DNA from: Reyranella sp. CPCC 100927
Lineage (GTDB): Bacteria; Pseudomonadota; Alphaproteobacteria; Reyranellales; Reyranellaceae
NCBI RefSeq assembly: GCF_007859315.1
Contig: NZ_VOHA01000010.1
Span: forward strand, 1 to 64,000
Direction: 5' to 3'
Length of the DNA stretch: 64,000 nt
The position numbers were made by a program, and so were the translations under genes. The notes under the pieces are model-generated. The model was not told the DNA's origin, ran no database searches, and saw only the letters and a program-made list of their open reading frames with translations. Positions 1 to 64,000 of this stretch are shown piece after piece (position 1 is the first letter of the stretch; each line of letters opens with the position of its first letter).

Positions 1-4
1 GAGA

Positions 5-45
5 AAACTGTTACCCATGTGGTGAGCACAAACTGTTACCCATGT
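5..45. repeat. Two direct copies of a 16-bp sequence at the window edge
   Basis: The 16-mer AAACTGTTACCCATGT occurs at 5-20 and again at 30-45, a period of 25 bp. Short direct repeats of this spacing are found at the ends of some IS elements, for example as transposase sites in the IS21 family. No transposase is visible, because the window starts here. The IS origin is inference. Confidence 0.45.
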
Positions 46-48
46 TGC

Positions 49-90
49 GGCTGAAGACCTTCGGCCACCTCCCCCACTACGTGGGGGAGG
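49..90. terminator. Two adjacent hairpins downstream of the lactonase gene
   Basis: The first stem is GGCTGAAG/CTTCGGCC (49-56 with 59-66, one G-T pair). The second is CCTCCCCCAC/GTGGGGGAGG (68-77 with 81-90, loop TAC). They lie just beyond the stop of the minus-strand gene ending at 95, so they may end the Liv operon transcript. No T-run follows. The second hairpin resembles one of the small hairpins in the inverted repeat at 32047-32233 and may belong to the same dispersed repeat family. Confidence 0.45.
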
Positions 91-94
91 GAAT

Positions 95-973
95 TCAGAT
101 GTGGCCGGGTATCTTGACGCGGGTGCGGTAGAGGGATGTGCCCGCGGTGATGAACAGGCTTCGCCGGTCGTCACCACCAAAGCAGAAGTTCGCGGCCGGC
201 TGCGGCGCCCGGATGACTCCCAGTGCCGTGGCATCTGGCGCGAAGACGTGGATGCCGCCGGGGCCGCAACAATAGAGATTGCCGGCACTGTCGATCTTCA
301 TGCCATCGGGCGCGCCGGGCCCCGTCCCCGTGGTGTTCGCCCACACCCGCCCGTCAGCCAGCGTACCGTCGGCGCGGACATCGAAGACGCGAATGTGCTG
401 CCGGCTGGTGTCGTTGACGAACAGGCGGCTCTCGTCGCGCGAGAAGCAGAGCCCATTGGGCTGCGCGAAATCGTCGGCCAGCAAGGTCACCTTGCCCTCG
501 GCATCGACCCGGTAGACTCCCTGGAACGTCAGTTCGCAAGCGCGCTCGCGGCCGAAATATTTCATGCGGCCATAGGTGGGATCGGTGAAGTAGATCGCAC
601 CGTCGCTCTTGGCCACGATGTCGTTGGGGCTGTTCAGAGTCTTGCCGTCGTAGTGGCTGGCGAGAACCGTGATGCTGCCGTCGCTCTCGGTGCGTGTCAC
701 CCGGCTGGTGGCATGCTCGCAGGCCAGCAGACGCCCCTGCCGGTCCCAGGCGAGTCCGTTCGACATATTGCTGGGCTGGCGGAACGTCTGCACGCCGTCG
801 GCCTGGCGCCAGCGCCGGATGTGATCGCCCGGGATGTCGCTGAACAGTAGATAAGCGCCGCCGGGGTGCCAGAGCGGTCCCTCGGTGAACAGGAAGCCGC
901 TGCCGATTTCCTCCAGCAGAACATCTTCGCCCACCACGGATGCAAAGCGTGGATCGCGACTCTCGATACTCAT
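95..973 (-). CDS. SMP-30/gluconolactonase family lactonase
   Basis: This 292-residue protein has the six-bladed propeller signatures of the SMP-30/gluconolactonase/LRE family, which hydrolyses sugar or other lactones with a divalent metal. The expected metal ligands are present: Glu31 (TEGP), Asn173 (QPNG) and Asp223 (PDG), with Asn117 nearby. No signal peptide is seen, so it should be cytoplasmic. The ATG at 973 is preferred because an AGGGAG box lies upstream; a GTG at 997 that overlaps the livF stop is possible. It is the last gene of the Liv operon, which suggests that the imported compound yields a lactone, but the substrate cannot be read. Confidence 0.87.
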   Translation of the reverse strand: MSIESRDPRFASVVGEDVLLEEIGSGFLFTEGPLWHPGGAYLLFSDIPGDHIRRWRQADGVQTFRQPSNMSNGLAWDRQGRLLACEHATSRVTRTESDGSITVLASHYDGKTLNSPNDIVAKSDGAIYFTDPTYGRMKYFGRERACELTFQGVYRVDAEGKVTLLADDFAQPNGLCFSRDESRLFVNDTSRQHIRVFDVRADGTLADGRVWANTTGTGPGAPDGMKIDSAGNLYCCGPGGIHVFAPDATALGVIRAPQPAANFCFGGDDRRSLFITAGTSLYRTRVKIPGHI

Positions 974-993
974 ATCTGACTCCCTGAACACGC

Positions 994-1701
994 TCACAGC
1001 GCCAACAGACGCTGACGCAGGCTGCTGTCCTCCCGCAGTTCCGCGGCCGGCCCGGAATGCCGCACGGCGCCCTTCTCCAGCACGTACACCCGGTCAGCCA
1101 GCCGCAGCGAAAAATCGACACCCTGTTCCGCCAGGAGAATCGTCAATCCCTGGCGCTTCAGTTCGTCGACCTGCTCCAGCAGGCGGTCGACGACAATCGG
1201 CGCCAGTCCTTCGGACGGCTCGTCCAGCAGCAGCAGTTCCGGATTGCACATCAGCGTACGGCCGATGGTCAGCATCTGCTGCTCGCCGCCCGACAGGAAG
1301 CCGGCCTGACGGTCGGCCAGTTCACGAAGCTTGGGAAAGATCTCGTAGACACGCGGTATGGTCCATGCGCCGGTACGTCCCGACGCCTTCTCGGCGACGT
1401 CGAGGTTTTCCCACACCGTCAGCTCGGCGAAGACGCGGCGGTCCTCCGGCACGAAGCCGATACCGGCCCGGGCGATCCGATGCGGCGCCCAGCCGGCGAT
1501 GTCGCGCGTCTTCCACAGAACGCGCCCGGTGCTGGGCCGCGTCAGGCCCATGATCGAGCGCATGGTGGTGGTCTTGCCGACGCCGTTGCGGCCCAGCAGG
1601 CAAACGCACTCGCCGCTGGCGACCTCCAGCGATATGCCGAACAGCACGCGCGACAAGCCATAGGCGGTATGGATGTCGTGCAGTTCCAGCAGCGCGCTCA
1701 T
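994..1701 (-). CDS. livF: Branched-chain amino acid-type ABC transporter ATP-binding protein LivF
   Basis: This 235-residue ATPase has Walker A GRNGVGKT (37-44), the ABC signature LSGGE (136-140) and Walker B LLLLDEP (156-162). The length and the PEDRRVF segment match LivF of the HAAT (branched-chain amino acid/amide) family. It pairs with LivG on the cytoplasmic face of the LivHM permease. The start overlaps the livG stop by ATGA, so the two are translationally coupled. HAAT systems import amino acids, amides, urea and aromatic acids; the neighbouring hydrolases suggest a substrate that is broken down further. Confidence 0.93.
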   Translation of the reverse strand: MSALLELHDIHTAYGLSRVLFGISLEVASGECVCLLGRNGVGKTTTMRSIMGLTRPSTGRVLWKTRDIAGWAPHRIARAGIGFVPEDRRVFAELTVWENLDVAEKASGRTGAWTIPRVYEIFPKLRELADRQAGFLSGGEQQMLTIGRTLMCNPELLLLDEPSEGLAPIVVDRLLEQVDELKRQGLTILLAEQGVDFSLRLADRVYVLEKGAVRHSGPAAELREDSSLRQRLLAL

Positions 1702-2435
1702 GAGCGCTCTCCCAGATAGACACGACGCACCTCCGGATCGGTGCGAACGTCCTGCGGGCTGCCCTCCGCGATCAACTGCCCCTGGTGCAGCACGGCAATG
1801 CGTTCGGCGATCGAGAACACCACGTCCATGTCATGCTCGGTGAACAGCAGGGTCAGACCGCGCTCGCGTGCGATGCGGGCGATCAGCGCGATCGTTTCGT
1901 GCGTCTCCACCGCCGACATGCCGGCGGTCGGTTCGTCGAGCAGCAGGATGTCGGGGTCGCTCGCGAGCGCGATGCCCAGCTCGATCTGCTTCTGATTACC
2001 GTGCGAGAGTTCACCCGCCAGGCTGTCGGCCTTGTCGGCCAGGCCCAGCGATGCCAGCAACGCTTCCGTCTCGGTTCGGTACAGGCGCTCGGAGCGCTGC
2101 CAGAAATTGCGCCCCTGGCCGTGATGGGCCAGCAGGGCCGCCTGCACGCACTCGAAGACGGTCAGGTTGGGAAAGATGTTGGTGCGCTGAAACGAGCGGC
2201 CGACCCCACGGCGGCAGATCGCGTGCGGCGGCGCGCCGGTGATGTCCTGACCGGCCAGCAGCACGCGGCCGGCGCTGGGCTCGACATGGCCGGTGATCAG
2301 GTTGAACAACGTCGACTTGCCGGCGCCGTTGGGACCGATGATCGCCATGACGACACCCTTGGCCAGGGTGAAGCTCACGCCCGAAATGGCGGCAAAACCG
2401 CCGAAGCGCTTGTGCAGGTCCTGAACCTCCAGCAT
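1698..2435 (-). CDS. livG: Branched-chain amino acid-type ABC transporter ATP-binding protein LivG
   Basis: This 245-residue ATPase has Walker A GPNGAGKS (34-41), the LivG-type signature LSHGNQK and Walker B LLLDEPTAGMS. The longer insert between Walker A and the signature, with RSFQRTNIFPNLTV, is typical of LivG. The ATG at 2435 is chosen because it begins right after the livM stop and gives the normal N-terminus MLEVQDLHKRFGG; an upstream in-frame start would read into livM. Confidence 0.92.
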   Translation of the reverse strand: MLEVQDLHKRFGGFAAISGVSFTLAKGVVMAIIGPNGAGKSTLFNLITGHVEPSAGRVLLAGQDITGAPPHAICRRGVGRSFQRTNIFPNLTVFECVQAALLAHHGQGRNFWQRSERLYRTETEALLASLGLADKADSLAGELSHGNQKQIELGIALASDPDILLLDEPTAGMSAVETHETIALIARIARERGLTLLFTEHDMDVVFSIAERIAVLHQGQLIAEGSPQDVRTDPEVRRVYLGERS

Positions 2436-2436
2436 C

Positions 2437-3393
2437 TCAGCGCCTCCGCAGCCGGCGGGCGAGCGACACGAGCGCACCGACAATCCCGCCGCGGAAGCCG
2501 AACAGCAGCACGATCAGGATCGTACCCAGGATCATGGGCCAGTATTGCGTATACGACGTGATTTCCTGGTTCAGCAGCGTCAGCACCATCGCGCCCACCG
2601 CCGGCCCCCAGAAATGGCCCATGCCGCCCAGGATGGTCATGATCAGGACTTCGGCCGACTTGGTCCAATAGGCGAAGTCAGGAAAGACGCCGCGATTGAA
2701 GATGCCGAACAGGGCACCGGCCAGGCCGGCAAAGAAGCCGGCCGCGGCGAACGCCGACAGCTGGTAGAGCCTCACGTTGATGCCGATGAACTCGGCCCGT
2801 TCCGGATTCTCGCGAATCACCGTCAGCATGCGCCCATAGGGCGAGGAGACGATGCGGTGCAACGCCGCCACCGCGACCGCCACCAGCACCAGGACCGCCA
2901 GGTAGAAGTGATCGCCGGCGCGCAGGCCACCGAGGCCGGGGATCGACGCCATCCACGCGAGCTCGGGATAGGGCACGTTGGGCAGCCCCTGCTCGCCGCC
3001 GGTGACGCCGTTCCACTTGAAGCAGATCGCCCACACGATCTGGGCGAAGGCCAGCGTCAGCATGGCGAAGTAGATCTTTGTCAGGCGTACGCAGAAGAAA
3101 CCGAAGACCAGCGCGAAGAACGCCGCCGCGAGGCCAGCCGCCGGAAAGCTCAGCAGGAACGGCACGCCGTACGACTTCATCAGGATCGCGCAGACATAGG
3201 CGCCGATGCCGAAATAGGCGGCGTGCCCGAACGACACCAGGCCGGTGTAGCCCAGCAGCAGGTTCAGGCTGAGCGCGAACAGCGCCAGGATGGCGATATC
3301 CGTGGCGATGAAGGTGTAGAACCGCGACCCCAGCCATGGAATCCACATGGCGATCAGGACCACGACCAGGACCCAGGGAATGCGGCGGCTCAT
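2437..3393 (-). CDS. livM: Branched-chain amino acid-type ABC permease LivM
   Basis: This 318-residue hydrophobic protein has about 9 to 10 membrane segments and the LivM hallmarks LLLGYTGLVSFGHAAYFGIGAY and GVTGGEQGLP. It forms the inner-membrane channel with LivH. The start at 3393 overlaps the livH stop by four bases. The open frame runs about 400 bp further upstream, but that part is antisense-type arginine/proline-rich translation overlapping livH and is not coding. Confidence 0.92.
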   Translation of the reverse strand: MSRRIPWVLVVVLIAMWIPWLGSRFYTFIATDIAILALFALSLNLLLGYTGLVSFGHAAYFGIGAYVCAILMKSYGVPFLLSFPAAGLAAAFFALVFGFFCVRLTKIYFAMLTLAFAQIVWAICFKWNGVTGGEQGLPNVPYPELAWMASIPGLGGLRAGDHFYLAVLVLVAVAVAALHRIVSSPYGRMLTVIRENPERAEFIGINVRLYQLSAFAAAGFFAGLAGALFGIFNRGVFPDFAYWTKSAEVLIMTILGGMGHFWGPAVGAMVLTLLNQEITSYTQYWPMILGTILIVLLFGFRGGIVGALVSLARRLRRR

Positions 3394-4277
3394 CTCGATA
3401 GCGGCTTTCCGAGCAGGCCCCAGGGGCGCACGATCAGGATGATCGCCATCAGGGCAAACACGGCAAAGATCGAGAACCGCGGTACGATGAGGATGCCGAA
3501 CGCCAGCACCTGCCCGAACACCAGGGCACCCAGGAACGTTCCCCACAGCGATCCCAGGCCGCCGATCACGACGACGATGAAAACCTCGACGATCACCTCG
3601 ACATCCATGCCCGGCACGATGCTCTTGACCGGCGTCACCAGGGCACCGCCAAGGCCGGCCAGGAAGGCGCCGACGGCAAACATGACGGTGTAGAGCGAGC
3701 CCACATTGGCGCCGAGCGCGCCCAGCATCTCGCGGTCCATGACCGCGGCGCGGATCAGGCGGCCGACCCGGGTGCGATGCATCAGCAGCCACAGGCCCAG
3801 GGCGATGGCCGGACCCAGCAGCATGATGAACAGATTGTAGTGCGGCACGGTCGTGCCGAAGATTTGCATCGAGCCTGACAGGCTGGGCGGGCGCGACACC
3901 GAGAGCTGCCCGGTGCCCCAGATGATCTTGGCGCAGTCGGCCAGGATCAGGACCAGCGCATAGGTGAAGAGGAGTTGATAGAGCTCCTCGCGCTTGTAGA
4001 GATGGCGCAGCAGCAGGTACTCGATGGCAACACCCAGCACGGCCACGGCCGATGCCGCCGCCAGGGCCGCGAGCCAGAAGTACTCGGTGCCTGGCCCGAC
4101 CCAGTTCATGACCTGCCAGGACAGGTAGGCACCGAACATGTAGAATGAGCCGTGGGCGAAGTTCAGCACCCGCAGCACGCCGAAGATCAGCGACAGGCCG
4201 GCGGCGATCGTGAACAGAAACATCCCGGCCGTGAGCCCACCCAGGAACTGGCCGAACAGGAATGCAGGCTCCGGCAT
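3390..4277 (-). CDS. livH: Branched-chain amino acid-type ABC permease LivH
   Basis: This 295-residue integral membrane protein has the LivH pattern: LIFGVLRVLNFAHGSFYMFGAY near the N-terminus and VVVIGGLGSLWGTFLGAL near the C-terminus. It is the second permease subunit. An AAGGGGG box lies just upstream of the ATG at 4277. About 95 bp separate it from the binding-protein gene, with no strong hairpin, so co-transcription is likely. Confidence 0.92.
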   Translation of the reverse strand: MPEPAFLFGQFLGGLTAGMFLFTIAAGLSLIFGVLRVLNFAHGSFYMFGAYLSWQVMNWVGPGTEYFWLAALAAASAVAVLGVAIEYLLLRHLYKREELYQLLFTYALVLILADCAKIIWGTGQLSVSRPPSLSGSMQIFGTTVPHYNLFIMLLGPAIALGLWLLMHRTRVGRLIRAAVMDREMLGALGANVGSLYTVMFAVGAFLAGLGGALVTPVKSIVPGMDVEVIVEVFIVVVIGGLGSLWGTFLGALVFGQVLAFGILIVPRFSIFAVFALMAIILIVRPWGLLGKPLSR

Positions 4278-4372
4278 GGGCCCCCTTCTGCTATCCGCTC
4301 TTTGTCAAGATGTGAGGTGCTGTACCCGTCAATCCCCGCGACACGAGGAACGACGGGTGCATCCACGCAGTA

Positions 4373-5566
4373 TCAATCCATGAACGGCGCGGGATCGATG
4401 CGCGTGACGTTCTCGATCACCGCGAAGGGATACTTGGCATCCAGCTTGGTGCGGCCCCAGAACTGGCCGTGGTTGGCCTGCTGGTCCTTGGCCCGCATGG
4501 TCATCTTGCCCAAAGGCGAATCAATCGTCAGTCCCTTCAGGGCCGCCGAGACCTTGTCTGACTCGACGCTGCCGGCCTTGGCGATCGCCTCGACCAGGAA
4601 CTGCATCGCGAGGTAACCGGTGACCGGCCACGACGACGGCGTTTCCTCTTTCGTGTATTTCTTCACGCGCTCGATGTAGTCCTTGTGCGCCGCCGGCGCG
4701 TCGGGCCAGTCGAAGACGTCATAGCTGTTGGCCCAGATCCCGACCGGATAGTCGGCGCCCAGCGCCCTGGCCGTTTCGATCGAGCCGCCCTCGCCGATGG
4801 CGATGAAGTTGTTCTTGATGGCCTGGAAATAGCCCAGCGGCTTGGCCTGTTTGGCGAAGGTCACGAAATGGCCGCCCCACACCGCCGAGAAGACCGCGTC
4901 CGGTTTCTTGCCCATCTGGGCGTTGATGAAGGGCGTGTAATCCGCCTCACCCAGCTTGGGCCATTGCTGGTCGACCACCTCGATGCCCGGCTTGATCTTC
5001 TTGAGGTGCTCGACAAAGCTCTTGGTCACGTCCTGTCCGAAAGCATAGTCGGGCGCGATCGTCGCGACGCGCGTCACCGGCCATTTCGCCACGATCTCGG
5101 CGGCCGTGCGGCCTTCGATCGTCGTGTTGGAGGCCGACCGGAAGACATAGGGATGCAGGTTGGCGGGCGCCGTCAGCTGATCGGTCTTTGGGATCGGCGC
5201 GATGAAGACGATCTTGTTCTCCTTGGCGATCGTGGAAACCGCCGGCCCCTCCGCCGAGGTCAACGTGCCGACGATGAACTGCACGTCGTCGCGTAGGATG
5301 AGGTCGCGCGCCACGCGGACCGCCTCGTCGGCATTGCCCTTGGTGTCGCGTGGGATCAGCTGGATCTTGCGGCCCAGCACGCCGCCCTTGGCATTCACCT
5401 CATCGACATACATCTGGGCGCCCTTGAGCGCCGGCTCGCCGAACAATGCGCCGGCGCCCGACAGGATGATCGGAAACCCGACCTTGATCGTGCCCTGGGC
5501 GAAGGCGACCGGCGACCCGGCGATGGCAAGCGAAGACGCAGCAACCAACAGCAGACGGCGATGCAT
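4373..5566 (-). CDS. Periplasmic LivK-type substrate-binding protein
   Basis: This 397-residue protein starts with a Sec signal peptide (MHRRLLLVAASSLAIAGSPVAFAQG; cleavage probably after AFA). It continues as a type I periplasmic-binding fold (KVGFPIILSGAGALFGEPALKGAQMYVDEVN; FIVGTLTSAEGPA). The ATG at 5566 has a strong AGGGGAGG site. It delivers substrate to LivHMGF encoded immediately downstream. The ligand cannot be assigned; members of this family bind leucine, amides, urea or aromatic acids. Confidence 0.9.
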   Translation of the reverse strand: MHRRLLLVAASSLAIAGSPVAFAQGTIKVGFPIILSGAGALFGEPALKGAQMYVDEVNAKGGVLGRKIQLIPRDTKGNADEAVRVARDLILRDDVQFIVGTLTSAEGPAVSTIAKENKIVFIAPIPKTDQLTAPANLHPYVFRSASNTTIEGRTAAEIVAKWPVTRVATIAPDYAFGQDVTKSFVEHLKKIKPGIEVVDQQWPKLGEADYTPFINAQMGKKPDAVFSAVWGGHFVTFAKQAKPLGYFQAIKNNFIAIGEGGSIETARALGADYPVGIWANSYDVFDWPDAPAAHKDYIERVKKYTKEETPSSWPVTGYLAMQFLVEAIAKAGSVESDKVSAALKGLTIDSPLGKMTMRAKDQQANHGQFWGRTKLDAKYPFAVIENVTRIDPAPFMD

Positions 5567-5667
5567 GGCGAGCCTCCCCTGGGGCGGACCACGTGTGGGG
5601 TCGCCCACATTTCCGTAACGGAATTTCTTATCGCGGAACCATGATGATCCGGCGCGGGTTCGTCAAG

Positions 5668-6336
5668 TCAGGCTCTGGCCACCTCCTGATGCCCGAGCGC
5701 AGCGAGCTGCTTCACGACGGCATCACAGTCTTCCACCCAGCCAAACTTCATGGCGAAGTTCCGCAGCGTCGCGGCATGCAGATCGGCATCGAATGACGAT
5801 ACGGCATCGGCCACCAGCGTGGTCGGAAAACCGTGGTGGAACGCCTCGCGCGCGGTTTCCTCGACACAGATCTGCGTCACCGTGCCGGTGACCACCAGAG
5901 AGCGGATGCCCAGCGCACCGAGTTGGCCGGCAAGGCCCGTGTCATGGAAAGCGCCATAGCCATATTTTTCGATCACGAGATCGCCGGCCGCGGGGCGCAG
6001 TTCGTCGATGATCTCGGTGCACTCCAGAAGCCGATCGGTGTCGCCGTAGCGCCTTTGGTGGTCCTTCCAGCACGTCTTCACTGGCGGCCTGCATTGCGGC
6101 GACCAGTTCCACAGCAACGTCTCCTCGGTACGGGAGATGAACTTGGTGTAGATCACCGGCCGATGGGCGGCGCGAAACGCCGCAATCAGCCTGCGGTGCG
6201 CTGCGATGGTATCGCGCGCAGCCGGCACCTCCAGCGGCGCGCCGACACGAACGAAATCGTTCTGCATATCGACGATGAGCAACGCCGGGTCGCGTGTACG
6301 ATCGGCGACCGTCAGCGGCCTGCTCCCGCTCTGCAT
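5668..6336 (-). CDS. Isochorismatase-family cysteine hydrolase
   Basis: This 222-residue protein has the cysteine-hydrolase triad: Asp23 in LLIVDMQNDF, Lys124 in VIEKYGYGAF and Cys157 in VTQICVEETA. This is the arrangement of N-carbamoylsarcosine amidase, nicotinamidase and biuret/ureidoacrylate hydrolases, which cleave C-N bonds through a thioester. True isochorismatases lack the Cys, so an amidase activity is more likely. A GGGAG box precedes the ATG. It lies between the Opp and Liv transporter genes on the same strand, 59 bp after oppF, and probably acts on a compound imported by one of them. Confidence 0.87.
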   Translation of the reverse strand: MQSGSRPLTVADRTRDPALLIVDMQNDFVRVGAPLEVPAARDTIAAHRRLIAAFRAAHRPVIYTKFISRTEETLLWNWSPQCRPPVKTCWKDHQRRYGDTDRLLECTEIIDELRPAAGDLVIEKYGYGAFHDTGLAGQLGALGIRSLVVTGTVTQICVEETAREAFHHGFPTTLVADAVSSFDADLHAATLRNFAMKFGWVEDCDAVVKQLAALGHQEVARA

Positions 6337-6395
6337 GCGGCGCTCCCGTTATCAGCTGCCACCCGCGGCAGCCCAGCACGATGCAGCTTGTGGCG

Positions 6396-7409
6396 TCAAC
6401 CGCCGCCCGTCGTCGGCGCGTCATCGTACAGATGGCAGGCAACCCAGCGCTGACCGTCCAATTGGCGCAGTTTCGGTTCGACCGCGCGGCAGGTCGCGTG
6501 CGCCTTGGGACACCGTGGGTGCAGGCGGCAACCGGTCGGCGGGTTCAGGGGGCTTGGGATCTCGCCCTGCAGGAGCGTGCGCTGACGTCGGGCCTCGACA
6601 GCGCGATCGGGAATCGGCGCCGCCGAGAGCAATGCCTGGGTATAGGGATGCAATGGCCGGGCGTAGATTTCATCTTTCGGTGCGATCTCGACGATCTGGC
6701 CGAGATACATCACCGCCACCCGGTCGCTGAGATGGCGCACGATCGCGAGGTCATGCGCCACGAACAAGTAGGTCAGGCCCAGCGCGCCCCGCAGCCTCTC
6801 GAGAAGATTGATGATCTGGGCCTGGATCGACACATCCAGCGCCGACACCGGCTCGTCGCAGACGATGAAATCCGGCTCCGACGCCAGCGCGCGGGCGATA
6901 CCGATCCGCTGGCGCTGCCCGCCGCTGAACTCGTGCGGATAGCGCGTCATCATGCGCGGGTCGAGACCGACGGTGCGGAACAGATCCGCGACCTTCTCCT
7001 GGCTGTCGCCCTCGTCGCTCAGGCCATGCACCAGCATCGGCTCCGCCACCGCCTCGCCGACCGTCATACGCGGATTGAGCGAGCTGTAGGGATCCTGAAA
7101 GATCATCTGCATGCGCCGGCGGTGCCGGCGCATTGCCACCTCGGATAAAGTGTCCAGCGCATGACCGTCGAACAGGACAGTTCCCGCCGTTGGCCGGATC
7201 AGATGCAGGATGGCCCGGCCCAGGGTCGACTTGCCACAACCGCTCTCGCCGACCAGGCCCAGCGCTTCGCCACGCCGGACCGCAAGATTGACATCGTCCA
7301 CGGCCCTTACGCTGGCAACCTGCTTGCGCCGCAACAGGCCGGACAAGACCGGGAACTCGACCCGCAGGTTGCGCGCCTCCACCAGCGCGTTGTCGTCGGG
7401 CTCAGCCAT
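6396..7409 (-). CDS. Oligopeptide/dipeptide-type ABC ATP-binding protein (OppF/DppF type)
   Basis: This 337-residue ATPase has Walker A GESGCGKS (54-61), the signature [15 protein letters not shown] and Walker [10 protein letters not shown]. The oligopeptide C-terminal domain carries the cysteines of [15 protein letters not shown], which bind an Fe-S cluster in some homologues. The ATG at 7409 overlaps the end of the preceding ATPase gene by 8 bp. It energises import together with the OppD-type partner. Confidence 0.92.
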
Positions 7410-8376
7410 GGGCCGCCACCCAGCAGGCGACATGATGGGCATCGCCGACGGCGCGCAGTGGTGGTGGCTCGCGGCGGCACTGCGCCGTGGCGAGCGGACA
7501 ACGCGGATGGAACGGGCAGCCGGCCGGCAGATCCAGCGGGTCCGGCGGCTGTCCCTCGATCGGTGCCAGCGTTTCAGTCGCCGGCTGGTCCAGGCGCGGC
7601 ACCGAGCGCAGCAATCCGATCGTATAGGGATGAGTCGGCCGCGCGTAGAGCGCGTCGGCGCTCGCCGCCTCGACCACGCGTCCGGCGTAGATCACGTTCA
7701 CCCGATCGGCATAGCGGGCAACGACACCAAGATTGTGGGTGATCAGCAGGATCGACGTGCCGTGCGTATCGACCTGATGCTTCAGCAGGTCGAGCAACTG
7801 CGCCTGCACCGTGACATCGAGCGCCGTCGTCGGCTCGTCGGCGACGATGATGTCCGGCACGCAGGCCATGCCCATGGCCATCATCGCGCGTTGGCGCATG
7901 CCGCCGCTGAACTGATGCGGGTAGTCGCCGATCCGGGCCTCGGCATGCGGGATGTTGACGGTACCCAGCAGTGCGATGCTTCGGGCGATCGCCGCCGGGC
8001 GCGTCAGCCGCCGATGCAGGCGCAATGGCTCACCGACCTGGTCGCCGATGGTGTGTACCGGGTTGAGGCTGGTCATCGGCTCCTGGAAGATCATGGCAAT
8101 GCGATTGCCGCGCACGGCGCGGATCTGCGCATCGTCGGCCTTGAGCAGGTCCAACCCGTCGAACAGCACCTCGCCGCCGACGATCCGTCCCGGCGGATCC
8201 GGGATCAGGCGCAGCATGGCCAGTGCCGTCGCGCTCTTGCCGCAGCCGCTCTCGCCGACCAATGCCAGAATCTCGCCACGGTGCAGGTCGAACGAGATGC
8301 CGTTCACCGCCCTCACCACGCCGTCGCGGGTGCGGTACTCGACCACCAGGTCGCGCACCTGCAGCCGGGCCGTCAT
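7402..8376 (-). CDS. Oligopeptide/dipeptide-type ABC ATP-binding protein (OppD/DppD type)
   Basis: This 324-residue ATPase has Walker A GESGCGKS (41-48), [14 protein letters not shown], Walker [10 protein letters not shown] and the C-terminal [15 protein letters not shown]. The [10 protein letters not shown] segment is typical of OppD/DppD. The start at 8376 overlaps the upstream permease stop by ATGA. It is the partner of the next gene, as in all Opp/Dpp systems. Confidence 0.92.
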
Positions 8377-9272
8377 GACCGCCCCATGGCGCCGCGCAGC
8401 CGCGGATCGAGCGCGTCGCGCAGACCGTCGCCGATGAAATTGAAGGCGATCACTGCCAGCGCGATCAGCAATCCCGGCACAATGGAAAACAGCGGCACGG
8501 TCTCGATGTAGGTGAAACCCACCCGCAGTTCCTTGCCCCAGCTCGCGGTCGGCGGTTGCACGCCCAGACCGAGGAACGACACGCCGCTTTCGACCAGGAT
8601 GGCGAGGCCGATGCTGATGGAGACCGCCACGATGATCGGCGCCAGCGTATTGGGCAGGATGTGCCGCCACATGATGCGCAGCGGCGACATGCCGATCGAT
8701 CGGGCTGCCTCGACATAGGGCAGTTCGCGCACCAGCAGCACCTGGCCACGGATGATGCGCGCGAAACCCGTCCAACCAAAGAGCGCGAACGACAGGATCA
8801 CATTGTGGATGCCCGGTCCCAACGCCGCCGACATCGCCAGGATGAAGATCAGCGGCGGGAAGCAGAGAAAAGCATCGGTAATGCGCATGATGATGGCATC
8901 GACCAGCCCGCCCCTGGCGCCGGCGATCAGGCCGACGGTGACCCCGACCGCAGCCGACAGAAGCGTGCCGACGATACCGACGAACAGCGAAATGCGCGTA
9001 CCGTAGATCAGGCGCGACAGCAGGTCCCGCCCGACATTGTCGGTACCCAGCCAATGGGCCGGCGATGGGCCGGACAGCACGTTGTAGAGATCCTGCTCGT
9101 AGGGACTGTAGGGCGCCAGCAGTGGCGCCAGCAGCGCCACCAGGCTCAGCAGGGCCACCACGACCAGGCCGACCGACGCCAGCCGGTGCCGGCCCACGGC
9201 GAGCACCAGGGACATCAGTGGCGAACGGCCGGCCGCGGGCCGTGCCGGGGTGGCGCCGACCACCTCGCTCAT
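8373..9272 (-). CDS. Oligopeptide/dipeptide-type ABC permease (OppC/DppC type)
   Basis: This 299-residue inner-membrane permease has a cytoplasmic N-terminal tail, the OppC motif HWLGTDNVGRDLLSRLIYG after the first helix and the EAA loop EAARSIGMSPLRIMWRHILPN. About six membrane segments are visible. The ATG at 9272 overlaps the OppB-type stop by ATGA. Confidence 0.92.
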   Translation of the reverse strand: MSEVVGATPARPAAGRSPLMSLVLAVGRHRLASVGLVVVALLSLVALLAPLLAPYSPYEQDLYNVLSGPSPAHWLGTDNVGRDLLSRLIYGTRISLFVGIVGTLLSAAVGVTVGLIAGARGGLVDAIIMRITDAFLCFPPLIFILAMSAALGPGIHNVILSFALFGWTGFARIIRGQVLLVRELPYVEAARSIGMSPLRIMWRHILPNTLAPIIVAVSISIGLAILVESGVSFLGLGVQPPTASWGKELRVGFTYIETVPLFSIVPGLLIALAVIAFNFIGDGLRDALDPRLRGAMGRS

Positions 9273-10222
9273 CGGATCCTCACCCGCGGATCGAGGTAGC
9301 CATAGAGGATGTCGACCAGCACGTTGACGAGCAGCACGTTCACCGAGACGGCAATCAGGGTCGCCTGGATGACGGGAAAGTCCTTCTGGAAGATGGCATC
9401 GACGCTCATGCGTCCCAGGCCCGGCAGGGCGAAGATCACCTCGACGAAGAAGGCGCCGGCCAGCATGCCGCCCCATGACAGGCCGATGATCGTCACGATC
9501 GGAATCATGGCCGGCTTGAGCGCATGCCAGATGACGACGCTGCGCTCGCGCAGGCCCTTGGCGCGCGCCGTGCGGATGAAGTCCTGTCCCAGCACCTCCA
9601 GCAGGCTGCCGCGCACATAGCGGGCCAGCAGGCCCGCCGAATGGGTACCCAGCACGAAGCTGGGCAGGATCATCGATGTGATATTCAGCAACGGATCTTC
9701 GGCGAAGGGCACGTAACCCGACGGCGGCAGGATGGGCAGCAGCACGGCGAACAGATAGATCAGTACGATCGCTTCCCAGTAGCTGGGAAGCGACACGCCC
9801 AGCAGCGCGCCCGCCGTCAGCACCACATCGGTACCGGAGTTGCGCTTCAGGGCGCCGATCAGGCCGACCGGCAACCCGATCGCCAGCGACCACAGGGTGG
9901 CGCCGGCGAACAACTCGAGCGTCACCGGCAAGCGGCTCAGGAACATGTTCAGCACCGGCTCGCCGGTGCCCAGCGACGTGCCCCAGTCGCCGGTGACGAA
10001 GCGCTCCAGCCAGGTCAGGAACTGCAGGGGCAGCGGCTCGTCCAGGCCGTACGTGGCACGCACCGTCTTCACGACACTGGCGTCGGACATGTCGACGCTG
10101 CCGGCCATGGCGGCCATGATCGCATCACCCGGGATCAGGCGGGCGATCACGAACACCAGGACGGTCACGACAGCGAGAACGATCGCCGCGTGACAAAGCC
10201 TGACGATGATGTAGCGGCCCAT
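9269..10222 (-). CDS. Oligopeptide/dipeptide-type ABC permease (OppB/DppB type)
   Basis: This 317-residue permease begins with the typical MGRYIIVRLCHAAIVLAVVTVLVF helix followed by RLIPGD. It contains the EAA-type loop RTARAKGLRERSVVIWHALKP and ends YLDPRVRIR. It pairs with the OppC-type gene that overlaps its stop codon. The start is 38 bp after the binding-protein gene, with no clear ribosome site, so translation may depend on coupling. Confidence 0.92.
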   Translation of the reverse strand: MGRYIIVRLCHAAIVLAVVTVLVFVIARLIPGDAIMAAMAGSVDMSDASVVKTVRATYGLDEPLPLQFLTWLERFVTGDWGTSLGTGEPVLNMFLSRLPVTLELFAGATLWSLAIGLPVGLIGALKRNSGTDVVLTAGALLGVSLPSYWEAIVLIYLFAVLLPILPPSGYVPFAEDPLLNITSMILPSFVLGTHSAGLLARYVRGSLLEVLGQDFIRTARAKGLRERSVVIWHALKPAMIPIVTIIGLSWGGMLAGAFFVEVIFALPGLGRMSVDAIFQKDFPVIQATLIAVSVNVLLVNVLVDILYGYLDPRVRIR

Positions 10223-10260
10223 CGTTCAGCCGCCGGCGCGAACGACGATGCGGGCCGGCA

Positions 10261-11880
10261 TCAGGGCCGACCGTCCTTGAACCACAGCGGATGTGACCAG
10301 AAGTGCACTTCCTTGTATTTCGTCATCCGCTCCTGGTTCCAGCCTTTGATCGATTTGCGATGGGCGGTCACGACCTCCTCCCACCACAACCAGGCATCCT
10401 GGTAGTCGTCGTAGAGCGCTTTCTCGATATCCCAGTAGAGCTGCTGACGCTTCTTGTGGTCGACCTCGCGGCGCGCCGCTTCGATCAGCGCCACGATCGC
10501 CTTGTTGTCGCTGCGACCGAAATTGAAACCGCCGTCGGGATGATAGAGGCCGGTCGCCGCCAGGTCGGGATCGTAGATGAACTGCCAGCCGCCCTCGCCC
10601 AGATCGTAGTCGCGTTCCTTCAGGCGAGCCGCGATGGCCACCGGCGCCAGCAGGTCGACCTGCCACGTCACCCCGACCTTGGCCAGCATGTTCTTGATGG
10701 CCTCCGCAATGGTCTGCCCCATCGTGGTGGCGTTGTAGTAGCCCCGGATCGTCAGTCCATTGGCGAAGCCCGCTTCCGCCAACAGCTGCTTGGCCTTGGC
10801 CGGGTCGTAGGGAACCGGGTTCAGGGCCGGATTGTGGGCCCAGTGATCCTCCGGGTAGAGGGCACTGGCGATACGGCCCAGCCCGAACTGTGTGCCCGCG
10901 ATCAGCGCCTTGCGATCGATCGCAAGGCTGATCGCCTGACGCACGCGCGCGTCGCGAAACACGCCTTTCGTCGTATTGAACCGCAGCGCCACGACATGAT
11001 TGATCGGCTGGCGATAGACGACAAGGTTGGGATCGTTCTTGACCACCGCATACTGCGACTTGTCGAGCGTCAGAATGTCGAGCTTGCCGGCCCGCAGATT
11101 GGCCAGCCGCACTGCCGGATCAGGGATGACGCTGACGTGGATGCCGTCGAAATACGGCATGTCAGGCCGCCCCGAAGCCTTGGCGAACCACCAGTTCGGG
11201 TTGCGCTTGAGCTTCAGGAAGTTGCCGGGACTGGCCTCCTCCAGCATGAACGCGCCGGTCCCCTTGGGCTGGCTGTCGTACGCATCGGCATCCTCGCGCA
11301 GCGCCTTCGCCGAGAGCGCGTAGCCCGGCACGTTGGCGACGATGCCGGCGAAACCCGGCCACGGATGCTTGAACTTCCAGCGCAATGTCAGGTCGTCCAC
11401 GACCTCCACCGACTCCAGCGGCGCCAGCCAGCCGGCACTCCAGGCGGCGCTCTTGGGGTTGCGGATCCAATCGATCTGGAACTTCAGCGCTGAGGCATCG
11501 AAGCGCGAGCCGTCATGAAAGGTCACGCCATCGCGCAGTTTCATGATGACCGTCGTCGGATCGTCCTGGGTCAGCGACTGCGCCAGCCATGGCACGGTCG
11601 GGTTGTAGCTGCCGTCGGTGACCACGAGCTTGTCATGGACGTAGCCCATCGACACCCAATCCAGCACCGGCCAGTGGTTGGGATTCATCTTGCCGATGTA
11701 TTGCGGCGCGGCCAGACGCAGATAGCCGCCCCGGACAGGCTTGTCCGCACCATCCCAGATCGCCCATGCCTGATCGAGAATCGACGGATCACCAGCCTGC
11801 GCCTGCACGGCCGGCGATGCCACGCCGATGGAAAGCGCCACCCCGCACGCGCCGAGCACGCGTTTGCAGTTGCCCGTCAT
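10261..11880 (-). CDS. Periplasmic peptide/opine-type substrate-binding protein (SBP family 5)
   Basis: This 539-residue protein has a Sec signal peptide (residues 1 to about 28, ending AVQAQA) and the family 5 fold (TVIMKLRDGVTFHDGSRFDA; FRDARVRQAISLAIDRKALI). Family 5 proteins bind peptides, nickel, opines or sugars. The ATG at 11880 has a GGGAGGA site. It is the first gene of a five-gene Opp-type operon and is divergent from the acyl-CoA ligase set, so the transported compound may be that pathway's substrate. Confidence 0.9.
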   Translation of the reverse strand: MTGNCKRVLGACGVALSIGVASPAVQAQAGDPSILDQAWAIWDGADKPVRGGYLRLAAPQYIGKMNPNHWPVLDWVSMGYVHDKLVVTDGSYNPTVPWLAQSLTQDDPTTVIMKLRDGVTFHDGSRFDASALKFQIDWIRNPKSAAWSAGWLAPLESVEVVDDLTLRWKFKHPWPGFAGIVANVPGYALSAKALREDADAYDSQPKGTGAFMLEEASPGNFLKLKRNPNWWFAKASGRPDMPYFDGIHVSVIPDPAVRLANLRAGKLDILTLDKSQYAVVKNDPNLVVYRQPINHVVALRFNTTKGVFRDARVRQAISLAIDRKALIAGTQFGLGRIASALYPEDHWAHNPALNPVPYDPAKAKQLLAEAGFANGLTIRGYYNATTMGQTIAEAIKNMLAKVGVTWQVDLLAPVAIAARLKERDYDLGEGGWQFIYDPDLAATGLYHPDGGFNFGRSDNKAIVALIEAARREVDHKKRQQLYWDIEKALYDDYQDAWLWWEEVVTAHRKSIKGWNQERMTKYKEVHFWSHPLWFKDGRP

Positions 11881-12127
11881 ATTTTTCCTCCCGTGGATCA
11901 CGCCAGCGCCACCCACTCTTTCCACGACCATACCCAATCTTCTAACAATGGGCAAATCCGACGACTGACGATGATTCTATGAATCTATATAAGTTATCAT
12001 GGTATGCATTTTATATCGAATTTATCTATATATTTTGTATTTTTAGAAAATTAGGTTTCCTACATGACCTCGGCTGTGTATCTTGAATGTCGCTGATCTG
12101 TTTCAGACCAAAAACTCAAAATCACCC
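11881..12127. promoter_or_regulatory. AT-rich divergent promoter region
   Basis: Roughly 11972-12058 is strikingly AT-rich (ATCTATATAAGTT, TTTATCTATATATTTTG) inside otherwise GC-rich DNA. It lies between the minus-strand Opp operon and the plus-strand ligase operon and should hold both promoters. The tandem TetR encoded at 15390 is a candidate regulator. No single -35/-10 pair or operator could be fixed by eye. Confidence 0.5.
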
Positions 12128-13606
12128 ATGACGCACCTGCCCGACGGCACCATGTCGCTGGCTGCATGCTTCCGGCGCTGGTCGAACGAGCGGCCGACCG
12201 CAAGCGCCGTCACATGCGGATCCGACACACTCTCGTGGCTGGCGCTGGAACGCCGCACCAATCGCGTTGCCCGCGCCCTGCAAGCCCATGGCGTGCGCCA
12301 CGGCACCTTCGTCACCATCGCCCTGCCGAACGGCATTGATTTCATCGTCGCGACGATGGCGGCCTGGAAGCTCGGCGCGGTGCCGCAGCCGGTGTCGGCC
12401 CGCCTGCCCAAGGCGGAACTCGATGCGATCGTGGCGCTGGCCAGACCGGCTGCGATCTTTGCCGAGGCATCGCTCGACATCGACCATCCCGTGGTCGATG
12501 TCGCGACACTGCTGGCAAACTGCGCCGACGACAGCCCGTTGCCGGAGCGTATCTCGCCGTCGTGGAAAGCGCCGACGTCGGGCGGCAGCACGGGCCGCCC
12601 GAAGCTGATCGTCTCGGGGCAACCCGGCGTGGTCGACGCTTTCGGCATCGCGCTGTGGCGGCTGGAGCCCGATGGCGTGAACCTGATGCCCGGGCCGCTC
12701 TACCACAACGGGCCTTTCGCCTCGGCCATGGCCGGGCTGATGGCGGGCGGTCACCTGGTGCTGATGCCGAAGTTCGATGCCTTGCAGACGCTGGAGCTGG
12801 TCGAGCGGCACCGAGCCACGTGGCTGTACCTGGTCCCCACCATGATGAACCGGATCTGGCGGCTGGACGATGCGGTCCGCGACCGCTTCGATCTGTCGTC
12901 GCTGCGCACGGTCTGGCACCTGGCGGCGCCCTGCCCGCCGTGGCTCAAGCAGGCCTGGATCGACTGGCTGGGCGGCGGGCGCATCTGGGAGCTGTACGGC
13001 GGCACCGAGTCGCAAGCGGCAACGACGATCGATGGACTCGCGTGGCAGCAGCACAGGGGATCGGTGGGCCGCGCCGCCTACGGCGAGCTCTGTGTGCTCG
13101 ACGATCAGGGCCATCCCGTCCCCAACGGCGAGACCGGCGAGATCTACCTGCGCCGCACGGCGGGAACACCGCCCTCCTATCGCTATGTCGGCGCCGAGGC
13201 CCGCGCGTGCGGCGACTGGGAGTCGCTGGGCGACTATGGCTGGATGGACGCCGAGGGGTATCTCTACATCACCGATCGCAGCACCGACATGATCCTGGTC
13301 GGTGGCGCCAACGTCTATCCGGCGGAAGTCGAAGCGGCACTGGAATCGTACCCGTCGGTCATTTCCAGCGCCGTGATCGGCCTCCCCGACGAGGATCTCG
13401 GCGCCCGCATCCACGCCATCGTCCAGGCGCGACCGGGACTGGATCGCGCGGCGCTGCACGCCCATCTCGCGACGCGGCTGGCCTACCACAAGCGGCCGCG
13501 CAGCATCGAGATCGTCGACACGCCCCTGCGTGACGATGCGGGCAAGAGCCGCCGCTCACGGCTGCGGCAGGACCGCATCGCCGCACCAATGCGAGGTGTT
13601 GAATGA
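12128..13606 (+). CDS. AMP-binding acyl-CoA synthetase (ANL superfamily)
   Basis: This protein of about 492 residues activates a carboxylic acid as acyl-AMP and then as the CoA thioester. Visible motifs are the P-loop TSGGSTGRPK (150-159), ELYGGTE (about 288-294), GYLYITDRSTDMI with Asp383 and the C-terminal catalytic lysine Lys473 in DDAGKSRRSRLR. The start is uncertain: the frame opens with a TTG at 12083 (507 residues), ATGs lie at 12128 and 12152, and none has a good ribosome site. Its stop overlaps the next gene by ATGA. The acid it accepts is unknown. Confidence 0.87.
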   Translation: MTHLPDGTMSLAACFRRWSNERPTASAVTCGSDTLSWLALERRTNRVARALQAHGVRHGTFVTIALPNGIDFIVATMAAWKLGAVPQPVSARLPKAELDAIVALARPAAIFAEASLDIDHPVVDVATLLANCADDSPLPERISPSWKAPTSGGSTGRPKLIVSGQPGVVDAFGIALWRLEPDGVNLMPGPLYHNGPFASAMAGLMAGGHLVLMPKFDALQTLELVERHRATWLYLVPTMMNRIWRLDDAVRDRFDLSSLRTVWHLAAPCPPWLKQAWIDWLGGGRIWELYGGTESQAATTIDGLAWQQHRGSVGRAAYGELCVLDDQGHPVPNGETGEIYLRRTAGTPPSYRYVGAEARACGDWESLGDYGWMDAEGYLYITDRSTDMILVGGANVYPAEVEAALESYPSVISSAVIGLPDEDLGARIHAIVQARPGLDRAALHAHLATRLAYHKRPRSIEIVDTPLRDDAGKSRRSRLRQDRIAAPMRGVE

Positions 13607-14478
13607 ACAAGCCTGTCATCATCTGGAGCGAGGGATCGCGCCTGGCGGCGGATCTCTTCCTGCCCGACGAACCGCACGGCCGGCGCTTGCCGGCCATCCT
13701 GCTGTGCCACGGCTGGGGTGGGCTCAAGTCACATCTGGCGGTCTACGCGCGCCGCTTCGCTCGGCACGGCTTCGCCTGCCTGGTGTTCGACTATCGCGGC
13801 TGGGGCGAATCGGATGGCCGCATCGTCGCGCCGGCAACCGGCCCGATGCTGACGACGGCCGGCACGCACACCCTCGACGTCCGCGTCGTGCGCGAGATCG
13901 TCGATCCGATCGATCAGCTGCTCGACATCCGCAATGCCTTCGAGTTCCTGGCCGGCGAAGACGTCGTCGATACCGCTCGCATGGCCATCTGGGGCACCAG
14001 CTACGGCGGCGGCCATGCCGTCCATTTCACCAGCATCGAAGATCGCGTGCGCTGTGTCGTGGCCCAGATCGGCGGCTATGATCATCCGCAGGGCGACGAC
14101 TTCAAACAGCTGGCCCGAAGCCGGGCGCAGAAAAAGGCGCGCGGCGAGTTCGATCCTGCCCTGCCGCAGGGCGTCGACACCGTGCCCGGGCTGAAGGGCA
14201 CACCCGACGTGGCCAAGATGCTGGGCCATCGCGCCGTGCGGGCGGCAGCCAACGTGCGGGTGCCGTCGCTGATCATCGATGCCGAGCACGAGGAACTTGT
14301 CGACCGCAGCCAGCACGGCCGGCTGGTCTACGAGACGATCCGGCAAAACGCGCCAGCGGACTACATCACCTATCCCTGCACGCACTATGGCGTCTACGAC
14401 GCCTACTATGAACCATCGTCGCAGGCCGCCGTCGCATGGTTCCACAAGCACCTCGTGGCCGACGGGAGGCAGTCGTGA
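13603..14478 (+). CDS. Alpha/beta hydrolase (dienelactone hydrolase/S15-like)
   Basis: This 291-residue protein has the oxyanion segment LLCHGWGG (33-40) and the nucleophile elbow GTSYGG with Ser133. The late DAEHE and THYGVYDAYYEP segments probably supply Asp and His. No signal peptide is seen. It sits between the acyl-CoA ligase and the dehydrogenase, overlapping both by four bases, so the three should work in one pathway. The fold covers esterases, lactonases and C-C hydrolases, and the reaction cannot be set. Confidence 0.83.
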   Translation: MNKPVIIWSEGSRLAADLFLPDEPHGRRLPAILLCHGWGGLKSHLAVYARRFARHGFACLVFDYRGWGESDGRIVAPATGPMLTTAGTHTLDVRVVREIVDPIDQLLDIRNAFEFLAGEDVVDTARMAIWGTSYGGGHAVHFTSIEDRVRCVVAQIGGYDHPQGDDFKQLARSRAQKKARGEFDPALPQGVDTVPGLKGTPDVAKMLGHRAVRAAANVRVPSLIIDAEHEELVDRSQHGRLVYETIRQNAPADYITYPCTHYGVYDAYYEPSSQAAVAWFHKHLVADGRQS

Positions 14479-15329
14479 GAGACCTGAAGGAGCGCGTCGC
14501 CGTCATCACCGGTGGCGCCAGCGGTATCGGCCTGGCGCTGGCCGAGCGCCTGGGCCGCGAAGGCATGCACCTGGTGCTGGCCGACATCGAGCAGCAGGCC
14601 TTGGATTCCGCCTGCGGCCGGCTGACCGCCGCCGGGCATCGCGTCATCGGCGTGCGCACCGACGTCGCGCGCTGGGACGACATGCAGGCGCTCGCAGCCA
14701 AGGTGCACGACACGTTCGGCCAGGCACACGTGGTTTGCAACAACGCCGGCGTCTCGATCCTCGGCCCGACATGGGACCTGGCGATCGACGACTGGCGCTG
14801 GGTCCTGGACGTCAACCTGTGGGGCGTGATCCACGGCATCAAGGCCTTCCTGCCGTCGATGCGCGCCAGCGGCCAGCCGGGCCATATCGTCAATATCGCG
14901 TCGCTGGCAGCGATGTTCCCGATCGGCACGCACGCCCCCTACTGCGCCTCCAAGGCGGCTGTGGCCTCGATCTCGGAGGCGCTGCACAGCGAACTGCGGG
15001 CGGAGAACGCGCCGATCGGCGTGTCGGCGGTCTGCCCCGGCATGGTCGATACCCGGATCCACCTCTCGTGGCGCAACCGTCCCCAGGATGACCGCCCGTG
15101 GAGCGACCGCGAGCAGATGACGGCCTGGCGCGACGCCGCGAGCGAGGTTCAGGAAGCCGGCATCCGGCCCGAGGCCGTCGCCGACCTCATCCTGGCGGCG
15201 ATCCGGGACGATCGCTTCTGGGTTCTCACCCACCCGGCTGCCAATCCCGGCATCGTCGAACGGGCGCGGATGCTGGTCGACGGCCAGCCGCCGCGCGTCT
15301 GGATGGCCGATCAGGCCTTCCGCTCCTAA
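14475..15329 (+). CDS. Short-chain dehydrogenase/reductase (classical SDR)
   Basis: This 284-residue protein has the Rossmann motif TGGASGIG (12-19), the structural NNAG (89-92) and catalytic Ser143, Tyr156 and Lys160 in YCASK. ADIE at the end of beta-2 suggests NAD rather than NADP. The GTG at 14475 overlaps the hydrolase stop and has a GGGAGGC site, so it is preferred over a longer in-frame start. It probably oxidises or reduces an intermediate of the ligase/hydrolase pathway. Confidence 0.88.
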   Translation: MRDLKERVAVITGGASGIGLALAERLGREGMHLVLADIEQQALDSACGRLTAAGHRVIGVRTDVARWDDMQALAAKVHDTFGQAHVVCNNAGVSILGPTWDLAIDDWRWVLDVNLWGVIHGIKAFLPSMRASGQPGHIVNIASLAAMFPIGTHAPYCASKAAVASISEALHSELRAENAPIGVSAVCPGMVDTRIHLSWRNRPQDDRPWSDREQMTAWRDAASEVQEAGIRPEAVADLILAAIRDDRFWVLTHPAANPGIVERARMLVDGQPPRVWMADQAFRS

Positions 15330-15389
15330 GCCTGCGCGGCGTTGCGGAACCGTGATATGGTCGGCCGCAGTCCGACTTTGCGATGACAA

Positions 15390-16658
15390 ATGCCACGGCA
15401 ATCAAGACCTCTTTCGGCCTCGCTCCCCTCACCCGTGAAAGCGCATCGCCAGACGAGCAAGTACGCCGCCAAGCGTGACGCGATCGTCGAAGCGGCAGTC
15501 CGCCTGTTCAACCAGCGGGGCCTCAAGGGCGTGAGCCTCGCCGAAGTGGCGCACAGCGTCGGGCTCGTCACCAACAGCGTCACCTACTATTTCAAGAAGA
15601 AGGAGGACCTCGCCGCCGCCTGCTATCTGCGTGCGATCGAGGCCGTCGAAGCGTTGTTCATCGCCGCCTCCCGGGAAGCGACGCCGGCGGCACGGCTGCA
15701 ACGCTGCGTCACGCTCTATTTCAACCTGCTGAAGGATATCGAGTCGGGGCAGCGCCCGCCGCTGGTGGTTTTCGATGACATCCGGGCACTGTCCGATTCC
15801 GGTACACAGATGGTGTTCGACGCCTACACCAACATGTTCCGCCGGGCACGGCCCCTGCTGCAGACAGACGAGCGGACGCCGATCGAGCGGCGCGCGGCGA
15901 ACGCCCGCACGCATCTGTTCCTGTCGCTGATCTTCTGGGTGCCGGCGTGGATCTACCGCTACGAGACCGAGGACTACGACCGGGTCGCGGCGCGGATCAA
16001 CGACATCCTGGCCCGCGGCCTGCCGGCATCGCATGCGCCGTGGCCCGCTCTCTCGGTGCCGCTGGCCGCGCCCGCCGCCAGCACCACCGAGATCTCGCGC
16101 GAAGCCTTCCTGCGCGCCGCCACCGATCTCATCAACGAGCAGGGCTATCGCGGCGCCTCGGTCGAGATGATCTCCGCCCGGCTGAACGTCACCAAGGGCT
16201 CCTTCTACCATCACAACGAAAACAAGGACGACCTGGTCGTCGAGTGCTTCGAACGTACGTTCGCGGTGATCCGGCAGGCACAGAATGCCGCCGCGGCCGT
16301 CGGCAACAGCGGCTGGGCTCGGCTCTGCGCGGCGGTGAGTACGCTGATCCAGCACCAGATGTCGGCGGACGGTCCCCTGTTGCGCACCAGCGCCCTGCAC
16401 GCGGTGCCGGAGCCGACCCGCATCCAGATGGTCATCCGCATGAACCGGCTGTCGGATCGCTTCGCCAGTTTCATCGTCGACGGCATCGCCGACGGCTCGA
16501 TCCGGCCGGTCGACCCCTTCATCGCCGGCCAGTTGGTCAACCCGATGATCAACGGCGCCGCCGAACTGCACCGATGGGTCCCCGGCATCACCGCCGACGC
16601 CGTGACGGATCTCTACGTGCGGCCCCTGCTCGAAGGCCTCGCTGCACCGACGCGCTAA
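15390..16658 (+). CDS. Tandem TetR regulator: two TetR units in one chain
   Basis: This 422-residue protein is about twice the usual TetR length. It has two N-terminal-type TetR helix-turn-helix domains. The first, at about 27-75, has GVSLAEVAHSVGLVTNSVTYYFKKKEDL; the second, at about 237-285, has ASVEMISARLNVTKGSFYHHNENKDDL. Each is followed by a helical ligand-type domain, and a proline/alanine linker (about 212-232) joins them. It follows the SDR by 60 bp and is the likely regulator of the ligase operon and perhaps of the divergent transporter. The ATG at 15390 lacks a clear ribosome site; a GTG at 15435 is an alternative. Confidence 0.87.
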   Translation: MPRQSRPLSASLPSPVKAHRQTSKYAAKRDAIVEAAVRLFNQRGLKGVSLAEVAHSVGLVTNSVTYYFKKKEDLAAACYLRAIEAVEALFIAASREATPAARLQRCVTLYFNLLKDIESGQRPPLVVFDDIRALSDSGTQMVFDAYTNMFRRARPLLQTDERTPIERRAANARTHLFLSLIFWVPAWIYRYETEDYDRVAARINDILARGLPASHAPWPALSVPLAAPAASTTEISREAFLRAATDLINEQGYRGASVEMISARLNVTKGSFYHHNENKDDLVVECFERTFAVIRQAQNAAAAVGNSGWARLCAAVSTLIQHQMSADGPLLRTSALHAVPEPTRIQMVIRMNRLSDRFASFIVDGIADGSIRPVDPFIAGQLVNPMINGAAELHRWVPGITADAVTDLYVRPLLEGLAAPTR

Positions 16659-16670
16659 TGTGCCGCCGAT

Positions 16671-17876
16671 CTAGGCAATGATGTCGACCATGGTGGGGTT
16701 GCGGCGGCCGAACGTGTCGTTGAGGCCCCACCAGCGCCGCGCCACCGTGGCATAGAGGTCGCGGAAATCGACGCTGTGCTTGAGGTCGCCGTCCTGGAGG
16801 TCGGCCAGCGACGGATAGGCGCCGTGCAGGCCGCCCTTCACGAGGCCGCCCATCATGAAGTGCGGGGCTGCCGTGCCGTGGTCGGTGCCGGCGCTGGCAT
16901 TGGGTTTCACCCGCCGGCCAAACTCGGAATAGGTCATCACCAGCACGTCCTTCCACAAGCCGGCGGCGATGAGGTTGCGGCGGAACATCGCCAGCCCCTC
17001 GCCGAGCTGCGTCAGCAATCGCTCGTGCGTCTCGAGCTGGCGCGCGTGCGTATCGAAGCCGCCCAGCGCCACCTTGATCGCGACCACCGGCACCTTCGCC
17101 AGCAGGATGCGCGTGGCCAGCGCCAGCTGGTGGCTGAACGGATCGGTCGCGAACGCATGCGCCGGTGCCGGCGCGCCGCGCATGCGCTCGGCCAGACCCA
17201 GTGATGCGGCGTGGATCTCGCCGCGGACTTTCATGACATGGGCCAGCGCCGGATTGGCGGCCGCCGGCGCCCCGCCGTCGCGCATGGCGCGCGCCTGCTG
17301 GATGAAGCTCTCGGCATCCTGCATCACGATCGTGCGCAGATCGCCGCCCGTTGCCGGCAGCGCGTTGGTGTCGACGACGACGGCATCGATGGCACGTCCC
17401 GCCGGCCGAGACGCGCCGTTGAAGGCTTGCGCCAACCAGCCCTCGCTCAAGGTCTGGCTGGCGGCCGACGCCGTGTCCCAGATCTCGATCGAGCGGAAAT
17501 GGGAGCGGTTGGGATAGGGATAACCGACGCCCTGGACGACGGCGAGATCGCGCTCCTTCCAGCCCTCCATCAGTCCCTTCAGTGCCGGATGCAGACCGAC
17601 TCGCTGGTCGAGCGGCACCACGCGATCGCGCGCGATCGCCAGCGGTCCACGCAGCTTGGCGTACAGCGGATCGGCAAAGGGGATGACGGTGTTGAGGCCG
17701 TCATTGGCGCCTTTCAGTTCGACCAGCACCAGGATGCGATCCCACCGCGGCGAACCGGGCTCGGCGGTGCGCTGCGCCGCCTTGGCGGCCGACGTTCCGC
17801 CTTGGGCGAGCGCCTGTGGAGTCGCCAGGGCGACGGCCAGTCCGGCCGACACCTGCAGGAAGTCGCGACGCAACAT
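16671..17876 (-). CDS. DUF1501 family exported protein
   Basis: This 401-residue protein has a twin-arginine signal (MLRRDFLQVSAGLAVALATPQALAQ) and DUF1501 features: ILVLVELKGANDGLNTVIPF, NRSHFRSIEIWDTAS, MTYSEFGRRVKPNAS and GTDHGTAAPHFMMGG. DUF1501 resembles the alkaline phosphatase/sulfatase fold, but no function is established. It is nearly always paired with DUF1800, as here. A GAGG box precedes the start. It is the last gene of the sigma-factor operon and converges on the tandem TetR gene. Confidence 0.88.
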   Translation of the reverse strand: MLRRDFLQVSAGLAVALATPQALAQGGTSAAKAAQRTAEPGSPRWDRILVLVELKGANDGLNTVIPFADPLYAKLRGPLAIARDRVVPLDQRVGLHPALKGLMEGWKERDLAVVQGVGYPYPNRSHFRSIEIWDTASAASQTLSEGWLAQAFNGASRPAGRAIDAVVVDTNALPATGGDLRTIVMQDAESFIQQARAMRDGGAPAAANPALAHVMKVRGEIHAASLGLAERMRGAPAPAHAFATDPFSHQLALATRILLAKVPVVAIKVALGGFDTHARQLETHERLLTQLGEGLAMFRRNLIAAGLWKDVLVMTYSEFGRRVKPNASAGTDHGTAAPHFMMGGLVKGGLHGAYPSLADLQDGDLKHSVDFRDLYATVARRWWGLNDTFGRRNPTMVDIIA

Positions 17877-17891
17877 GGCGAGCCTCGTTGC

Positions 17892-19529
17892 TTATTTGAG
17901 TTGGTAGCCGGGATCGAGCAGCAGGCGGGCGACCACATCACCCGCCGCCATGCCCGTCTCCAGCGGCAACTGCGGCGGCACCGGCAGCAGCGCCCGCTGC
18001 AGCGTCTCGGCATCGAGCCCGGCCAGTGTCGGCCCCAGCCGCGCGCTGCTGCCGGCGCTGCGCAGGCTGCGGCCTTCGACCGGCGTCTGCTCCGGTTCCA
18101 TCATGACTTCCTCGCGACCGCCCGTCTGTTCGCGGCGATCGGTGCGACGTCCGGGCTTGGCCGGCGCCATGGTCATCGGGCCGCCCATCGGTGCCACCGT
18201 GGTCGCCTCCACGATTCGACGCAGGATCTGCTGGCGCATCAGCAGCGTGTTGGTGGTGATCCAGGCCTCGCCGCCGGGCCAGCCCTTGACGTTGGGCGGG
18301 TCGAACGGCACCTGGCCGATCGACTGCAGCGCCCGCACCAGTCGCGTCTTTTCCGGTACCGGCAACCCCAGCAGGCGGACGGTACCGACCACCAGTTCGA
18401 TCGGCGACTTGATCAGCCCGCCGCGATTGGCCTGGTCGCGAAACGCCGGCGTCAGGAACAAGGCGCGCAGCAGCGGTTTCATCTCGTAGCGCGCCTCGCG
18501 GAAGACCGCCGCCAGCCGCTTGATCTCGCCCTCGTCCGGCTTCAGCGACACGAACTCGCGCCACAGCTTGCCCGTGATCCATTCGGCGACTCCCGGTTTC
18601 TCCAGGATCATCGACAGGATGTCATCGCCGGTGAACGTGCCGGTGCGGCCGAAGAAGGTCTTCTCACCCTTGTCGTGCAGCGCCGGGTGAACCTGAAAAG
18701 CACCGGTCTCGCGATCGATGCCCCAGCCGGTGAAGGCGCGCGCCGCGGCCTTGATGTCGGCTTCGCTGTAGTGGCCCTCGCCCAGGGTGAACAGCTCCAG
18801 CAGTTCGCGCGCGAAGTTCTCGTTGGGCTGGCCGGCCTTGTTCTGTGCGCCGTCGAGATAGAGCAGCATCGCCGGATCCTTCGCCACGGCGCGCAGCAGG
18901 GTGGCGAAATTACCCAGCGCATGGCGGCGGAACAGCAGGTTCTGGCGGTAGACGGCGGGCGTGAAGGTCACCTTCTGCAGGCTGGAGGTGAAGTGGTTGT
19001 GCCAGAACAGCACCATGCGCTCGACGAAAGGCTGGTCGGTGACCAGCATCTCCTCGACCCACCAGTTGCGCAGTTCGCGCGCCCGCTCCTGCCTGGGGTT
19101 GGCATTGGCCAGGGGCTTCGCCGGCACGCCGCCACCCGGCGCGGCGGCAGGCGCCGGATCCGACGCCGCCTTCGGCTTGCCTTTCTCGGCACGCTGTTCA
19201 CGGAAGCGCTCGATTTCCTCGCGCGCCTGGGGCGGGGTCAGGTTGATCCATCCCGGCGGCGCGGTCAGCGCCTCTGGGCGCCACTTGCCCAGCAGGCGCT
19301 CGACGGCGGCCGTATAATCCAAGCCCTGCACGTCGGCGATGTCCGCCGGTGTCGGGCCGAAGCCGGTACGCGACAGCAGATGGCGTGCCTCGTCGGCGCC
19401 CATGGCCATTGCCGAGGCGGGCCTGAACACGGCCGGCACGACCGCGCCGACGCCGGCAAGAGCGATGGTCCGCCCGACGCCCGACAGCAGCGATCGGCGA
19501 CCCAGCGATGGGGATGCGACACCACGCAT
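17892..19529 (-). CDS. DUF1800 family exported protein
   Basis: This protein of about 545 residues has a Tat-like signal (GRRSLLSGVGRTIALAGVGA) followed by ARHLLSRTGFGPTPADI, the helical region MVLFWHNHFTSS and NENFARELLELFTLGEGHYSE. All are DUF1800 hallmarks. The function is unknown; it is co-exported with DUF1501. The start at 19529 is chosen because the GGGGAGG box sits 6 bases before it; the ATG at 19535 touches the box directly. A proline/alanine/lysine-rich insert lies at about 100-130. Confidence 0.88.
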   Translation of the reverse strand: MRGVASPSLGRRSLLSGVGRTIALAGVGAVVPAVFRPASAMAMGADEARHLLSRTGFGPTPADIADVQGLDYTAAVERLLGKWRPEALTAPPGWINLTPPQAREEIERFREQRAEKGKPKAASDPAPAAAPGGGVPAKPLANANPRQERARELRNWWVEEMLVTDQPFVERMVLFWHNHFTSSLQKVTFTPAVYRQNLLFRRHALGNFATLLRAVAKDPAMLLYLDGAQNKAGQPNENFARELLELFTLGEGHYSEADIKAAARAFTGWGIDRETGAFQVHPALHDKGEKTFFGRTGTFTGDDILSMILEKPGVAEWITGKLWREFVSLKPDEGEIKRLAAVFREARYEMKPLLRALFLTPAFRDQANRGGLIKSPIELVVGTVRLLGLPVPEKTRLVRALQSIGQVPFDPPNVKGWPGGEAWITTNTLLMRQQILRRIVEATTVAPMGGPMTMAPAKPGRRTDRREQTGGREEVMMEPEQTPVEGRSLRSAGSSARLGPTLAGLDAETLQRALLPVPPQLPLETGMAAGDVVARLLLDPGYQLK

Positions 19530-19556
19530 GCTCATCCTCCCCACAAAAGGCGCGGA

Positions 19557-20063
19557 CTATTTCGGCTGCCGCTCGTCCGGCGGCGGCCGGCGCATGCCGT
19601 GACGGCGGCCGGGGCCCAACGCCTTGGCGGCCATCACTTCGCGGAACTTCGCCCGCTGCTCGGGCCGCAGCGTCGCGGCGATCTGCTCGGCGGCACGGAT
19701 ACCGTCCCGCTGCATGTCGACCCGCAGCGCGGCCGAGCGTTCCAGCAGCGGATCGATGGCAGCGAAGTCAGGCTGCTCCTTCCTGAGCTCGGCCGCCAGC
19801 TTCTCCCGCACCTGCATCAGCTCGCGCACCCGATCGGCATTGCGCTGGCGCATCGCCCGGAAGGCTTCACGGAACGTGCGCTGCTGGGCGTCGTCCAGCC
19901 GCAGTTCCTCGGCCCACTTGGCATCGACCCGCTGCTGCCACGGCGCATGGCCTGGCGCCCACGGTGGCCCGTAGTGCTTGGCATAGACGAAACCGCCGAT
20001 GAAGAAGACGTTCAGGACCAACGACAGGCCGAACAGGATCCAGGCCAGGTTCCGGCGGATCAT
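19557..20063 (-). CDS. Spy/CpxP-like periplasmic protein with membrane anchor
   Basis: This 168-residue protein has one N-terminal membrane segment (about 7-28) and a charged, all-helical remainder containing ELRLDDAQQRTFREAF and AATLRPEQRAKFREVM. These resemble the LTxxQ-type repeats of Spy/CpxP and heavy-metal-sensor (ZraP-like) proteins, which act as periplasmic chaperones or stress sensors. The tail is Arg/Pro-rich. It overlaps the anti-sigma gene by ATGA, so it may sense the signal that frees the sigma factor. Confidence 0.77.
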   Translation of the reverse strand: MIRRNLAWILFGLSLVLNVFFIGGFVYAKHYGPPWAPGHAPWQQRVDAKWAEELRLDDAQQRTFREAFRAMRQRNADRVRELMQVREKLAAELRKEQPDFAAIDPLLERSAALRVDMQRDGIRAAEQIAATLRPEQRAKFREVMAAKALGPGRRHGMRRPPPDERQPK

Positions 20064-20593
20064 GGTTGGCTCCCCTGCTCGACCAGGAAGCCCAGGTCGG
20101 TACCGGCCAGCGGCGCCGTTACGAAGTCGGTGATCTCGGCGCCATCATTGGCAAAGGCTTCCTGGAAGCCGCCGCCCAGCGAAAAGCCCGTGATACAGAC
20201 CAGCAGGAAAGCACCGGTGACGACCGCGACCTCGATCGGCCGCCGCCAGCCGGCCAGCCACGCCCACAGCCCGCCCGCGGCCCGCGGCAAGCGCTCCACC
20301 TCGAACCCGACCAGCGCTTGCGCTCGCGCGACCAGGCGCTCGGACGCCGGCGGCGTCGCCTCGCGCAAGGCGCTGGCAGCGTCCAGCGCCCGGTTCAGCA
20401 TCGCGGGATCGGCTGCGAGCCGAGCCTCGACCCGCGCCGCCGCGTCAGGCGACAGCCGGCCGTCCAGCCAGGCTGCCAGATCCTGCTCGGTGATGGCCGC
20501 CACGCGTGCGGGGTCGTTCGCCGGGGTGCCGGTCTTCAACCGCGCCCACAGCGCTCCATCTGCCTCGGTTCCTACGGGATCCTTGTCGCTCAT
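20060..20593 (-). CDS. Membrane-anchored anti-sigma factor
   Basis: This 177-residue protein has the short helical domain ITEQDLAAWLDGRLSPDAAARVEARLAADP (34-63), typical of anti-sigma N-termini. A single membrane segment lies near 119-140, and a short external tail follows. No HxxxCxxC zinc motif is seen. The ATG at 20593 has a GAGGAGGGG site. It follows the ECF sigma gene by 61 bp, the usual order for a cognate pair. Confidence 0.8.
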   Translation of the reverse strand: MSDKDPVGTEADGALWARLKTGTPANDPARVAAITEQDLAAWLDGRLSPDAAARVEARLAADPAMLNRALDAASALREATPPASERLVARAQALVGFEVERLPRAAGGLWAWLAGWRRPIEVAVVTGAFLLVCITGFSLGGGFQEAFANDGAEITDFVTAPLAGTDLGFLVEQGSQP

Positions 20594-20654
20594 GATCCCC
20601 TCCTCTTCCCCATACGGTGCCGGAGCCGGCAATATCCCCGCCATCCCGACACGT

Positions 20655-21197
20655 TTATGCCTCAATCCGAAAATGTTCCCGCAGGCGCAGCATGGCCTTG
20701 TGGTGCGTGCTGCGCACGGTCTGTGCATCAACCTTCAGGAACGCAGCCACCTCGGCCACATCCATCTCGCGGTCATACAACAGATGCAGGATCAGGGCCT
20801 GCCGCTCGGTCAGCAGGCCAGCCGGGATATTGAGCCGCTCGACATGCCGATCCTCGATGGCCGTGGCGCTTTCCGGCACGTCATCCAGCGGTGTGTGCGC
20901 CTGGCGCCGACGCCGCAGGTGATCGACAGCGCAGGAACGCGCCACGACGGCAAGCCATGTGCTCATGGAAGAGCGGGCGGGGTCATAGGCGCGCAGCAGA
21001 CGCCTGTCGTCGGCGCACAGCCGCACGAACACGTCCTGGGCGACATCCACCGCCTCGTCGGCGGACACGCCATGGGCGGCCACGACGCGGCGGGCCACGG
21101 CGTGAATCACCGGCGCGGCGGCGGCCACGAAGCGGTCCCAGTCACGCTTGCCGCCGGCCAGGAGCGCCGGCAAATCGATGTCGTCGAACGACGCCAC
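20655..21197 (-). CDS. ECF-type RNA polymerase sigma-70 factor
   Basis: This 180-residue sigma factor has region 2 (EAVDVAQDVFVRLC ... STWLAVVARSCAVDHLRRRR) and region 4 (LTERQALILHLLYDREMDVAEVAAFLKV ... THHKAMLRLREHF). The extra domains of housekeeping sigma factors are absent. The start is a GTG with a poor ribosome site. It heads the operon with its anti-sigma factor and the Spy-like, DUF1800 and DUF1501 genes and probably transcribes them. The 149-bp divergent gap to 21346 should hold its own promoter. Confidence 0.9.
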   Translation of the reverse strand: MASFDDIDLPALLAGGKRDWDRFVAAAAPVIHAVARRVVAAHGVSADEAVDVAQDVFVRLCADDRRLLRAYDPARSSMSTWLAVVARSCAVDHLRRRRQAHTPLDDVPESATAIEDRHVERLNIPAGLLTERQALILHLLYDREMDVAEVAAFLKVDAQTVRSTHHKAMLRLREHFRIEA

Positions 21198-21346
21198 GGG
21201 TTCTTAAGCCGCTCCCGACGTTGAATCGTACCGAGGATGCCAACGGAACATCCCCCCTATGTCGCAACATCATGATCTTACACGGCTTTTCTGTGGCAGG
21301 GTGCTCCGTCGTAACGTCAACACGAGCCCACAGGAAGTCATTCCCG

Positions 21347-22903
21347 ATGAGCGAGAATTTCAATCGCCGCCAGCAGGTGACCAAGAAAGCGGTCCACGGC
21401 CGCGGTGCCGTCGTGGCTCAGAACACGCTGGCGGCCGAGGTTGGCGCCGGAGCGCTGGCGCGCGGCGGCAACGCCATCGATGCCGCGGTGACCACGGCCA
21501 TGGCGATCGGCGGCCTCGAGCCCTGGATGAGCGGCATCGGCGGCATCGGCTACATGGCGGTGTGGATCGCCAAGGAACGCCGCGCCTACGTGGTGGACTA
21601 TGGCCCCATCGCCGCCCGCAAGCTCGACCCCAAGACCTACGCCGTGATCGCGGGCCAGGCGCCCAGCGACCTGTTCGGCTGGGCGCCGGTGGTCGAGGAC
21701 CGCAACATCAAGGGCTACCATTCGATCGCGGTGCCTGGGCAGGTCGACGGCATGGCCACCGCCCTGCAGCGCTTCGGCACCCAGTCGTGGCGCCAGGTGA
21801 TGGAGCCGGCCGTCGAACTCGCCGAGCGTGGCCTTTCCTGCGACTGGTACGCCACGCTCCTGATCGCCACCGGCGCCGCCTACCTCGCCGAGTACGAGAC
21901 CTCGCGCGCGACCTATCTGCCCAACGGTTTCCCGCCGGTGGTCGGCTGGGATGGCGCGCCGCCGCGCGTGAAGCTGGGCCGGCTGGCAGAGACCCTGAAA
22001 CGCCTGCGCGATGCCGGGCCGCGCGACTACTACGAGGGCGAGATCGCCCGCAAGCTGGTCGCCGACCTCAATGCGGGCGGCTCGCCCATCAGCCTGGACG
22101 ACCTGGCGAACTATCACGCCCGCATCGTCGATCCGGTGACCTTCGAACGCAACGGCGCCACCGTCCACACGGTGCCCTACCTGACGGCGGGTCCGACCAT
22201 GAAGCGGACGTTCGAGCTGATCGGCGATCGCACGATCGGCAACGGGCCGCCGGATGCCGATGCCTTCGTCGCCGTCGCCGAGGCCCTGCACACCGCCTAC
22301 GAGGAACGCCTGCGCACGATGGGCGACGCGCACACGCCCTCCTGCACCACGCACTTCAACGTCGTGGACGCCGAGGGCAACATGGTGGCGCTGACCCAGA
22401 CCCTGCTGTCGCTGTTCGGCTCGCGCGTGATGCTGCCGCAGACCGGCATCATGATGAACAACGGCATCATGTGGTTCGATCCCGAGCCGGGCCGGCCGAA
22501 CTCGGTGGCGCCGGGCAAGCGGCCGCTGTGCAATATCTGCGCGACCGTGGTGTCCAAGAACGGCGAGGGCTGGTTCACCATCGGCGCGTCGGGCGGCCGC
22601 CGCATCGTGCCGGCCATCACCCAGCTGATCATGATGCAGGTCGATCGCGGGCTGGACGTCGAGACCGCCTTCCACCTGCCGCGCATCGACGTGTCGGGCA
22701 CTGGCCCGATCCGCGTGAACTGGGACCTGCCGCCCGACATCCAACGGGCGATCGCGGCGCGCCATCCGATCGAACAAGTGCCCAACATGGTCTATCCCTT
22801 GAACTTCGCCAACCCCAGCTGCATCCGGCGCGACCCGATGACGGGTACCGTGACCGGCATGAGCGAAGTCATGTCGCCCTGGGCCGGCGGCGCGGCGGTA
22901 TAA
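21347..22903 (+). CDS. Gamma-glutamyltransferase-family Ntn hydrolase
   Basis: This 518-residue protein follows the GGT family pattern: GGNAIDAAVTTAMAIGGLEP near the N-terminus, then PSCTTHFNVVDAEGNMVALTQTL with Thr334 as the expected autocleavage and catalytic residue. No signal peptide is present, unlike classical periplasmic GGT. At the position of the FRExAP arginine that binds the glutamyl carboxylate it reads VDYGPIAA, with no arginine. A GGT-fold relative such as an oxamate-amidohydrolase-like or acylase-type enzyme is therefore as likely as true GGT. An AGGAAG box precedes the ATG. The next gene is a binding protein 43 bp downstream. Confidence 0.83.
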   Translation: MSENFNRRQQVTKKAVHGRGAVVAQNTLAAEVGAGALARGGNAIDAAVTTAMAIGGLEPWMSGIGGIGYMAVWIAKERRAYVVDYGPIAARKLDPKTYAVIAGQAPSDLFGWAPVVEDRNIKGYHSIAVPGQVDGMATALQRFGTQSWRQVMEPAVELAERGLSCDWYATLLIATGAAYLAEYETSRATYLPNGFPPVVGWDGAPPRVKLGRLAETLKRLRDAGPRDYYEGEIARKLVADLNAGGSPISLDDLANYHARIVDPVTFERNGATVHTVPYLTAGPTMKRTFELIGDRTIGNGPPDADAFVAVAEALHTAYEERLRTMGDAHTPSCTTHFNVVDAEGNMVALTQTLLSLFGSRVMLPQTGIMMNNGIMWFDPEPGRPNSVAPGKRPLCNICATVVSKNGEGWFTIGASGGRRIVPAITQLIMMQVDRGLDVETAFHLPRIDVSGTGPIRVNWDLPPDIQRAIAARHPIEQVPNMVYPLNFANPSCIRRDPMTGTVTGMSEVMSPWAGGAAV

Positions 22904-22946
22904 CCTCGGCGCGACCTGACGCCGGGGAGAGACGGGGGGAGAAGCG

Positions 22947-24149
22947 ATGCAGCGTAGCGAAACGACGCCTGTTCAACGGTTACGGCGCCGCAGACTGCTC
23001 GGTGCCGCCGCCCTGGGCGTCGGCTGGGGTTTGCCCGCGCTGGTACGGGCGCAGGCGGCTCCCGCCTTCCGCCTGCCGCTGCTGGTCCCCCTGACCGGCT
23101 TCATTGCCCTGGAGGGCAAAAGCCAGCGCGACGGCGCGCTGTTGGCCTTGCGCGACGTCGGCGTCAAATTCGTTGTCGACGTGATCGACACGGGCAGCAG
23201 CCCCGAAGGCGCCGCAACCGCCTGGCAACGCGCGTTCCGCGACACCACGGTGCGTGACGGCGTGCGGCCGCCGGTCGCCGCGATGGGCCCGATTCTGGGT
23301 ACCCAGATGCTGGCGGTGCTGCCGCTGGCGGCCGAGGCAAAAGTACCGGTACTGGCGATCTCGGGCACGTCGCGCCTGTCGGAGATGGGCAATCCCTGGT
23401 TCTTCCGCTTCTTCCCCAGCGACGGCACGGTGAAGGTCGCGCACGCCAAGTACATCGCCGAGAAGACCGGTGCCCGGCGGCCGGCGGTGATCTACCAGAC
23501 CACGGCCTACGGCCAGTCGGGCCGCGAGCAGCTGGCACGGACGCTGGGCGAGCTCGGCATCAAGCCCGTGCTCGAGGAAGGCGTTGCGACGACCGTCAAC
23601 GACTTCGCGCCCATGATCGCGCGCGCCCAGGCGGCACAGGCCGACGCGCTGGTGCTGCACCTGCATTCGCAGTCGACGGCGCTCGCGGTGCGCCAGGCGC
23701 GGACCATGGCACCGTCGCTGCCCATCATCGCCGGCTCGGCGATGGCGCAGCCCGCGACCGCGGCGCTGCTGGAACCGGCCGAACTGAAGGACGTGTGCGC
23801 CGAGACGGCGGCGATGCCCAGCGCCGCTACCGACAACGACCGCATGCGCAAGTTCGTCGCTGCCTATCGCCGCGAATACCAGGCGGATCCCGATGCGTTC
23901 GCCGTTGCCGAGTACGACGCCGTGCGCATGCTGGGCGTCATGGTCGACGAGATCGTCAAAGCCAAGGGCGTCGATGCCGTGACGGGCGATGCGGTCCGCG
24001 CCCGCCTGTCCACGATGCGATGGCCGGGGCTCGCAACCGAGTATTGGTCCGACGGCAAGGGCAACATGGCGCACGAAGCGCTGATCGTCTGCTATGGCGG
24101 CACCGACCGCGTCCCTGCCATCAGGTCGAAGTACGTATTGCCGCCGTAG
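22947..24149 (+). CDS. Orphan LivK-type substrate-binding protein with Tat-like signal
   Basis: This 400-residue protein has a twin-arginine-like signal (RRRRLLGAAALGVGWGLPALVRAQA) and then a type I periplasmic-binding fold (LPLLVPLTGFIALEGKSQRDGALLAL; VPVLAISGTSRLSEMGNPWFFRFFPS). No permease or ATPase gene is adjacent, so it must use a transporter encoded elsewhere or act as a sensor ligand-binding protein. It follows the GGT-like gene by 43 bp, which suggests that the enzyme acts on the imported ligand. Confidence 0.85.
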   Translation: MQRSETTPVQRLRRRRLLGAAALGVGWGLPALVRAQAAPAFRLPLLVPLTGFIALEGKSQRDGALLALRDVGVKFVVDVIDTGSSPEGAATAWQRAFRDTTVRDGVRPPVAAMGPILGTQMLAVLPLAAEAKVPVLAISGTSRLSEMGNPWFFRFFPSDGTVKVAHAKYIAEKTGARRPAVIYQTTAYGQSGREQLARTLGELGIKPVLEEGVATTVNDFAPMIARAQAAQADALVLHLHSQSTALAVRQARTMAPSLPIIAGSAMAQPATAALLEPAELKDVCAETAAMPSAATDNDRMRKFVAAYRREYQADPDAFAVAEYDAVRMLGVMVDEIVKAKGVDAVTGDAVRARLSTMRWPGLATEYWSDGKGNMAHEALIVCYGGTDRVPAIRSKYVLPP

Positions 24150-24475
24150 GGCTGCTCGGGCCGCAATGGCAGGCGCCCCTCTGGCGCACAGGCCCTTGGG
24201 CAACGACGACACGCGCAGCCGCCTGTTCTTGCAGAAGGCTTTCCGCTTGGGCGTCAGTTAGACGCCCTTTCCTGCTTGCATGTACGCGGACGGGAGGCCA
24301 ACGTGCGCCGGGCTGACCGACGATGATCGGCAGATCCCGGTGCCGGCCACGACGTGGCGGCCTTCCCGGTGCAATCCGCAAATCGATCGCGATTGCGGAT
24401 TGTCCGACCGTACTGAACGCGACGCTCACCGACTCCGAATTCCCACTGGAACCGTTTCGTACTCCCGGAGGCTCC
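24150..24475. other. Gene-free stretch upstream of the radical SAM gene
   Basis: These 326 bp separate the binding-protein stop from the radical SAM start. The open frames crossing it have no ribosome sites and no recognisable products. The only clear signal is the CGGAGG box at 24466-24471 for the next gene. A promoter is expected here but no sequence could be fixed. Confidence 0.5.
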
Positions 24476-26047
24476 ATGCTGCCAGCAACCTCCAGGCGCG
24501 TCATCGTTCTTGACCTGGTCACCAAGGGACCGGCCCGCAAGGCGTATGCGCGCGCGATCAATGCAGGCCTGGCGAGCGTCATGCCCCAGGTCGTGGCGGC
24601 CTGGTGCGAACAGGCGGGCCACCACGTCACCTATATTTGCTACACGGGTGTTGAGGACCTGACGCCGGAGACCATCGGCGACGCTGATGTGTTGTTCATC
24701 AACGCGTTTACCCGTTCGGCACTGACGGCCTACGCGGTCGCGAATTTCTTTCGCCAGCGCGGGACGGTGACCGTTCTCGGTGGCCCGCACGCACGCTGCT
24801 ACCCGGAGGATGCGGTCCGATATTTCGACTATGTGCTCGGTTTCACCGATCGCGACCTCGTTCTCGACGTTGTTACGCAGGGCAGTCGGCATCGCGAAGG
24901 ACTTGCACTGTCGGCCACGCGGCAGCTCAGTGATTTTCCGACGCTCGCCGAGCGCTGGCGCTTCGTTGATGCCGCACTGTCCAAGGCTGGCATCCTGAAA
25001 GTCGTGCCCATGATCGGATCGGTGGGTTGTCCATACACGTGCAGTTTCTGCATCGATTCGACGGTGGACTACCGCCCGTTGTCGCTGGACCGGATCACGG
25101 AAGACCTGCGGTTTGCGCTCACCAAGTTCAGGAACCCGCTCATCGGTTGGCATGATCCCAATTTCGGTATCCGCTTCAACGACTACATGGGGGCCATCGA
25201 GCGGGCCGTGCCGCGTGGGCGCCGCATGCGTCACGTCGCAGAGACGAGCCTCTCGCTTCTCGGGGAAGGCAACGTCAAGCGCCTGGCACGCAACGGTTTC
25301 GTCGGCCTGCTGCCCGGTATCGAGAGCTGGTACGAGCATGGCGCCAAATCGAAGACCGGCACCAGGACGGGCCTCGAGAAGGTCACCCAGGTTGCCGGTC
25401 ACATCAACATGATCCTGCGCCACGTCCCCTTCGTTCAGACCAATTTCGTCCTTGGCTTGGACAGCGATGAAGGCGACTCGCCGTTCGAGCTGACCAAGCG
25501 CTTCATCGATCTCGCACCGGGCGCCTACCCCGCTTTCTCACTCCTGACGGCGTACGGTCGTGCTGCACCGCTCAATCTGGAATTTCAGCGACAGCACCGG
25601 GTGCTGCCGTTTCCGTTCCATCTCCTCGACAGCAATCATGCGATGAACGTCCGGCCCAAGAACTACGACTGGGTCGACTTCTATACGCACGCCGTCGATC
25701 TGACCGGCTATGCCCTGACCGGACGCCGTGTGTGGCGACGACTGCTCGTCAACCGCGGCATCATTCCACGCTGGTTCGGATTCGTCCGCGCGATATCGTC
25801 GGGACGCACGCGTTACCAGGCGCGCATCCGAGATCTGTTGGTTCACGATCGCTCGATGCGGCGTTTCTTCGACGGCGAGACAAGCGAGCTCCCCGCCTAT
25901 CTCCATGCACGAATCAAACGACAGCTCGGGCCGCTCTGGCGCCATTTGCCGGACGATGCACTGATGCACGATCCCTATGCCTACCTGAAGGCAGAACAGA
26001 AAAAGGCAGCCGACGTATCAGCGCGGAGCCTGGCGGTCGCTGAGTAG
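24476..26047 (+). CDS. B12-binding-type radical SAM protein
   Basis: This 523-residue protein has an N-terminal cobalamin-binding-like Rossmann domain (about 1-140, with DADVLFINAFTR and VTVLGGPHARCYPEDA). A radical SAM domain follows with Cys185, Cys189 and Cys192 in GCPYTCSFC. No DxHxxG histidine is visible, so B12 would bind base-off or without His. The C-terminal third is unassigned. This architecture is used for methylations and rearrangements in lipid and natural-product synthesis. The ATG at 24476 has a GGAGG box. Its 3' end overlaps the convergent acyltransferase gene by 30 bp. Confidence 0.85.
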   Translation: MLPATSRRVIVLDLVTKGPARKAYARAINAGLASVMPQVVAAWCEQAGHHVTYICYTGVEDLTPETIGDADVLFINAFTRSALTAYAVANFFRQRGTVTVLGGPHARCYPEDAVRYFDYVLGFTDRDLVLDVVTQGSRHREGLALSATRQLSDFPTLAERWRFVDAALSKAGILKVVPMIGSVGCPYTCSFCIDSTVDYRPLSLDRITEDLRFALTKFRNPLIGWHDPNFGIRFNDYMGAIERAVPRGRRMRHVAETSLSLLGEGNVKRLARNGFVGLLPGIESWYEHGAKSKTGTRTGLEKVTQVAGHINMILRHVPFVQTNFVLGLDSDEGDSPFELTKRFIDLAPGAYPAFSLLTAYGRAAPLNLEFQRQHRVLPFPFHLLDSNHAMNVRPKNYDWVDFYTHAVDLTGYALTGRRVWRRLLVNRGIIPRWFGFVRAISSGRTRYQARIRDLLVHDRSMRRFFDGETSELPAYLHARIKRQLGPLWRHLPDDALMHDPYAYLKAEQKKAADVSARSLAVAE

Positions 26048-27160
26048 CGGCAAGCGCGCCAGGACAGGGTCGTGGCGATCGGCACGAAGGAAAACGGCGG
26101 CGAGGCGCAGCGCCGCGTGGATCGGCCCGTGGCGATGGCGGAAGAAGAGCCAGTTCGTTCCCAGGCTGCTGCCCAACCGCAGCTTGGGCCCATAGCAGGC
26201 CTGTCCGGCCACCAGCGCCCCGATCCCCTGCTCGATGCAGAAGCGGACGTTCGTCATCCAGCTCAGGAAGTACAGGTTGAAGCGCCGACCCTCGACGGCG
26301 TCCATGCAAAAGAACTTGTCGACCAGCTGTCGGCCGTCATGCAGCACCAGGTTGAACGCCAGCAGATCCTGACCATGCCAATAGAGAAAGCAGCTGGCCT
26401 GCCCGCCTGATCCCGCCAGCACGCCGCTGAAATAGCCGGGCGGCAGCGTCTCGAACCGCAGTTCACTGCGCGACTGCGTGCCGTGGTAGAGCGCCATCAC
26501 CCGCGGCAGCACGTCGTCGATCTGCGCGCGCCGCTCGATGGTGATCGCGGCGGCCGCCTTGAGTTTTCGCCGCATGTCCTTGCGCGTGGCCGCGCTCAGC
26601 GACGCAAGGTAGGCCTCGACCGTCGCATGGACGATGTCCAGGCGTGCCGTGGGCAATCCCGGCAGGCGCGCGAACCCCGCTGCCGCCACCGCCGCCCTCA
26701 ACGCCGCATTCTTCTCAGGGACGTCCTTGACAGCCACCAGACCGGCACCGTGCACTCGCGACAACTGCCGTAGCGCCCGCAGGATCATTGCCAGCACGAC
26801 GTCTCGGTCGGCGGCATCGAGACCCGGCGCGAGGCCGACCATGCACGACTCGGCCGCCGGTGATCCCAGGCAGGCCATATGGCACACCAGCAGCGACGGC
26901 AGCACACGGCTGACGGCTTCCGTCACGCGCTTCCAATACCCCTGCACGGTGGCATCGAGACGATAGGACGTCACGAACGCCGGCGCGAAACCCACCATGC
27001 GTTCGCCGTCGCGCACCACGATCCACAGCAACGCGAAGCCCGGTATGCCCGCGATTTCGACGGCGCGATGATAGTCATAGCCCTCGGTCTCGCCGGGCAG
27101 GAAGGCGTTCCACGCGGCGGCGCCGATCGTTTCGATCGAGGTGAGGACGACAGCGATCAT
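26018..27160 (-). CDS. BioF2/CelD-like GNAT acyltransferase
   Basis: This 380-residue protein matches the acetyltransferase-6 (BioF2-like/CelD) pattern: SLSAATRKDMRRKLKAAAA (about 187-205), then LYHGTQSRS, CFLYWHGQDLLAFNLVLHD and NLYFLSWMTNVRFCIEQGI. Family members transfer acyl or aminoacyl groups in polysaccharide, lipid or peptidoglycan assembly. No signal peptide is present. It is the last gene of the seven-gene minus-strand operon; its start overlaps the small transporter's stop by ATGA. Its final 30 bp overlap the radical SAM gene tail to tail. Confidence 0.77.
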   Translation of the reverse strand: MIAVVLTSIETIGAAAWNAFLPGETEGYDYHRAVEIAGIPGFALLWIVVRDGERMVGFAPAFVTSYRLDATVQGYWKRVTEAVSRVLPSLLVCHMACLGSPAAESCMVGLAPGLDAADRDVVLAMILRALRQLSRVHGAGLVAVKDVPEKNAALRAAVAAAGFARLPGLPTARLDIVHATVEAYLASLSAATRKDMRRKLKAAAAITIERRAQIDDVLPRVMALYHGTQSRSELRFETLPPGYFSGVLAGSGGQASCFLYWHGQDLLAFNLVLHDGRQLVDKFFCMDAVEGRRFNLYFLSWMTNVRFCIEQGIGALVAGQACYGPKLRLGSSLGTNWLFFRHRHGPIHAALRLAAVFLRADRHDPVLARLPLLSDRQAPR

Positions 27161-27564
27161 GTACCGTGCTCCCGGCCGGCGCCCTCGCTGGCCAGCAGCA
27201 CGACGCCTGCGCCGATCACCGCAACGCCCAGGCAGCGGATCAGACCGACCGTTTCACCCAGCCAGACGGCCGACGCCGCCAGTACGGTCACATACGCGAC
27301 CGCGGTCAGCGGAAACGCGCGGCTGACGTCGCTGTCGCGCAGCAGCGTCATCCAGGCCAGGAACGACAGGAAGTAACACAGGAAACCCAGAACAACCGGC
27401 GGCGACGACACGGCGGCCACCAGCCACCGGCCGATGCCGCCCACACCCTGCAGATGATCGCTGCCAGCCTTGAGGAACACCTGCGAGGCGGTCTCGAAGA
27501 CCACCAACAGGATCCAGCCCAGCCATGCATGGATGCCGGTGCGAACAGCGGGCGTCTCGATCAT
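27157..27564 (-). CDS. Small DMT/SMR-family transporter (first of two)
   Basis: This 135-residue protein has about four membrane helices, including WLGWILLVVFETASQVFLKAGS, PPVVLGFLCYFLSFLAWMTLL, VAYVTVLAASAVWLGE and CLGVAVIGAGVVLL. This is the size and pattern of EmrE/ArnE-type half transporters. FETASQVFLKAGSDH matches the conserved first helix with a buried Glu. A second small transporter lies two genes upstream, so the two probably form a heterodimer. It starts 1 bp after the hydrolase stop. Confidence 0.8.
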   Translation of the reverse strand: MIETPAVRTGIHAWLGWILLVVFETASQVFLKAGSDHLQGVGGIGRWLVAAVSSPPVVLGFLCYFLSFLAWMTLLRDSDVSRAFPLTAVAYVTVLAASAVWLGETVGLIRCLGVAVIGAGVVLLASEGAGREHGT

Positions 27565-27565
27565 G

Positions 27566-28426
27566 CTACGCGCCGCGCGGCTGGTCGAAGATCGGACGGC
27601 CGGCGATAGGCGGTAGCGGCAAGGAGCGGAAGAAGGCGGCCGTCTGCTGCGCCACCTCCTCGCGCTGCTGGTCGATCGTGATCATGTGATAGCAATCGTC
27701 GAGCAGGATCTGCCGCACGGGGCCAGACAGTCGCCTGGCGACATAGTCGGCATTGCGCGGCGATGTCATGTCGTCGTCGCGGGCATGCACGATCAGGGTT
27801 GGCGTGGTGATCAGCGGCAGGTCGCGCTTGACGCGCGCGATCAACTGCCGCAGTTCGATCAAGCTGGCGCCGGGCGTGGCGGAAAATCCGGCAGCGGCGC
27901 TGTCGCCGCGCGACATGCGCGTGACGATGATGTCGCGCAGGCGCGCATCCTTGATGCCGAACGGGTATGCTTCCACGAAACGATAGCGGCGCGCGAACGG
28001 CGATTTGAGGATCAGCGGCAACAGGAAGCGCAAGCGCGGGATGCTCCAGCCGTCGTAGAACAATGTCGTGGAGTAGAGCGCCGTGCCGGACACCAGATGG
28101 CGGCACTTGAGCGCCAGGCGCAGCGACAGCAGGGCGCCCATCGACAATCCGCCGACGAACACACGCCGTGCGCTGGCGTGCAGCCGCACCAGGGCCTCCT
28201 CGACGCCGTCGTACCAGTCGCGCCATCCGGTGCGAACCAGTTCGGCCTCGCTGCGGCAATGGCCACGCAAGCGCGGCACCCACACGGTGAACCCGTCGGC
28301 GTTGAGCCGCCGCGCCACGAAGCGCATCTCGGTCGGCGTTCCCGTCAGGCCATGGATCAGCAGTACCGCATCGGGGCCGCCCCTGAGGTAGATGCCCTCG
28401 CCGGCGGCGCTCAACCTGATCGTCAC
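27566..28426 (-). CDS. Serine alpha/beta hydrolase (carboxylesterase Est30-like)
   Basis: This 286-residue protein has LLIHGLTGTPTEMRFVARRL (22-41), the elbow GLSMG with Ser95, an acidic patch ARDDDMTSP (Asp218/219) and His247 in CYHMITID. The pattern resembles monoacylglycerol lipase/carboxylesterase Est30. It could be a thioesterase releasing a product from a carrier. The GTG at 28426 overlaps the upstream transporter stop by GTGA; the longer open frame is rejected because its added part is antisense-like. Confidence 0.83.
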   Translation of the reverse strand: MTIRLSAAGEGIYLRGGPDAVLLIHGLTGTPTEMRFVARRLNADGFTVWVPRLRGHCRSEAELVRTGWRDWYDGVEEALVRLHASARRVFVGGLSMGALLSLRLALKCRHLVSGTALYSTTLFYDGWSIPRLRFLLPLILKSPFARRYRFVEAYPFGIKDARLRDIIVTRMSRGDSAAAGFSATPGASLIELRQLIARVKRDLPLITTPTLIVHARDDDMTSPRNADYVARRLSGPVRQILLDDCYHMITIDQQREEVAQQTAAFFRSLPLPPIAGRPIFDQPRGA

Positions 28427-28794
28427 GAAACGCCTCCGAAGGATACGACGGCGACACCCAGCGTGATCAGGACGGTTCCGAGCCATCGCCGTGGTGTCAC
28501 CCGCTCGCCCAGCACCAGCCAGCCGGCCAGCGCGACGCCGCAGTAGCTGAGACTGGCCAGCGGAAAGAGCAGGCTGAGCGGCGCGTGCTGCAGCGCCGCC
28601 AACCACAGCACAGCCTCCAAGGCATAGGCCAGCACGCCGACGGCGATCGCCGGCGACAAGGCGATGGCCAAAAAGAACGGCAGGCCCTGCGGTGCCGGCA
28701 CCGGCAGGCGCAGGAGACCGACTTTGAACAGGAGCTGGCCGACTACATCGAGCACGACAGTGGCCAGGAACAGGCCAATCGCCAGGCCGCTCAT
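28423..28794 (-). CDS. Small DMT/SMR-family transporter (second of two)
   Basis: This 123-residue protein has about four membrane segments: AIGLFLATVVLDVVGQLLFKVG, LAIALSPAIAVGVLAYALEAVLWLAAL, SLLFPLASLSYCGVALAGWLVLGE and WLGTVLITLGVAVV. It resembles EamA/ArnF half-size carriers. The start at 28794 overlaps the arginase-fold gene by ATGA. It is only loosely similar to the first small transporter, which fits an asymmetric pair such as ArnE/ArnF rather than a recent duplicate. Confidence 0.8.
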   Translation of the reverse strand: MSGLAIGLFLATVVLDVVGQLLFKVGLLRLPVPAPQGLPFFLAIALSPAIAVGVLAYALEAVLWLAALQHAPLSLLFPLASLSYCGVALAGWLVLGERVTPRRWLGTVLITLGVAVVSFGGVS

Positions 28795-29705
28795 GCCGCA
28801 ACCGCCGACAGCAACGCCAACAGCGCCGCGTTGGTACGCGCGTTCACGGCGATCTCGCGCGAGCCCGCGTCGCGCGGCTGGTCGGTCCATGACTCGAAGC
28901 GCTTGCGCAGGTTGCGATGGCGGATCGGCGCGTACTCGCCGCACACATCGACGCCCAGCACCCGCCGCCGGTCGACCAGCGCCTCGATCGCCAGCATGAG
29001 GGCCGACAAGGGCATCGCGCCCTGATCCCAGTTGGTCGTCGCGTCCTGCTGGCAGAGCACGTCCTTGTCGATGGTGATCCAGATCGACTCGGTCGGAATG
29101 CGCGTGCACAGCTCGGCAACGAAGGCGCTCCAATCCTCGCCGACACAGCGCCACGCAATGCGGCCGCCGGCAACGCGATGCCCCGGGCCATCATCGAAGG
29201 TGCCGATGATGCGCGATGGCGCGTGCCGCCATGGATAGAGTTCCAGCCGACCGCGGCGCAGCGCCGCCAGGTTGGCGCCCTTGAACTGCGGCCAATCGAG
29301 ATCGTCGCTGCACGGGCCGATGGTCACGATCCGCACGACATGCGGCAGTTCCAGGGCCCGGTTCACCCACGACCCGCAGTGCCAGCGCGGCGCGAAGCGC
29401 ACCCAGTCCGGGTGATTGTCGAAGTGCACCACGGTGAACGGCCGCGCCGCCGTCGCCATCAGCGGTACGGTCAGGTGATGGAAATCACCCGACCCGATGA
29501 ATGTAACGGCAGAGCCGCGGCCGCCATCACACAAGGCATCGCGAACCCGGTGCTCGAAACCCAGCATCGCCGACTCGTCGGTCCATAGCCGCAGCCGCGG
29601 CCCCAGATCGCCGGCCGCGATCCAGCCGCCGTCACGGCGGGCGGCATCGACCACGGCCGGCTGGACGGCAAGGCTGCCATCGAGATCGATCGCCTGTACG
29701 CGCAT
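28791..29705 (-). CDS. Arginase/ureohydrolase-fold hydrolase
   Basis: This 304-residue protein has the binuclear metal-site motifs of the ureohydrolase fold: GSGDFHH (71-77), DNHPD (Asp96, His98, Asp100) and TIDKD (Asp213, Asp215). The usual GGDHS, DAHxD and SFDxDxxDP are each recognisably altered, so this is a divergent member. Ureohydrolases cleave guanidino or formimino groups from arginine, agmatine and related amines. It lies 6 bp after the aminotransferase gene, suggesting guanidino or amine chemistry. Confidence 0.83.
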   Translation of the reverse strand: MRVQAIDLDGSLAVQPAVVDAARRDGGWIAAGDLGPRLRLWTDESAMLGFEHRVRDALCDGGRGSAVTFIGSGDFHHLTVPLMATAARPFTVVHFDNHPDWVRFAPRWHCGSWVNRALELPHVVRIVTIGPCSDDLDWPQFKGANLAALRRGRLELYPWRHAPSRIIGTFDDGPGHRVAGGRIAWRCVGEDWSAFVAELCTRIPTESIWITIDKDVLCQQDATTNWDQGAMPLSALMLAIEALVDRRRVLGVDVCGEYAPIRHRNLRKRFESWTDQPRDAGSREIAVNARTNAALLALLSAVAA

Positions 29706-29711
29706 CGCCGA

Positions 29712-31157
29712 TCAGCGACGCAACGCGCGGGCCACGACCTGATCGAGCAGCGCGATGGCAAGATCGATCTCCTCGCGCGTGATCTCCAGGCTCGGCGCCA
29801 GCGTCACCACGTTCTTGTAGTAACCGCCGATATCGAGAACCAGGCCATAGCGGCGATCGCCGACCTGCAGGTCGCCCTTCATGCCCTCGTCCACCATCCG
29901 GTCGACCAGTGCCTTGTCTGGTGTGAACCCGTCGGCGCCGCACATCTCCATGCGCAGCGCGAGGCCCATGCCATCGACGTCGCCGATCTCGGGGTACTTA
30001 CGCTTCAGCTCGCGCAGCCCGGCCAGGAAGTAAGCGCCCTTGGCGAAGGTCAGCGTTTCATAGTCCTTCTCGTCGCACAGGCGCAGCGTCTCCAGCCCCA
30101 CTGCCGTGCCCATCGGATTGGCATTGAACGTCGAGTGGGTCGAGCCGACCGGGAACGTTGCCGGGTCGATCAGTGCCTCGCGCGCCCACAGGCCGGACAG
30201 CGGGTTGAGGCCGTTGGTCAACGCCTTGCCGAAGACGATGATGTCGGGCTTGACGTTGAAATTCTCGATCGCCCACAGCCTGCCGGCGCGGTAGAAGCCC
30301 ATCTGGATCTCGTCGTCGACCAGCAGGATCTTGCGCGCCTCCAGCACCGCCTTCAGCTTCTCGAAGTAACCCGGCGGCGGCACGACATAGCCGCCGGTGC
30401 CCTGGATCGGTTCGATATAGAAGGCGGCGTATTCGGCCTGGCCGACCTTGGGATCCCACACGCCGTAATATTCCGAATCGAACAGGCGGGTGAACTGATC
30501 GACGCAGTAGAGACCGCAATCCTGGCGCTGCTTGCCGTAGGGGCAGCGGAAGCAATAGGGAAACGGCACGAACTGCGCCCGATCACCGAAGTGGCCGTAG
30601 CGGCGACGATAACGATAGGACGACGTGATCGACGAGGCGCCGAGCGTACGGCCATGATAGCCACCCTCGAAGGCGAACATCAGGCTCTTGCCGCCCGACG
30701 CGTTGCGCACGATCTTCAAGGAGTCCTCGACCGCCTGCGCGCCGCCGACGTTGAAGTGGACGCGGCCTTTGAGGCCGAAGCGATCCTGCACGCCGACCGC
30801 GATCGTCCTGGCCAGTTCGATCTTCTCGCGATGCAGATACTGAGACGCCACCTGCGGCAGCACGTCGAGCTGCCGGCGCACGGCCTCGTTCAAGCGCTCG
30901 TTGCGGTAGCCGAAGTTGACCGCCGAATACCACATCTGCAGATCGAGATAAGTGCGGCCGGCGGCATCGTACATGAACGATCCGTGGCAACGCTCGAAGA
31001 GCTTCGGCGGATCGACATAGTGCACGGTATCGCCATGCGAGCACCACAGGGCCTCGTCCGCCAGCAACGCGGCCTCATCGTCGATCGGTTGCGACCGAGG
31101 CGCGACAGCACTCTCGTCGCCCGCCAGGAACTGGCGCAGCGGCGCTACGTCATTCAT
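29712..31157 (-). CDS. Class III PLP-dependent aminotransferase
   Basis: This 481-residue aminotransferase has the PLP lysine Lys311 (IIVFGKALTNGL), the cofactor Asp in LLVDDEIQMGFYR (Asp281 or Asp282) and EGGYHGRTLG. A four-cysteine segment, PYCFRCPYGKQRQDCGLYC (Cys202, 205, 214, 218), may bind metal or an Fe-S centre; similar cysteine inserts occur in other class III enzymes. The ATG at 31157 has a GGAG box 6 bases upstream. The amine acceptor and donor are unknown. Confidence 0.9.
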   Translation of the reverse strand: MNDVAPLRQFLAGDESAVAPRSQPIDDEAALLADEALWCSHGDTVHYVDPPKLFERCHGSFMYDAAGRTYLDLQMWYSAVNFGYRNERLNEAVRRQLDVLPQVASQYLHREKIELARTIAVGVQDRFGLKGRVHFNVGGAQAVEDSLKIVRNASGGKSLMFAFEGGYHGRTLGASSITSSYRYRRRYGHFGDRAQFVPFPYCFRCPYGKQRQDCGLYCVDQFTRLFDSEYYGVWDPKVGQAEYAAFYIEPIQGTGGYVVPPPGYFEKLKAVLEARKILLVDDEIQMGFYRAGRLWAIENFNVKPDIIVFGKALTNGLNPLSGLWAREALIDPATFPVGSTHSTFNANPMGTAVGLETLRLCDEKDYETLTFAKGAYFLAGLRELKRKYPEIGDVDGMGLALRMEMCGADGFTPDKALVDRMVDEGMKGDLQVGDRRYGLVLDIGGYYKNVVTLAPSLEITREEIDLAIALLDQVVARALRR

Positions 31158-31186
31158 CAAACTCTCCACGCGTTGAAATTCTGTCG

Positions 31187-31852
31187 TCAGGCCACTTCGG
31201 CGAGGCGGCCGGTCAGTTTGGCGAAGGCGAGGCGCGCGGCCGTGAAGTCGGGAACGTCGACCGCCGGCCACCCCTGCTCGCGGGCCTTCGCGAGCAATGC
31301 GCCACGCGCGAACACAAGGTCGGCCGCCTCGCCCAGGCAGAAGTCGGAGCGGCCATCACCGATCAGCAGCGTGCGGTGACGGCCGGCGGCCAGGCGCGCG
31401 GCCTGATTGCATTTGCACACCCCGCTGCGCGCCTTGCAGGTCGCGGCGACAGCATACGGCACCGCCATGGTGTAGGTTCCATCACCGCCGGGCACCAGCT
31501 GGTTGGCGATCACCACAAGGCCGTCGATACCGTGGCGCGCCAGGATCCGTTGGATGACGTAGTCGAGGCCGTCGCTCACGACCGCAATGGGCATGCCGGC
31601 ACGCCGGCAATCGTCGACGAAAGCGGGAAACTGCGGGTCGATATCGATCGTGTCGAGAAAGGCGTCGAGATCCGCCGATGTCGCCCGGATCATCGCCACC
31701 TGCAGGCGCATGCACCGCAGGGCGCTGATCCGACCGTGCTTCCATGCTTCCTCTACGAACTGCCACGCCGGATCCGCGAACTGATCCAGCACGCGGTCGG
31801 TGACATCGAACGGCACGATCGTGCCGTCGAAATCACAAACGATCGTCCACAT
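31187..31852 (-). CDS. HAD-superfamily phosphatase (MtnX/SerB-like)
   Basis: This 221-residue protein has the HAD nucleophile motif CDFDGT with Asp7 and Asp9, a middle VVSDGLDYVI and the late motif IGDGRSDFC. The arrangement is that of subfamily IB phosphatases such as MtnX and phosphoserine phosphatase. A CKARSGVCKCNQ segment gives an unusual cysteine cluster. The ATG at 31852 has an AGGAGAG box. It heads the operon, 29 bp before the aminotransferase, and probably removes a phosphate from a precursor. Confidence 0.85.
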   Translation of the reverse strand: MWTIVCDFDGTIVPFDVTDRVLDQFADPAWQFVEEAWKHGRISALRCMRLQVAMIRATSADLDAFLDTIDIDPQFPAFVDDCRRAGMPIAVVSDGLDYVIQRILARHGIDGLVVIANQLVPGGDGTYTMAVPYAVAATCKARSGVCKCNQAARLAAGRHRTLLIGDGRSDFCLGEAADLVFARGALLAKAREQGWPAVDVPDFTAARLAFAKLTGRLAEVA

Positions 31853-32046
31853 CCAGGACTCTCCTTGCTGCGCCGGACATGGCGCCACACCGACACGGCG
31901 CATACGCCGCGCGTGTGATCCGACCCTGACGATGGGATGACTCCGACCTGACGATCACGAGCAACACCCGCGTCACCATCGAACACGGGTGCGAGCATCT
32001 GCTCGCAAGATTACGTCAACATGATCGGCATTTGTTCACGATGACT

Positions 32047-32233
32047 CCCCTCTCCGCCCACGAAGTGGGGGGAGAGGGAGGGGCCCACGCGCAGCGTGGG
32101 AGGGTGAGGTGGGTGGTCGGAACACATGCGATGTTTCCAACGAGACCATGTGCGTCTTCAACACCCACCTCACCCTCCCATCGCTGACGCGATGGGCCCC
32201 TCCCTCTCCCCCCACTTCGTGGGCGGAGAGGGG
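32047..32233. repeat. Long inverted repeat, each arm with internal hairpins
   Basis: Arms at 32047-32115 and 32162-32233 are near-perfect reverse complements around a 46-bp loop. Both arms keep the mini-hairpin CCCACGAAGTGGG. They differ at a second mini-hairpin: CCCACGC-GCA-GCGTGGG at 32084-32100 against CCCATCGC-TGAC-GCGATGGG at 32177-32196. Pairing is kept despite the changed bases. This looks like two copies of a palindromic dispersed element in opposite orientation. It lies between the HAD-phosphatase operon promoter and the end of the ycjF-like gene and could also act as a terminator. Confidence 0.75.
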
Positions 32234-32243
32234 GGCGTCGACC

Positions 32244-33233
32244 TCATGCGTTCATCAATGTGCCCAGCAGGCTCTTGCGTTCATCGGGCTCGAACGACAG
32301 CGGCCGACAGACCTCCATCGCGCGCATGCCGAAGCGCAATGCGCGCAAACCGACGATCGACCCTTCCGCGACCTTGCCCGCGATCTTGTCGGCGAAACCG
32401 CCGCCCAACGCCTCTGCCAGCATGTCGCCCGCCGGATCGGCGGCCATCGCCGTGGCAGTACTGATCACGGCCGCGCGCGCCAGGCGCGTGGTGGCAAGGC
32501 CGCTGGGGCGCAAGCCGTAGATCTCCGCCACGCGGCGAACCATCGCCACACTGCGCCAGGCGACGATGACGGCATCCAGCGCCGGGTGCGGACTCGCCGC
32601 GGCAGCGCCCAGCGTCACCAGCATCTCGCGGCGTATGGCACGGCGCGCCTCCTGGTCGAGCGGCGCCAGCACGACGGCGCGGAATTGCCGCACGATGGCG
32701 TCGCTGTCGCTTTGACCATCGATGCGGTGATGAAACTGCTGCACGAGTTCCGGACGGCGCGACGCCACCATGGTGAGCACCGGCGTCAGGGCCGACATGA
32801 GCTCGCCGGGCGCATCGCGGCGCAAGGCCGCCTCCAGCTTCGCACGCAGGCGCGTCGCATCCTGCAGGCGGCGCAGCGCGCGGAACTCATGCAGCAGGGC
32901 TGCCGTGAGCGCGCCCAGAAATCCCAGCGACAATGCGCCCAGGGCTGCGCCGCCGATCCAGTCGCGCTGCCAGATGTCGACGAGACCGTCCACCAGGCTG
33001 TAGACGGAAAATCCCGCGACCATCGCAGCCAGCGACCAGGCAGCCACGCCCCAGTACGACGTGCGCGCCGGCGCGGCCACCACCACCTCGGCCGTGTCCA
33101 CCGGTTCGATCGGCGCATCGACCCGTCCGGGAACCACGCTCGTCCGACTTGATGCCGGTGCGTCTTCGATCGGGACGATCAGATCGGGTGCTACCGGCCC
33201 GGGTGCGTCCGTCACGACACGAGGGGTGTTCAT
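32244..33233 (-). CDS. ycjF: YcjF-like membrane protein (TIGR01620)
   Basis: This 329-residue protein has two membrane segments (about 60-110), a charged helical middle and a C-terminal domain with RPSGLATTRLARAAVISTATAMAAD and RFGMRAMEVCRPLSF. These are characteristic of the YcjF/TIGR01620 family. It is always linked to YcjX, as here with an ATGA overlap. The pair is associated with envelope stress (phage-shock regulon in enterobacteria); the biochemical role is unknown. Confidence 0.87.
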   Translation of the reverse strand: MNTPRVVTDAPGPVAPDLIVPIEDAPASSRTSVVPGRVDAPIEPVDTAEVVVAAPARTSYWGVAAWSLAAMVAGFSVYSLVDGLVDIWQRDWIGGAALGALSLGFLGALTAALLHEFRALRRLQDATRLRAKLEAALRRDAPGELMSALTPVLTMVASRRPELVQQFHHRIDGQSDSDAIVRQFRAVVLAPLDQEARRAIRREMLVTLGAAAASPHPALDAVIVAWRSVAMVRRVAEIYGLRPSGLATTRLARAAVISTATAMAADPAGDMLAEALGGGFADKIAGKVAEGSIVGLRALRFGMRAMEVCRPLSFEPDERKSLLGTLMNA

Positions 33234-34621
33234 GCGAGATAGTCCCCGAGCAGATAGTTGAGCGCGTCGGGCAAGCCGATGTTCGGAAAGCCACCGTACC
33301 GCCATCCAGGATCGGGGCGTGGCTGGAAATCCCAGAAGCGATACCTGAAGGCGTTCCAGGGCGGCGGATAGTCGAGCGGCACCGCGCCGGGATCGAAGGC
33401 AGCCGTGGCATCATCGGCGCGGGCCTCGCCCTGCAGCACCTCGCGGCCGGTGTCGCGGCGAACCACATCGGTGGTACAGCGCACGGCGGCCAGCACGCCC
33501 ACCGATATGCCCGCGGCCGCCTTGATGCGGTTGCTTTCGTCGAGCACGTTCAGCATGCGTCGGGTCAGGTTCTCCAGATGGAGCCGATCGCCGCGCACCA
33601 CATGGTCGGCCTTGGTGGCGGCGAACAGCACCCGGTCGATCTTGTGCCCGGTCAGCCAGCGCATCGGCCCGGCCTTGCCATGATCGAAGTTTTGCAGGAT
33701 CGCCGCCAGCGCCACGCTCATGTCGTCGAACACCTCGGCGCCGTCATTGAGCGCGGTCAGCACATCGACCAGCACGATCTGGCGGTCGATCCCCGCCAGG
33801 TGCTGCCGATAGAACGCGCGGATGACGTTGTCCTGGTAGTCGCGAAATTTCCCGGCAAATGCCGCCTGCAGACTGCCGGAGGCCGGCGCCGTCGCGAGCT
33901 GGGGCAGCGGGCAGAAGCGGAGCACCGGAGCGCCCCGCAACTCGGCTGGCGTCAGAAGCCGTCCCGGCTGCAGGAAACGGAGCCCCTTGTCCGCACACCG
34001 TTGCAGATAATCGGCATAAAGCGCCGCCGCGCGCCCCGCCCACTCCTCATCGTGCGGCTGGTCGGGGCGCCGGTCCGATACAAAAGCCAGCCAGTCGCGC
34101 GCCAGGTCACCGCGCGATCCCGCCTGTGCCTGGCGGATCATGGCCGCCGACCATGCCTCGAAACTCTGCTCGAGCATGGGCAGGTCGACCAGCCATTCGC
34201 CGGGGTAGTCGACGATATCGAGCTGCAGGGTCGCGTCGGTGAGACCGAGCCAGCGGGCGACCGTGCCGACGACCCCGCTGCCGCGCCGGTAGTTGATATC
34301 AAGGCGCAGGCGCGAGATGCCGTCCGTCGGCGTCGGCCACTCGGGCTTCTGCCCTGTCAGTGCATCAATCGCCTGGGTGTAGGGGAACTGCGGCACCGTG
34401 GCATGGATGTCGTTGCGCAGCACTGCGGCCACCAATCGGCCCTCGTCGAAGAGCTCAAAATTGCGCAACGGGCTGCGTGCGGCCACTGCATCCGCACGCA
34501 ACAAGTTATGGACCAGCGACGTGATGAAAACGGTCTTGCCCGCCCGGCGTAAGCCAGTCACCCCCAGGTGCACGCGCGTGGCGAGGAGGTCGTCCACTTT
34601 CTTGAGAAGAAAATCGTCCAC
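33230..34621 (-). CDS. ycjX: YcjX-like P-loop NTPase (DUF463)
   Basis: This 463-residue protein has the P-loop GLRRAGKT (23-30) followed by VFITSLVHNLL, the LQLDIVDYPGEWLVDLPML segment (Walker B/switch-like) and FAATKADHV, similar to a GTPase base-recognition motif. This order is typical of YcjX, a GTP-binding stress protein. It overlaps the ycjF-like gene. The 296-bp region upstream is AT-rich and divergent from pyrE. Confidence 0.9.
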   Translation of the reverse strand: MDDFLLKKVDDLLATRVHLGVTGLRRAGKTVFITSLVHNLLRADAVAARSPLRNFELFDEGRLVAAVLRNDIHATVPQFPYTQAIDALTGQKPEWPTPTDGISRLRLDINYRRGSGVVGTVARWLGLTDATLQLDIVDYPGEWLVDLPMLEQSFEAWSAAMIRQAQAGSRGDLARDWLAFVSDRRPDQPHDEEWAGRAAALYADYLQRCADKGLRFLQPGRLLTPAELRGAPVLRFCPLPQLATAPASGSLQAAFAGKFRDYQDNVIRAFYRQHLAGIDRQIVLVDVLTALNDGAEVFDDMSVALAAILQNFDHGKAGPMRWLTGHKIDRVLFAATKADHVVRGDRLHLENLTRRMLNVLDESNRIKAAAGISVGVLAAVRCTTDVVRRDTGREVLQGEARADDATAAFDPGAVPLDYPPPWNAFRYRFWDFQPRPDPGWRYGGFPNIGLPDALNYLLGDYLA

Positions 34622-34917
34622 GCGCCGTCCTCATCCTGCGAGCCGCCACCGGCCATAGTCGAGGCTGCATCCGCGGAATGCCAGCCCATAGGCCATTCCG
34701 GCTTCTGTCGCGCGCAAACCGGGCACTTCAATGACATCTTAATTTTAGGATTAAATGAATCTAAAAGTTCATTTTATTTCAATGAATTATCTATAATACT
34801 TAAATTCAAATATGCACTTGCTGTCCCACCCTCGTTGCGGCACGCGACTTGCTACCATCCGCGCCGGACGGTAGATAACGTGCGCCGATCCGGGGGAAGA
34901 CGGCGGGGAACAGCGTG
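34622..34917. promoter_or_regulatory. AT-rich divergent spacer between ycjX and pyrE
   Basis: About 34735-34815 is AT-rich (TTTATTTCAATGAATTATC) and should contain promoters for both directions. A hairpin CTACCATCCG/CGGACGGTAG (34852-34861 with 34865-34874, one mismatch, 3-base loop) lies 43 bp before the pyrE start, in the probable leader. It may be regulatory, but there is no T-run to make it a clear attenuator. Confidence 0.45.
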
Positions 34918-35766
34918 ATGGCGTCGAAAGCAAAGACAAAAGGCAAAGCAGGTTCGGTGAAAAAACCGGCCCCTGGCAAGCCAACCGCCAAGCCGGCGCG
35001 CACCACGGGCCCGGCGGCAGCCAAGCGTTCGGCACCGCAAGCCAGCGCCAAGAGCGGCACCAACACAGCCGCGCGCGAAACTGCCCGATTACTGCTGGAC
35101 ATCAAGGCGGTTCACTGCCGGCCCGAGAACCCTTTCATTTTCACATCAGGCCGCGCCAGCCCCGTCTACATCGACTGCCGCAAGATCATCTCCTTCCCCG
35201 AGGCGCGCGCCCGCATCATGGCGCATGCCCACAAGGCAATCGGCGATGCGATCGGCTGGTCGAAGATCGATGTCGTCGCCGGCGGCGAGACGGCCGGCAT
35301 TCCCTTCGCCGCTTTCATTGCCGCCACCGCCAAGAAGCCGATGATCTACGTGCGCAAGCAACCCAAGGGCTTCGGCCGCATGGCGCAGATCGAAGGTGAA
35401 CTGAAAGCCGGTGAGCGCGTGCTGCTGGTCGAAGACCTGGCGACCGACGGCGGCAGCAAGGTGATGTTCATCGACGCTCTGCGCAAGGCCGATGCCAAGG
35501 TCACCGACACGTTCGTCATCTTCCATTACGGGATCTTTCAGCAAAGCGTCGATATCCTGGCTGCCATGGGCGTCAAGCTGCATGCGCTCGCCACCTGGTG
35601 GGACGTCCTCGATGCCGCCGAGCGCTACAAGCTGTTCGATGAAAAAGGTCTGTCCGAGACCCGGGCCTTCCTGACCGAGCCCGACCGCTGGTCGGCGGCG
35701 CATGGCGGCCGCAACCCCGTGCACGGCACGGTCAGGCCGCCGATGACGGCCAACGGCGAGCGGTAG
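34918..35766 (+). CDS. pyrE: Orotate phosphoribosyltransferase
   Basis: This 282-residue enzyme converts orotate and PRPP to OMP in pyrimidine synthesis. It has FTSGRASPVYIDCRK, VDVVAGGETAGIPFAA and the PRPP loop VLLVEDLATDGGSK. The first 50 or so residues are a low-complexity tail rich in Lys, Ala and Pro that normal PyrE (about 210-230 residues) lacks. The ATG at 34918 is preferred over the GTG three bases before it; a CGGGGAA box lies upstream. It is transcribed alone and followed by a hairpin. Confidence 0.93.
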   Translation: MASKAKTKGKAGSVKKPAPGKPTAKPARTTGPAAAKRSAPQASAKSGTNTAARETARLLLDIKAVHCRPENPFIFTSGRASPVYIDCRKIISFPEARARIMAHAHKAIGDAIGWSKIDVVAGGETAGIPFAAFIAATAKKPMIYVRKQPKGFGRMAQIEGELKAGERVLLVEDLATDGGSKVMFIDALRKADAKVTDTFVIFHYGIFQQSVDILAAMGVKLHALATWWDVLDAAERYKLFDEKGLSETRAFLTEPDRWSAAHGGRNPVHGTVRPPMTANGER

Positions 35767-35777
35767 AACGTCCTTCG

Positions 35778-35805
35778 TCTTCCGTCGCAGCGACGCTGCG
35801 GAAGA
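35778..35805 (+). terminator. Hairpin after pyrE
   Basis: TCTTCCG pairs with CGGAAGA, enclosing an inner CAGCG/CGCTG stem. It is 12 bp after the pyrE stop. There is no good T-run, so strength is uncertain. Confidence 0.45.
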
Positions 35806-35888
35806 GCCCTGCCCCTGACGTTTCCGTGTTTTGGCACCAGCAATTCCGGCGCTACGATGCACAATCCTGATCGCGCCGGGGAGCTCGT

Positions 35889-37550
35889 GTGACCGTCATC
35901 TTCCGAATCGCCGCCATCCTGGCGCTGGGTGTCGCCGCCCTGGCACGGCCCGCTGCCGCCAAGGACGAACTCGTCATCGGCATGACGCAGTACCCATCGT
36001 CGTTCAATCCCAACATCGGCGCGATGCTGGCCAAGACTCTGGTCGGTGGCATGACCCACCGGCCGATCACGGCCTGGGATCCGGACTGGAAACTGGTCTG
36101 CCTCCAGTGCACGGAAATGCCCACCATCGAGAACGGCGGCGCCAAGGTCGAGGAGTACGAACCGGGCAAGAAGGGGATCGCCGTCACCTACACCTTGCGG
36201 CCCGACCTCAAATGGGGCGACGGCACGCCGGTCACGACCAAGGATGTCGCCTTCACGATGGAGGTCGGCAAGCACCCGCAGTCGGGCATCGCGGCGGCCG
36301 AGGGCTATCGCCGTATCCGCAAGCTCGACATCAAGGACGACCGCACCTTCACCTTCCACCACGATCGCGTGACGTTCGACTACAACGCCACCGGCGACTT
36401 CCGGCTCCTGCCGGCGCACATCGAGCGGCCCGTGTTCGAGGCCAACCCGGCCGAGTATCGCAACAAGTCCAAGTTCGAGACCGACACAACGAATCCGGCG
36501 CTGTGGCTGGGCCCGTACCGCATCACCAAGACCGTGCCCGGCGCGTCGGTGGAGTTGGAGCGCAACCCGGCCTGGAGCGGCAAGGCCCCCCACTTCAAGC
36601 GCATCGTGTTTCGCATCATCGAGAACACGGCAGCGCTGGAAGCCAACGTGCTGTCGGGCTCGATCGACTATGTGATCGGCGAACTGGGGCTGACGATCGA
36701 TCAGGCCCTGTCTTTCGAGAAGCGCCACAAGGACCGCTTCAACGTCGTCTACAAACCCGGCCTGGTCTACGAGCACATCGACATCCGGATGGACAATCCC
36801 ATCCTGGCCGACCGGCGGGTGCGCCTGGCCCTGATGCAGAGCATCGACCGCGACGCGATCTCGACCCGGCTGTTCGAGGGCAAGCAGCCGGTGGCGCACA
36901 GCAACGTCAACCCGCTCGACCCGATGTACAGCCCAGGTGCCCGACACTACGCATACGATGCCGCGGCCGCGCGCAAGCTGCTCGACGAAGCCGGCTTCTC
37001 CGACATCCGCGGCGGCATCCGGCACAACGCCAAAGGCGAGAAGCTGTCGTTTGAGCTCGCCACGACGGCGGGCAACCGCAGCCGCGAGCAGATCCAGCAG
37101 GTGCTGCAGAGCCAGTGGAAGCAGATCGGCGTTGACGTCCGTCTCAAGGTGGAGCCGCCGCGGGTGTTCTTTGGCGAAACCGTGCAAAAGCGCGGCTACA
37201 GCGGCATGGCGATGTATGCCTGGGTTTCCACGCCGCAGAGCGTGCCGCGCACGACCCTGCATTCCCAGGAGATTCCCAGCGAAGCCAACGGCTGGAGCGG
37301 CCAGAACAGTGGCGGCTACAAGAGCACCGACATGGACCGCACGATCGATGCCATGGAGGTCGAGCTCGACGTCGACAAGCGCAAGGCGCTGTTCGGCGAG
37401 ATGCAGCGCATCTACACCGAGGACCTGCCCGTGATCCCGCTCTACTTCCGCTCGGATGTCTTCGTGCTGCCCAAGGCCCTGAAGGGCGTCAGACCCACGG
37501 GCCACCAGTACGTATCGACCCTGTGGGTCGAGGACTGGCGCTGGGAGTGA
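35889..37550 (+). CDS. Peptide/opine-type substrate-binding protein (SBP family 5), orphan
   Basis: This 553-residue protein has a Sec signal (residues 1-24, ending RPAAA) and the family 5 pattern: DELVIGMTQYPSSFNPNIG, VTYTLRPDLKWGDGTPVTTKD and LADRRVRLALMQSIDRDAI. The start is a GTG with a GGGGAG box. No transporter genes are adjacent. The two orphan Opp permeases at 48193-50075 are possible partners, but the 10-kb distance makes this only a guess. Confidence 0.88.
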   Translation: MTVIFRIAAILALGVAALARPAAAKDELVIGMTQYPSSFNPNIGAMLAKTLVGGMTHRPITAWDPDWKLVCLQCTEMPTIENGGAKVEEYEPGKKGIAVTYTLRPDLKWGDGTPVTTKDVAFTMEVGKHPQSGIAAAEGYRRIRKLDIKDDRTFTFHHDRVTFDYNATGDFRLLPAHIERPVFEANPAEYRNKSKFETDTTNPALWLGPYRITKTVPGASVELERNPAWSGKAPHFKRIVFRIIENTAALEANVLSGSIDYVIGELGLTIDQALSFEKRHKDRFNVVYKPGLVYEHIDIRMDNPILADRRVRLALMQSIDRDAISTRLFEGKQPVAHSNVNPLDPMYSPGARHYAYDAAAARKLLDEAGFSDIRGGIRHNAKGEKLSFELATTAGNRSREQIQQVLQSQWKQIGVDVRLKVEPPRVFFGETVQKRGYSGMAMYAWVSTPQSVPRTTLHSQEIPSEANGWSGQNSGGYKSTDMDRTIDAMEVELDVDKRKALFGEMQRIYTEDLPVIPLYFRSDVFVLPKALKGVRPTGHQYVSTLWVEDWRWE

Positions 37551-37588
37551 AACCCTCTCCGCCCGTGCCGCGGAGCCGCGGGAGGGTC

Positions 37589-37604
37589 CCGGCAGTACTG
37601 CCGG
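37589..37604. repeat. Perfect 16-bp palindrome
   Basis: CCGGCAGTACTGCCGG lies 39 bp after the binding-protein stop, next to a CCCTCTCCGCCC stretch that recalls the arms of the 32047-32233 repeat. It could be a weak terminator or a remnant of the same repeat family. Confidence 0.45.
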
Positions 37605-37663
37605 CGAGCATTCCCGCGTGATATAGACGACGCATTGTCCCCGTACCTGTTCCGGCGTTCGAC

Positions 37664-38245
37664 ATGTCCATCGACCCCATCACCCTGACCGGCCGCCACG
37701 TCCGCCTCGCGCCTCTGGAAGAGAGGCATCGCGAGGCCCTGCGGCCGGTGGCGCAGGATTCGCGGATATGGACGTTCACGGCCTCGGCACTGGGGCCGGC
37801 GTTCGATCCCTGGTTCGACAACGCGCTGCGCCAGGCCGGCGGCGGCCACGAACGGCCGTTCATCGTGCACCTGCTGCGAGACGACAGCGTCGTGGGCAGC
37901 ACGCGCTACCTGGGCATCGAGGCGCGCCACAAGCGGCTGGAGATCGGCAGCACCTGGTATGCACACGCGGTGTGGGCCAGCGCCGTCAACCCCGAATGCA
38001 AGCTGCTGCTGATGCGCCACGTCTTCGAGACGCTGAAGTGGCATCGCGTCGAGTACAAGACCGACGCCCGCAACCAGCGCAGCCGCGACGCCATCGCCCG
38101 ACTGGGTGCCGTCCAGGAAGGCATCTTCCGCCGCCACATGATCATGGCCGACGGCTATGTGCGCGATTCGGTCTATTTCAGCATCGTCGACACGGACTGG
38201 CCCACCGTGAAAGCCGGGTTGGAGAAGCGACTCGCGCGCGGGTGA
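37664..38245 (+). CDS. GNAT N-acetyltransferase (RimJ/RimL-like)
   Basis: This 193-residue protein begins TLTGRHVRLAPLEERHREAL and has VGSTRYLGIEARHKRLEIGSTWY and the late RVEYKTDARNQRSRDAIARLGAVQEG. This is the pattern of RimJ/RimL-type acetyltransferases that modify protein N-termini, amino acids or antibiotics using acetyl-CoA. It is a single gene without obvious partners. Confidence 0.87.
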   Translation: MSIDPITLTGRHVRLAPLEERHREALRPVAQDSRIWTFTASALGPAFDPWFDNALRQAGGGHERPFIVHLLRDDSVVGSTRYLGIEARHKRLEIGSTWYAHAVWASAVNPECKLLLMRHVFETLKWHRVEYKTDARNQRSRDAIARLGAVQEGIFRRHMIMADGYVRDSVYFSIVDTDWPTVKAGLEKRLARG

Positions 38246-38399
38246 TTTCAATCCGACAGAGGACCACAGCGCTCGATATTGAAAGCCCGAACGCTGCGCC
38301 GAACATGACGATTCAGGTCGTGCCTATAGCCGCAGCGTCGACATCGTGATCCACGGCAATCCGCGTTCCATCGGGCAGAGTGATTCGTATTTGGCCGGA

Positions 38400-39725
38400 T
38401 CAACTCGTGACTGCAGTGTTCTTCTTCACCCGGAATTTGAGTTCGGAACTCTCGGCGCTGTACTTCGGCGTAATCTTGTAGCGCTGCAGGCGGTTCGTTC
38501 CATACTTGATGTTGCCCGGGTTATTCGGATCCGGGTCATCTGTCCCGATGTCCCAGTATGACTTTGCTGGATCGGTTGCACCCTCGAGTTGAAGCACAAT
38601 GCCGGCCATGTCGATGCCGACAAGCCCGTCTGCAGGCACGGCGTACTGAGGGCCGTGCTGGCTGTAGGCCTCGATCACGGCCACAGGATGAGTCAACGGA
38701 AGGATGTCGGCCGCCCGAAGCTCAGCAAGATACCGGTCCCTTACTCTGAATCTCGCTACGTACTCCTTTCTGGCCATATCCCAGGTGATAATGCTCTGCA
38801 GTTGATCCTTCGGGCTAACCGGGATCGCCTCAGTCCACGCCGGGTTCCCAGGGTCCGTGAATGCGCGATACTCGGCGTTGGCAGGCATCGCCTCAAATGG
38901 CGGCCGGTAGTTTGCGGGAACGTACCAGCTTCGAATCGCCCACCCTTCAGATGGTGTCCACTGCAGGACAGGCTGCAGGATGCCCGGTTGAATGCTCCGC
39001 TGGCCGGGATCCGGGAGGCTTTCGAGACCATTAAATATGAAGAGGATTTGTCCGTAATTGACGGGGTCATCGGGCACGACGTAGGTGGCCACATAGTGCG
39101 TGAACTTCGTCTGGTCGGGGTGGTGCCAGATGGCATTGCCAATCCAGCCGCCATTTGGGCAGGCCATAACGATCTGAAGCCGTTTGTGACTGCGCTCGGC
39201 ATCGTCGATGGGTTCAGCATAAGGGACCCACTCGGTCATCACCTGGTGGCGGCGATCGGGAGTTTTGTGCGGTATGACGGCGACCTGTATCTCGATACCC
39301 GTCCCGGCATCGCCGTTCTTGCCACGCTGGCGTTTGTTGAACAGCGCGATCTCTACCGCTTTGTCGAGGTGCTCGAGCATGTTAGCGGCAAGGATCGCCG
39401 GATGATCGGGATCAGGGCCGACTTTGCCGGGGGCTGGCATTTTTGCCAGTCCTTCGCGCGCTTCCGCGACCGCAGCTTCCCAATTCTTGTATCGCTTGGC
39501 ACCCTTTTTCTCGTCACCGCCTTTGTCCCATTCCTTCGGGTTCGCGGGATCGATCGCTGCATACTTCTGATAGAGGCCCCATTGACGAGGGGCACCTCTT
39601 GCTTTGATCCGGTCGACGGAGCCGACCACTTTGTCCGCAGCGAAATAGATGCCTGAAAAATTGTCAGAATAGTCATTGTACAGTGCTGCCGTTGGGCGGA
39701 AATCGAACGTGCCTTCTTTCGACAT
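38400..39725 (-). CDS. Unrecognised protein downstream of the cyclase-ATPase gene
   Basis: This 441-residue protein is not recognised. It has no signal peptide and no membrane segment. The middle part (ILFIFNGLESLP ... ILQPVLQWTPSEGWAIRSWYV) is rich in aromatic and beta-strand-type sequence and looks like a beta-sandwich domain, which is an impression only. The C-terminal part is Asp/Pro/Asn-rich (IGTDDPDPNNPGNIKYG). Base composition is visibly less GC-rich than its neighbours, suggesting transfer. The ATG at 39725 has a GGGGAGG box and lies 42 bp after the cyclase-ATPase gene, so the two probably form one transcript. Confidence 0.75.
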   Translation of the reverse strand: MSKEGTFDFRPTAALYNDYSDNFSGIYFAADKVVGSVDRIKARGAPRQWGLYQKYAAIDPANPKEWDKGGDEKKGAKRYKNWEAAVAEAREGLAKMPAPGKVGPDPDHPAILAANMLEHLDKAVEIALFNKRQRGKNGDAGTGIEIQVAVIPHKTPDRRHQVMTEWVPYAEPIDDAERSHKRLQIVMACPNGGWIGNAIWHHPDQTKFTHYVATYVVPDDPVNYGQILFIFNGLESLPDPGQRSIQPGILQPVLQWTPSEGWAIRSWYVPANYRPPFEAMPANAEYRAFTDPGNPAWTEAIPVSPKDQLQSIITWDMARKEYVARFRVRDRYLAELRAADILPLTHPVAVIEAYSQHGPQYAVPADGLVGIDMAGIVLQLEGATDPAKSYWDIGTDDPDPNNPGNIKYGTNRLQRYKITPKYSAESSELKFRVKKNTAVTS

Positions 39726-39767
39726 GCTTGCCTCCCCGTTTAGTCAAACTCGTTGCGCTCCCTCGGG

Positions 39768-42700
39768 CTACGTCTTCAGCAACTGTGCAATGTGCCGACG
39801 CGTGTCGCACAATGTTCCCATTGCCCCGAGCCGCAGCCCTATTTCCTCCGCGACTACGTCACCTCGGAGACGGCCGGCCTCGTCGCCCGCTGCACCGAGC
39901 AATGCTGCTTCGACCAGCTGCGCCTCCAGTTCGAGCGGGTCGAAGCCCTGTTGTCGTGCGATCCGCGATACGACTTGAACGGCTTCGAGGGCACTTGCCC
40001 GTCCGTCGGGCTTGGCCATGTCAATCATGGCGCGATAGATCGTGGCCCGCAGGCCGGCGGATCGATGCTCGTATGTCGCCGCCTCCGTGCAAGCGAGATC
40101 GAGTGTCTCTTGTGCCTCCTCCGCCCGTCCCAACAGCAACAGCGCCAATCCTTGATGACTGGCAATGATCGGCACAAAAAGGTTCACCTCATGCCGTCGT
40201 GCAAGGACCAGCGCATCCGCGAGCGCCTTCTCCCCGTCCTGTATTTGGCCTTGATGAACCAACAGGGCGCCGCGACTGAAAGCTGCGGCAATGGCCGCCA
40301 GAGGGCGGTCTTCCTGCGATGCCATCTCGTCCGCAACGCACTGTTCGGCAGCAGCAGCAGCCTCGTCGCCGAGCGCAATGAAGCATAGGCACGCCATCAT
40401 GTGACAGAGAAGACCAGCCTGCACCGCACTGCCGCCCATCGGCGGTGTGGCGCCGTCCATCGTAAAGCGACGCTGCGCGCGGCTGAAATTGTCCACCGCC
40501 TCCCGGTAACGGCCGGCGATATAGCCGGCCTGACCCAGTCCGTACTCGGCATAGGCGAGCCAACCGGGATTGCCTGTGCGCGCAGCCTCGGCCGCCGCGT
40601 GCGCACCGACCTCCAGCGCCTCCATGGGCGCGCCGCAGAAGTTCAAGGCTGCCGCACGTACCGCCAGCGCCGCCACACGGCGCAGGTCATCGCCGATTGC
40701 CGCTGCACGCGCCTCGGCCTCACGGGCGAGATCCAGCCAGCGCGTCACCTTGCCGTGATTGGCATGCGCCAGGCGCGCCTCGAGCCGCAGATCGATGGCG
40801 CGCGCCTCGCGCACCGGCGAAGGGTCCAGCCGATCCACCGCCTTCATTGCAGACTCGTAATGACGCATCGCATCCGGCAGCGCCGCCTGCCCGAAGCACT
40901 GCCGTGCGATCGCCGTGGCGTAGTCGGCGGCGCGCGACCAGTGGCGTGCCATCATGGCGTGATGCGCAAGCGCGCCGAGATGCTCAAGACTGATCTCTGC
41001 GTCGGTTGCCGTTTCCAGAGCCGCGAGGATGCGGCCATGCAGTGCATCCCTTTCGCTGCTGACGACGGCGTCGTATGCCACCTGCCGGATGAGTTCGTGC
41101 GGGAAGAAGTGAGTTCCCTGCTCGGCCATGGTGGCCGCAGGCGCCGGTACCAGCAGGGCTGCGGCCAGCAGCGCTGCCAATGCCTGTCCGAATATTTTTT
41201 CGTGCAACGCTGCAACCGACTGCAGCAGCCGATCGGATACACGCGGGCCAACCGCAGCGGCTGCCTGTAGCAGCCGTTTCTCCGTCCGCGACAAACGATC
41301 GATACGGCTCGCAATCACGCCTTGCAGCGTGAGCGGCACGCCGAGAGTGGCCGCGTCGGCTGCAAGATCGAACGCTCCCCATTGGCCACGCAACGTGCCG
41401 GTCTCGACAAGATCTCGACAAACCTCCTGAACGAACAGCGGCATGCCGCCGGTGTGATCGAGGATTCGCTGCTTCAGCGTCTCCAGCCGCGATGTCGAAC
41501 CAAGCATTTGGTCGAGCATCGCCATTCCCGCGTCGCGCTCGAGCGCACGCAAGGGCATGATCCGCGCCGCGCGTCGCTCGAGCCATACAGGCAGGCCGCC
41601 GGTGCGGGCCGTTGCCAGCACCACAAGTCGCTGCTGCTGCGTAAGCGCCAGGATGACCTCGGCCGTCGCAGCACTTGCCTCGTCCGCCCACTGCAGATCT
41701 TCAAGGAGAATGATGGTGGGGCGATCTCCGACCCAGTGAGAAACGATGGCTCGCGCAGCCGCAACGATCGCCCTGCCACGCAGCCGTGGTGTCAAGCTGG
41801 CCCAATCCGGCACATTGGCCCCATCGACACCCCGCACCACCACGTCGATCGCCGCCGACTGAGCCGCAGGAAGGACCTTTTGCACGTCCGCCATCGCCTC
41901 CGTACCGAGCGCCGCCGCGATATCCGCGAGCACCGCCTTCGCAAGAGCAAACGGGGTATGCCCCAAGATCGAGCTGCACTCCGCGACGATCACCTGCCAG
42001 CCGCGAGCCCGCAGGGTGTCCACGCACTCGTGGGCCAGGCGCGACTTGCCGACGCCGGCCTCGCCCAGAATGGCAGCACAACCACCGGCCCCTTTGATCT
42101 CAGCCGCTTCCGCAAGTGCCAGAATCTGGGCGCTTTCGGCGGCCCTGCCGACGAACCGGGTACGCACGCGTGCCGAACTGACTCGCCACTTCGACAGGTC
42201 GCCGACACCCTCGACGGCATGCACCGTCACGGGCTGCGGGAACCCCTTCAGCGGCCGCAGCATTGCCGGCCCAAACCGGACGTAACCTTCGGCCACGGCG
42301 CGGCACGCCGCAGACGCCAGGGCTTGACCGGGCTCAGCGATCGTCTGCAGGCGCTCGGCCACGATCAGCGGCAGCCCATCGAACTCGTAGCTGCTGCTGA
42401 AGTCGACTTGCCGCGGTCCGGCAACCACCTGACCGGCGTGCAGGCCGATCCGAATACCAATGCCGGCGTCATCAAGGGCTTTAATGCGTCGCAGGAGATC
42501 AAGCGCTGCGAGGCAGGCCATGACGCCATGCATATCGTCGGCAACCGGCGCACCAAAGACGGCAAAGATGCCATCACCGAGTTCGCGATGAATGATGCCG
42601 CGATGCGTGTGAACGGCGACGCGCATGGCTTCCATCGCCGGCGCGACACGCGCGATCGCCTCCTCCAGCTCAAGGCCTATGACGAGATCCGTCGACCGAT

Positions 42701-42863
42701 GCAGGTCTGCGCGCAGAAGGGTGATGTACTTGCGCTCGACAAGCAGACCGCGCGCGCCCTGGCCGGCCGCCTGAAAGCGCTCAGCGTGCGACCTGCCGCG
42801 GCCGCCCCGCCGCTCTCGCGCGGGCTCCCCTTTGGGTCCGCTCCGGTTCCCCCACAGCGGCAT
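39768..42863 (-). CDS. Class III cyclase-like, AAA ATPase, TPR regulator
   Basis: This 1031-residue protein has a class III nucleotide cyclase domain (about 43-220), an AAA/STAND ATPase with Walker A GEAGVGKS (267-274) and Walker B IILLEDLQWAD, and a long helical TPR-like region (about 620-1030). In the cyclase domain the metal Asp53 (LLRADLHRST) and Asp97 (LGDGIF) are kept. The base-selecting lysine position is Arg93, and the transition-state Asn position is Ile167 in LIVAERL, so catalysis is doubtful. It may bind nucleotide as a sensor. No DNA-binding domain is seen. Its G-rich pre-start box touches the ATG, so the start could lie further in. Confidence 0.85.
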   Translation of the reverse strand: MPLWGNRSGPKGEPARERRGGRGRSHAERFQAAGQGARGLLVERKYITLLRADLHRSTDLVIGLELEEAIARVAPAMEAMRVAVHTHRGIIHRELGDGIFAVFGAPVADDMHGVMACLAALDLLRRIKALDDAGIGIRIGLHAGQVVAGPRQVDFSSSYEFDGLPLIVAERLQTIAEPGQALASAACRAVAEGYVRFGPAMLRPLKGFPQPVTVHAVEGVGDLSKWRVSSARVRTRFVGRAAESAQILALAEAAEIKGAGGCAAILGEAGVGKSRLAHECVDTLRARGWQVIVAECSSILGHTPFALAKAVLADIAAALGTEAMADVQKVLPAAQSAAIDVVVRGVDGANVPDWASLTPRLRGRAIVAAARAIVSHWVGDRPTIILLEDLQWADEASAATAEVILALTQQQRLVVLATARTGGLPVWLERRAARIMPLRALERDAGMAMLDQMLGSTSRLETLKQRILDHTGGMPLFVQEVCRDLVETGTLRGQWGAFDLAADAATLGVPLTLQGVIASRIDRLSRTEKRLLQAAAAVGPRVSDRLLQSVAALHEKIFGQALAALLAAALLVPAPAATMAEQGTHFFPHELIRQVAYDAVVSSERDALHGRILAALETATDAEISLEHLGALAHHAMMARHWSRAADYATAIARQCFGQAALPDAMRHYESAMKAVDRLDPSPVREARAIDLRLEARLAHANHGKVTRWLDLAREAEARAAAIGDDLRRVAALAVRAAALNFCGAPMEALEVGAHAAAEAARTGNPGWLAYAEYGLGQAGYIAGRYREAVDNFSRAQRRFTMDGATPPMGGSAVQAGLLCHMMACLCFIALGDEAAAAAEQCVADEMASQEDRPLAAIAAAFSRGALLVHQGQIQDGEKALADALVLARRHEVNLFVPIIASHQGLALLLLGRAEEAQETLDLACTEAATYEHRSAGLRATIYRAMIDMAKPDGRASALEAVQVVSRIARQQGFDPLELEAQLVEAALLGAAGDEAGRLRGDVVAEEIGLRLGAMGTLCDTRRHIAQLLKT

Positions 42864-43337
42864 TCCCCCTCGCTTGGCGTTCTGTACGCCGCCAGCCTGC
42901 CCAGCACCTGCTCGCCGACAGCGGGCGTTGAATACCCCTGTCAGCCGGCGCCGGCAGAAACCTCCCTTTCGTGATTCTCATTTTACTTTCAGCAACATTA
43001 CGCCCTGTGATTGTCTCACATCAAGTGAGATGAACTCGCAACTGGCCGACAGGCCACGCGCGCGCTTACGCGAGGGGCTTTCACCTCGATCGCAGTGGTC
43101 GTTCCGTCGACTGCGGCTCGCGTCGCCGTGCTGTGCTAAACTCTTCCCACATCCAGCCACAGGCCCCGGTCGATGCCGGTAGCGGCCGCCAGTTGTGTTC
43201 GTCTGACGCAGGAATAGCCGGAGATAAAGCGATGGCAGGCGCGTGCCACGATGGCATCGCGCCCGCCCGGCCCGGCCCTGACATCGAACCGGTGGCGTAG
43301 AGCGATTCATCCAAAGCAACACAAGGAGGAAGCGCCC
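42864..43337. other. 474-bp divergent spacer
   Basis: This region separates the minus-strand cyclase-ATPase gene and the plus-strand sugar-type binding protein. It contains an inverted repeat, TCTCAC-ATCAA-GTGAGA (43014-43030), suited to a dimeric repressor, and the AAGGAGG site of the next gene at 43323-43329. No small gene is supported. Confidence 0.5.
43014..43030. promoter_or_regulatory. Operator-like inverted repeat TCTCAC-N5-GTGAGA
   Basis: A perfect 6-bp inverted repeat with a 5-bp spacer lies in the divergent gap, next to a slightly AT-richer stretch (CATTTTACTTTCAGCAACATT). The form fits a dimeric helix-turn-helix regulator site. The regulator is unknown. Confidence 0.4.
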
Positions 43338-44666
43338 ATGGTCTACATCATCACGCGTCGCAACAGTCTTCGATTGGGAGCCGGCGCTGCGGCTCTGGCG
43401 GCAACCGGCAGCGCATCGGCGCAGATCCCGACCAGTCCGGCCGCCGAGCCGAAACGGACGCTGGAGAAAGGCGCCAGCCTGCGCATGCTGCGCCCGCAGC
43501 GTTTCGTCGAACCCGACGAGACCATCTTTCGCGCCAATTCGGCGAAGTTCACCAAGGAGACCGGTGTCGCCGTGCAGGTCGATCTCGTGGGCTGGGAGGA
43601 CATCCGTCAGCAGACCGCTGTTTCGGCCAACACCGGCGCCGGCCCGGACCTCGTGGTCGGCTTCGGCGAGGACCCGCATGTCTATGCCGACAAGCTGATC
43701 GAGCTTACCGACGTGGCCGAGTATCTCGGCGCCAAGTACGGCGGCTGGAAGTTCCTGGGCGAGAAATACGGCAAGAAGGCCAACAGCAACAACTGGATCG
43801 GCCTGCCGATGGGCGGCGGCGTCGGCCCCACGGTCTACCGCCGCTCGGCGCTCAAGGAGGCCGGCTACGACAGTGTCCCCGACGACCATGCCGGCTTCCT
43901 GAAGCTGTGCCAGGCGCTCAAGAAGATCAACAGGCCGGCGGGCTTCGCGCTGGGCAACGCGGTCGGCGACGGCAACGGCTTCGCCAACTGGCTGCTGTGG
44001 TCGCACGGGGCCACGCTTGTCGACGCGGCGGGCAAGGTCACGATCAACAGCAAGGAGACGATCGCGGCGCTGAAGTACCTGGCCGAACTCTTTCCCACGT
44101 TCGTCGCCGGCACGATGAGCTGGGGCGATCCCAGCAACAACCGCGCCTATGCCGCCAACGAAGTGTGGCTGACGTTCAACGGCGTGTCGCTCTACTTCGC
44201 GCTGAAGAACGATCCCGCCACCCGGCCGATCGCCGACGATACCGTACACGCGCCGGTCATGCGCGGCGTCGCCCAATCGCCGCCGTGGTCGCCCCTGGTG
44301 CTGAACGCCATGGTGTTCAAGCACTCGAAATTCCCCAACGCGGCCAAGGCCTATCTTCAGTTCATGATGGAGGCCGAGCAGTACGATCCCTGGCTGTCGG
44401 GTTGCCTCGGCTACTGGTCGCATCCGCTGAAGGCCTACGACAGCAGCAAGGTGTGGGACAGCGACCCGCAGCTCACCCTGTTCCGCCAGTCCATGGATGC
44501 GCGCTACTGGAGCGGCTTCCAGGGCCCGATCACCCAGGCCGCCGGCGCGGTGGCCGCCGAGTACGTACTGGTGCAGATGTGCGCCTCGGTCGCCTCGGGC
44601 AAGGCAACGCCGGAGGAAGCGGCCAAGGAAGCCGAACGCCGCACGCGGCGGTACTATCGGGGATAG
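43338..44666 (+). CDS. Sugar-type ABC substrate-binding protein (SBP family 1), orphan
   Basis: This 442-residue protein has a Tat-like signal (TRRNSLRLGAGAAALAATGSASA) and the UgpB/MalE-type pattern: TGVAVQVDLVGWEDIRQQT, GAGPDLVVGFGEDPHVYADKL, GLPMGGGVGPTVYRRSAL and FPNAAKAYLQFMM. The family carries sugars or glycerol phosphates. The strong AAGGAGG site fixes the ATG at 43338. No permease or ATPase genes are adjacent. It ends at a bidirectional terminator. Confidence 0.88.
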   Translation: MVYIITRRNSLRLGAGAAALAATGSASAQIPTSPAAEPKRTLEKGASLRMLRPQRFVEPDETIFRANSAKFTKETGVAVQVDLVGWEDIRQQTAVSANTGAGPDLVVGFGEDPHVYADKLIELTDVAEYLGAKYGGWKFLGEKYGKKANSNNWIGLPMGGGVGPTVYRRSALKEAGYDSVPDDHAGFLKLCQALKKINRPAGFALGNAVGDGNGFANWLLWSHGATLVDAAGKVTINSKETIAALKYLAELFPTFVAGTMSWGDPSNNRAYAANEVWLTFNGVSLYFALKNDPATRPIADDTVHAPVMRGVAQSPPWSPLVLNAMVFKHSKFPNAAKAYLQFMMEAEQYDPWLSGCLGYWSHPLKAYDSSKVWDSDPQLTLFRQSMDARYWSGFQGPITQAAGAVAAEYVLVQMCASVASGKATPEEAAKEAERRTRRYYRG

Positions 44667-44685
44667 AGGCGCACCAGGCCCATCG

Positions 44686-44728
44686 CCGCAGCTGGCCCTT
44701 CCACCGCTGTTGGAAGGACCAGCTGCGG
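44686..44728. terminator. Strong bidirectional terminator hairpin
   Basis: An 18-bp stem with one mismatch (44686-44703 with 44711-44728; CCGCAGCTGGCCCTTCCA start arm) closes a 7-base loop. It lies between the convergent binding-protein and lipoprotein genes, 20 bp after one stop and 8 bp beyond the other, so it can serve both. Confidence 0.8.
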
Positions 44729-44735
44729 CGGCTTC

Positions 44736-45428
44736 CTAACGCAATAACCCAGCCACAGTCGAAGCCGCACGTTCGACGATGTCGCGCATGCCCTGCGTCA
44801 CCGCCGCAGGATCTGCCGCTTCGAAATCACTGAACTGGTAGGCCGGATTCGGCTCGAGCCTGATTCCATCGGGAAGGCGATCGACCGCGATCGCCCGCTG
44901 CATCAAAACAGCGTTGTCACGTGTCCGGACGAGTCGCACCCTGAGGAAAATATTCGGACGCCACAATCCATCGCCTCCTATCCCTCCGGTCGCATAGCCG
45001 TGAACCGGCAGAATGGTATCGAGATATGCATCGGCGTCTGAAACGTTGATGGGCGGACTATCCAGGAAGCCCATCCGGGTGCTCGGCTGATTGACCAGGC
45101 TGACCGAATATCCATTGCGTTCGATTGCCTTGGCGAGGTTGTCTTGCATGCCGGCGAGGGTGGCGAAACCCTGGCTGGCAAAGATCGCGTCCAGCTTTGC
45201 GCCGCGGCTATTGGATACACTGACATCGATCAAGGCGCCCACGAGCCCGAAAAATGCTCCGGGACTTCTTGCGACGACGGCACGTGTGGAATCGGGCGAC
45301 GCAGGCGTGAGAATCGCGATCGAATTGATCCCGGCGTTCGGGCGACTGTAGTCGATCGACGGCGTTCCACACGCACCCACCAGGAGCGCCAGCGCCCCTA
45401 CCAGCAGCCCGCACACAAGTCTGTTCAT
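44736..45428 (-). CDS. Predicted lipoprotein of unknown function
   Basis: This 230-residue protein starts with a lipoprotein signal, GLLVGALALLVGACG, with the modified cysteine at about residue 20. The mature part (INSIAILTPASPDS; LVNQPSTRMGFLDS; DADAYLDTILPVHGYATGG; PNIFLRVRLVRTRDNAVLMQ) resembles small envelope lipoproteins of unknown role. The ATG at 45428 has an AGGGAG box. It has no operon partner. Confidence 0.8.
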   Translation of the reverse strand: MNRLVCGLLVGALALLVGACGTPSIDYSRPNAGINSIAILTPASPDSTRAVVARSPGAFFGLVGALIDVSVSNSRGAKLDAIFASQGFATLAGMQDNLAKAIERNGYSVSLVNQPSTRMGFLDSPPINVSDADAYLDTILPVHGYATGGIGGDGLWRPNIFLRVRLVRTRDNAVLMQRAIAVDRLPDGIRLEPNPAYQFSDFEAADPAAVTQGMRDIVERAASTVAGLLR

Positions 45429-46065
45429 CAAGCCACTCCCTTTCGAAAAATTTGCCTGTCTTCAATGTGCGAAAGATTCCTTGCCTGGACGCGCGGCTCC
45501 GGATTGTTGCCACGGTCCCAGCCTCAGAGCGTTTTGAAGGGAACGATCGAAGCCCCAGGCAGCACCGTTTGAAGCAGGTTTGTCGGATCGAAGATGTTTC
45601 CGGAGCATCAGATTCCCCGGTCGGAACCCGCCCGTCGCAACTCCGAACCGTTGAGCGGACGGTCAGGCCGGCCGAGCTGGTGTCCCAGCTGACCGATGTC
45701 GACGGCACGCCCCATGCCGCGCACGGCAAGAGCCAACGCTGGCGAGCCGGTATCGACTGGAAGACTGGATAAGGAATCCCCAACTGACGATGCCAATGTC
45801 ATTTACTTGATTATATCTCCCCACGACACAAGCGATACGCAAGCACTACCGAGAATCGATTGCGCGTGAAAAGTGAGTCAAAATGGAAACCACAACTAAA
45901 TACTTCGCCTTGTAATAAATCACGGTGCTGTTCCCACCAGCCTGCGTGAACATCGGGACAGTATGACATTGCAGGCGGCCTTCTTCTGGGGCGCTCTCGC
46001 TACGATAGCGACATGATGTCTTCTGACCTATGGTGTCACCTCACGTTGATGAAGGTGGCGTCGCC
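45429..46065. other. 637-bp gene-poor stretch
   Basis: No gene is convincingly supported. A plus-strand frame at 45452-45775 (106 residues) has no ribosome site and no recognisable product. About 45775-45960 is less GC-rich and probably contains the promoter for the HExxH gene. It may hold remnants of a decayed gene, but nothing identifiable. Confidence 0.45.
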
Positions 46066-46725
46066 ATGGATAACCGCCCGTCGTGGAAGTTGGCGTTGGG
46101 TCGGCGGGTTGCCGACATCCTGCGGTCACCGGCATGTCAGCGGATGGACTACTGGTATGGCGGGTTGCACATCGATGGTGCCGGCTTCCGACGTGTGGCG
46201 ACGCTGGTCGAAAATGGACGCATCGACGTCATCGTCGAAGCACAGCCGGACAAGGCGGCAGCCAGCTACTCCGCGGAGGATGCGTTCTCATTCTCGCGAG
46301 CCGATTGGGGTGCGGGGCCCGATCTCTTCGAACGGGTTGCCATCGTGCACGAGGCGGTCCATGCCTTGCGCGACACCCATGGCCGAACGTTGATGTATGC
46401 TGGGCGCAAACACCGGCCGCTGGCCGTCACTGACGAGGCCATGGCCTATGTCGCCGGCTGCCTCTACAGCATCTATCTCGATCGCCTTGCCGGACGGCCA
46501 CCCGACCCGGAACCTTTGTGGCTGACGCAGCGCAAGGCCACGATGCATCGCGAAGCCTATGCCGTGGCATTGCGCATGTGGGACCTGCCGCCGGGCACGC
46601 CGGTCAGCGTCGCGGACGCTAAAACGTTGCGCGTGGCCTATCGCACCTCGACCCGTAAGCTGAGAGGTACGGCACCACCCCGCTATTACAGCTATGACGG
46701 GGTAAAATCCCTGCCGCGTCAGTGA
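46066..46725 (+). CDS. Uncharacterised small protein with an HExxH metallopeptidase motif
   Basis: This 219-residue protein has HEAVH (His95, Glu96, His99) in FERVAIVHEAVHALRD and a Glu124 in TDEAMAYVAGCLYS, 25 residues later. This is the arrangement of gluzincin-type zinc peptidases with a third glutamate ligand. No signal peptide or membrane segment is present. The ATG at 46066 is chosen because GAAGGTGG lies about 7 bases upstream; an ATG at 46030 is possible. The family is not recognised and peptidase activity is inferred from the motif only. Confidence 0.7.
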   Translation: MDNRPSWKLALGRRVADILRSPACQRMDYWYGGLHIDGAGFRRVATLVENGRIDVIVEAQPDKAAASYSAEDAFSFSRADWGAGPDLFERVAIVHEAVHALRDTHGRTLMYAGRKHRPLAVTDEAMAYVAGCLYSIYLDRLAGRPPDPEPLWLTQRKATMHREAYAVALRMWDLPPGTPVSVADAKTLRVAYRTSTRKLRGTAPPRYYSYDGVKSLPRQ

Positions 46726-46800
46726 CGGCCTGGGCAGGTTGGCGAACGCCATCCCGTGCGCCATGGTGACGCCTGGTCGTTGGATGTGCCGTACCGGATC

Positions 46801-47082
46801 ATGAAGGCTCCCCTGCTGGAAAAAGTGCAGCACGCGCTGCGTCAGATCGAGCCCATGGCCGCCCACGACTGGCCGCCGGCGCGCAGCATCGCGCGGCAAC
46901 TGCGGTGGTGCGTTGCTTATCTGACGGACCAGCCGCGCGAAGAGCGACCCGGCCCCTTCTCGATGGGTCTCATCGCGACCCGCGAGTTCGACATGTATGG
47001 CGACCAACCCGAACTGGCGGCGTTGATTTCCGAGATCCAGAGCGACATGGAACGTCTGCTGGCGGCAGCGCCTTCACCGTGA
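46801..47082 (+). CDS. Small conserved-looking hypothetical protein
   Basis: This 93-residue protein has no membrane segment. It looks coding, with good codon third-position GC and an internally consistent helical sequence (KVQHALRQIEPMAAHDWPPARSIARQLRWCVAYL; MYGDQPELAALISEIQSDMERLL). A GTG at 46756 would add 15 residues. It lies 75 bp after the HExxH gene in the same direction and may be co-transcribed. Function unknown. Confidence 0.55.
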   Translation: MKAPLLEKVQHALRQIEPMAAHDWPPARSIARQLRWCVAYLTDQPREERPGPFSMGLIATREFDMYGDQPELAALISEIQSDMERLLAAAPSP

Positions 47083-47153
47083 GCGCACCACGATCATCCT
47101 CGCTGTTCCCCCACCGCAGCGAGCCGGCAGCTCGCCGACAGGCCGAAGCTTTT

Positions 47154-47540
47154 TCACGCCGCCACGATATCGGTCTGCGCGAAGTCGCTGCCTTTGAAGA
47201 GCAAGGGCTCGCCCGTCAGCGCCGCAAGGGCATAGGAAAAACAATCACCGTGGTTCAGCCCTGCCGGGTGACGCCCCTTGCCGAAGCGGCGCCAGGCACG
47301 ACGCGCATGATCCGCGTGCTCGGCGCCGACCGGCACAATCTCGACGCCCACTTTATAGAGCCAGAGGTCCAGTTCGCTGCCGCCGGCCTCGCCCAGGCGG
47401 GTCTCGATCACCATGGCAGCCTCCAGCACCGTCGCAGCCGACATCAGGCGGATCGGATCGTCGGCGATACGCTGCTCAAAGGACGGCGCTTCCGGCTCGT
47501 CCAGAGCGATGGCCACGATGGCCGAGGTGTCGATGACCAT
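47154..47540 (-). CDS. vapC: VapC-type PIN-domain toxin
   Basis: This 128-residue PIN domain has the acidic metal residues Asp4 (VIDTSAIVA), Glu40 (TVLEAAMV), Asp99 (NHGDCFSYA) and Asp119 (KGSDFAQTD). VapC toxins cleave tRNA or rRNA and are held inactive by VapB. It begins at the last base region of vapB (TGATG overlap), the standard toxin-antitoxin layout. Confidence 0.92.
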   Translation of the reverse strand: MVIDTSAIVAIALDEPEAPSFEQRIADDPIRLMSAATVLEAAMVIETRLGEAGGSELDLWLYKVGVEIVPVGAEHADHARRAWRRFGKGRHPAGLNHGDCFSYALAALTGEPLLFKGSDFAQTDIVAA

Positions 47541-47794
47541 CAGCCCGGCAACCCACGATCGTCGTAGCCGATAATGTCGTCGGCGCTGCGGCCATCGAGG
47601 ACGGAAAGACGGCTCCAGCGTCGCCGACTGGCGGCCAGATCTTCCAGCAGCGCGGCCCTGTGAGCAGCGGTACCCAACCGACGCAGTTTCTCCTCCAGCG
47701 CACGCCGCGTTGCGACGGTGATCGTCTCGCCGGTTCGTTCGGCCAGCGTCCGGGCCAATCGCTCGGTCTCGGGGTCTTTAATGCTGAGTGCCAC
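47540..47794 (-). CDS. vapB: VapB-type antitoxin
   Basis: This 84-residue protein has SIKDPETERLARTLAERTGET, the VapB/PSK-type ribbon-helix-helix DNA-binding N-terminus, followed by a C-terminal arm that should wrap the toxin. The start is a GTG with a TGGAG box. It lies directly before the PIN toxin gene. Confidence 0.9.
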   Translation of the reverse strand: MALSIKDPETERLARTLAERTGETITVATRRALEEKLRRLGTAAHRAALLEDLAASRRRWSRLSVLDGRSADDIIGYDDRGLPG

Positions 47795-47803
47795 GATAGG
47801 CTC

Positions 47804-47832
47804 CAGGTACCAAATTATCAGTATTCTACCTG
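47804..47832 (-). promoter_or_regulatory. Probable vapBC operator
   Basis: CAGGTA and TACCTG (47804-47809 and 47827-47832) form an inverted repeat with a 17-bp AT-rich spacer, 10 bp before the vapB start and overlapping its ribosome site. VapB proteins autoregulate through such repeats. The assignment is by position. Confidence 0.45.
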
Positions 47833-48192
47833 TAAAAACAGCAAACTCTAGTCTTCAGTGAAAACTGGACAAGGCTGTACTCGAAGGAAAGTCTTGTTCT
47901 CTTAACGAGAATGACATAGAGTCATCGCGTGCTGGTGCGCATGCGCCAGCGTCTTCCAAAACAACAGGGTAAGCTTCATCCGTTGGCGTCATGCCAGCGC
48001 GATTCCGGGAGGCCAGCTATGACGGTCACCACGCCCCATCACGCACATTGCGCAATTTCCGCAACCGCATTTCGCAGCAGCCGATCACATCGATAACGCT
48101 GCAAATAGAGGTTCGCGCACTTTGCGCAATTTCCGCAAGCGAATCGCGACACGTCGGCGGTCCCGTCCCGACGGGCAGCCCATCGTGCCGGC
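47833..48192. other. Gene-free region before the orphan Opp permeases
   Basis: About 360 bp without a supported gene, between the vapBC operator and the Opp-type permease start. The first half (47833-47970) is comparatively AT-rich and has no recognisable gene. The second half holds the 23-bp direct repeats listed separately. Confidence 0.5.
48042..48138. promoter_or_regulatory. Two 23-bp direct repeats upstream of the Opp permeases
   Basis: CGCACATTGCGCAATTTCCGCAA (48042-48064) recurs with one change at 48116-48138. The start-to-start distance is 74 bp, close to seven helical turns. Each copy contains TTGCG-N7-CGCAA, an inverted repeat suited to a dimeric regulator. The second copy is 54 bp before the permease start. 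Operator function is inferred. Confidence 0.55.
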
Positions 48193-49143
48193 ATGACGCG
48201 CTATCTCGTTGGCCGGCTTGCCGAAATGCTGGCTGTGCTGCTGCTGATGAGCGCCGTGGTGTTCGTCCTCATCGGCCTGATGCCGGGCGACCCCGTCGAT
48301 CTGATGATCGCCGGCGACCCCAAGATGACCACCGAGGACGCGGCGCGGCTGCGGGCGCTGTACGGCCTCGATCGGCCCATCGCGGCACGCTACCTGAGCT
48401 GGCTCGGGTCGGCGCTGGGTGGCGATCTCGGCTACTCGCGCTCCTTTTCGCGCCCGGTGCTCGACGTGCTGCTGCCGCGACTGGCTGACACCCTGCTGCT
48501 GATGGGACTGGCGCTGCTGATCTCCGCCGCGATCGCCCTGCCGGTCGGCATGCTGGCCGCGCGCCGGCCGCGCTCGACGATCGACTACGGTGTGAATCTG
48601 CTGTGCTTCGCCGGCATTTCGGTGCCGCCGTTCTGGCTGGCGTTGTTGCTGATCATGGCCTTCTCGGTTTTGCTGGGCTGGCTGCCGGCCAGTGGCGTCG
48701 GCGAGGGGCTGGTCGATCGCGTGCGCCATCTGGCGATGCCGCTGGCCGTGCTCGTGCTCACCAATGTCGGCCACTACACCCGCTTCGTGCGCGCCGCCAC
48801 GATCGAGGTGCTGCGCCAGGACCATATCCGCACGGCCCGGGCCAAGGGCCTGTCCGAACGCGACGTGGTGCGCCGGCACGCCTTGCGCGGCGCACTGGCG
48901 CCGACATTCACCGTGCTCGCCCTGTCGTTCGGCGGCCTGTTCTCCGGCGCCCTGATCACCGAAACCATGTTCGGGCGGCCGGGCATGGGCAAGGCGATCT
49001 ACGATGCCATCATGGGCAACGACTACAATCTCGCCCTGGTCGGCCTGCTGATCGCCACCGCCGCGACCCTGGCCGGCAGCCTGCTGGCCGATCTCGGCTA
49101 CGCCTGGCTCGACCCGCGCGTGCGGTTGCAGGGTGACAGATGA
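48193..49143 (+). CDS. Oligopeptide/dipeptide-type ABC permease (OppB/DppB type), orphan pair member
   Basis: This 316-residue permease starts MTRYLVGRLAEMLAVLLLMSAVVFVLIGLMPGD and contains TARAKGLSERDVVRRHALRGA and the ending YAWLDPRVRL, all DppB/OppB hallmarks. It overlaps the OppC-type gene by ATGA. No ATPase or binding-protein gene lies next to the pair. No ribosome site is clear at the ATG. Confidence 0.92.
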   Translation: MTRYLVGRLAEMLAVLLLMSAVVFVLIGLMPGDPVDLMIAGDPKMTTEDAARLRALYGLDRPIAARYLSWLGSALGGDLGYSRSFSRPVLDVLLPRLADTLLLMGLALLISAAIALPVGMLAARRPRSTIDYGVNLLCFAGISVPPFWLALLLIMAFSVLLGWLPASGVGEGLVDRVRHLAMPLAVLVLTNVGHYTRFVRAATIEVLRQDHIRTARAKGLSERDVVRRHALRGALAPTFTVLALSFGGLFSGALITETMFGRPGMGKAIYDAIMGNDYNLALVGLLIATAATLAGSLLADLGYAWLDPRVRLQGDR

Positions 49144-50075
49144 CCGCCGACGCACGCGACACCGGTCATCCGCTCGGCGTCCGCACGCCCGCCGGTCGGG
49201 CATGGCACCGCTTCCGCAGCCACCGCCTGGCACTGGTGTCGCTGTTCCTGCTGGTGGCGCTGGCCGCGCTGGCGCTGGCGGGGCCCTGGATCGCGCGCTG
49301 GCGCGACATCGACCCCAATGCGACCGATCTGCTCGCCCGCCTCGAGCCGCCATCGGCGCGTTATTGGCTCGGCACTGACGATATCGGCCGCGATGTCTTC
49401 CAACGCCTGCTCGACGGTGGACGCGTCTCCTTGCTGGTGGCGCTGGTTGCCGCCCTGCTGTCCGCTGTCATCGGTGCCGTCGTCGGCGTGCTGGCGGGCT
49501 TCGTCGGCGGCCGCCTCGATTCCCTTCTGATGCGGCTGACCGACAGTTTCATCGCCCTGCCGCTGCTGCCGCTGCTGATCGTGCTGGCAGCCATCGATGT
49601 GCGCAAGCTGGGGGCGTCCGAGTCGTTTGCGCAATCCGACCAGCTGTCGCTGTACCGCATCATCATCATCGTGGCGCTGACCGGCTGGACGACGGTGGCA
49701 CGGCTGGTACGGGCGGAGACGCTGTCGCTGAAAGCGCGCGATTTCGTGCGCGCCGCCACGGCGCTGGGTGCATCGCCTCTGCGCGTGATGCTGCGGCATA
49801 TTCTGCCCAACGCCGCCTCGCCGATCGTGGTGGCAACGACGCTGTCGGTCGGCAACATCGTGCTGTTCGAATCGGTTCTCAGTTTCCTCGGACTGGGCAT
49901 CCAGCCGCCGCACGCGAGCTGGGGCAACATGCTGACCGGCGCCCAGGATTTCATCTGGAATGTGCCCTTGCTGGCGCTATGGCCCGGCCTGCTGATCTTC
50001 CTTGCCGTGATCGCCTTCAATTTCCTCGGGGACGGGCTGCAGGACGCGCTCGATCCACGCGCCGAGCGGCGCTAG
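49140..50075 (+). CDS. Oligopeptide/dipeptide-type ABC permease (OppC/DppC type), orphan pair member
   Basis: This 311-residue permease has a cytoplasmic N-terminal tail, YWLGTDDIGRDVFQRLLDGG and the EAA loop RAATALGASPLRVMLRHILPN. It pairs with the overlapping OppB-type gene. The transporter needs two ATPase domains, which must be encoded elsewhere. Confidence 0.92.
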   Translation: MTADARDTGHPLGVRTPAGRAWHRFRSHRLALVSLFLLVALAALALAGPWIARWRDIDPNATDLLARLEPPSARYWLGTDDIGRDVFQRLLDGGRVSLLVALVAALLSAVIGAVVGVLAGFVGGRLDSLLMRLTDSFIALPLLPLLIVLAAIDVRKLGASESFAQSDQLSLYRIIIIVALTGWTTVARLVRAETLSLKARDFVRAATALGASPLRVMLRHILPNAASPIVVATTLSVGNIVLFESVLSFLGLGIQPPHASWGNMLTGAQDFIWNVPLLALWPGLLIFLAVIAFNFLGDGLQDALDPRAERR

Positions 50076-50111
50076 GGGTATGTCAGCAACGATCGGTACT
50101 GGAACACGTTT

Positions 50112-50146
50112 CCCGTGAGCGCGGGCGGGACGCCCGCGCTCACGGG
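50112..50146. terminator. 16-bp perfect hairpin between oppC-type gene and sppA
   Basis: CCCGTGAGCGCGGGCG pairs perfectly with CGCCCGCGCTCACGGG around a GGA loop. It lies 36 bp after the permease stop and 19 bp before the sppA start. It probably ends the permease transcript, though an effect on the sppA leader is possible. Confidence 0.65.
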
Positions 50147-50165
50147 CAGAGTAAGGAGATAGCGT

Positions 50166-51932
50166 ATGCGGCGAATCGTGGTTGGACTGCTGGCCGTGAT
50201 CGGCTTTTTCACGCTCCTGGGCGTCGGCGGCGCTGTGCTGGTGTTTTCCATGGCCGGCCAGGGACGACCGACGCCGCCGGAGCGCATCGTGCTGGAGGTC
50301 GACTGGCGTCAGCTGCCCCAGGAGATTGCGACCGGCGGCGGCCTTGACCTCACGCTGCTGGCGCCGCAAAAGCCAACCTTGTCGCAAACCGTCGCGCTGT
50401 TGCAGCGCGCCGCCAAGGATCCCCGTGTTGTCGGCCTGATCGCGACCCTGGGCGATGACTCGCCGGGGTTCGCCTCGGTACAGGAACTGCGCGATGCCAT
50501 CGCCGCGTTCCGTGCCGCGGGCAAGTTCGCCATCGCCCACACCGAGAGCTTCGACGAAGGCCGCGGTGGCTTGCAGAATTACTATCTCGCCACCGCGTTC
50601 GAAAAGGTCTGGCTGCAGCCCAGCGGTGATTTCGGTGTCGTCGGCCTGGCCGCGCAGGTGCCGTTCCTGAAAGGCGCGCTGGACAAACTCGGGGTACGGA
50701 CGGAAGGCGGCCGCCGCATGGAATACAAGACGGCCCCCGACAGCTTCACGCAGGCCGGCATGTCGGCGCCGTTCCGTGAAAACATGCAGCAGCTGCTTGA
50801 CGGGCTGCACGAACTGGTGAGCGCCGATATCGCCAAGGCGCGGAATATCTCGGCCGCCGACGTTCGCAGCCTGATCGACCGCGCGCCGCTCTCGGCCCAG
50901 GAGGCGCTGCAGGCCAAGCTGGTGGACAAGATCCTGTACCGCGACGAGGCGCGGGTGGAAGTGCTGCTGCAGGCAGGTGAACGCGCCGACGTCTTCCCGA
51001 TCGAGGACTATGCCGCGCTCGACAAGAGCGAACCGCCGGCCGGCGACACGATCGCCCTGATCGTCGCCACCGGCACCATCGTTTCGGGCGATCCCGACGA
51101 TAGCCCGTTGCAGGGCGACTCCGTCCTCGCCGTCGACCGGACGGTGCAGCTGATCGAGGCTGCCGCGCGCGATGGCGATGTGAAGGCCCTGGTCGTGCGT
51201 ATCGATTCGCCGGGCGGCTCGTATGTCGCGTCCGATACGCTGCGCCGCGCCCTGGAGCGCGCCAAGGCCAGCGGCCGGCCGTTGATCGTCTCGGTGGGAG
51301 ACGTCGCCGCATCCGGCGGCTATTTCGCGGCCCTGCCTGCCGACGTCATCGTCGCCCAGCCCGGCAGCATCACCGGATCAATCGGCGTCTTCTCGATCAA
51401 GCCTGTCGTGACCGACCTGCTCGACACGCTGGGGATCAAGGTCGAGACGCTGACCACGGGGCCGAACGCGACCATGAGTTCGCCGCTGCATACCTTCACG
51501 CCGCAGCAGCAGGCACTGCTGGACCGCCAGCTCGACCGCATCTACAGCGACTTCACGGCCAAGGTCAGCGCCGCACGCAAGCTCGACCCCACCCGGCTCG
51601 ACGGCGCCGCGCGCGGCCGGGTCTTCACCGGTGCACAAGCCAAGGCCGCCGGCTTGATCGACGAAATCGGTGGCCTGAGCCGGGCCATTGCGCTGGCCAA
51701 AACCAAGGCCGGCATCGACGCCGACCGCGACGTACGCATCCGGCGCTACCCGGTCGAAAAGGAACCGCTCGAACGCCTGCTCGACCTGGTGTTCAGCGGC
51801 GGCAAGCCGCCGCGCGTGACGACCAGTGCCAACGCGACCGCGCGGGCATTGACGCAGCAGCTGGGCGCGCTCGGTCTTTATTGGCGGGCCGACGCCATGC
51901 GCCTGCCACCCCTGCCGCCGCTGTGGCGCTGA
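50166..51932 (+). CDS. sppA: Signal peptide peptidase SppA, long (67K) type
   Basis: This 588-residue protein has one N-terminal membrane helix (about 5-28) and two tandem SppA domains. The catalytic Lys188 (MEYKTAPDSF) lies in the first and Ser383 (DVAASGGYFAA) in the second, the split dyad of E. coli-type SppA. It degrades cleaved signal peptides at the periplasmic face of the inner membrane. A good AAGGAG site precedes the ATG. Confidence 0.93.
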   Translation: MRRIVVGLLAVIGFFTLLGVGGAVLVFSMAGQGRPTPPERIVLEVDWRQLPQEIATGGGLDLTLLAPQKPTLSQTVALLQRAAKDPRVVGLIATLGDDSPGFASVQELRDAIAAFRAAGKFAIAHTESFDEGRGGLQNYYLATAFEKVWLQPSGDFGVVGLAAQVPFLKGALDKLGVRTEGGRRMEYKTAPDSFTQAGMSAPFRENMQQLLDGLHELVSADIAKARNISAADVRSLIDRAPLSAQEALQAKLVDKILYRDEARVEVLLQAGERADVFPIEDYAALDKSEPPAGDTIALIVATGTIVSGDPDDSPLQGDSVLAVDRTVQLIEAAARDGDVKALVVRIDSPGGSYVASDTLRRALERAKASGRPLIVSVGDVAASGGYFAALPADVIVAQPGSITGSIGVFSIKPVVTDLLDTLGIKVETLTTGPNATMSSPLHTFTPQQQALLDRQLDRIYSDFTAKVSAARKLDPTRLDGAARGRVFTGAQAKAAGLIDEIGGLSRAIALAKTKAGIDADRDVRIRRYPVEKEPLERLLDLVFSGGKPPRVTTSANATARALTQQLGALGLYWRADAMRLPPLPPLWR

Positions 51933-51948
51933 GGGCCGCGGGGTGACA

Positions 51949-52722
<774 letters not shown>

Positions 52723-52951
52723 TCACAGGTCGTATAGCCGGTGAACATTGATGTCGCACCCGTCTCGACGACAGGGGCCGCCGTCGATAGGGTCCCCTTG
52801 GCACCGGATCTGCACCGTACCGCGTCGGAAACTGCAAGAACAATACGAACATTGGAAAGAAACAGCCCGTGTTTTTACTTGAGAGCGCAGGAAAATGAAG
52901 TACTCTTTCACACATGTCATGTAGCGTGACGTCGTCCTGCAACCAATTCCA
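52723..52951. promoter_or_regulatory. Divergent spacer between tlyA and the acylation cassette
   Basis: These 229 bp lie between the tlyA start and the SGNH gene and include a less GC-rich part (GAAAATGAAGTACTCTTTCAC) that should hold the promoter of the cassette. No gene is supported. Confidence 0.4.
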
Positions 52952-53770
52952 ATGAAGATCCGCATCCCCCTTCTGCTGGCTGTCTTGTATCTGTGGTCGA
53001 GTATGGCAGCGTGGGCGCAGCAGGCGATCCCGGCTGGCGATATCCTGCAGGCGCGCGCCGCCGTTCCCCTGTTCCCGTCGACCTTGCTGCCGCGCGTCAA
53101 GCCGCCGGCGCCGGAGCCGCCACCGGTGCCGGACAAGGTGGCGGTGGCGGTCACCGGCGATTCGCTGGCCGACGGCATCTGGGGCGCGATCTACCGCAAG
53201 CTGGTACGGGACAAACGCTACGTCATCCGGCGCAACGCCAAAAACTCGACCGGTTTCACCACCGAGGGCCTGCTGGGCCAGATCGATGAAGGGTTCACGC
53301 CGACGCCGGCCGATGCCGTGATCATGATGATTGGCGCCAACGACCGCCGCAGCTTCTTCGTCGACGGCAAGTCCAAGGCGCTGTTCGGCACGCCGCCGTG
53401 GCGCACGTTTTACGGCGATCGCACGGCCGCCTTCATGGACTACCTCAAGACCCGCGACGTGCCGGTGGTCTGGATCCTGTTGCCGATCATGCGCGACGAG
53501 GCCGCGGCGCGCGACGCACGGCTGATCAACGAACTGGTGACGAAAGCGGCGGCCGATCGGCCCTGGGTGCGCACGGTGGATACCTGGTCACTGACAGCCG
53601 ATGCCGAAGGTGCATATGCCGCCCATTTCAAGGACCTCAACGGCAAGGTTCGGCTGATGCGCGACAACGATGGCGTGCATTTCACACCGCCGGGTTACGA
53701 ACTGATCGCCGAATCCGTCCTCAACCTCCTACGCGAAGCCTCTCCCAAATTCCGTCTTCTGCCGCGATAA
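52952..53770 (+). CDS. Exported SGNH hydrolase (DUF459-like)
   Basis: This 272-residue protein has a Sec signal (ending MAAWAQ), a proline-rich linker and an SGNH domain: TGDSLADG with Ser71, GAND with Asn130, and NDGVHFTPPGY with Asp240 and His243. DUF459-type SGNH proteins act with MBOAT acyltransferases on extracellular polysaccharides. It begins the plus-strand cassette ahead of a second SGNH gene. Confidence 0.85.
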   Translation: MKIRIPLLLAVLYLWSSMAAWAQQAIPAGDILQARAAVPLFPSTLLPRVKPPAPEPPPVPDKVAVAVTGDSLADGIWGAIYRKLVRDKRYVIRRNAKNSTGFTTEGLLGQIDEGFTPTPADAVIMMIGANDRRSFFVDGKSKALFGTPPWRTFYGDRTAAFMDYLKTRDVPVVWILLPIMRDEAAARDARLINELVTKAAADRPWVRTVDTWSLTADAEGAYAAHFKDLNGKVRLMRDNDGVHFTPPGYELIAESVLNLLREASPKFRLLPR

Positions 53771-53825
53771 TGGGGCTGCCGGGGGTCCCCCCTCCCGGCC
53801 TACGAAACGAGTCACAAGAGTTGCC

Positions 53826-55145
53826 ATGCCCCCTCTCCGCTCCGCCGCCGCCCTCGTGGTCGCCGGCATCCTCGGCCTTGTGACGGCTGCGTGCATCGGC
53901 CAGACCGCCGCCGAAGACGGTGCCTCGAACGACCCGCAAGTCGCCGCCAACCCGCCCAATCCCGGCCAATTGGCCAATTTCCACAAGGCGCTAGCCGACC
54001 TGCAGGGTCGTCGCACAGGCCGTGTGACAATCGTGCAGATCGGCGATTCTCACACTGCCAGTGATCATTTCAGCGGCCGCCTGCGCGAGCTGTTCCAGCA
54101 GCGCTTCGGCGACGGCGGTCGTGGCATGCTGCCGCCCGGCTCGCCCTTTCCCTACTACCGCCCGTATCAGGTGGAGGTCAGCCAGTCCGGCCGATGGGAG
54201 GTGCTGAGCAGCAACAGCAGCGCCAACGGCGATGCCGGCATCTATGGCCTGTCAGGTTTCGTCGTGCGCGGCCGCACGCCGACCGACACTATGACCCTCA
54301 ACGCCAGCGAAGGCCGCGTCTTCGACCGGATCGAGGTCGAGGTCATGCGCCAGCCCGGCGGTGGCGCGCTCGATGTGTTCATCGACGGCCGCAGCGCCGG
54401 CGTGATCGACACCAAGGGCAGCATCTACGATCTGCATCGCCGCAGCTTCGATGCACCCGGTTCCGCCTACGTCGAACTGCGGCCGCGCGGCAACGGCACC
54501 GTGGACATCGCCGACTGGGCCGTCTACCGCCGCGGTCCCGGCGTCGTGCTGACCAGCCACGGCTTCAGCGGCGCCCAGGTCAAGCTGCTCGACCGCTGGA
54601 ACTTCCACTTCGTGGCCGAGCAGATGCGCAATCTGCGCCCAGCCCTGATCATTCTCGCGTTCGGCACCAACGAAGGCTTCGCCCCGCAGGAACGGCTGGG
54701 GGACTACGCTGCCGAGTTCCGCAGCCGTGTGCAGGCGCTGCGCCAGGCGGCACCGGGGGCGTCAATCGTGATCGTCGGCCCACCCGATGCCAATCGCCTG
54801 CCGTCCTATTGCGGTCGCATCAAGGGCGAACGTCCGTGCGCACCGCTCAGTCGCTCCGAAGCCGCCGACTATTCCCATCGCCTGGCCGGTGGCGATCGCG
54901 CGCTCTGCCGCTGGCATACGCCGGCCGCCGTCGACTACGTGCGGCGCGCACAGCAGCAGGTGGCACGTCAGATGAACGTCTACTTCTGGGACTGGTCGTC
55001 GGTCCAGGGCGGCACCTGCGGCGCCGATCGATGGACGCGCCAGGAGCTGGCCCATCGCGACCGCGTGCACATGCGGCAGGACGGCTATTGGCAGTCGGCC
55101 GACTCGCTGTTCGAAACCCTGATGCGCGGCTATCGCAATCGCTAG
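53826..55145 (+). CDS. SGNH/GDSL esterase-like lipoprotein
   Basis: This 439-residue protein has a lipoprotein-like signal (GILGLVTAAC, Cys23) and an SGNH fold: IGDSHTASDHF with Ser75, FGTNEGF with the block III Asn, and RVHMRQDGY with the catalytic His. A jelly-roll-like middle (about 130-240) interrupts the blocks, as in AlgX/AlgJ-related and PatB-type O-acetylation proteins. It is followed by an MBOAT gene, the usual partner. Confidence 0.85.
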   Translation: MPPLRSAAALVVAGILGLVTAACIGQTAAEDGASNDPQVAANPPNPGQLANFHKALADLQGRRTGRVTIVQIGDSHTASDHFSGRLRELFQQRFGDGGRGMLPPGSPFPYYRPYQVEVSQSGRWEVLSSNSSANGDAGIYGLSGFVVRGRTPTDTMTLNASEGRVFDRIEVEVMRQPGGGALDVFIDGRSAGVIDTKGSIYDLHRRSFDAPGSAYVELRPRGNGTVDIADWAVYRRGPGVVLTSHGFSGAQVKLLDRWNFHFVAEQMRNLRPALIILAFGTNEGFAPQERLGDYAAEFRSRVQALRQAAPGASIVIVGPPDANRLPSYCGRIKGERPCAPLSRSEAADYSHRLAGGDRALCRWHTPAAVDYVRRAQQQVARQMNVYFWDWSSVQGGTCGADRWTRQELAHRDRVHMRQDGYWQSADSLFETLMRGYRNR

Positions 55146-55175
55146 CCCTTGCAATGAAGGCCAGAGCGCTTCGGC

Positions 55176-56603
55176 ATGATCTTCCCGACGCTGAACTTCC
55201 TGCTGTTCTATCTGGTGGTCTGGCCCATGGCCTGGGGGCTGGCGCTGCTGCGCCAGCACCTGCTGCACAAGCTCGCGATCATCGCCGCCAGCTATTTCTT
55301 CTACGCCTTCTGGAACTGGAAGCTGGCCTTCCTGCTGTTCGGCAGCGTGCTGCTGAATTACGGCGCCGGCCGGCTGATCGACCGCTGGCGCGGCACCTCC
55401 GCCGGCTTGTGGACCGTCCGCCTGGCGGTGACGGCCAACCTGCTGCTGCTGGGCTTCTTCAAGTACTACGGCTGGTTCATCGAGTCGCTCGATGACCTGC
55501 TGCGCTCGCTCTCGATGGAACGCGAGCTGCCCTATCTCGAGATCGTGCTGCCGATCGGCATCTCGTTCTTCACCTTCCAGGGCATCTCCTATATCGTCGA
55601 CCTGCATCGCCGCCATCTCGACCGCAGCCGTCCGCTGGTCGACGTGATGTTCTTCATCTCCTTCTTCCCGCATCTGGTGGCCGGCCCGATCGTGCGCGCC
55701 GCCAGCTTCCTGCCGCAGCTTGAAACGCCACCCAATCCCAACCGGGTCTTTGTCGGCCTGGGTGTGATGCTGATCGTCTGGGGCGTGCTGAAGAAGGCGA
55801 TCGTCGCCAACTATCTGGCGGTACAGCTGGTCGATCCGGTTTTCCTGGCGCCCTCCAATTACGGCGCCGTCGATCTGCTGTTCGCCGTCTACGGCTACGC
55901 GATCCAGATCTACTGCGACTTCAGTGCCTACAGCGACATTGCCATCGGCGTCGCCGCCCTGCTGGGCTACCGCTTCCAGCGCAACTTCAACCAGCCCTAC
56001 CGTGCCGAATCGCTGCAGGATTTCTGGCGCCGCTGGCACATGTCGCTGTCGAGCTGGCTGCGCGACTACCTCTACATCCCGCTGGGCGGCAACCGGCACG
56101 GCGAATTCAAGACCTACCGCAACCTGATCCTCACCATGGTGCTGGGCGGCATCTGGCACGGTGCGGCCTGGAAGTTCGTGCTGTGGGGCGCCCTGCACGG
56201 CGGCGTGCTGGCGCTGGAACGCTTCGTCTACAAGGGCCACGATCCCGCCGCCCGCGTCGGCCGGCCGGTCTGGATCCGCACGATATCGATCGTGGTGATC
56301 TTCCACTTCGTCTGCCTGTGCTGGATCTTCTTCCGGGCCGAGGACCTGTCGCGCGCGTTCGAGTTGCTGACGGGCCTCGCGAACTGGTCACAGCCGGTGG
56401 AGCTGCTGAGCGTGTTCCTGCTGGCGCTGATCGCCTTCGGCATGGCGATCCAGTTCACGCCGCAGGACACGCCGCAGCGGCTGGACCGCCTCTACCACCG
56501 CCTGCCCGTCTGGGGCGTCGGCGTTCTGTGCGGCGTGGTGCTGCTGGTGATCGAAGCGATCAGCGGCGACGGCGCCGCACCCTTCATCTACTTCCAGTTC
56601 TGA
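55176..56603 (+). CDS. MBOAT O-acyltransferase (AlgI/PatA/DltB-like)
   Basis: This 475-residue polytopic protein has the MBOAT core: FWRRWHMSLSSWLRDYLYIPLGG with His288 and GGIWHGAAWKF with the invariant His328. It moves acyl groups across the inner membrane for transfer to a polysaccharide by the SGNH partners. It ends FQF. The substrate polymer is unknown; no polymer biosynthesis genes are in the window. Confidence 0.92.
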   Translation: MIFPTLNFLLFYLVVWPMAWGLALLRQHLLHKLAIIAASYFFYAFWNWKLAFLLFGSVLLNYGAGRLIDRWRGTSAGLWTVRLAVTANLLLLGFFKYYGWFIESLDDLLRSLSMERELPYLEIVLPIGISFFTFQGISYIVDLHRRHLDRSRPLVDVMFFISFFPHLVAGPIVRAASFLPQLETPPNPNRVFVGLGVMLIVWGVLKKAIVANYLAVQLVDPVFLAPSNYGAVDLLFAVYGYAIQIYCDFSAYSDIAIGVAALLGYRFQRNFNQPYRAESLQDFWRRWHMSLSSWLRDYLYIPLGGNRHGEFKTYRNLILTMVLGGIWHGAAWKFVLWGALHGGVLALERFVYKGHDPAARVGRPVWIRTISIVVIFHFVCLCWIFFRAEDLSRAFELLTGLANWSQPVELLSVFLLALIAFGMAIQFTPQDTPQRLDRLYHRLPVWGVGVLCGVVLLVIEAISGDGAAPFIYFQF

Positions 56604-56614
56604 CGGAGGCCGCG

Positions 56615-56884
56615 ATGGACACGTCGCTGGGAACACATGATCTGGAAGCGGGCATGCGCCCCTCGCGCATGACGGCGGTCATCCCGATCATGGCGATCAC
56701 CGTCGGCCTGCTGTTCGTGTTCAATTCCGCCGGCCTCGTGCGATGGACGCAGAACCTGCCGCCCAGCACGTTCAACACCGCCCTGTCCGACGCCGCCAAC
56801 GTCTGGCACGACGCCATGACCGCGGCCGGGCCGGCGCGCCTGTTCGAGGCCGTGAAGCAGGCGATCGAAATCGACCTGCGCTAG
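56615..56884 (+). CDS. Small single-span membrane protein of the acylation cassette
   Basis: This 89-residue protein follows MBOAT by 11 bp with its own GGAGG box (56605-56609). It has one membrane helix (VIPIMAITVGLLFVFNSAGLV, about 26-46) and a soluble helical C-terminus. It may be an accessory subunit of the acyltransferase complex, comparable in place to small DltX-type proteins, but it is not a recognised family. Confidence 0.7.
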   Translation: MDTSLGTHDLEAGMRPSRMTAVIPIMAITVGLLFVFNSAGLVRWTQNLPPSTFNTALSDAANVWHDAMTAAGPARLFEAVKQAIEIDLR

Positions 56885-56889
56885 GCGCC

Positions 56890-58257
56890 CTATTCCGCGA
56901 CAGCCGGCGCCGCAGTCGGGGCGATGGTACCGCTGGTCTTGGCGGCAAACCGCCACAGCAGCAGGACCGCCACCAAGGCGAGGCCGATGGCGAGGCCGGC
57001 CCAGACGCCCTCGCCGCGCTGCGACGTGAACAGTCCGAGCCAGATCGCCGCGGGAAGGGCCGCAAGCCAGTAGCCACCGGCGGCGAGCAGCATCGGCACG
57101 GTCGTATCATGCACGCCGCGCAGGCTGCCATTGGCCACGGCCTGGGCGCCATCCACGACCTGGAACAGCGCTGCCCACGACAGATAGGCAACGGCCAGCA
57201 TGTGCACCGGCGACGACGGCGAGGGCACGAACACCGAGATCAGCCCGTCGCCAAACTGCCAGAAGATCAGGCCGGCAATCGCCATGAAGCCCATACCCAG
57301 CACGATGGCGATCCAGCCGGCGCGGCGTATGCCGGGAGCATCGACGGCACCGGCCGCCAGACCGACGCGCACCGTGGCAGCCTGCGAAATGCCCATCGGC
57401 ACCATGAACGTGATGGCAGCCCATTGCAGCGCGATCTGGTGTGCCGCGACCTCGTTGGCGCCGAGACGGCCCATCAGCAGGGCGGCGGCCGAGAACAGGC
57501 CCACCTCCGACGCGAACGTCAGCGCAATCGGCCCCGATATGCGGGCGTAGCGCACCAGGCGCGCGGCGGTGCTGCGCCACCAGCCCCGTGCGAGATGATA
57601 GGCGGCAAACTGCGCATCGGCGCGAATGTACAGCACCAGGGCGATGAGGATGCTGATGTTGACGATGCTCGAGCCGATGCCGGCGCCGACCAGCCCCAGC
57701 TGCGGCAATCCATAGGCGCCGAAGATCAACCCGTAGTTAACGCCGACGTTGAGCAACACCGCGATCACCATCAGCACCAAGGCCGGCCGCGGTCGCTCCA
57801 GCGCTGCGGTAAATCCACGCAGCACGGCGAACCAGATCACCGCCGGAAATCCGATGCTGAGCGCACGCAGGAACGGCACCGCTTCGGCAACGAGATCCGG
57901 GTCCTGGCCGGCCAACAGCAGCAGCGGCCCGGCGAACCACAGCGCCACCACGGCGAAGGCCGCGCCAATGCCGCTGATGATCAAGCCGTCATGGACCGCA
58001 CGCCGCACGCTCTCGCGATCGGCGCGGTCATGACCCAGGGCCTGCGCCGCCAGCGCCGGCGTGCCCATCGACAGGCCCATGCCCATGACCATGAAGAAGC
58101 CGTAGATCGAGGTGGCAAGCGCCGCCGCCGCCAGCGCGCGCTCCGACAGCCGCGCCAGCAGGAAGACGTCCGTGGTGTGGATCGCCATCTGGGCGAGCTG
58201 GGTGCCGACGATCGGCAGTGCCAGGGCCAGTGTGGCGCGCGCTTCCTTCAGAATCAT
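56890..58257 (-). CDS. MATE-family multidrug/solute exporter
   Basis: This 455-residue protein has about 12 membrane helices and the NorM-like MATE features LALPIVGTQLAQMAIHTTDVFLLARL and GTPALAAQALG in the N-half and GISQAATVRVGLAAG in the C-half. MATE proteins export drugs or metabolites using Na+ or H+. The start is uncertain (ATG at 58257 or 58290; neither has a good ribosome site). It ends 6 bp from the convergent small membrane-protein gene. Confidence 0.9.
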   Translation of the reverse strand: MILKEARATLALALPIVGTQLAQMAIHTTDVFLLARLSERALAAAALATSIYGFFMVMGMGLSMGTPALAAQALGHDRADRESVRRAVHDGLIISGIGAAFAVVALWFAGPLLLLAGQDPDLVAEAVPFLRALSIGFPAVIWFAVLRGFTAALERPRPALVLMVIAVLLNVGVNYGLIFGAYGLPQLGLVGAGIGSSIVNISILIALVLYIRADAQFAAYHLARGWWRSTAARLVRYARISGPIALTFASEVGLFSAAALLMGRLGANEVAAHQIALQWAAITFMVPMGISQAATVRVGLAAGAVDAPGIRRAGWIAIVLGMGFMAIAGLIFWQFGDGLISVFVPSPSSPVHMLAVAYLSWAALFQVVDGAQAVANGSLRGVHDTTVPMLLAAGGYWLAALPAAIWLGLFTSQRGEGVWAGLAIGLALVAVLLLWRFAAKTSGTIAPTAAPAVAE

Positions 58258-58412
58258 GGGGGCGCTGTCATATCGACTCGCGCCGGCCACGGCCAGTCCA
58301 TCCTGCTCTTTTTTCGAGCAGACGTGCCGTGCGTTTCACCCGATCCGCGCGCGGCAGCGCACGGATTTTCAGTTATGTCCTTCCGAGGAACGTTGCGCGC
58401 AAGGAAAAGACC

Positions 58413-60359
58413 TCAGGCGCGGGCCGGCGCGTCCGCCGCGCTCACGCTTTGTCCCAGGGCCTGCAGGACGGTGGCCACGATATGCCGGGCATTGAGCCCG
58501 GCCCAGTCATGCTGACGCACGGGCGCGGCGTGGTCGATGAACCGGTCGGGCAGGATCATCGGTCGGATCTTGAGGCCGTGATCCAGCGCGCCCGATGTCG
58601 CCAGATGCTGCATCACCTGCGCTGCGAAGCCGCCGACGGCGCCCTCCTCGATGGTGATCAGCACTTCATGCTCGCGCGCCAGCCGGTCGACCAGGGCCGT
58701 GTCCAGCGGCTTGGCAAAACGCGCATCGGCGACCGTGGTCGACAGCCCCTTGGCCGCCAATTCATCGGCCGCCTTCAGGCATTCCTGCAGGCGCGTGCCC
58801 AGGCTCAGCAACGCGATCTTGCTGCCTTCACGCACGATGCGGCCCTTGCCGATTTCCAGCGGCGTGCCCTTGGCCGGCAACTCGACGCCGACACCCTCGC
58901 CGCGCGGATAGCGGAACGCCGATGGCCGGTCGTCGATGGCCACGGCCGTGGCCACCATGTGCATCAGTTCCAGTTCATCCGACGCCGCCATGACCACGAA
59001 ATCCGGCAGGCAGCACAGATAGGTGATGTCGAAGCTGCCGGCGTGCGTGGCGCCGTCGGCGCCGACCAAGCCGGCACGATCCATCGCAAACCGCACCGGC
59101 AGTTTCTGGATCGCCACGTCGTGCACGACCTGATCGTAGGCGCGCTGCAGGAACGTCGAGTAGATCGCCGCGAACGGCTTATAGCCATCACATGCCAGGC
59201 CAGCCGCGAACGTCACGGCATGCTGCTCGGCGATGCCGACGTCAAAGCAACGCTGCGGGAAGCGCTTGCCGAACACGTCGAGCCCGGTGCCGCTGGGCAT
59301 CGCCGCCGTGATGGCGATGACCTTGGGATCGACTTCCGCCTCGGCGATGAGTGCCTTGGCGAATACGGACTGGTAGTTGGGTGCGTTGCTGGTCGCCTTG
59401 GCCTGCTTGCCGGTGATGACGTCGAATTTCACCACGCCGTGGTACTTGTCGGCGCTGGCCTCGGCCGGCGGATAGCCCTTGCCCTTGCGGGTCACGGCGT
59501 GAATCAGGATCGGCTTGTCGACCTCGCTGTCGCGGGCATTGCGCAGCACCGGCAGCAGGTGCTCGAGGTTGTGCCCGTCGACTGGGCCGACATAGTAGAA
59601 ACCCAGTTCTTCGAACAAGGTGCCGCCCTGCACGAAGCCGCGTGCAAATTCCTCGGCGCGGCGTGCCGCCTGTTCCAACGGCCGCGGCAGCGTCTCGGCG
59701 AAGGCCTTGCCGAGCTGGCGCAGCGACAGGTAGGGCCGCGACGAAATCAGGCGCGACAGATGTGCCGACAGCGCCCCGGTCGGCGGCGCGATCGACATGT
59801 CGTTATCGTTGAGGATGACGATCAGACGGCTGCGCAGATGGCCGGCGTTGTTCATCGCCTCGTAGGCCATGCCGGCGCTCAGGGCGCCATCGCCGATGAC
59901 CGCCACGACATTGTGGCGCTTGTTGTCGAAGTCACGCGCGACCGCCATGCCAAGGGCAGCAGAAATCGAGGTCGAGGAGTGCGCGGCGCCGAACGGATCG
60001 TATTCGCTTTCACTGCGCCGCGTGAAGCCGGACAGCCCACCCTCGGTACGCAGCGTGCGGATACGCTCGCGGCGGCCGGTCAGGATCTTGTGCGGATAGG
60101 CCTGATGGCCGACATCCCAGATGATGCGGTCCTGCGGCGTATCGAACACGTAGTGCAACGCCACCGTCAGCTCGACGACACCAAGACCGGCGCCAAGATG
60201 ACCGCCGGTCACCGACACGGCCGAAATCGTTTCCTGGCGCAATTCGTCGGCGAATTGCCGCAACTGATCGGGCCGCAGCCGACGCAAGTCAGCCGGCAGG
60301 GGCGCCGTATCGAGCAACGGCGTTGCGGGTCGAGTTGTATCGTTTGGGGGGTTTGACAT
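58413..60359 (-). CDS. dxs: 1-deoxy-D-xylulose-5-phosphate synthase
   Basis: This 648-residue TPP enzyme makes DXP from pyruvate and glyceraldehyde 3-phosphate, the first MEP isoprenoid step. Visible motifs are [21 protein letters not shown], the TPP motif [18 protein letters not shown] and the C-terminal-domain [17 protein letters not shown]. The ATG at 60359 with a GAGGGAG box is preferred; an ATG at 60380 would overlap ispA by four bases. It lies next to ispA, whose product uses the pathway output. Confidence 0.95.
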
Positions 60360-60376
60360 GCTCCCTCTTCCGCCGG

Positions 60377-61279
60377 TCATCGCCGACGGTCGACGACGTA
60401 ACGCGCCGCTTGTCTCAACAGTTCAGCCTTGTCGCCAAACATGTCAAGATGGCGTCCGGCCTGGTCCGCCAGAAGCGACGCCTGGTCGCGGGCACGCCCG
60501 CGACCCAACAATGAAACGAAAGTTGCCTTGCCGGTGACGACATCCTTGCCGGGCGTTTTCCCGATCTCCTCGTGCGTTCCTTCGACATCGAGCAGATCGT
60601 CCGCGATCTGGAACGCCAATCCGACATCATGAGCATAGGCGACCAGCGCATGGCGCGCCGGATCGGACGCCTTGCCCAGAAGAGCACCGGCGCTGCACGC
60701 ATAGGAGATCAGTGCCCCGGTCTTGAGGCGTTGCAGGCGGGTGATCTGGCCGATCGACAGGGTCTTGCCGGATGCGTCCATGTCGACCATCTGGCCTGCC
60801 ACCATGCCGTGCGGACCGATGGCCTGGGCCAGACCGCTGATCAGCTGGATCCGCACGGACGGATCACCGTGTGTGTCCTCGTGCGCCAACACCTCGAACG
60901 CCAGGGACTGCAGCGCGTCGCCAGCCAGGATCGCCGTGGCCTCGTCGAAGCGCTTGTGACAGCTCGGCTGGCCGCGGCGGAAATCATCGTCGTCCATGGC
61001 CGGCAGGTCGTCATGGATCAGCGAATAGGCGTGGACGAACTCCACCGCCGCCGCCACGCGCTGCGCCGCCTGCGTGGAGACGCCGAACAACGCAGCACCG
61101 GTCATCACGAAAAAGGCGCGCAGGCGCTTGCCGCCGCTCAGCGCCGAGTAGCGCATGGCCTCGAACAGCCTGGCCTCCGGATCGTCCCCCTTGGGCAGCA
61201 GGCGATCCATCGCCCGCTCGACCGTCAGCGTCGTGAAGTCGAGGGCGGAACGGATATCGGGCTGGTCGATCAACGGCAT
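60377..61279 (-). CDS. ispA: Short-chain polyprenyl (farnesyl/geranyl) diphosphate synthase
   Basis: This protein of about 300 residues condenses IPP with allylic diphosphates. The first aspartate-rich motif is [10 protein letters not shown]; the second is [16 protein letters not shown] and QMVDMDA are also present. The ATG at 61279 gives the usual spacing to GGKRLR; a TTG at 61309 with a weak GGAAG site would add 10 residues. It follows xseB by about 44 bp on the same strand. Confidence 0.93.
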
Positions 61280-61322
61280 CGGATGCAGCTGTGTCGGTAC
61301 TGTACGCAATCTACGCTTCCGA

Positions 61323-61580
61323 TCAGCTTAAGCCAGCACCTTCGGCCGAAACGGCACCACCGGCCGTCAGCACAATCTTTTCCACCTTGGCCTTGGCCTC
61401 GGCCAACCGGGCCTCGCAGTGGCGCTTCAACAGAGCACCGCGCTCGTAGCAGGCGATCGCCTCGTCGAGCTTGACCTGCCCCCGCTCGAGTTGCTGCACG
61501 ATGGCCTCCAACTCGCGCAACGCCTCCTCAAACGAGAGTGCAGCGATTTCCGCCGGCAGCGCATTCTTACCTTCGGCCAT
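61323..61580 (-). CDS. xseB: Exodeoxyribonuclease VII small subunit
   Basis: This 85-residue helical protein has the XseB pattern SFEEALRELEAIVQQLERGQ and LDEAIACYERGALLKRHCEARL. It binds XseA to make exonuclease VII. The ATG at 61580 has an AGGAAGGA box. It sits between the HDAC-like gene and ispA, the order typical of alphaproteobacteria. Confidence 0.94.
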   Translation of the reverse strand: MAEGKNALPAEIAALSFEEALRELEAIVQQLERGQVKLDEAIACYERGALLKRHCEARLAEAKAKVEKIVLTAGGAVSAEGAGLS

Positions 61581-61600
61581 ACGAATTCCTTCCTCGACTC

Positions 61601-62527
61601 TCACGCGGCCATCAAGGCCCTGACATGCGCCGCCGCCGAGCGGGCCAACGCCTCCAGGTTGTAGCCGCCTTCCAGCGCCGAAACGAGTCGTCCGCCGGCG
61701 CAGTCACGGGCCACGGCCAGCAGCTCTTCCGTTGCCCAGGCATAGTCGGCTTCGGTCAGTCGCAGTTCCGCCAGCGGATCGTCACGATGTGCATCGAAAC
61801 CGGCTGAGATGATCACCAATTCAGGCTTGAACGCCCGCAATGCCGGCAGGACACCGTCGATCATGGCCGCCCGGAATTCCGGCGATCCGGCGCGCGGCGG
61901 CAGCGGTACATTGATGACATTGGGATGGCCCGGGTCGTTGCCCATGCCGGTCCCCGGATAAAGCGGGCTCTGGTGCGTGGAGGCGTAAAACAGCCGCTGG
62001 TCGGCAAGCGCCTGGGTCTCGGTGCCGTTGCCATGATGCACATCGAAGTCGACGATCGCGATTCGCGACAAGCCATGCGCCTGCTGCGCGCGGCGTGCGC
62101 CGACGACGACATTGTTGAACAGGCAGAACCCCATGGCGCGATCGGGCTCGGCGTGATGGCCCGGCGGACGCACGGCGCAGAAGGCATTCGACGCCGCACC
62201 GCCGACGACGGCGTCGACCGCCGCGACGACCGCGCCGGCTGCCCGCAACGCGGCCTCTCGGCTGCCAGGCGAGACCAGCGTGTCACCATCCAGCATACTC
62301 AGTCCGTCCTGCGGTATGGCGCTCATGACGGCCTGCACATGGCGCGCCGGATGGGCGAGCATCAGGTCCTCGGTGCTCGCCAACGGTGCTTCACGCCGCT
62401 GCAGTGCAGCGAACTCAGGATCGTCCAGTGCCGCCAGGACGGCCTGCAGGCGTGCCGGCCGCTCCGGATGTCCCGGGCCGGTGTCGTGCGCCAAACAGGC
62501 GGGGTGAGTGTAAAGCAGCGTCGCCAT
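61601..62527 (-). CDS. Histone deacetylase-family (acetoin utilisation/APAH-like) amidohydrolase
   Basis: This 308-residue protein has the zinc-deacetylase motifs RPPGHHAEP, GFCLFNNVVVGA, DFDVHHGNGT (Asp and His ligands) and ISAGFDAHRDDPL. Such bacterial enzymes deacetylate polyamines or other acetylated amines. The ATG at 62527 has a GAGGAAA box. It heads the xseB-ispA-dxs transcript. Confidence 0.92.
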   Translation of the reverse strand: MATLLYTHPACLAHDTGPGHPERPARLQAVLAALDDPEFAALQRREAPLASTEDLMLAHPARHVQAVMSAIPQDGLSMLDGDTLVSPGSREAALRAAGAVVAAVDAVVGGAASNAFCAVRPPGHHAEPDRAMGFCLFNNVVVGARRAQQAHGLSRIAIVDFDVHHGNGTETQALADQRLFYASTHQSPLYPGTGMGNDPGHPNVINVPLPPRAGSPEFRAAMIDGVLPALRAFKPELVIISAGFDAHRDDPLAELRLTEADYAWATEELLAVARDCAGGRLVSALEGGYNLEALARSAAAHVRALMAA

Positions 62528-62803
62528 GGCTGTTTCCTCAGCGCCGCGTGCATTGTCAGCGCTTGCGCGGTCATAGCGACCACGACAGGGGAAAGAAAGC
62601 ACTGCTTCGGCGGTGGGCCGACATCACGGCGCGCCTGACTGTTTCAAGCGCCTTGTTGGACTGGCTCCCTTGCGTAAACAGGGAAATTAAATTGCGCACC
62701 CGCCAGCAGCGCATAGCAGAAGATTATTCCTGGCATGTTGCGCTGCCGCATTCATCGTGGCAGATACCCCTCGCTTCGCGAAACAACATTCCGGAGGAAC
62801 CGA
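62528..62803. promoter_or_regulatory. Divergent promoter region, HDAC-like and IclR genes
   Basis: This 276-bp gap separates the minus-strand HDAC-xseB-ispA-dxs transcript and the plus-strand regulator. Both promoters should lie here. The CCGGAGGAA box at 62791-62799 belongs to the IclR gene. No operator could be assigned. Confidence 0.45.
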
Positions 62804-63730
62804 ATGAGCCAGCAGATCCTGGGCGCCCGCCGTCCCACCGTTCCCGTCCCGCCGAACGCGGCCGCCGCCCGTGCCTCCAAGGCCATCGCGCCGGCCGCGC
62901 ACACGCCGGCCCTCGAGGAGGATGGCAGCAAGGATCGCCAGTTCGTCACGGCGCTGGCCCGTGGCCTCGACATTCTGCGCGCCTTCCATGCCGGCGACGG
63001 CATGCTGGGCAATCAGGAAATTGCCGCCCGCACCGGCCTGCCCAAGCCCACCGTGGCGCGCCTGACTCACACGCTCACGGAGCTGGGCTATCTGATCTAC
63101 ATGCGCCGGTTCCGGAAGTACGAACTGGGGCCGTCAGTGCTGGCGCTGGGCTATGCCTCGCTGGCCAACATGGATGTGCGCCATGTCGCGCGCGGCCCGA
63201 TGCAGCAGATGGCACAGGCACTGAACTGCTCGGTTGCCCTGGGCGGGCGCGACCGGCATTCGATGATCTGGCTCGAGTCGCACCGTGGTCCCTCGGCCGT
63301 CGGCGTCACCTTTGACGTCGGCTCACGTATGCCGATCGCCTCGACGGCCATGGGCCGGGCCTATCTCGCCGTGCTGCCCGAGCCCGAGAAGAGCCGCCTC
63401 CTGGACTCGATCCGCCGGCGTTGGCGCGATGACTGGACCAAGACCAAGGCGGGAATCGACAAGGCCGAGAAGGAAATCGCCGAGCGCGGCTTCTGCCTCA
63501 GCTGGGCCGACTGGGTGCCGGAGTTGTGCGGCGTCGGCGCGCCGCTGCGCAGCCCCGACGGCGAGACGTTCTTCGGCTTCGGTGTATCGGCGCCGATCTA
63601 CCAGGTTTCGCGCGAACGGCTGGAGCAGGAATGGGGCCCGCGCCTGGTCCGGCTCGCCCGCGAAGTGCGCAACGGCCTTGCCGGCCGCGCCTCCACGCCC
63701 AACGGCCATCGTCCGGCCGGCCGCAGCTAG
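62804..63730 (+). CDS. IclR-family transcriptional regulator
   Basis: This 308-residue protein has an N-terminal flexible segment (about 1-45), a winged helix-turn-helix (ALARGLDILRAFHAG ... GNQEIAARTGLPKPTVARLTHTL) and the IclR ligand domain (ASTAMGRAYLAVLPEPEKSRLL; FGFGVSAPI). IclR regulators control catabolic operons. The GGAGGAA box fixes the ATG. It may regulate a neighbouring operon outside the window. Confidence 0.92.
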   Translation: MSQQILGARRPTVPVPPNAAAARASKAIAPAAHTPALEEDGSKDRQFVTALARGLDILRAFHAGDGMLGNQEIAARTGLPKPTVARLTHTLTELGYLIYMRRFRKYELGPSVLALGYASLANMDVRHVARGPMQQMAQALNCSVALGGRDRHSMIWLESHRGPSAVGVTFDVGSRMPIASTAMGRAYLAVLPEPEKSRLLDSIRRRWRDDWTKTKAGIDKAEKEIAERGFCLSWADWVPELCGVGAPLRSPDGETFFGFGVSAPIYQVSRERLEQEWGPRLVRLAREVRNGLAGRASTPNGHRPAGRS

Positions 63731-63744
63731 AGCCTCAAAAAACG

Positions 63745-63771
63745 AAGACCCGCACCGTCCGTGCGGGTCTT
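63745..63771 (+). terminator. Terminator hairpin after the IclR gene
   Basis: AAGACCCGCAC pairs with GTGCGGGTCTT around a CGTCC loop. It lies 15 bp after the stop. The stem is flanked by CAAAAAAC on the left and TGCGTTG on the right, so it may also serve the convergent gene ending at 63824. Confidence 0.8.
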
Positions 63772-63823
63772 GCGTTGTCAGGTGCTGACGCCGTGACCGA
63801 CGCACCGGCCGGCCACCGCCTCA

Positions 63824-64000
63824 TCAGAGCTTGTTTTCCAGCAAGGTTGCCAAGGCGTCAGCCCGCAAGGGCCGGTCGTGGACGTTGAAGGGCAGATAAT
63901 CCAGCGTCAGCACGCCGTCCTTGAACGTTGCCCAGCGGTCGGGGCGCTTGTTGTCGGCCTCATTCTGGATGACGACTTTCTTCACGCCGGCCTTGAGCAC
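63824..64000 (-). CDS. 3' end of an unrecognised gene, cut by the window edge
   Basis: The last 58 codons of a minus-strand frame that ends with TGA at 63824-63826 are visible; the rest lies beyond the window. The protein end reads DGVLTLDYLPFNVHD and closes LATLLENKL. It looks coding, but no family is recognised. It converges with the IclR gene. Confidence 0.6.
   Translation of the reverse strand: MLKAGVKKVVIQNEADNKRPDRWATFKDGVLTLDYLPFNVHDRPLRADALATLLENKL

Follow-up and report, generated by a model that had tools for sequence, protein, structure and literature searches.

A seven-gene cassette for a putative aminolipid

Seven minus-strand genes in the window, i.e. the whole 64 kb stretch of Reyranella sp. 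CPCC 100927 DNA that was analysed, form a unit that is conserved across genomes. We give even odds to the reading that they are an operon, conserved and horizontally mobile, whose product, an amine-containing lipid of the membrane or a lipid-anchored group, would be flipped outward. The gene set, its conservation, the protein families, the catalytic residues, the topology bias of the transporters and the sigma-54 association in relatives were computed here. The genes and one convergent neighbour are:

31187..31852, minus strand: HAD, MtnX-like HAD-IB phosphatase, 221 aa (PF12710, 2e-16; TIGR01489)
29712..31157, minus strand: AT3, class III PLP enzyme, 481 aa (PF00202, Aminotran_3, 6.9e-68)
28791..29705, minus strand: ARG, arginase-fold (ureohydrolase superfamily) metalloenzyme, 304 aa (Pfam Arginase, 2.2e-6)
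28423..28794, minus strand: SMR1, half-size EamA/SMR transporter, 123 aa, predicted N-out (PF00892, 1.4e-9)
27566..28426, minus strand: ABH, alpha/beta hydrolase-fold enzyme, 286 aa, GTG start (PF12146, Hydrolase_4, 7e-22)
27157..27564, minus strand: SMR2, half-size EamA/SMR transporter, 135 aa, predicted N-in (PF00892, 4.8e-8)
26018..27160, minus strand: GNAT, tandem GNAT / FemAB-like (BioF2-like) acyltransferase, 380 aa (Acetyltransf_6, 7.6e-5)
24476..26047, plus strand: radical SAM gene, convergent with the GNAT gene and overlapping it by 30 bp

Each of the seven genes is an open frame with a start codon, and the spacings in the order from HAD to GNAT are +29, +6, -4, -4, +1 and -4 bp, so that coordinates and spacings confirm the tight packing described in the original prediction. 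Its motif-based family calls agree with Pfam for HAD, AT3, ARG, both SMRs, ABH and GNAT. A scan of the cassette region for sigma-70 promoters found none, which is weakly informative in a GC-rich genome.

The cassette is conserved and patchily distributed

Gene presence was scored by tblastn (E 1e-4) at 80 genome loci other than the window, each with a relative of ARG. Because these loci are related to each other the counts are not independent: GNAT was matched in 73 of the 80, ABH in 72, the two SMR transporters in 69 and 67, AT3 in 60 (8 of those distant) and HAD in 59. The cassette genes also co-occur at the genome level, and the pairwise distances of their families correlate (Mantel r 0.83-0.955) in a test restricted to proteins above 80% and below 130% of the length of the window protein and to AT3 matches of at least 300 bits. 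Co-occurrence across loci and correlated divergence thus support the earlier proposal of one conserved cassette of the biosynthesis-plus-export type, and the observation named as its refutation, homologues that never co-occur, is contradicted by the gene neighbourhoods of the 80 loci. That seven unrelated genes were packed together by chance has a probability next to nil: the content conserved in 80 loci already refutes it, and unlinked genes still paired at the genome level, the correlated divergence and a promoter type common to relatives speak against it as well. No description of this gene set was found in the open-licence literature searched.

The occurrence of the cassette is patchy and partly on plasmids, with many soil, plant-associated and skin bacteria as hosts and conjugative plasmids among the carriers. 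A scan of viral contigs gave a single match (26%), and a second GNAT-like match in Caulobacter was very weak.

The radical SAM gene, which the original prediction had counted into the set, is a separate neighbour of the cassette. It was detected in 0 of the 80 cassette loci (tblastn, E 1e-4) and is missing from the corresponding site in Vineibacter terrae, ruling it out as a pathway member; the best match in 60 relatives has 27% identity (E 7.6e-11). Its matches to the Radical_SAM (28.8 bits) and B12-binding (25.4 bits) profiles lie below the Pfam cut-offs of 29.5 and 32.1, respectively. The third-position GC of the gene is 0.754 as compared to 0.824-0.875 in the cassette, a weak argument as one flanking gene is also at 0.794.

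A sigma-54 site accompanies most NtrC-linked cassettes

Of 30 NtrC-linked cassettes, 25 have a sigma-54 (-24/-12) site ahead of their first gene, as against 0 of 47 cassettes without NtrC; the remaining 3 of the 80 loci, where the first gene or the region upstream of it was unusable, are not counted. In the window no such site lies within 400 bp upstream of the HAD start. Among the accessory genes of NtrC-linked loci, sites were found at 0 of 26 MipA, 0 of 39 kinase and 0 of 4 CFA synthase genes, and at the desaturase in 2 of 4 loci (L007 and L012). At L007 the site coincides with the predicted start of the desaturase gene.

HAD and AT3 cast doubt on the predicted first steps

The original prediction had the cassette make a phosphorylated precursor and aminate it. 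The first step runs against the family of HAD, which is a phosphatase family (95.2 bits on TIGR01489, cut-off 81.55). AT3 retains the Schiff-base lysine K311 (Lys311) and the PLP aspartate D282 in 49 of 49 aligned sequences, window included. In E. coli GabT, Arg398 and Glu211 handle the glutamate/2-oxoglutarate co-substrate; AT3 has Thr452 and Thr254 at these positions, again in 49 of 49 sequences including the window, and Arg occupies the GabT Arg398 position in all three PDB relatives whose alignment extends there. As AT3 is devoid of both glutamate-handling residues, the amination step is doubtful.

In some lineages AT3 is replaced by an enzyme resembling glutamate-1-semialdehyde aminomutase. 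The V. terrae cassette is without AT3, and an 81% orthologue is found elsewhere, adjoining a second HAD. An adjacent pair of HAD and aminomutase-like genes was found away from the ARG locus in 5 of 5 genomes (L015, L026, L028, L029 and L031), its neighbours in L031 including ABH, SMR, ACP and ketoacyl synthase genes.

ARG has a ureohydrolase-type metal site

ARG has the ureohydrolase superfamily fold with a binuclear metal site (H, DxHxD, DxD). The ligands H76, D96, H98, D100, D213 and D215 are present in 80 of 80 aligned sequences and align with H126, D149, H151, D153, D230 and D232 of E. coli SpeB, so that fold and all six metal ligands are shared with the ureohydrolases (arginase, agmatinase, guanidinase, formimidoylglutamase). 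Unlike in these enzymes the region of the catalytic His reads H/N-C-G-x-W, with C, G and W invariant in the 80 sequences, and after the last ligands comes an N-W-D-Q-G motif, whose D is present in 79 of 80. As to the catalytic His, position 109 is H in 52 and N in 28 of the 80 sequences, SpeB H163 aligning to the invariant C110; as to the guanidinium-binding Glu, position 257 is acidic (D in 53, E in 27 of 80), yet SpeB E274 aligns to the neighbouring G256. The metal site supports the predicted handling of a guanidino or amine group. A deacetylase reading of ARG was set aside as no HDAC-type chain was among the 50 best PDB matches, an argument that falls short of proof. PDB searches with the single sequences of ARG and GNAT returned nothing useful.

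The same fold and metal site would also suit a module for guanidine or polyamine turnover and export, in which ARG hydrolyses a soluble guanidino compound, the SMRs export the cation, and the acyltransferase and the PLP enzyme detoxify; SMR heterodimers are known exporters of soluble cations. We regard such a module as improbable, given that a search of NCBIfam at E 0.01 gave no match for ARG, that its identity to solved ureohydrolases is only 10-20%, and that fatty acid genes recur next to ARG and GNAT, including at loci without a linked SMR gene.

The SMR proteins resemble an antiparallel pair

By a crude hydropathy method all 65 SMR1 sequences, that of the window among them, show an N-out K+R bias, and of 58 SMR2 sequences 50 are N-in, 3 are N-out and 5 have a bias of zero; the two proteins therefore look like an antiparallel pair. 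Their best NCBIfam match is ArnF (48.1 and 50.5 bits, below the cut-off of 99), and both also score below the cut-off of 92 on ArnE (23.2 and 40.3 bits). With the Arn (4-amino-4-deoxy-L-arabinose) system of lipid A and its flippase ArnE/ArnF the cassette has in common a half-size SMR pair next to amine-handling enzymes and, in relatives, linkage to a two-component system, whereas the ureohydrolase-fold enzyme, the tandem GNAT and the acyl-chain genes of relatives set it apart.

The resemblance to ArnF raises the question of an arn-like function, i.e. placing an amine on lipid A or an undecaprenyl-linked carrier against cationic peptides. Roseomonas mucosa, X. sacchari and L056 have a DegT-family aminotransferase close to the SMR genes, the cassette of A. 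fabrum 2788 is followed by MipA/OmpV, EptA and DgkA, and MipA occurs in 36 of the 80 loci. Among 91 scanned stretches, however, 1 matched EptA and DgkA and 3 matched DegT, MipA carries no sigma-54 site (see above) and is not in the window, no glycosyltransferase is among the seven genes, and the linked ACP and ketoacyl synthase would be left unexplained, making this function unlikely.

GNAT, ABH and the acyl-chain genes of relatives

GNAT was found to have a tandem GNAT fold, common to FemX, MprF and N-myristoyltransferase, and matches the FemAB_like/Acetyltransf_6 profiles; its own profile gave only matches at E 0.1 or worse against the PDB. The nucleophile position of ABH, S95, is S in 55 and C in 16 of 71 sequences, and D218, D219 and H247 are present in 71 of 71. 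FemX-like folds transfer amino acids too, and such non-lipid roles, like cation export by SMR pairs, count against a lipid reading.

Acyl-chain genes recur in the relatives: by raw counts, which carry no background rate, a desaturase was found in 27, a ketoacyl synthase in 21, an ACP in 20 and a CFA synthase in 14 of the 80 loci. At four loci (L026, L028, L029 and L031) ARG and GNAT were the only members of the set detected, and at 4 of 4 a fatty acid desaturase adjoins them on the opposite strand; these loci have no linked flippase, two being short contigs (13.1 and 4.2 kb). Profiles for desaturase, ketoacyl synthase, ACP, CFA synthase, MipA, kinase and NtrC had no match in the 64 kb window, nor did one desaturase probe in the window's own genome. 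The small share of loci with linked acyl-chain genes, the lack of such genes and of a sigma-54 site in the window and the lack of a linked flippase at the four ARG and GNAT loci likewise weigh against a lipid product.

Other relatives carry exporters. Caulobacter, Xanthobacter and A. tumefaciens pAt-B441 have ABC permease, membrane fusion and TolC-type genes beside the cassette; in Rhodanobacteraceae and similar genomes such genes lie next to the HAD-PLP pair. They resemble a DevBCA-TolC exporter, with DevA (ATPase) and DevC (permease) as best NCBIfam matches and DevB among those of the fusion protein, but ATPase, permease and fusion protein remain below the cut-offs (217 of 296, 62 of 290 and 54 of 129 bits, respectively), and this type of exporter occurs in other lineages only, not in the window cassette. 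These genes would fit a small secreted amphiphile (an acylated amine or amino acid resembling a surfactant or siderophore) exported by the SMRs and elsewhere by ABC-TolC, as would the best GNAT fold matches, which include aminoacyl-tRNA-dependent peptide synthases solved with streptothrisamine. We consider this product rather unlikely: of the 80 loci, 12 have the DevC-like permease, 9 the fusion protein and 11 the TolC-type protein, and other loci repeatedly carry CFA synthase and desaturase, acyl-chain genes typical of membrane lipids.

Two known lipid pathways are comparable to the proposed membrane lipid. For ornithine and other amino acid lipids, N-acyl and O-acyl transfer on an amine by OlsB/OlsA/OlsI would follow the same logic, but GNAT matches the FemAB_like/Acetyltransf_6 profiles instead and ABH scores 19.2 bits against the OlsI cut-off of 385. 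In the bacterial sphingolipid pathway, according to PMC11087976, a cytoplasmic acyltransferase without predicted TM segments acylates the amine before membrane crossing. The likeness to bCerS drawn here is one of description, and in contrast to that pathway (Spt, bCerS, CerR) the cassette has class III PLP and ureohydrolase-fold enzymes; no serine palmitoyltransferase was met among the families that recur in at least 6 of 76 clustered loci, inspected as sequences or, for some of them, by profile scans.

Proposed function

For an aminolipid cassette we infer the substrates, the order of the steps and the lipid nature of the product as follows. HAD would dephosphorylate a small phosphorylated precursor, and AT3, or its aminomutase-like replacement, would place or move the amino group of this precursor. 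The tandem GNAT may acylate that amine, unless a lipid is the acceptor of an acyl or aminoacyl group from it. ARG, as a binuclear-metal enzyme of the ureohydrolase type, may remove a guanidino- or amidino-like group, uncovering an amine. ABH might add or remove an ester acyl chain. SMR1 and SMR2, as an antiparallel heterodimer, would then flip the product from the inner face, where it would be made, and in some hosts it may be carried onward to the outer membrane; the DevC-like permease genes at 12 of the 80 loci and beside HAD-PLP pairs elsewhere speak for this reading too. Where a desaturase, a ketoacyl synthase, an acyl carrier protein or a cyclopropane synthase is linked, as in some relatives, it would tailor the acyl chain. 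The steps of acylation and export, which the original prediction had put forward by inference, are better supported now by the fatty acid genes of relatives and the transporter topology, and stay putative.

Tentatively, the product might represent a new class of outer-envelope aminolipid, with a guanidino- or amidino-masked amine, a dedicated ureohydrolase, a PLP enzyme of the mutase/lyase type and an SMR flippase of its own, often sigma-54-switched and plasmid-carried. Conservation, the linked sigma-54 switch in many hosts and the conjugative plasmids point to a real metabolite. The cassette offers defined deletion targets in tractable hosts (Pseudomonas putida, Rhizobium), with the linked NtrC as a route to induction. 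A lipid product would mean a further amine lipid in the envelopes of many bacteria from soil, plants and skin.

The seven-gene cassette in the window

The features discussed here are as follows.

31187-31852, minus strand: phosphatase (HAD)
29712-31157, minus strand: class III PLP enzyme (AT3)
28791-29705, minus strand: arginase-fold protein (ARG)
28423-28794, minus strand: half-size EamA/SMR transporter (SMR1)
27566-28426, minus strand: alpha/beta hydrolase (ABH)
27157-27564, minus strand: half-size EamA/SMR transporter (SMR2)
26018-27160, minus strand: tandem GNAT/FemAB-like acyltransferase (GNAT)
24476-26047, plus strand: B12-binding/radical SAM protein

The tight packing of seven minus-strand genes, first proposed from sequence alone, was borne out in this 9.08 Mb genome: the order is HAD, AT3, ARG, SMR1, ABH, SMR2, GNAT, with successive spacings of +29, +6, -4, -4, +1 and -4 bp, and the gene families were confirmed by Pfam and NCBIfam. 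The radical SAM gene converges on GNAT, the last cassette gene, and overlaps it by 30 bp. The nearest among the named records found to carry ARG is Vineibacter terrae (locus L005; ARG 79% identical); genome G001 agrees with that record in contig number and coordinates.

Upstream of HAD, an inverted repeat with 41-nt perfect arms (32040-32233) is a MITE-like element, with at least 20 more pairs in opposite orientation at other genomic sites (40 of 84 candidates scored). Two genes of 353 and 463 aa, which we take to be YcjF/YcjX-like, lie at 32244-34621 between the cassette and a pyrE-like gene. At L005 no match to them was found at E 1e-10, and the pyrE-like gene is the next matched neighbour of the cassette.

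Conservation of the cassette as a unit

Scanning a genome collection with ARG yielded 94 relatives, and the best 80 of them serve here as loci L005-L084. Gene-neighbourhood comparison of these 80 (tblastn, E 1e-4) confirmed co-occurrence across genomes, with GNAT present in 73, ABH in 72, SMR1 in 69, SMR2 in 67, AT3 in 60 (eight of these matches being distant, 24-27% identical) and HAD in 59. In 60 loci the sequence extends 4 kb or more upstream of ARG and 5 kb or more downstream; counting genes on either strand, GNAT is present in 59 of these, at least two SMR genes in 54, HAD in 53 and a class III PLP gene in 52. The loci come from hosts such as Bosea, Rhizobium, Mesorhizobium, Labrys, Caulobacter, Xanthobacter, Pseudomonas and Rhodanobacteraceae. 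For HAD, AT3, ARG, ABH and GNAT, pairwise distances correlate (Mantel r 0.83-0.955 over ten pairs), the value being reached by none of 500 permutations in each pair. The seven-gene cassette is a conserved unit.

Cassette genes displaced from the locus are still kept in the genome. In V. terrae, HAD and ARG have no AT3 between them; an 81% identical orthologue adjoins a second HAD on another contig. In L026, L028, L029 and L031, two of which are contigs 13.1 and 4.2 kb long, ARG and GNAT are the sole members detected, and each of the four has an adjoining fatty acid desaturase on the opposite strand. The genomes of these four loci and of L015 all carry an adjacent HAD and aminomutase-like pair elsewhere, which in the L031 genome also has ABH, SMR, acyl carrier protein and ketoacyl synthase genes nearby; in the L043 genome HAD adjoins an AT3-type gene. 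Eight loci (L011, L012, L034, L038, L040, L042, L045, L060) have a distant class III gene, seven of these with glutamate-1-semialdehyde aminomutase-like motifs, the L038 gene being missed by the pattern. That of L034, the only one of the eight scanned, scored 441.9 bits with PRK00062 (cut-off 398) and 426.7 bits with HemL (cut-off 527).

The radical SAM gene

The original prediction had included the convergent radical SAM gene in the set, and this part did not hold: the gene is found in 0 of the 80 ARG loci (tblastn, E 1e-4) and is missing at the V. terrae site, which rules it out as a member. In V. terrae L005 and in L006, GNAT is followed by a gene orthologous to the one for a binding protein at 22947-24149 in the window, with no radical SAM match in between, and genome G001 gave no match to the gene either. 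Across 60 relatives its best match reaches 27% identity. Its third-position GC of 0.754 is below the 0.824-0.875 of the cassette, although a gene flanking the opposite side is at 0.794. This gene is a separate arrival.

Distribution

ARG occurs in three of 101 genomes (own and relatives), all of the window's genus, and gave a match in seven of 385 genomes spread over the class (E 1e-3): strongly in the window's own genome, G325 and G372, at 19-20 bits in three others, and as a decayed copy (E 1.4e-12) in G235. GNAT lies within 5 kb of ARG in the own genome, G325, G372 and G235. GNAT itself matches in 88 of the 385 genomes at E 1e-3, and in only six below 1e-50. Among three extra GNAT genomes, the G401 match is at a contig end and G104 has no other cassette member by the profiles used. 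In the third, G414 (L123:8065-11431), ARG is missing: the GNAT relative adjoins an SMR gene, and farther along stands another class III gene; this arrangement is perhaps an older two-gene core. Pieces of ARG, ABH, GNAT, HAD and AT3 make up a fragmented cassette in G235 (L125, same class), a sign of loss.

ARG also matched 47 of 72,556 plasmid records; in 40 of these the match spans 80% or more of ARG, and 17 of the plasmids are typed conjugative. The distribution is patchy and partly plasmid-borne. A Bartonella bat-isolate plasmid (L180:7231-13280) carries AT3, GNAT and a divergent ARG adjoining an MBOAT O-acyltransferase, no match to HAD, ABH or SMR being found over 20.6 kb.

Putative promoter sites in relatives

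Usable upstream sequence was available for 77 loci, 30 of which have an NtrC-type regulator (full length, profile score above 300 bits). The motif TGGC-N7-TTGC occurs in the 150 bp ahead of the first gene in 25 of these 30 loci versus 0 of the 47 others, standing 48-93 bp upstream (background 0.0098 per 150 bp; Fisher P = 1.2e-15, which is too small as the loci are related). In NtrC-linked loci the site does not precede MipA (0/26), kinase (0/39) or CFA synthase (0/4) genes; two of four desaturase genes have it near the start or upstream. The NtrC-linked site before the first gene is a strong sign that the cassette genes act as one unit in relatives. The window has neither this site before the first gene nor an NtrC profile match.

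Transport, lipid-linked neighbours and proposed function

A crude hydropathy method gave an N-out bias for SMR1 in 65 of 65 sequences and N-in for SMR2 in 50 of 58 (three opposite, five zero), a signature of a putative antiparallel pair. Exporter-type genes occur in the 80 ARG loci (DevC-like permease 12, membrane fusion protein 9, TolC-type protein 11); they precede HAD-PLP pairs in other genomes and come after the cassette on A. tumefaciens pAt-B441. DegT-family aminotransferases, 52% identical to each other, adjoin the two SMR genes of Roseomonas mucosa and X. sacchari (L176:4327-7818 and L179:11008-13008), and L056 has a third.

As raw counts, the 80 loci include 27 with a desaturase (median 191 bp from ARG), 21 with a FabF-like ketoacyl synthase, 20 with an acyl carrier protein, 14 with a CFA synthase and 36 with MipA/OmpV. 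None of these profiles matched in the 64 kb window, nor did one desaturase probe match in its genome. In A. fabrum 2788 the genes run RR, HK, HAD, AT3, ARG, EamA, desaturase, hydrolase, GNAT, EamA, CFA synthase, then MipA, EptA and DgkA; EptA and DgkA matched in only one of 91 stretches scanned, 80 of which are the ARG loci.

Searches of open-licence literature, aimed at this gene set, at a lipid of the proposed kind and at bacterial ceramide synthase, found no description of the gene set. The cassette as originally observed stands, and its interpretation does so in part, without the radical SAM gene. We infer product, step order and substrates; the likeliest reading, which we hold with about even confidence, is that the cassette would make an amine-containing envelope lipid and supply a dedicated flippase for it.
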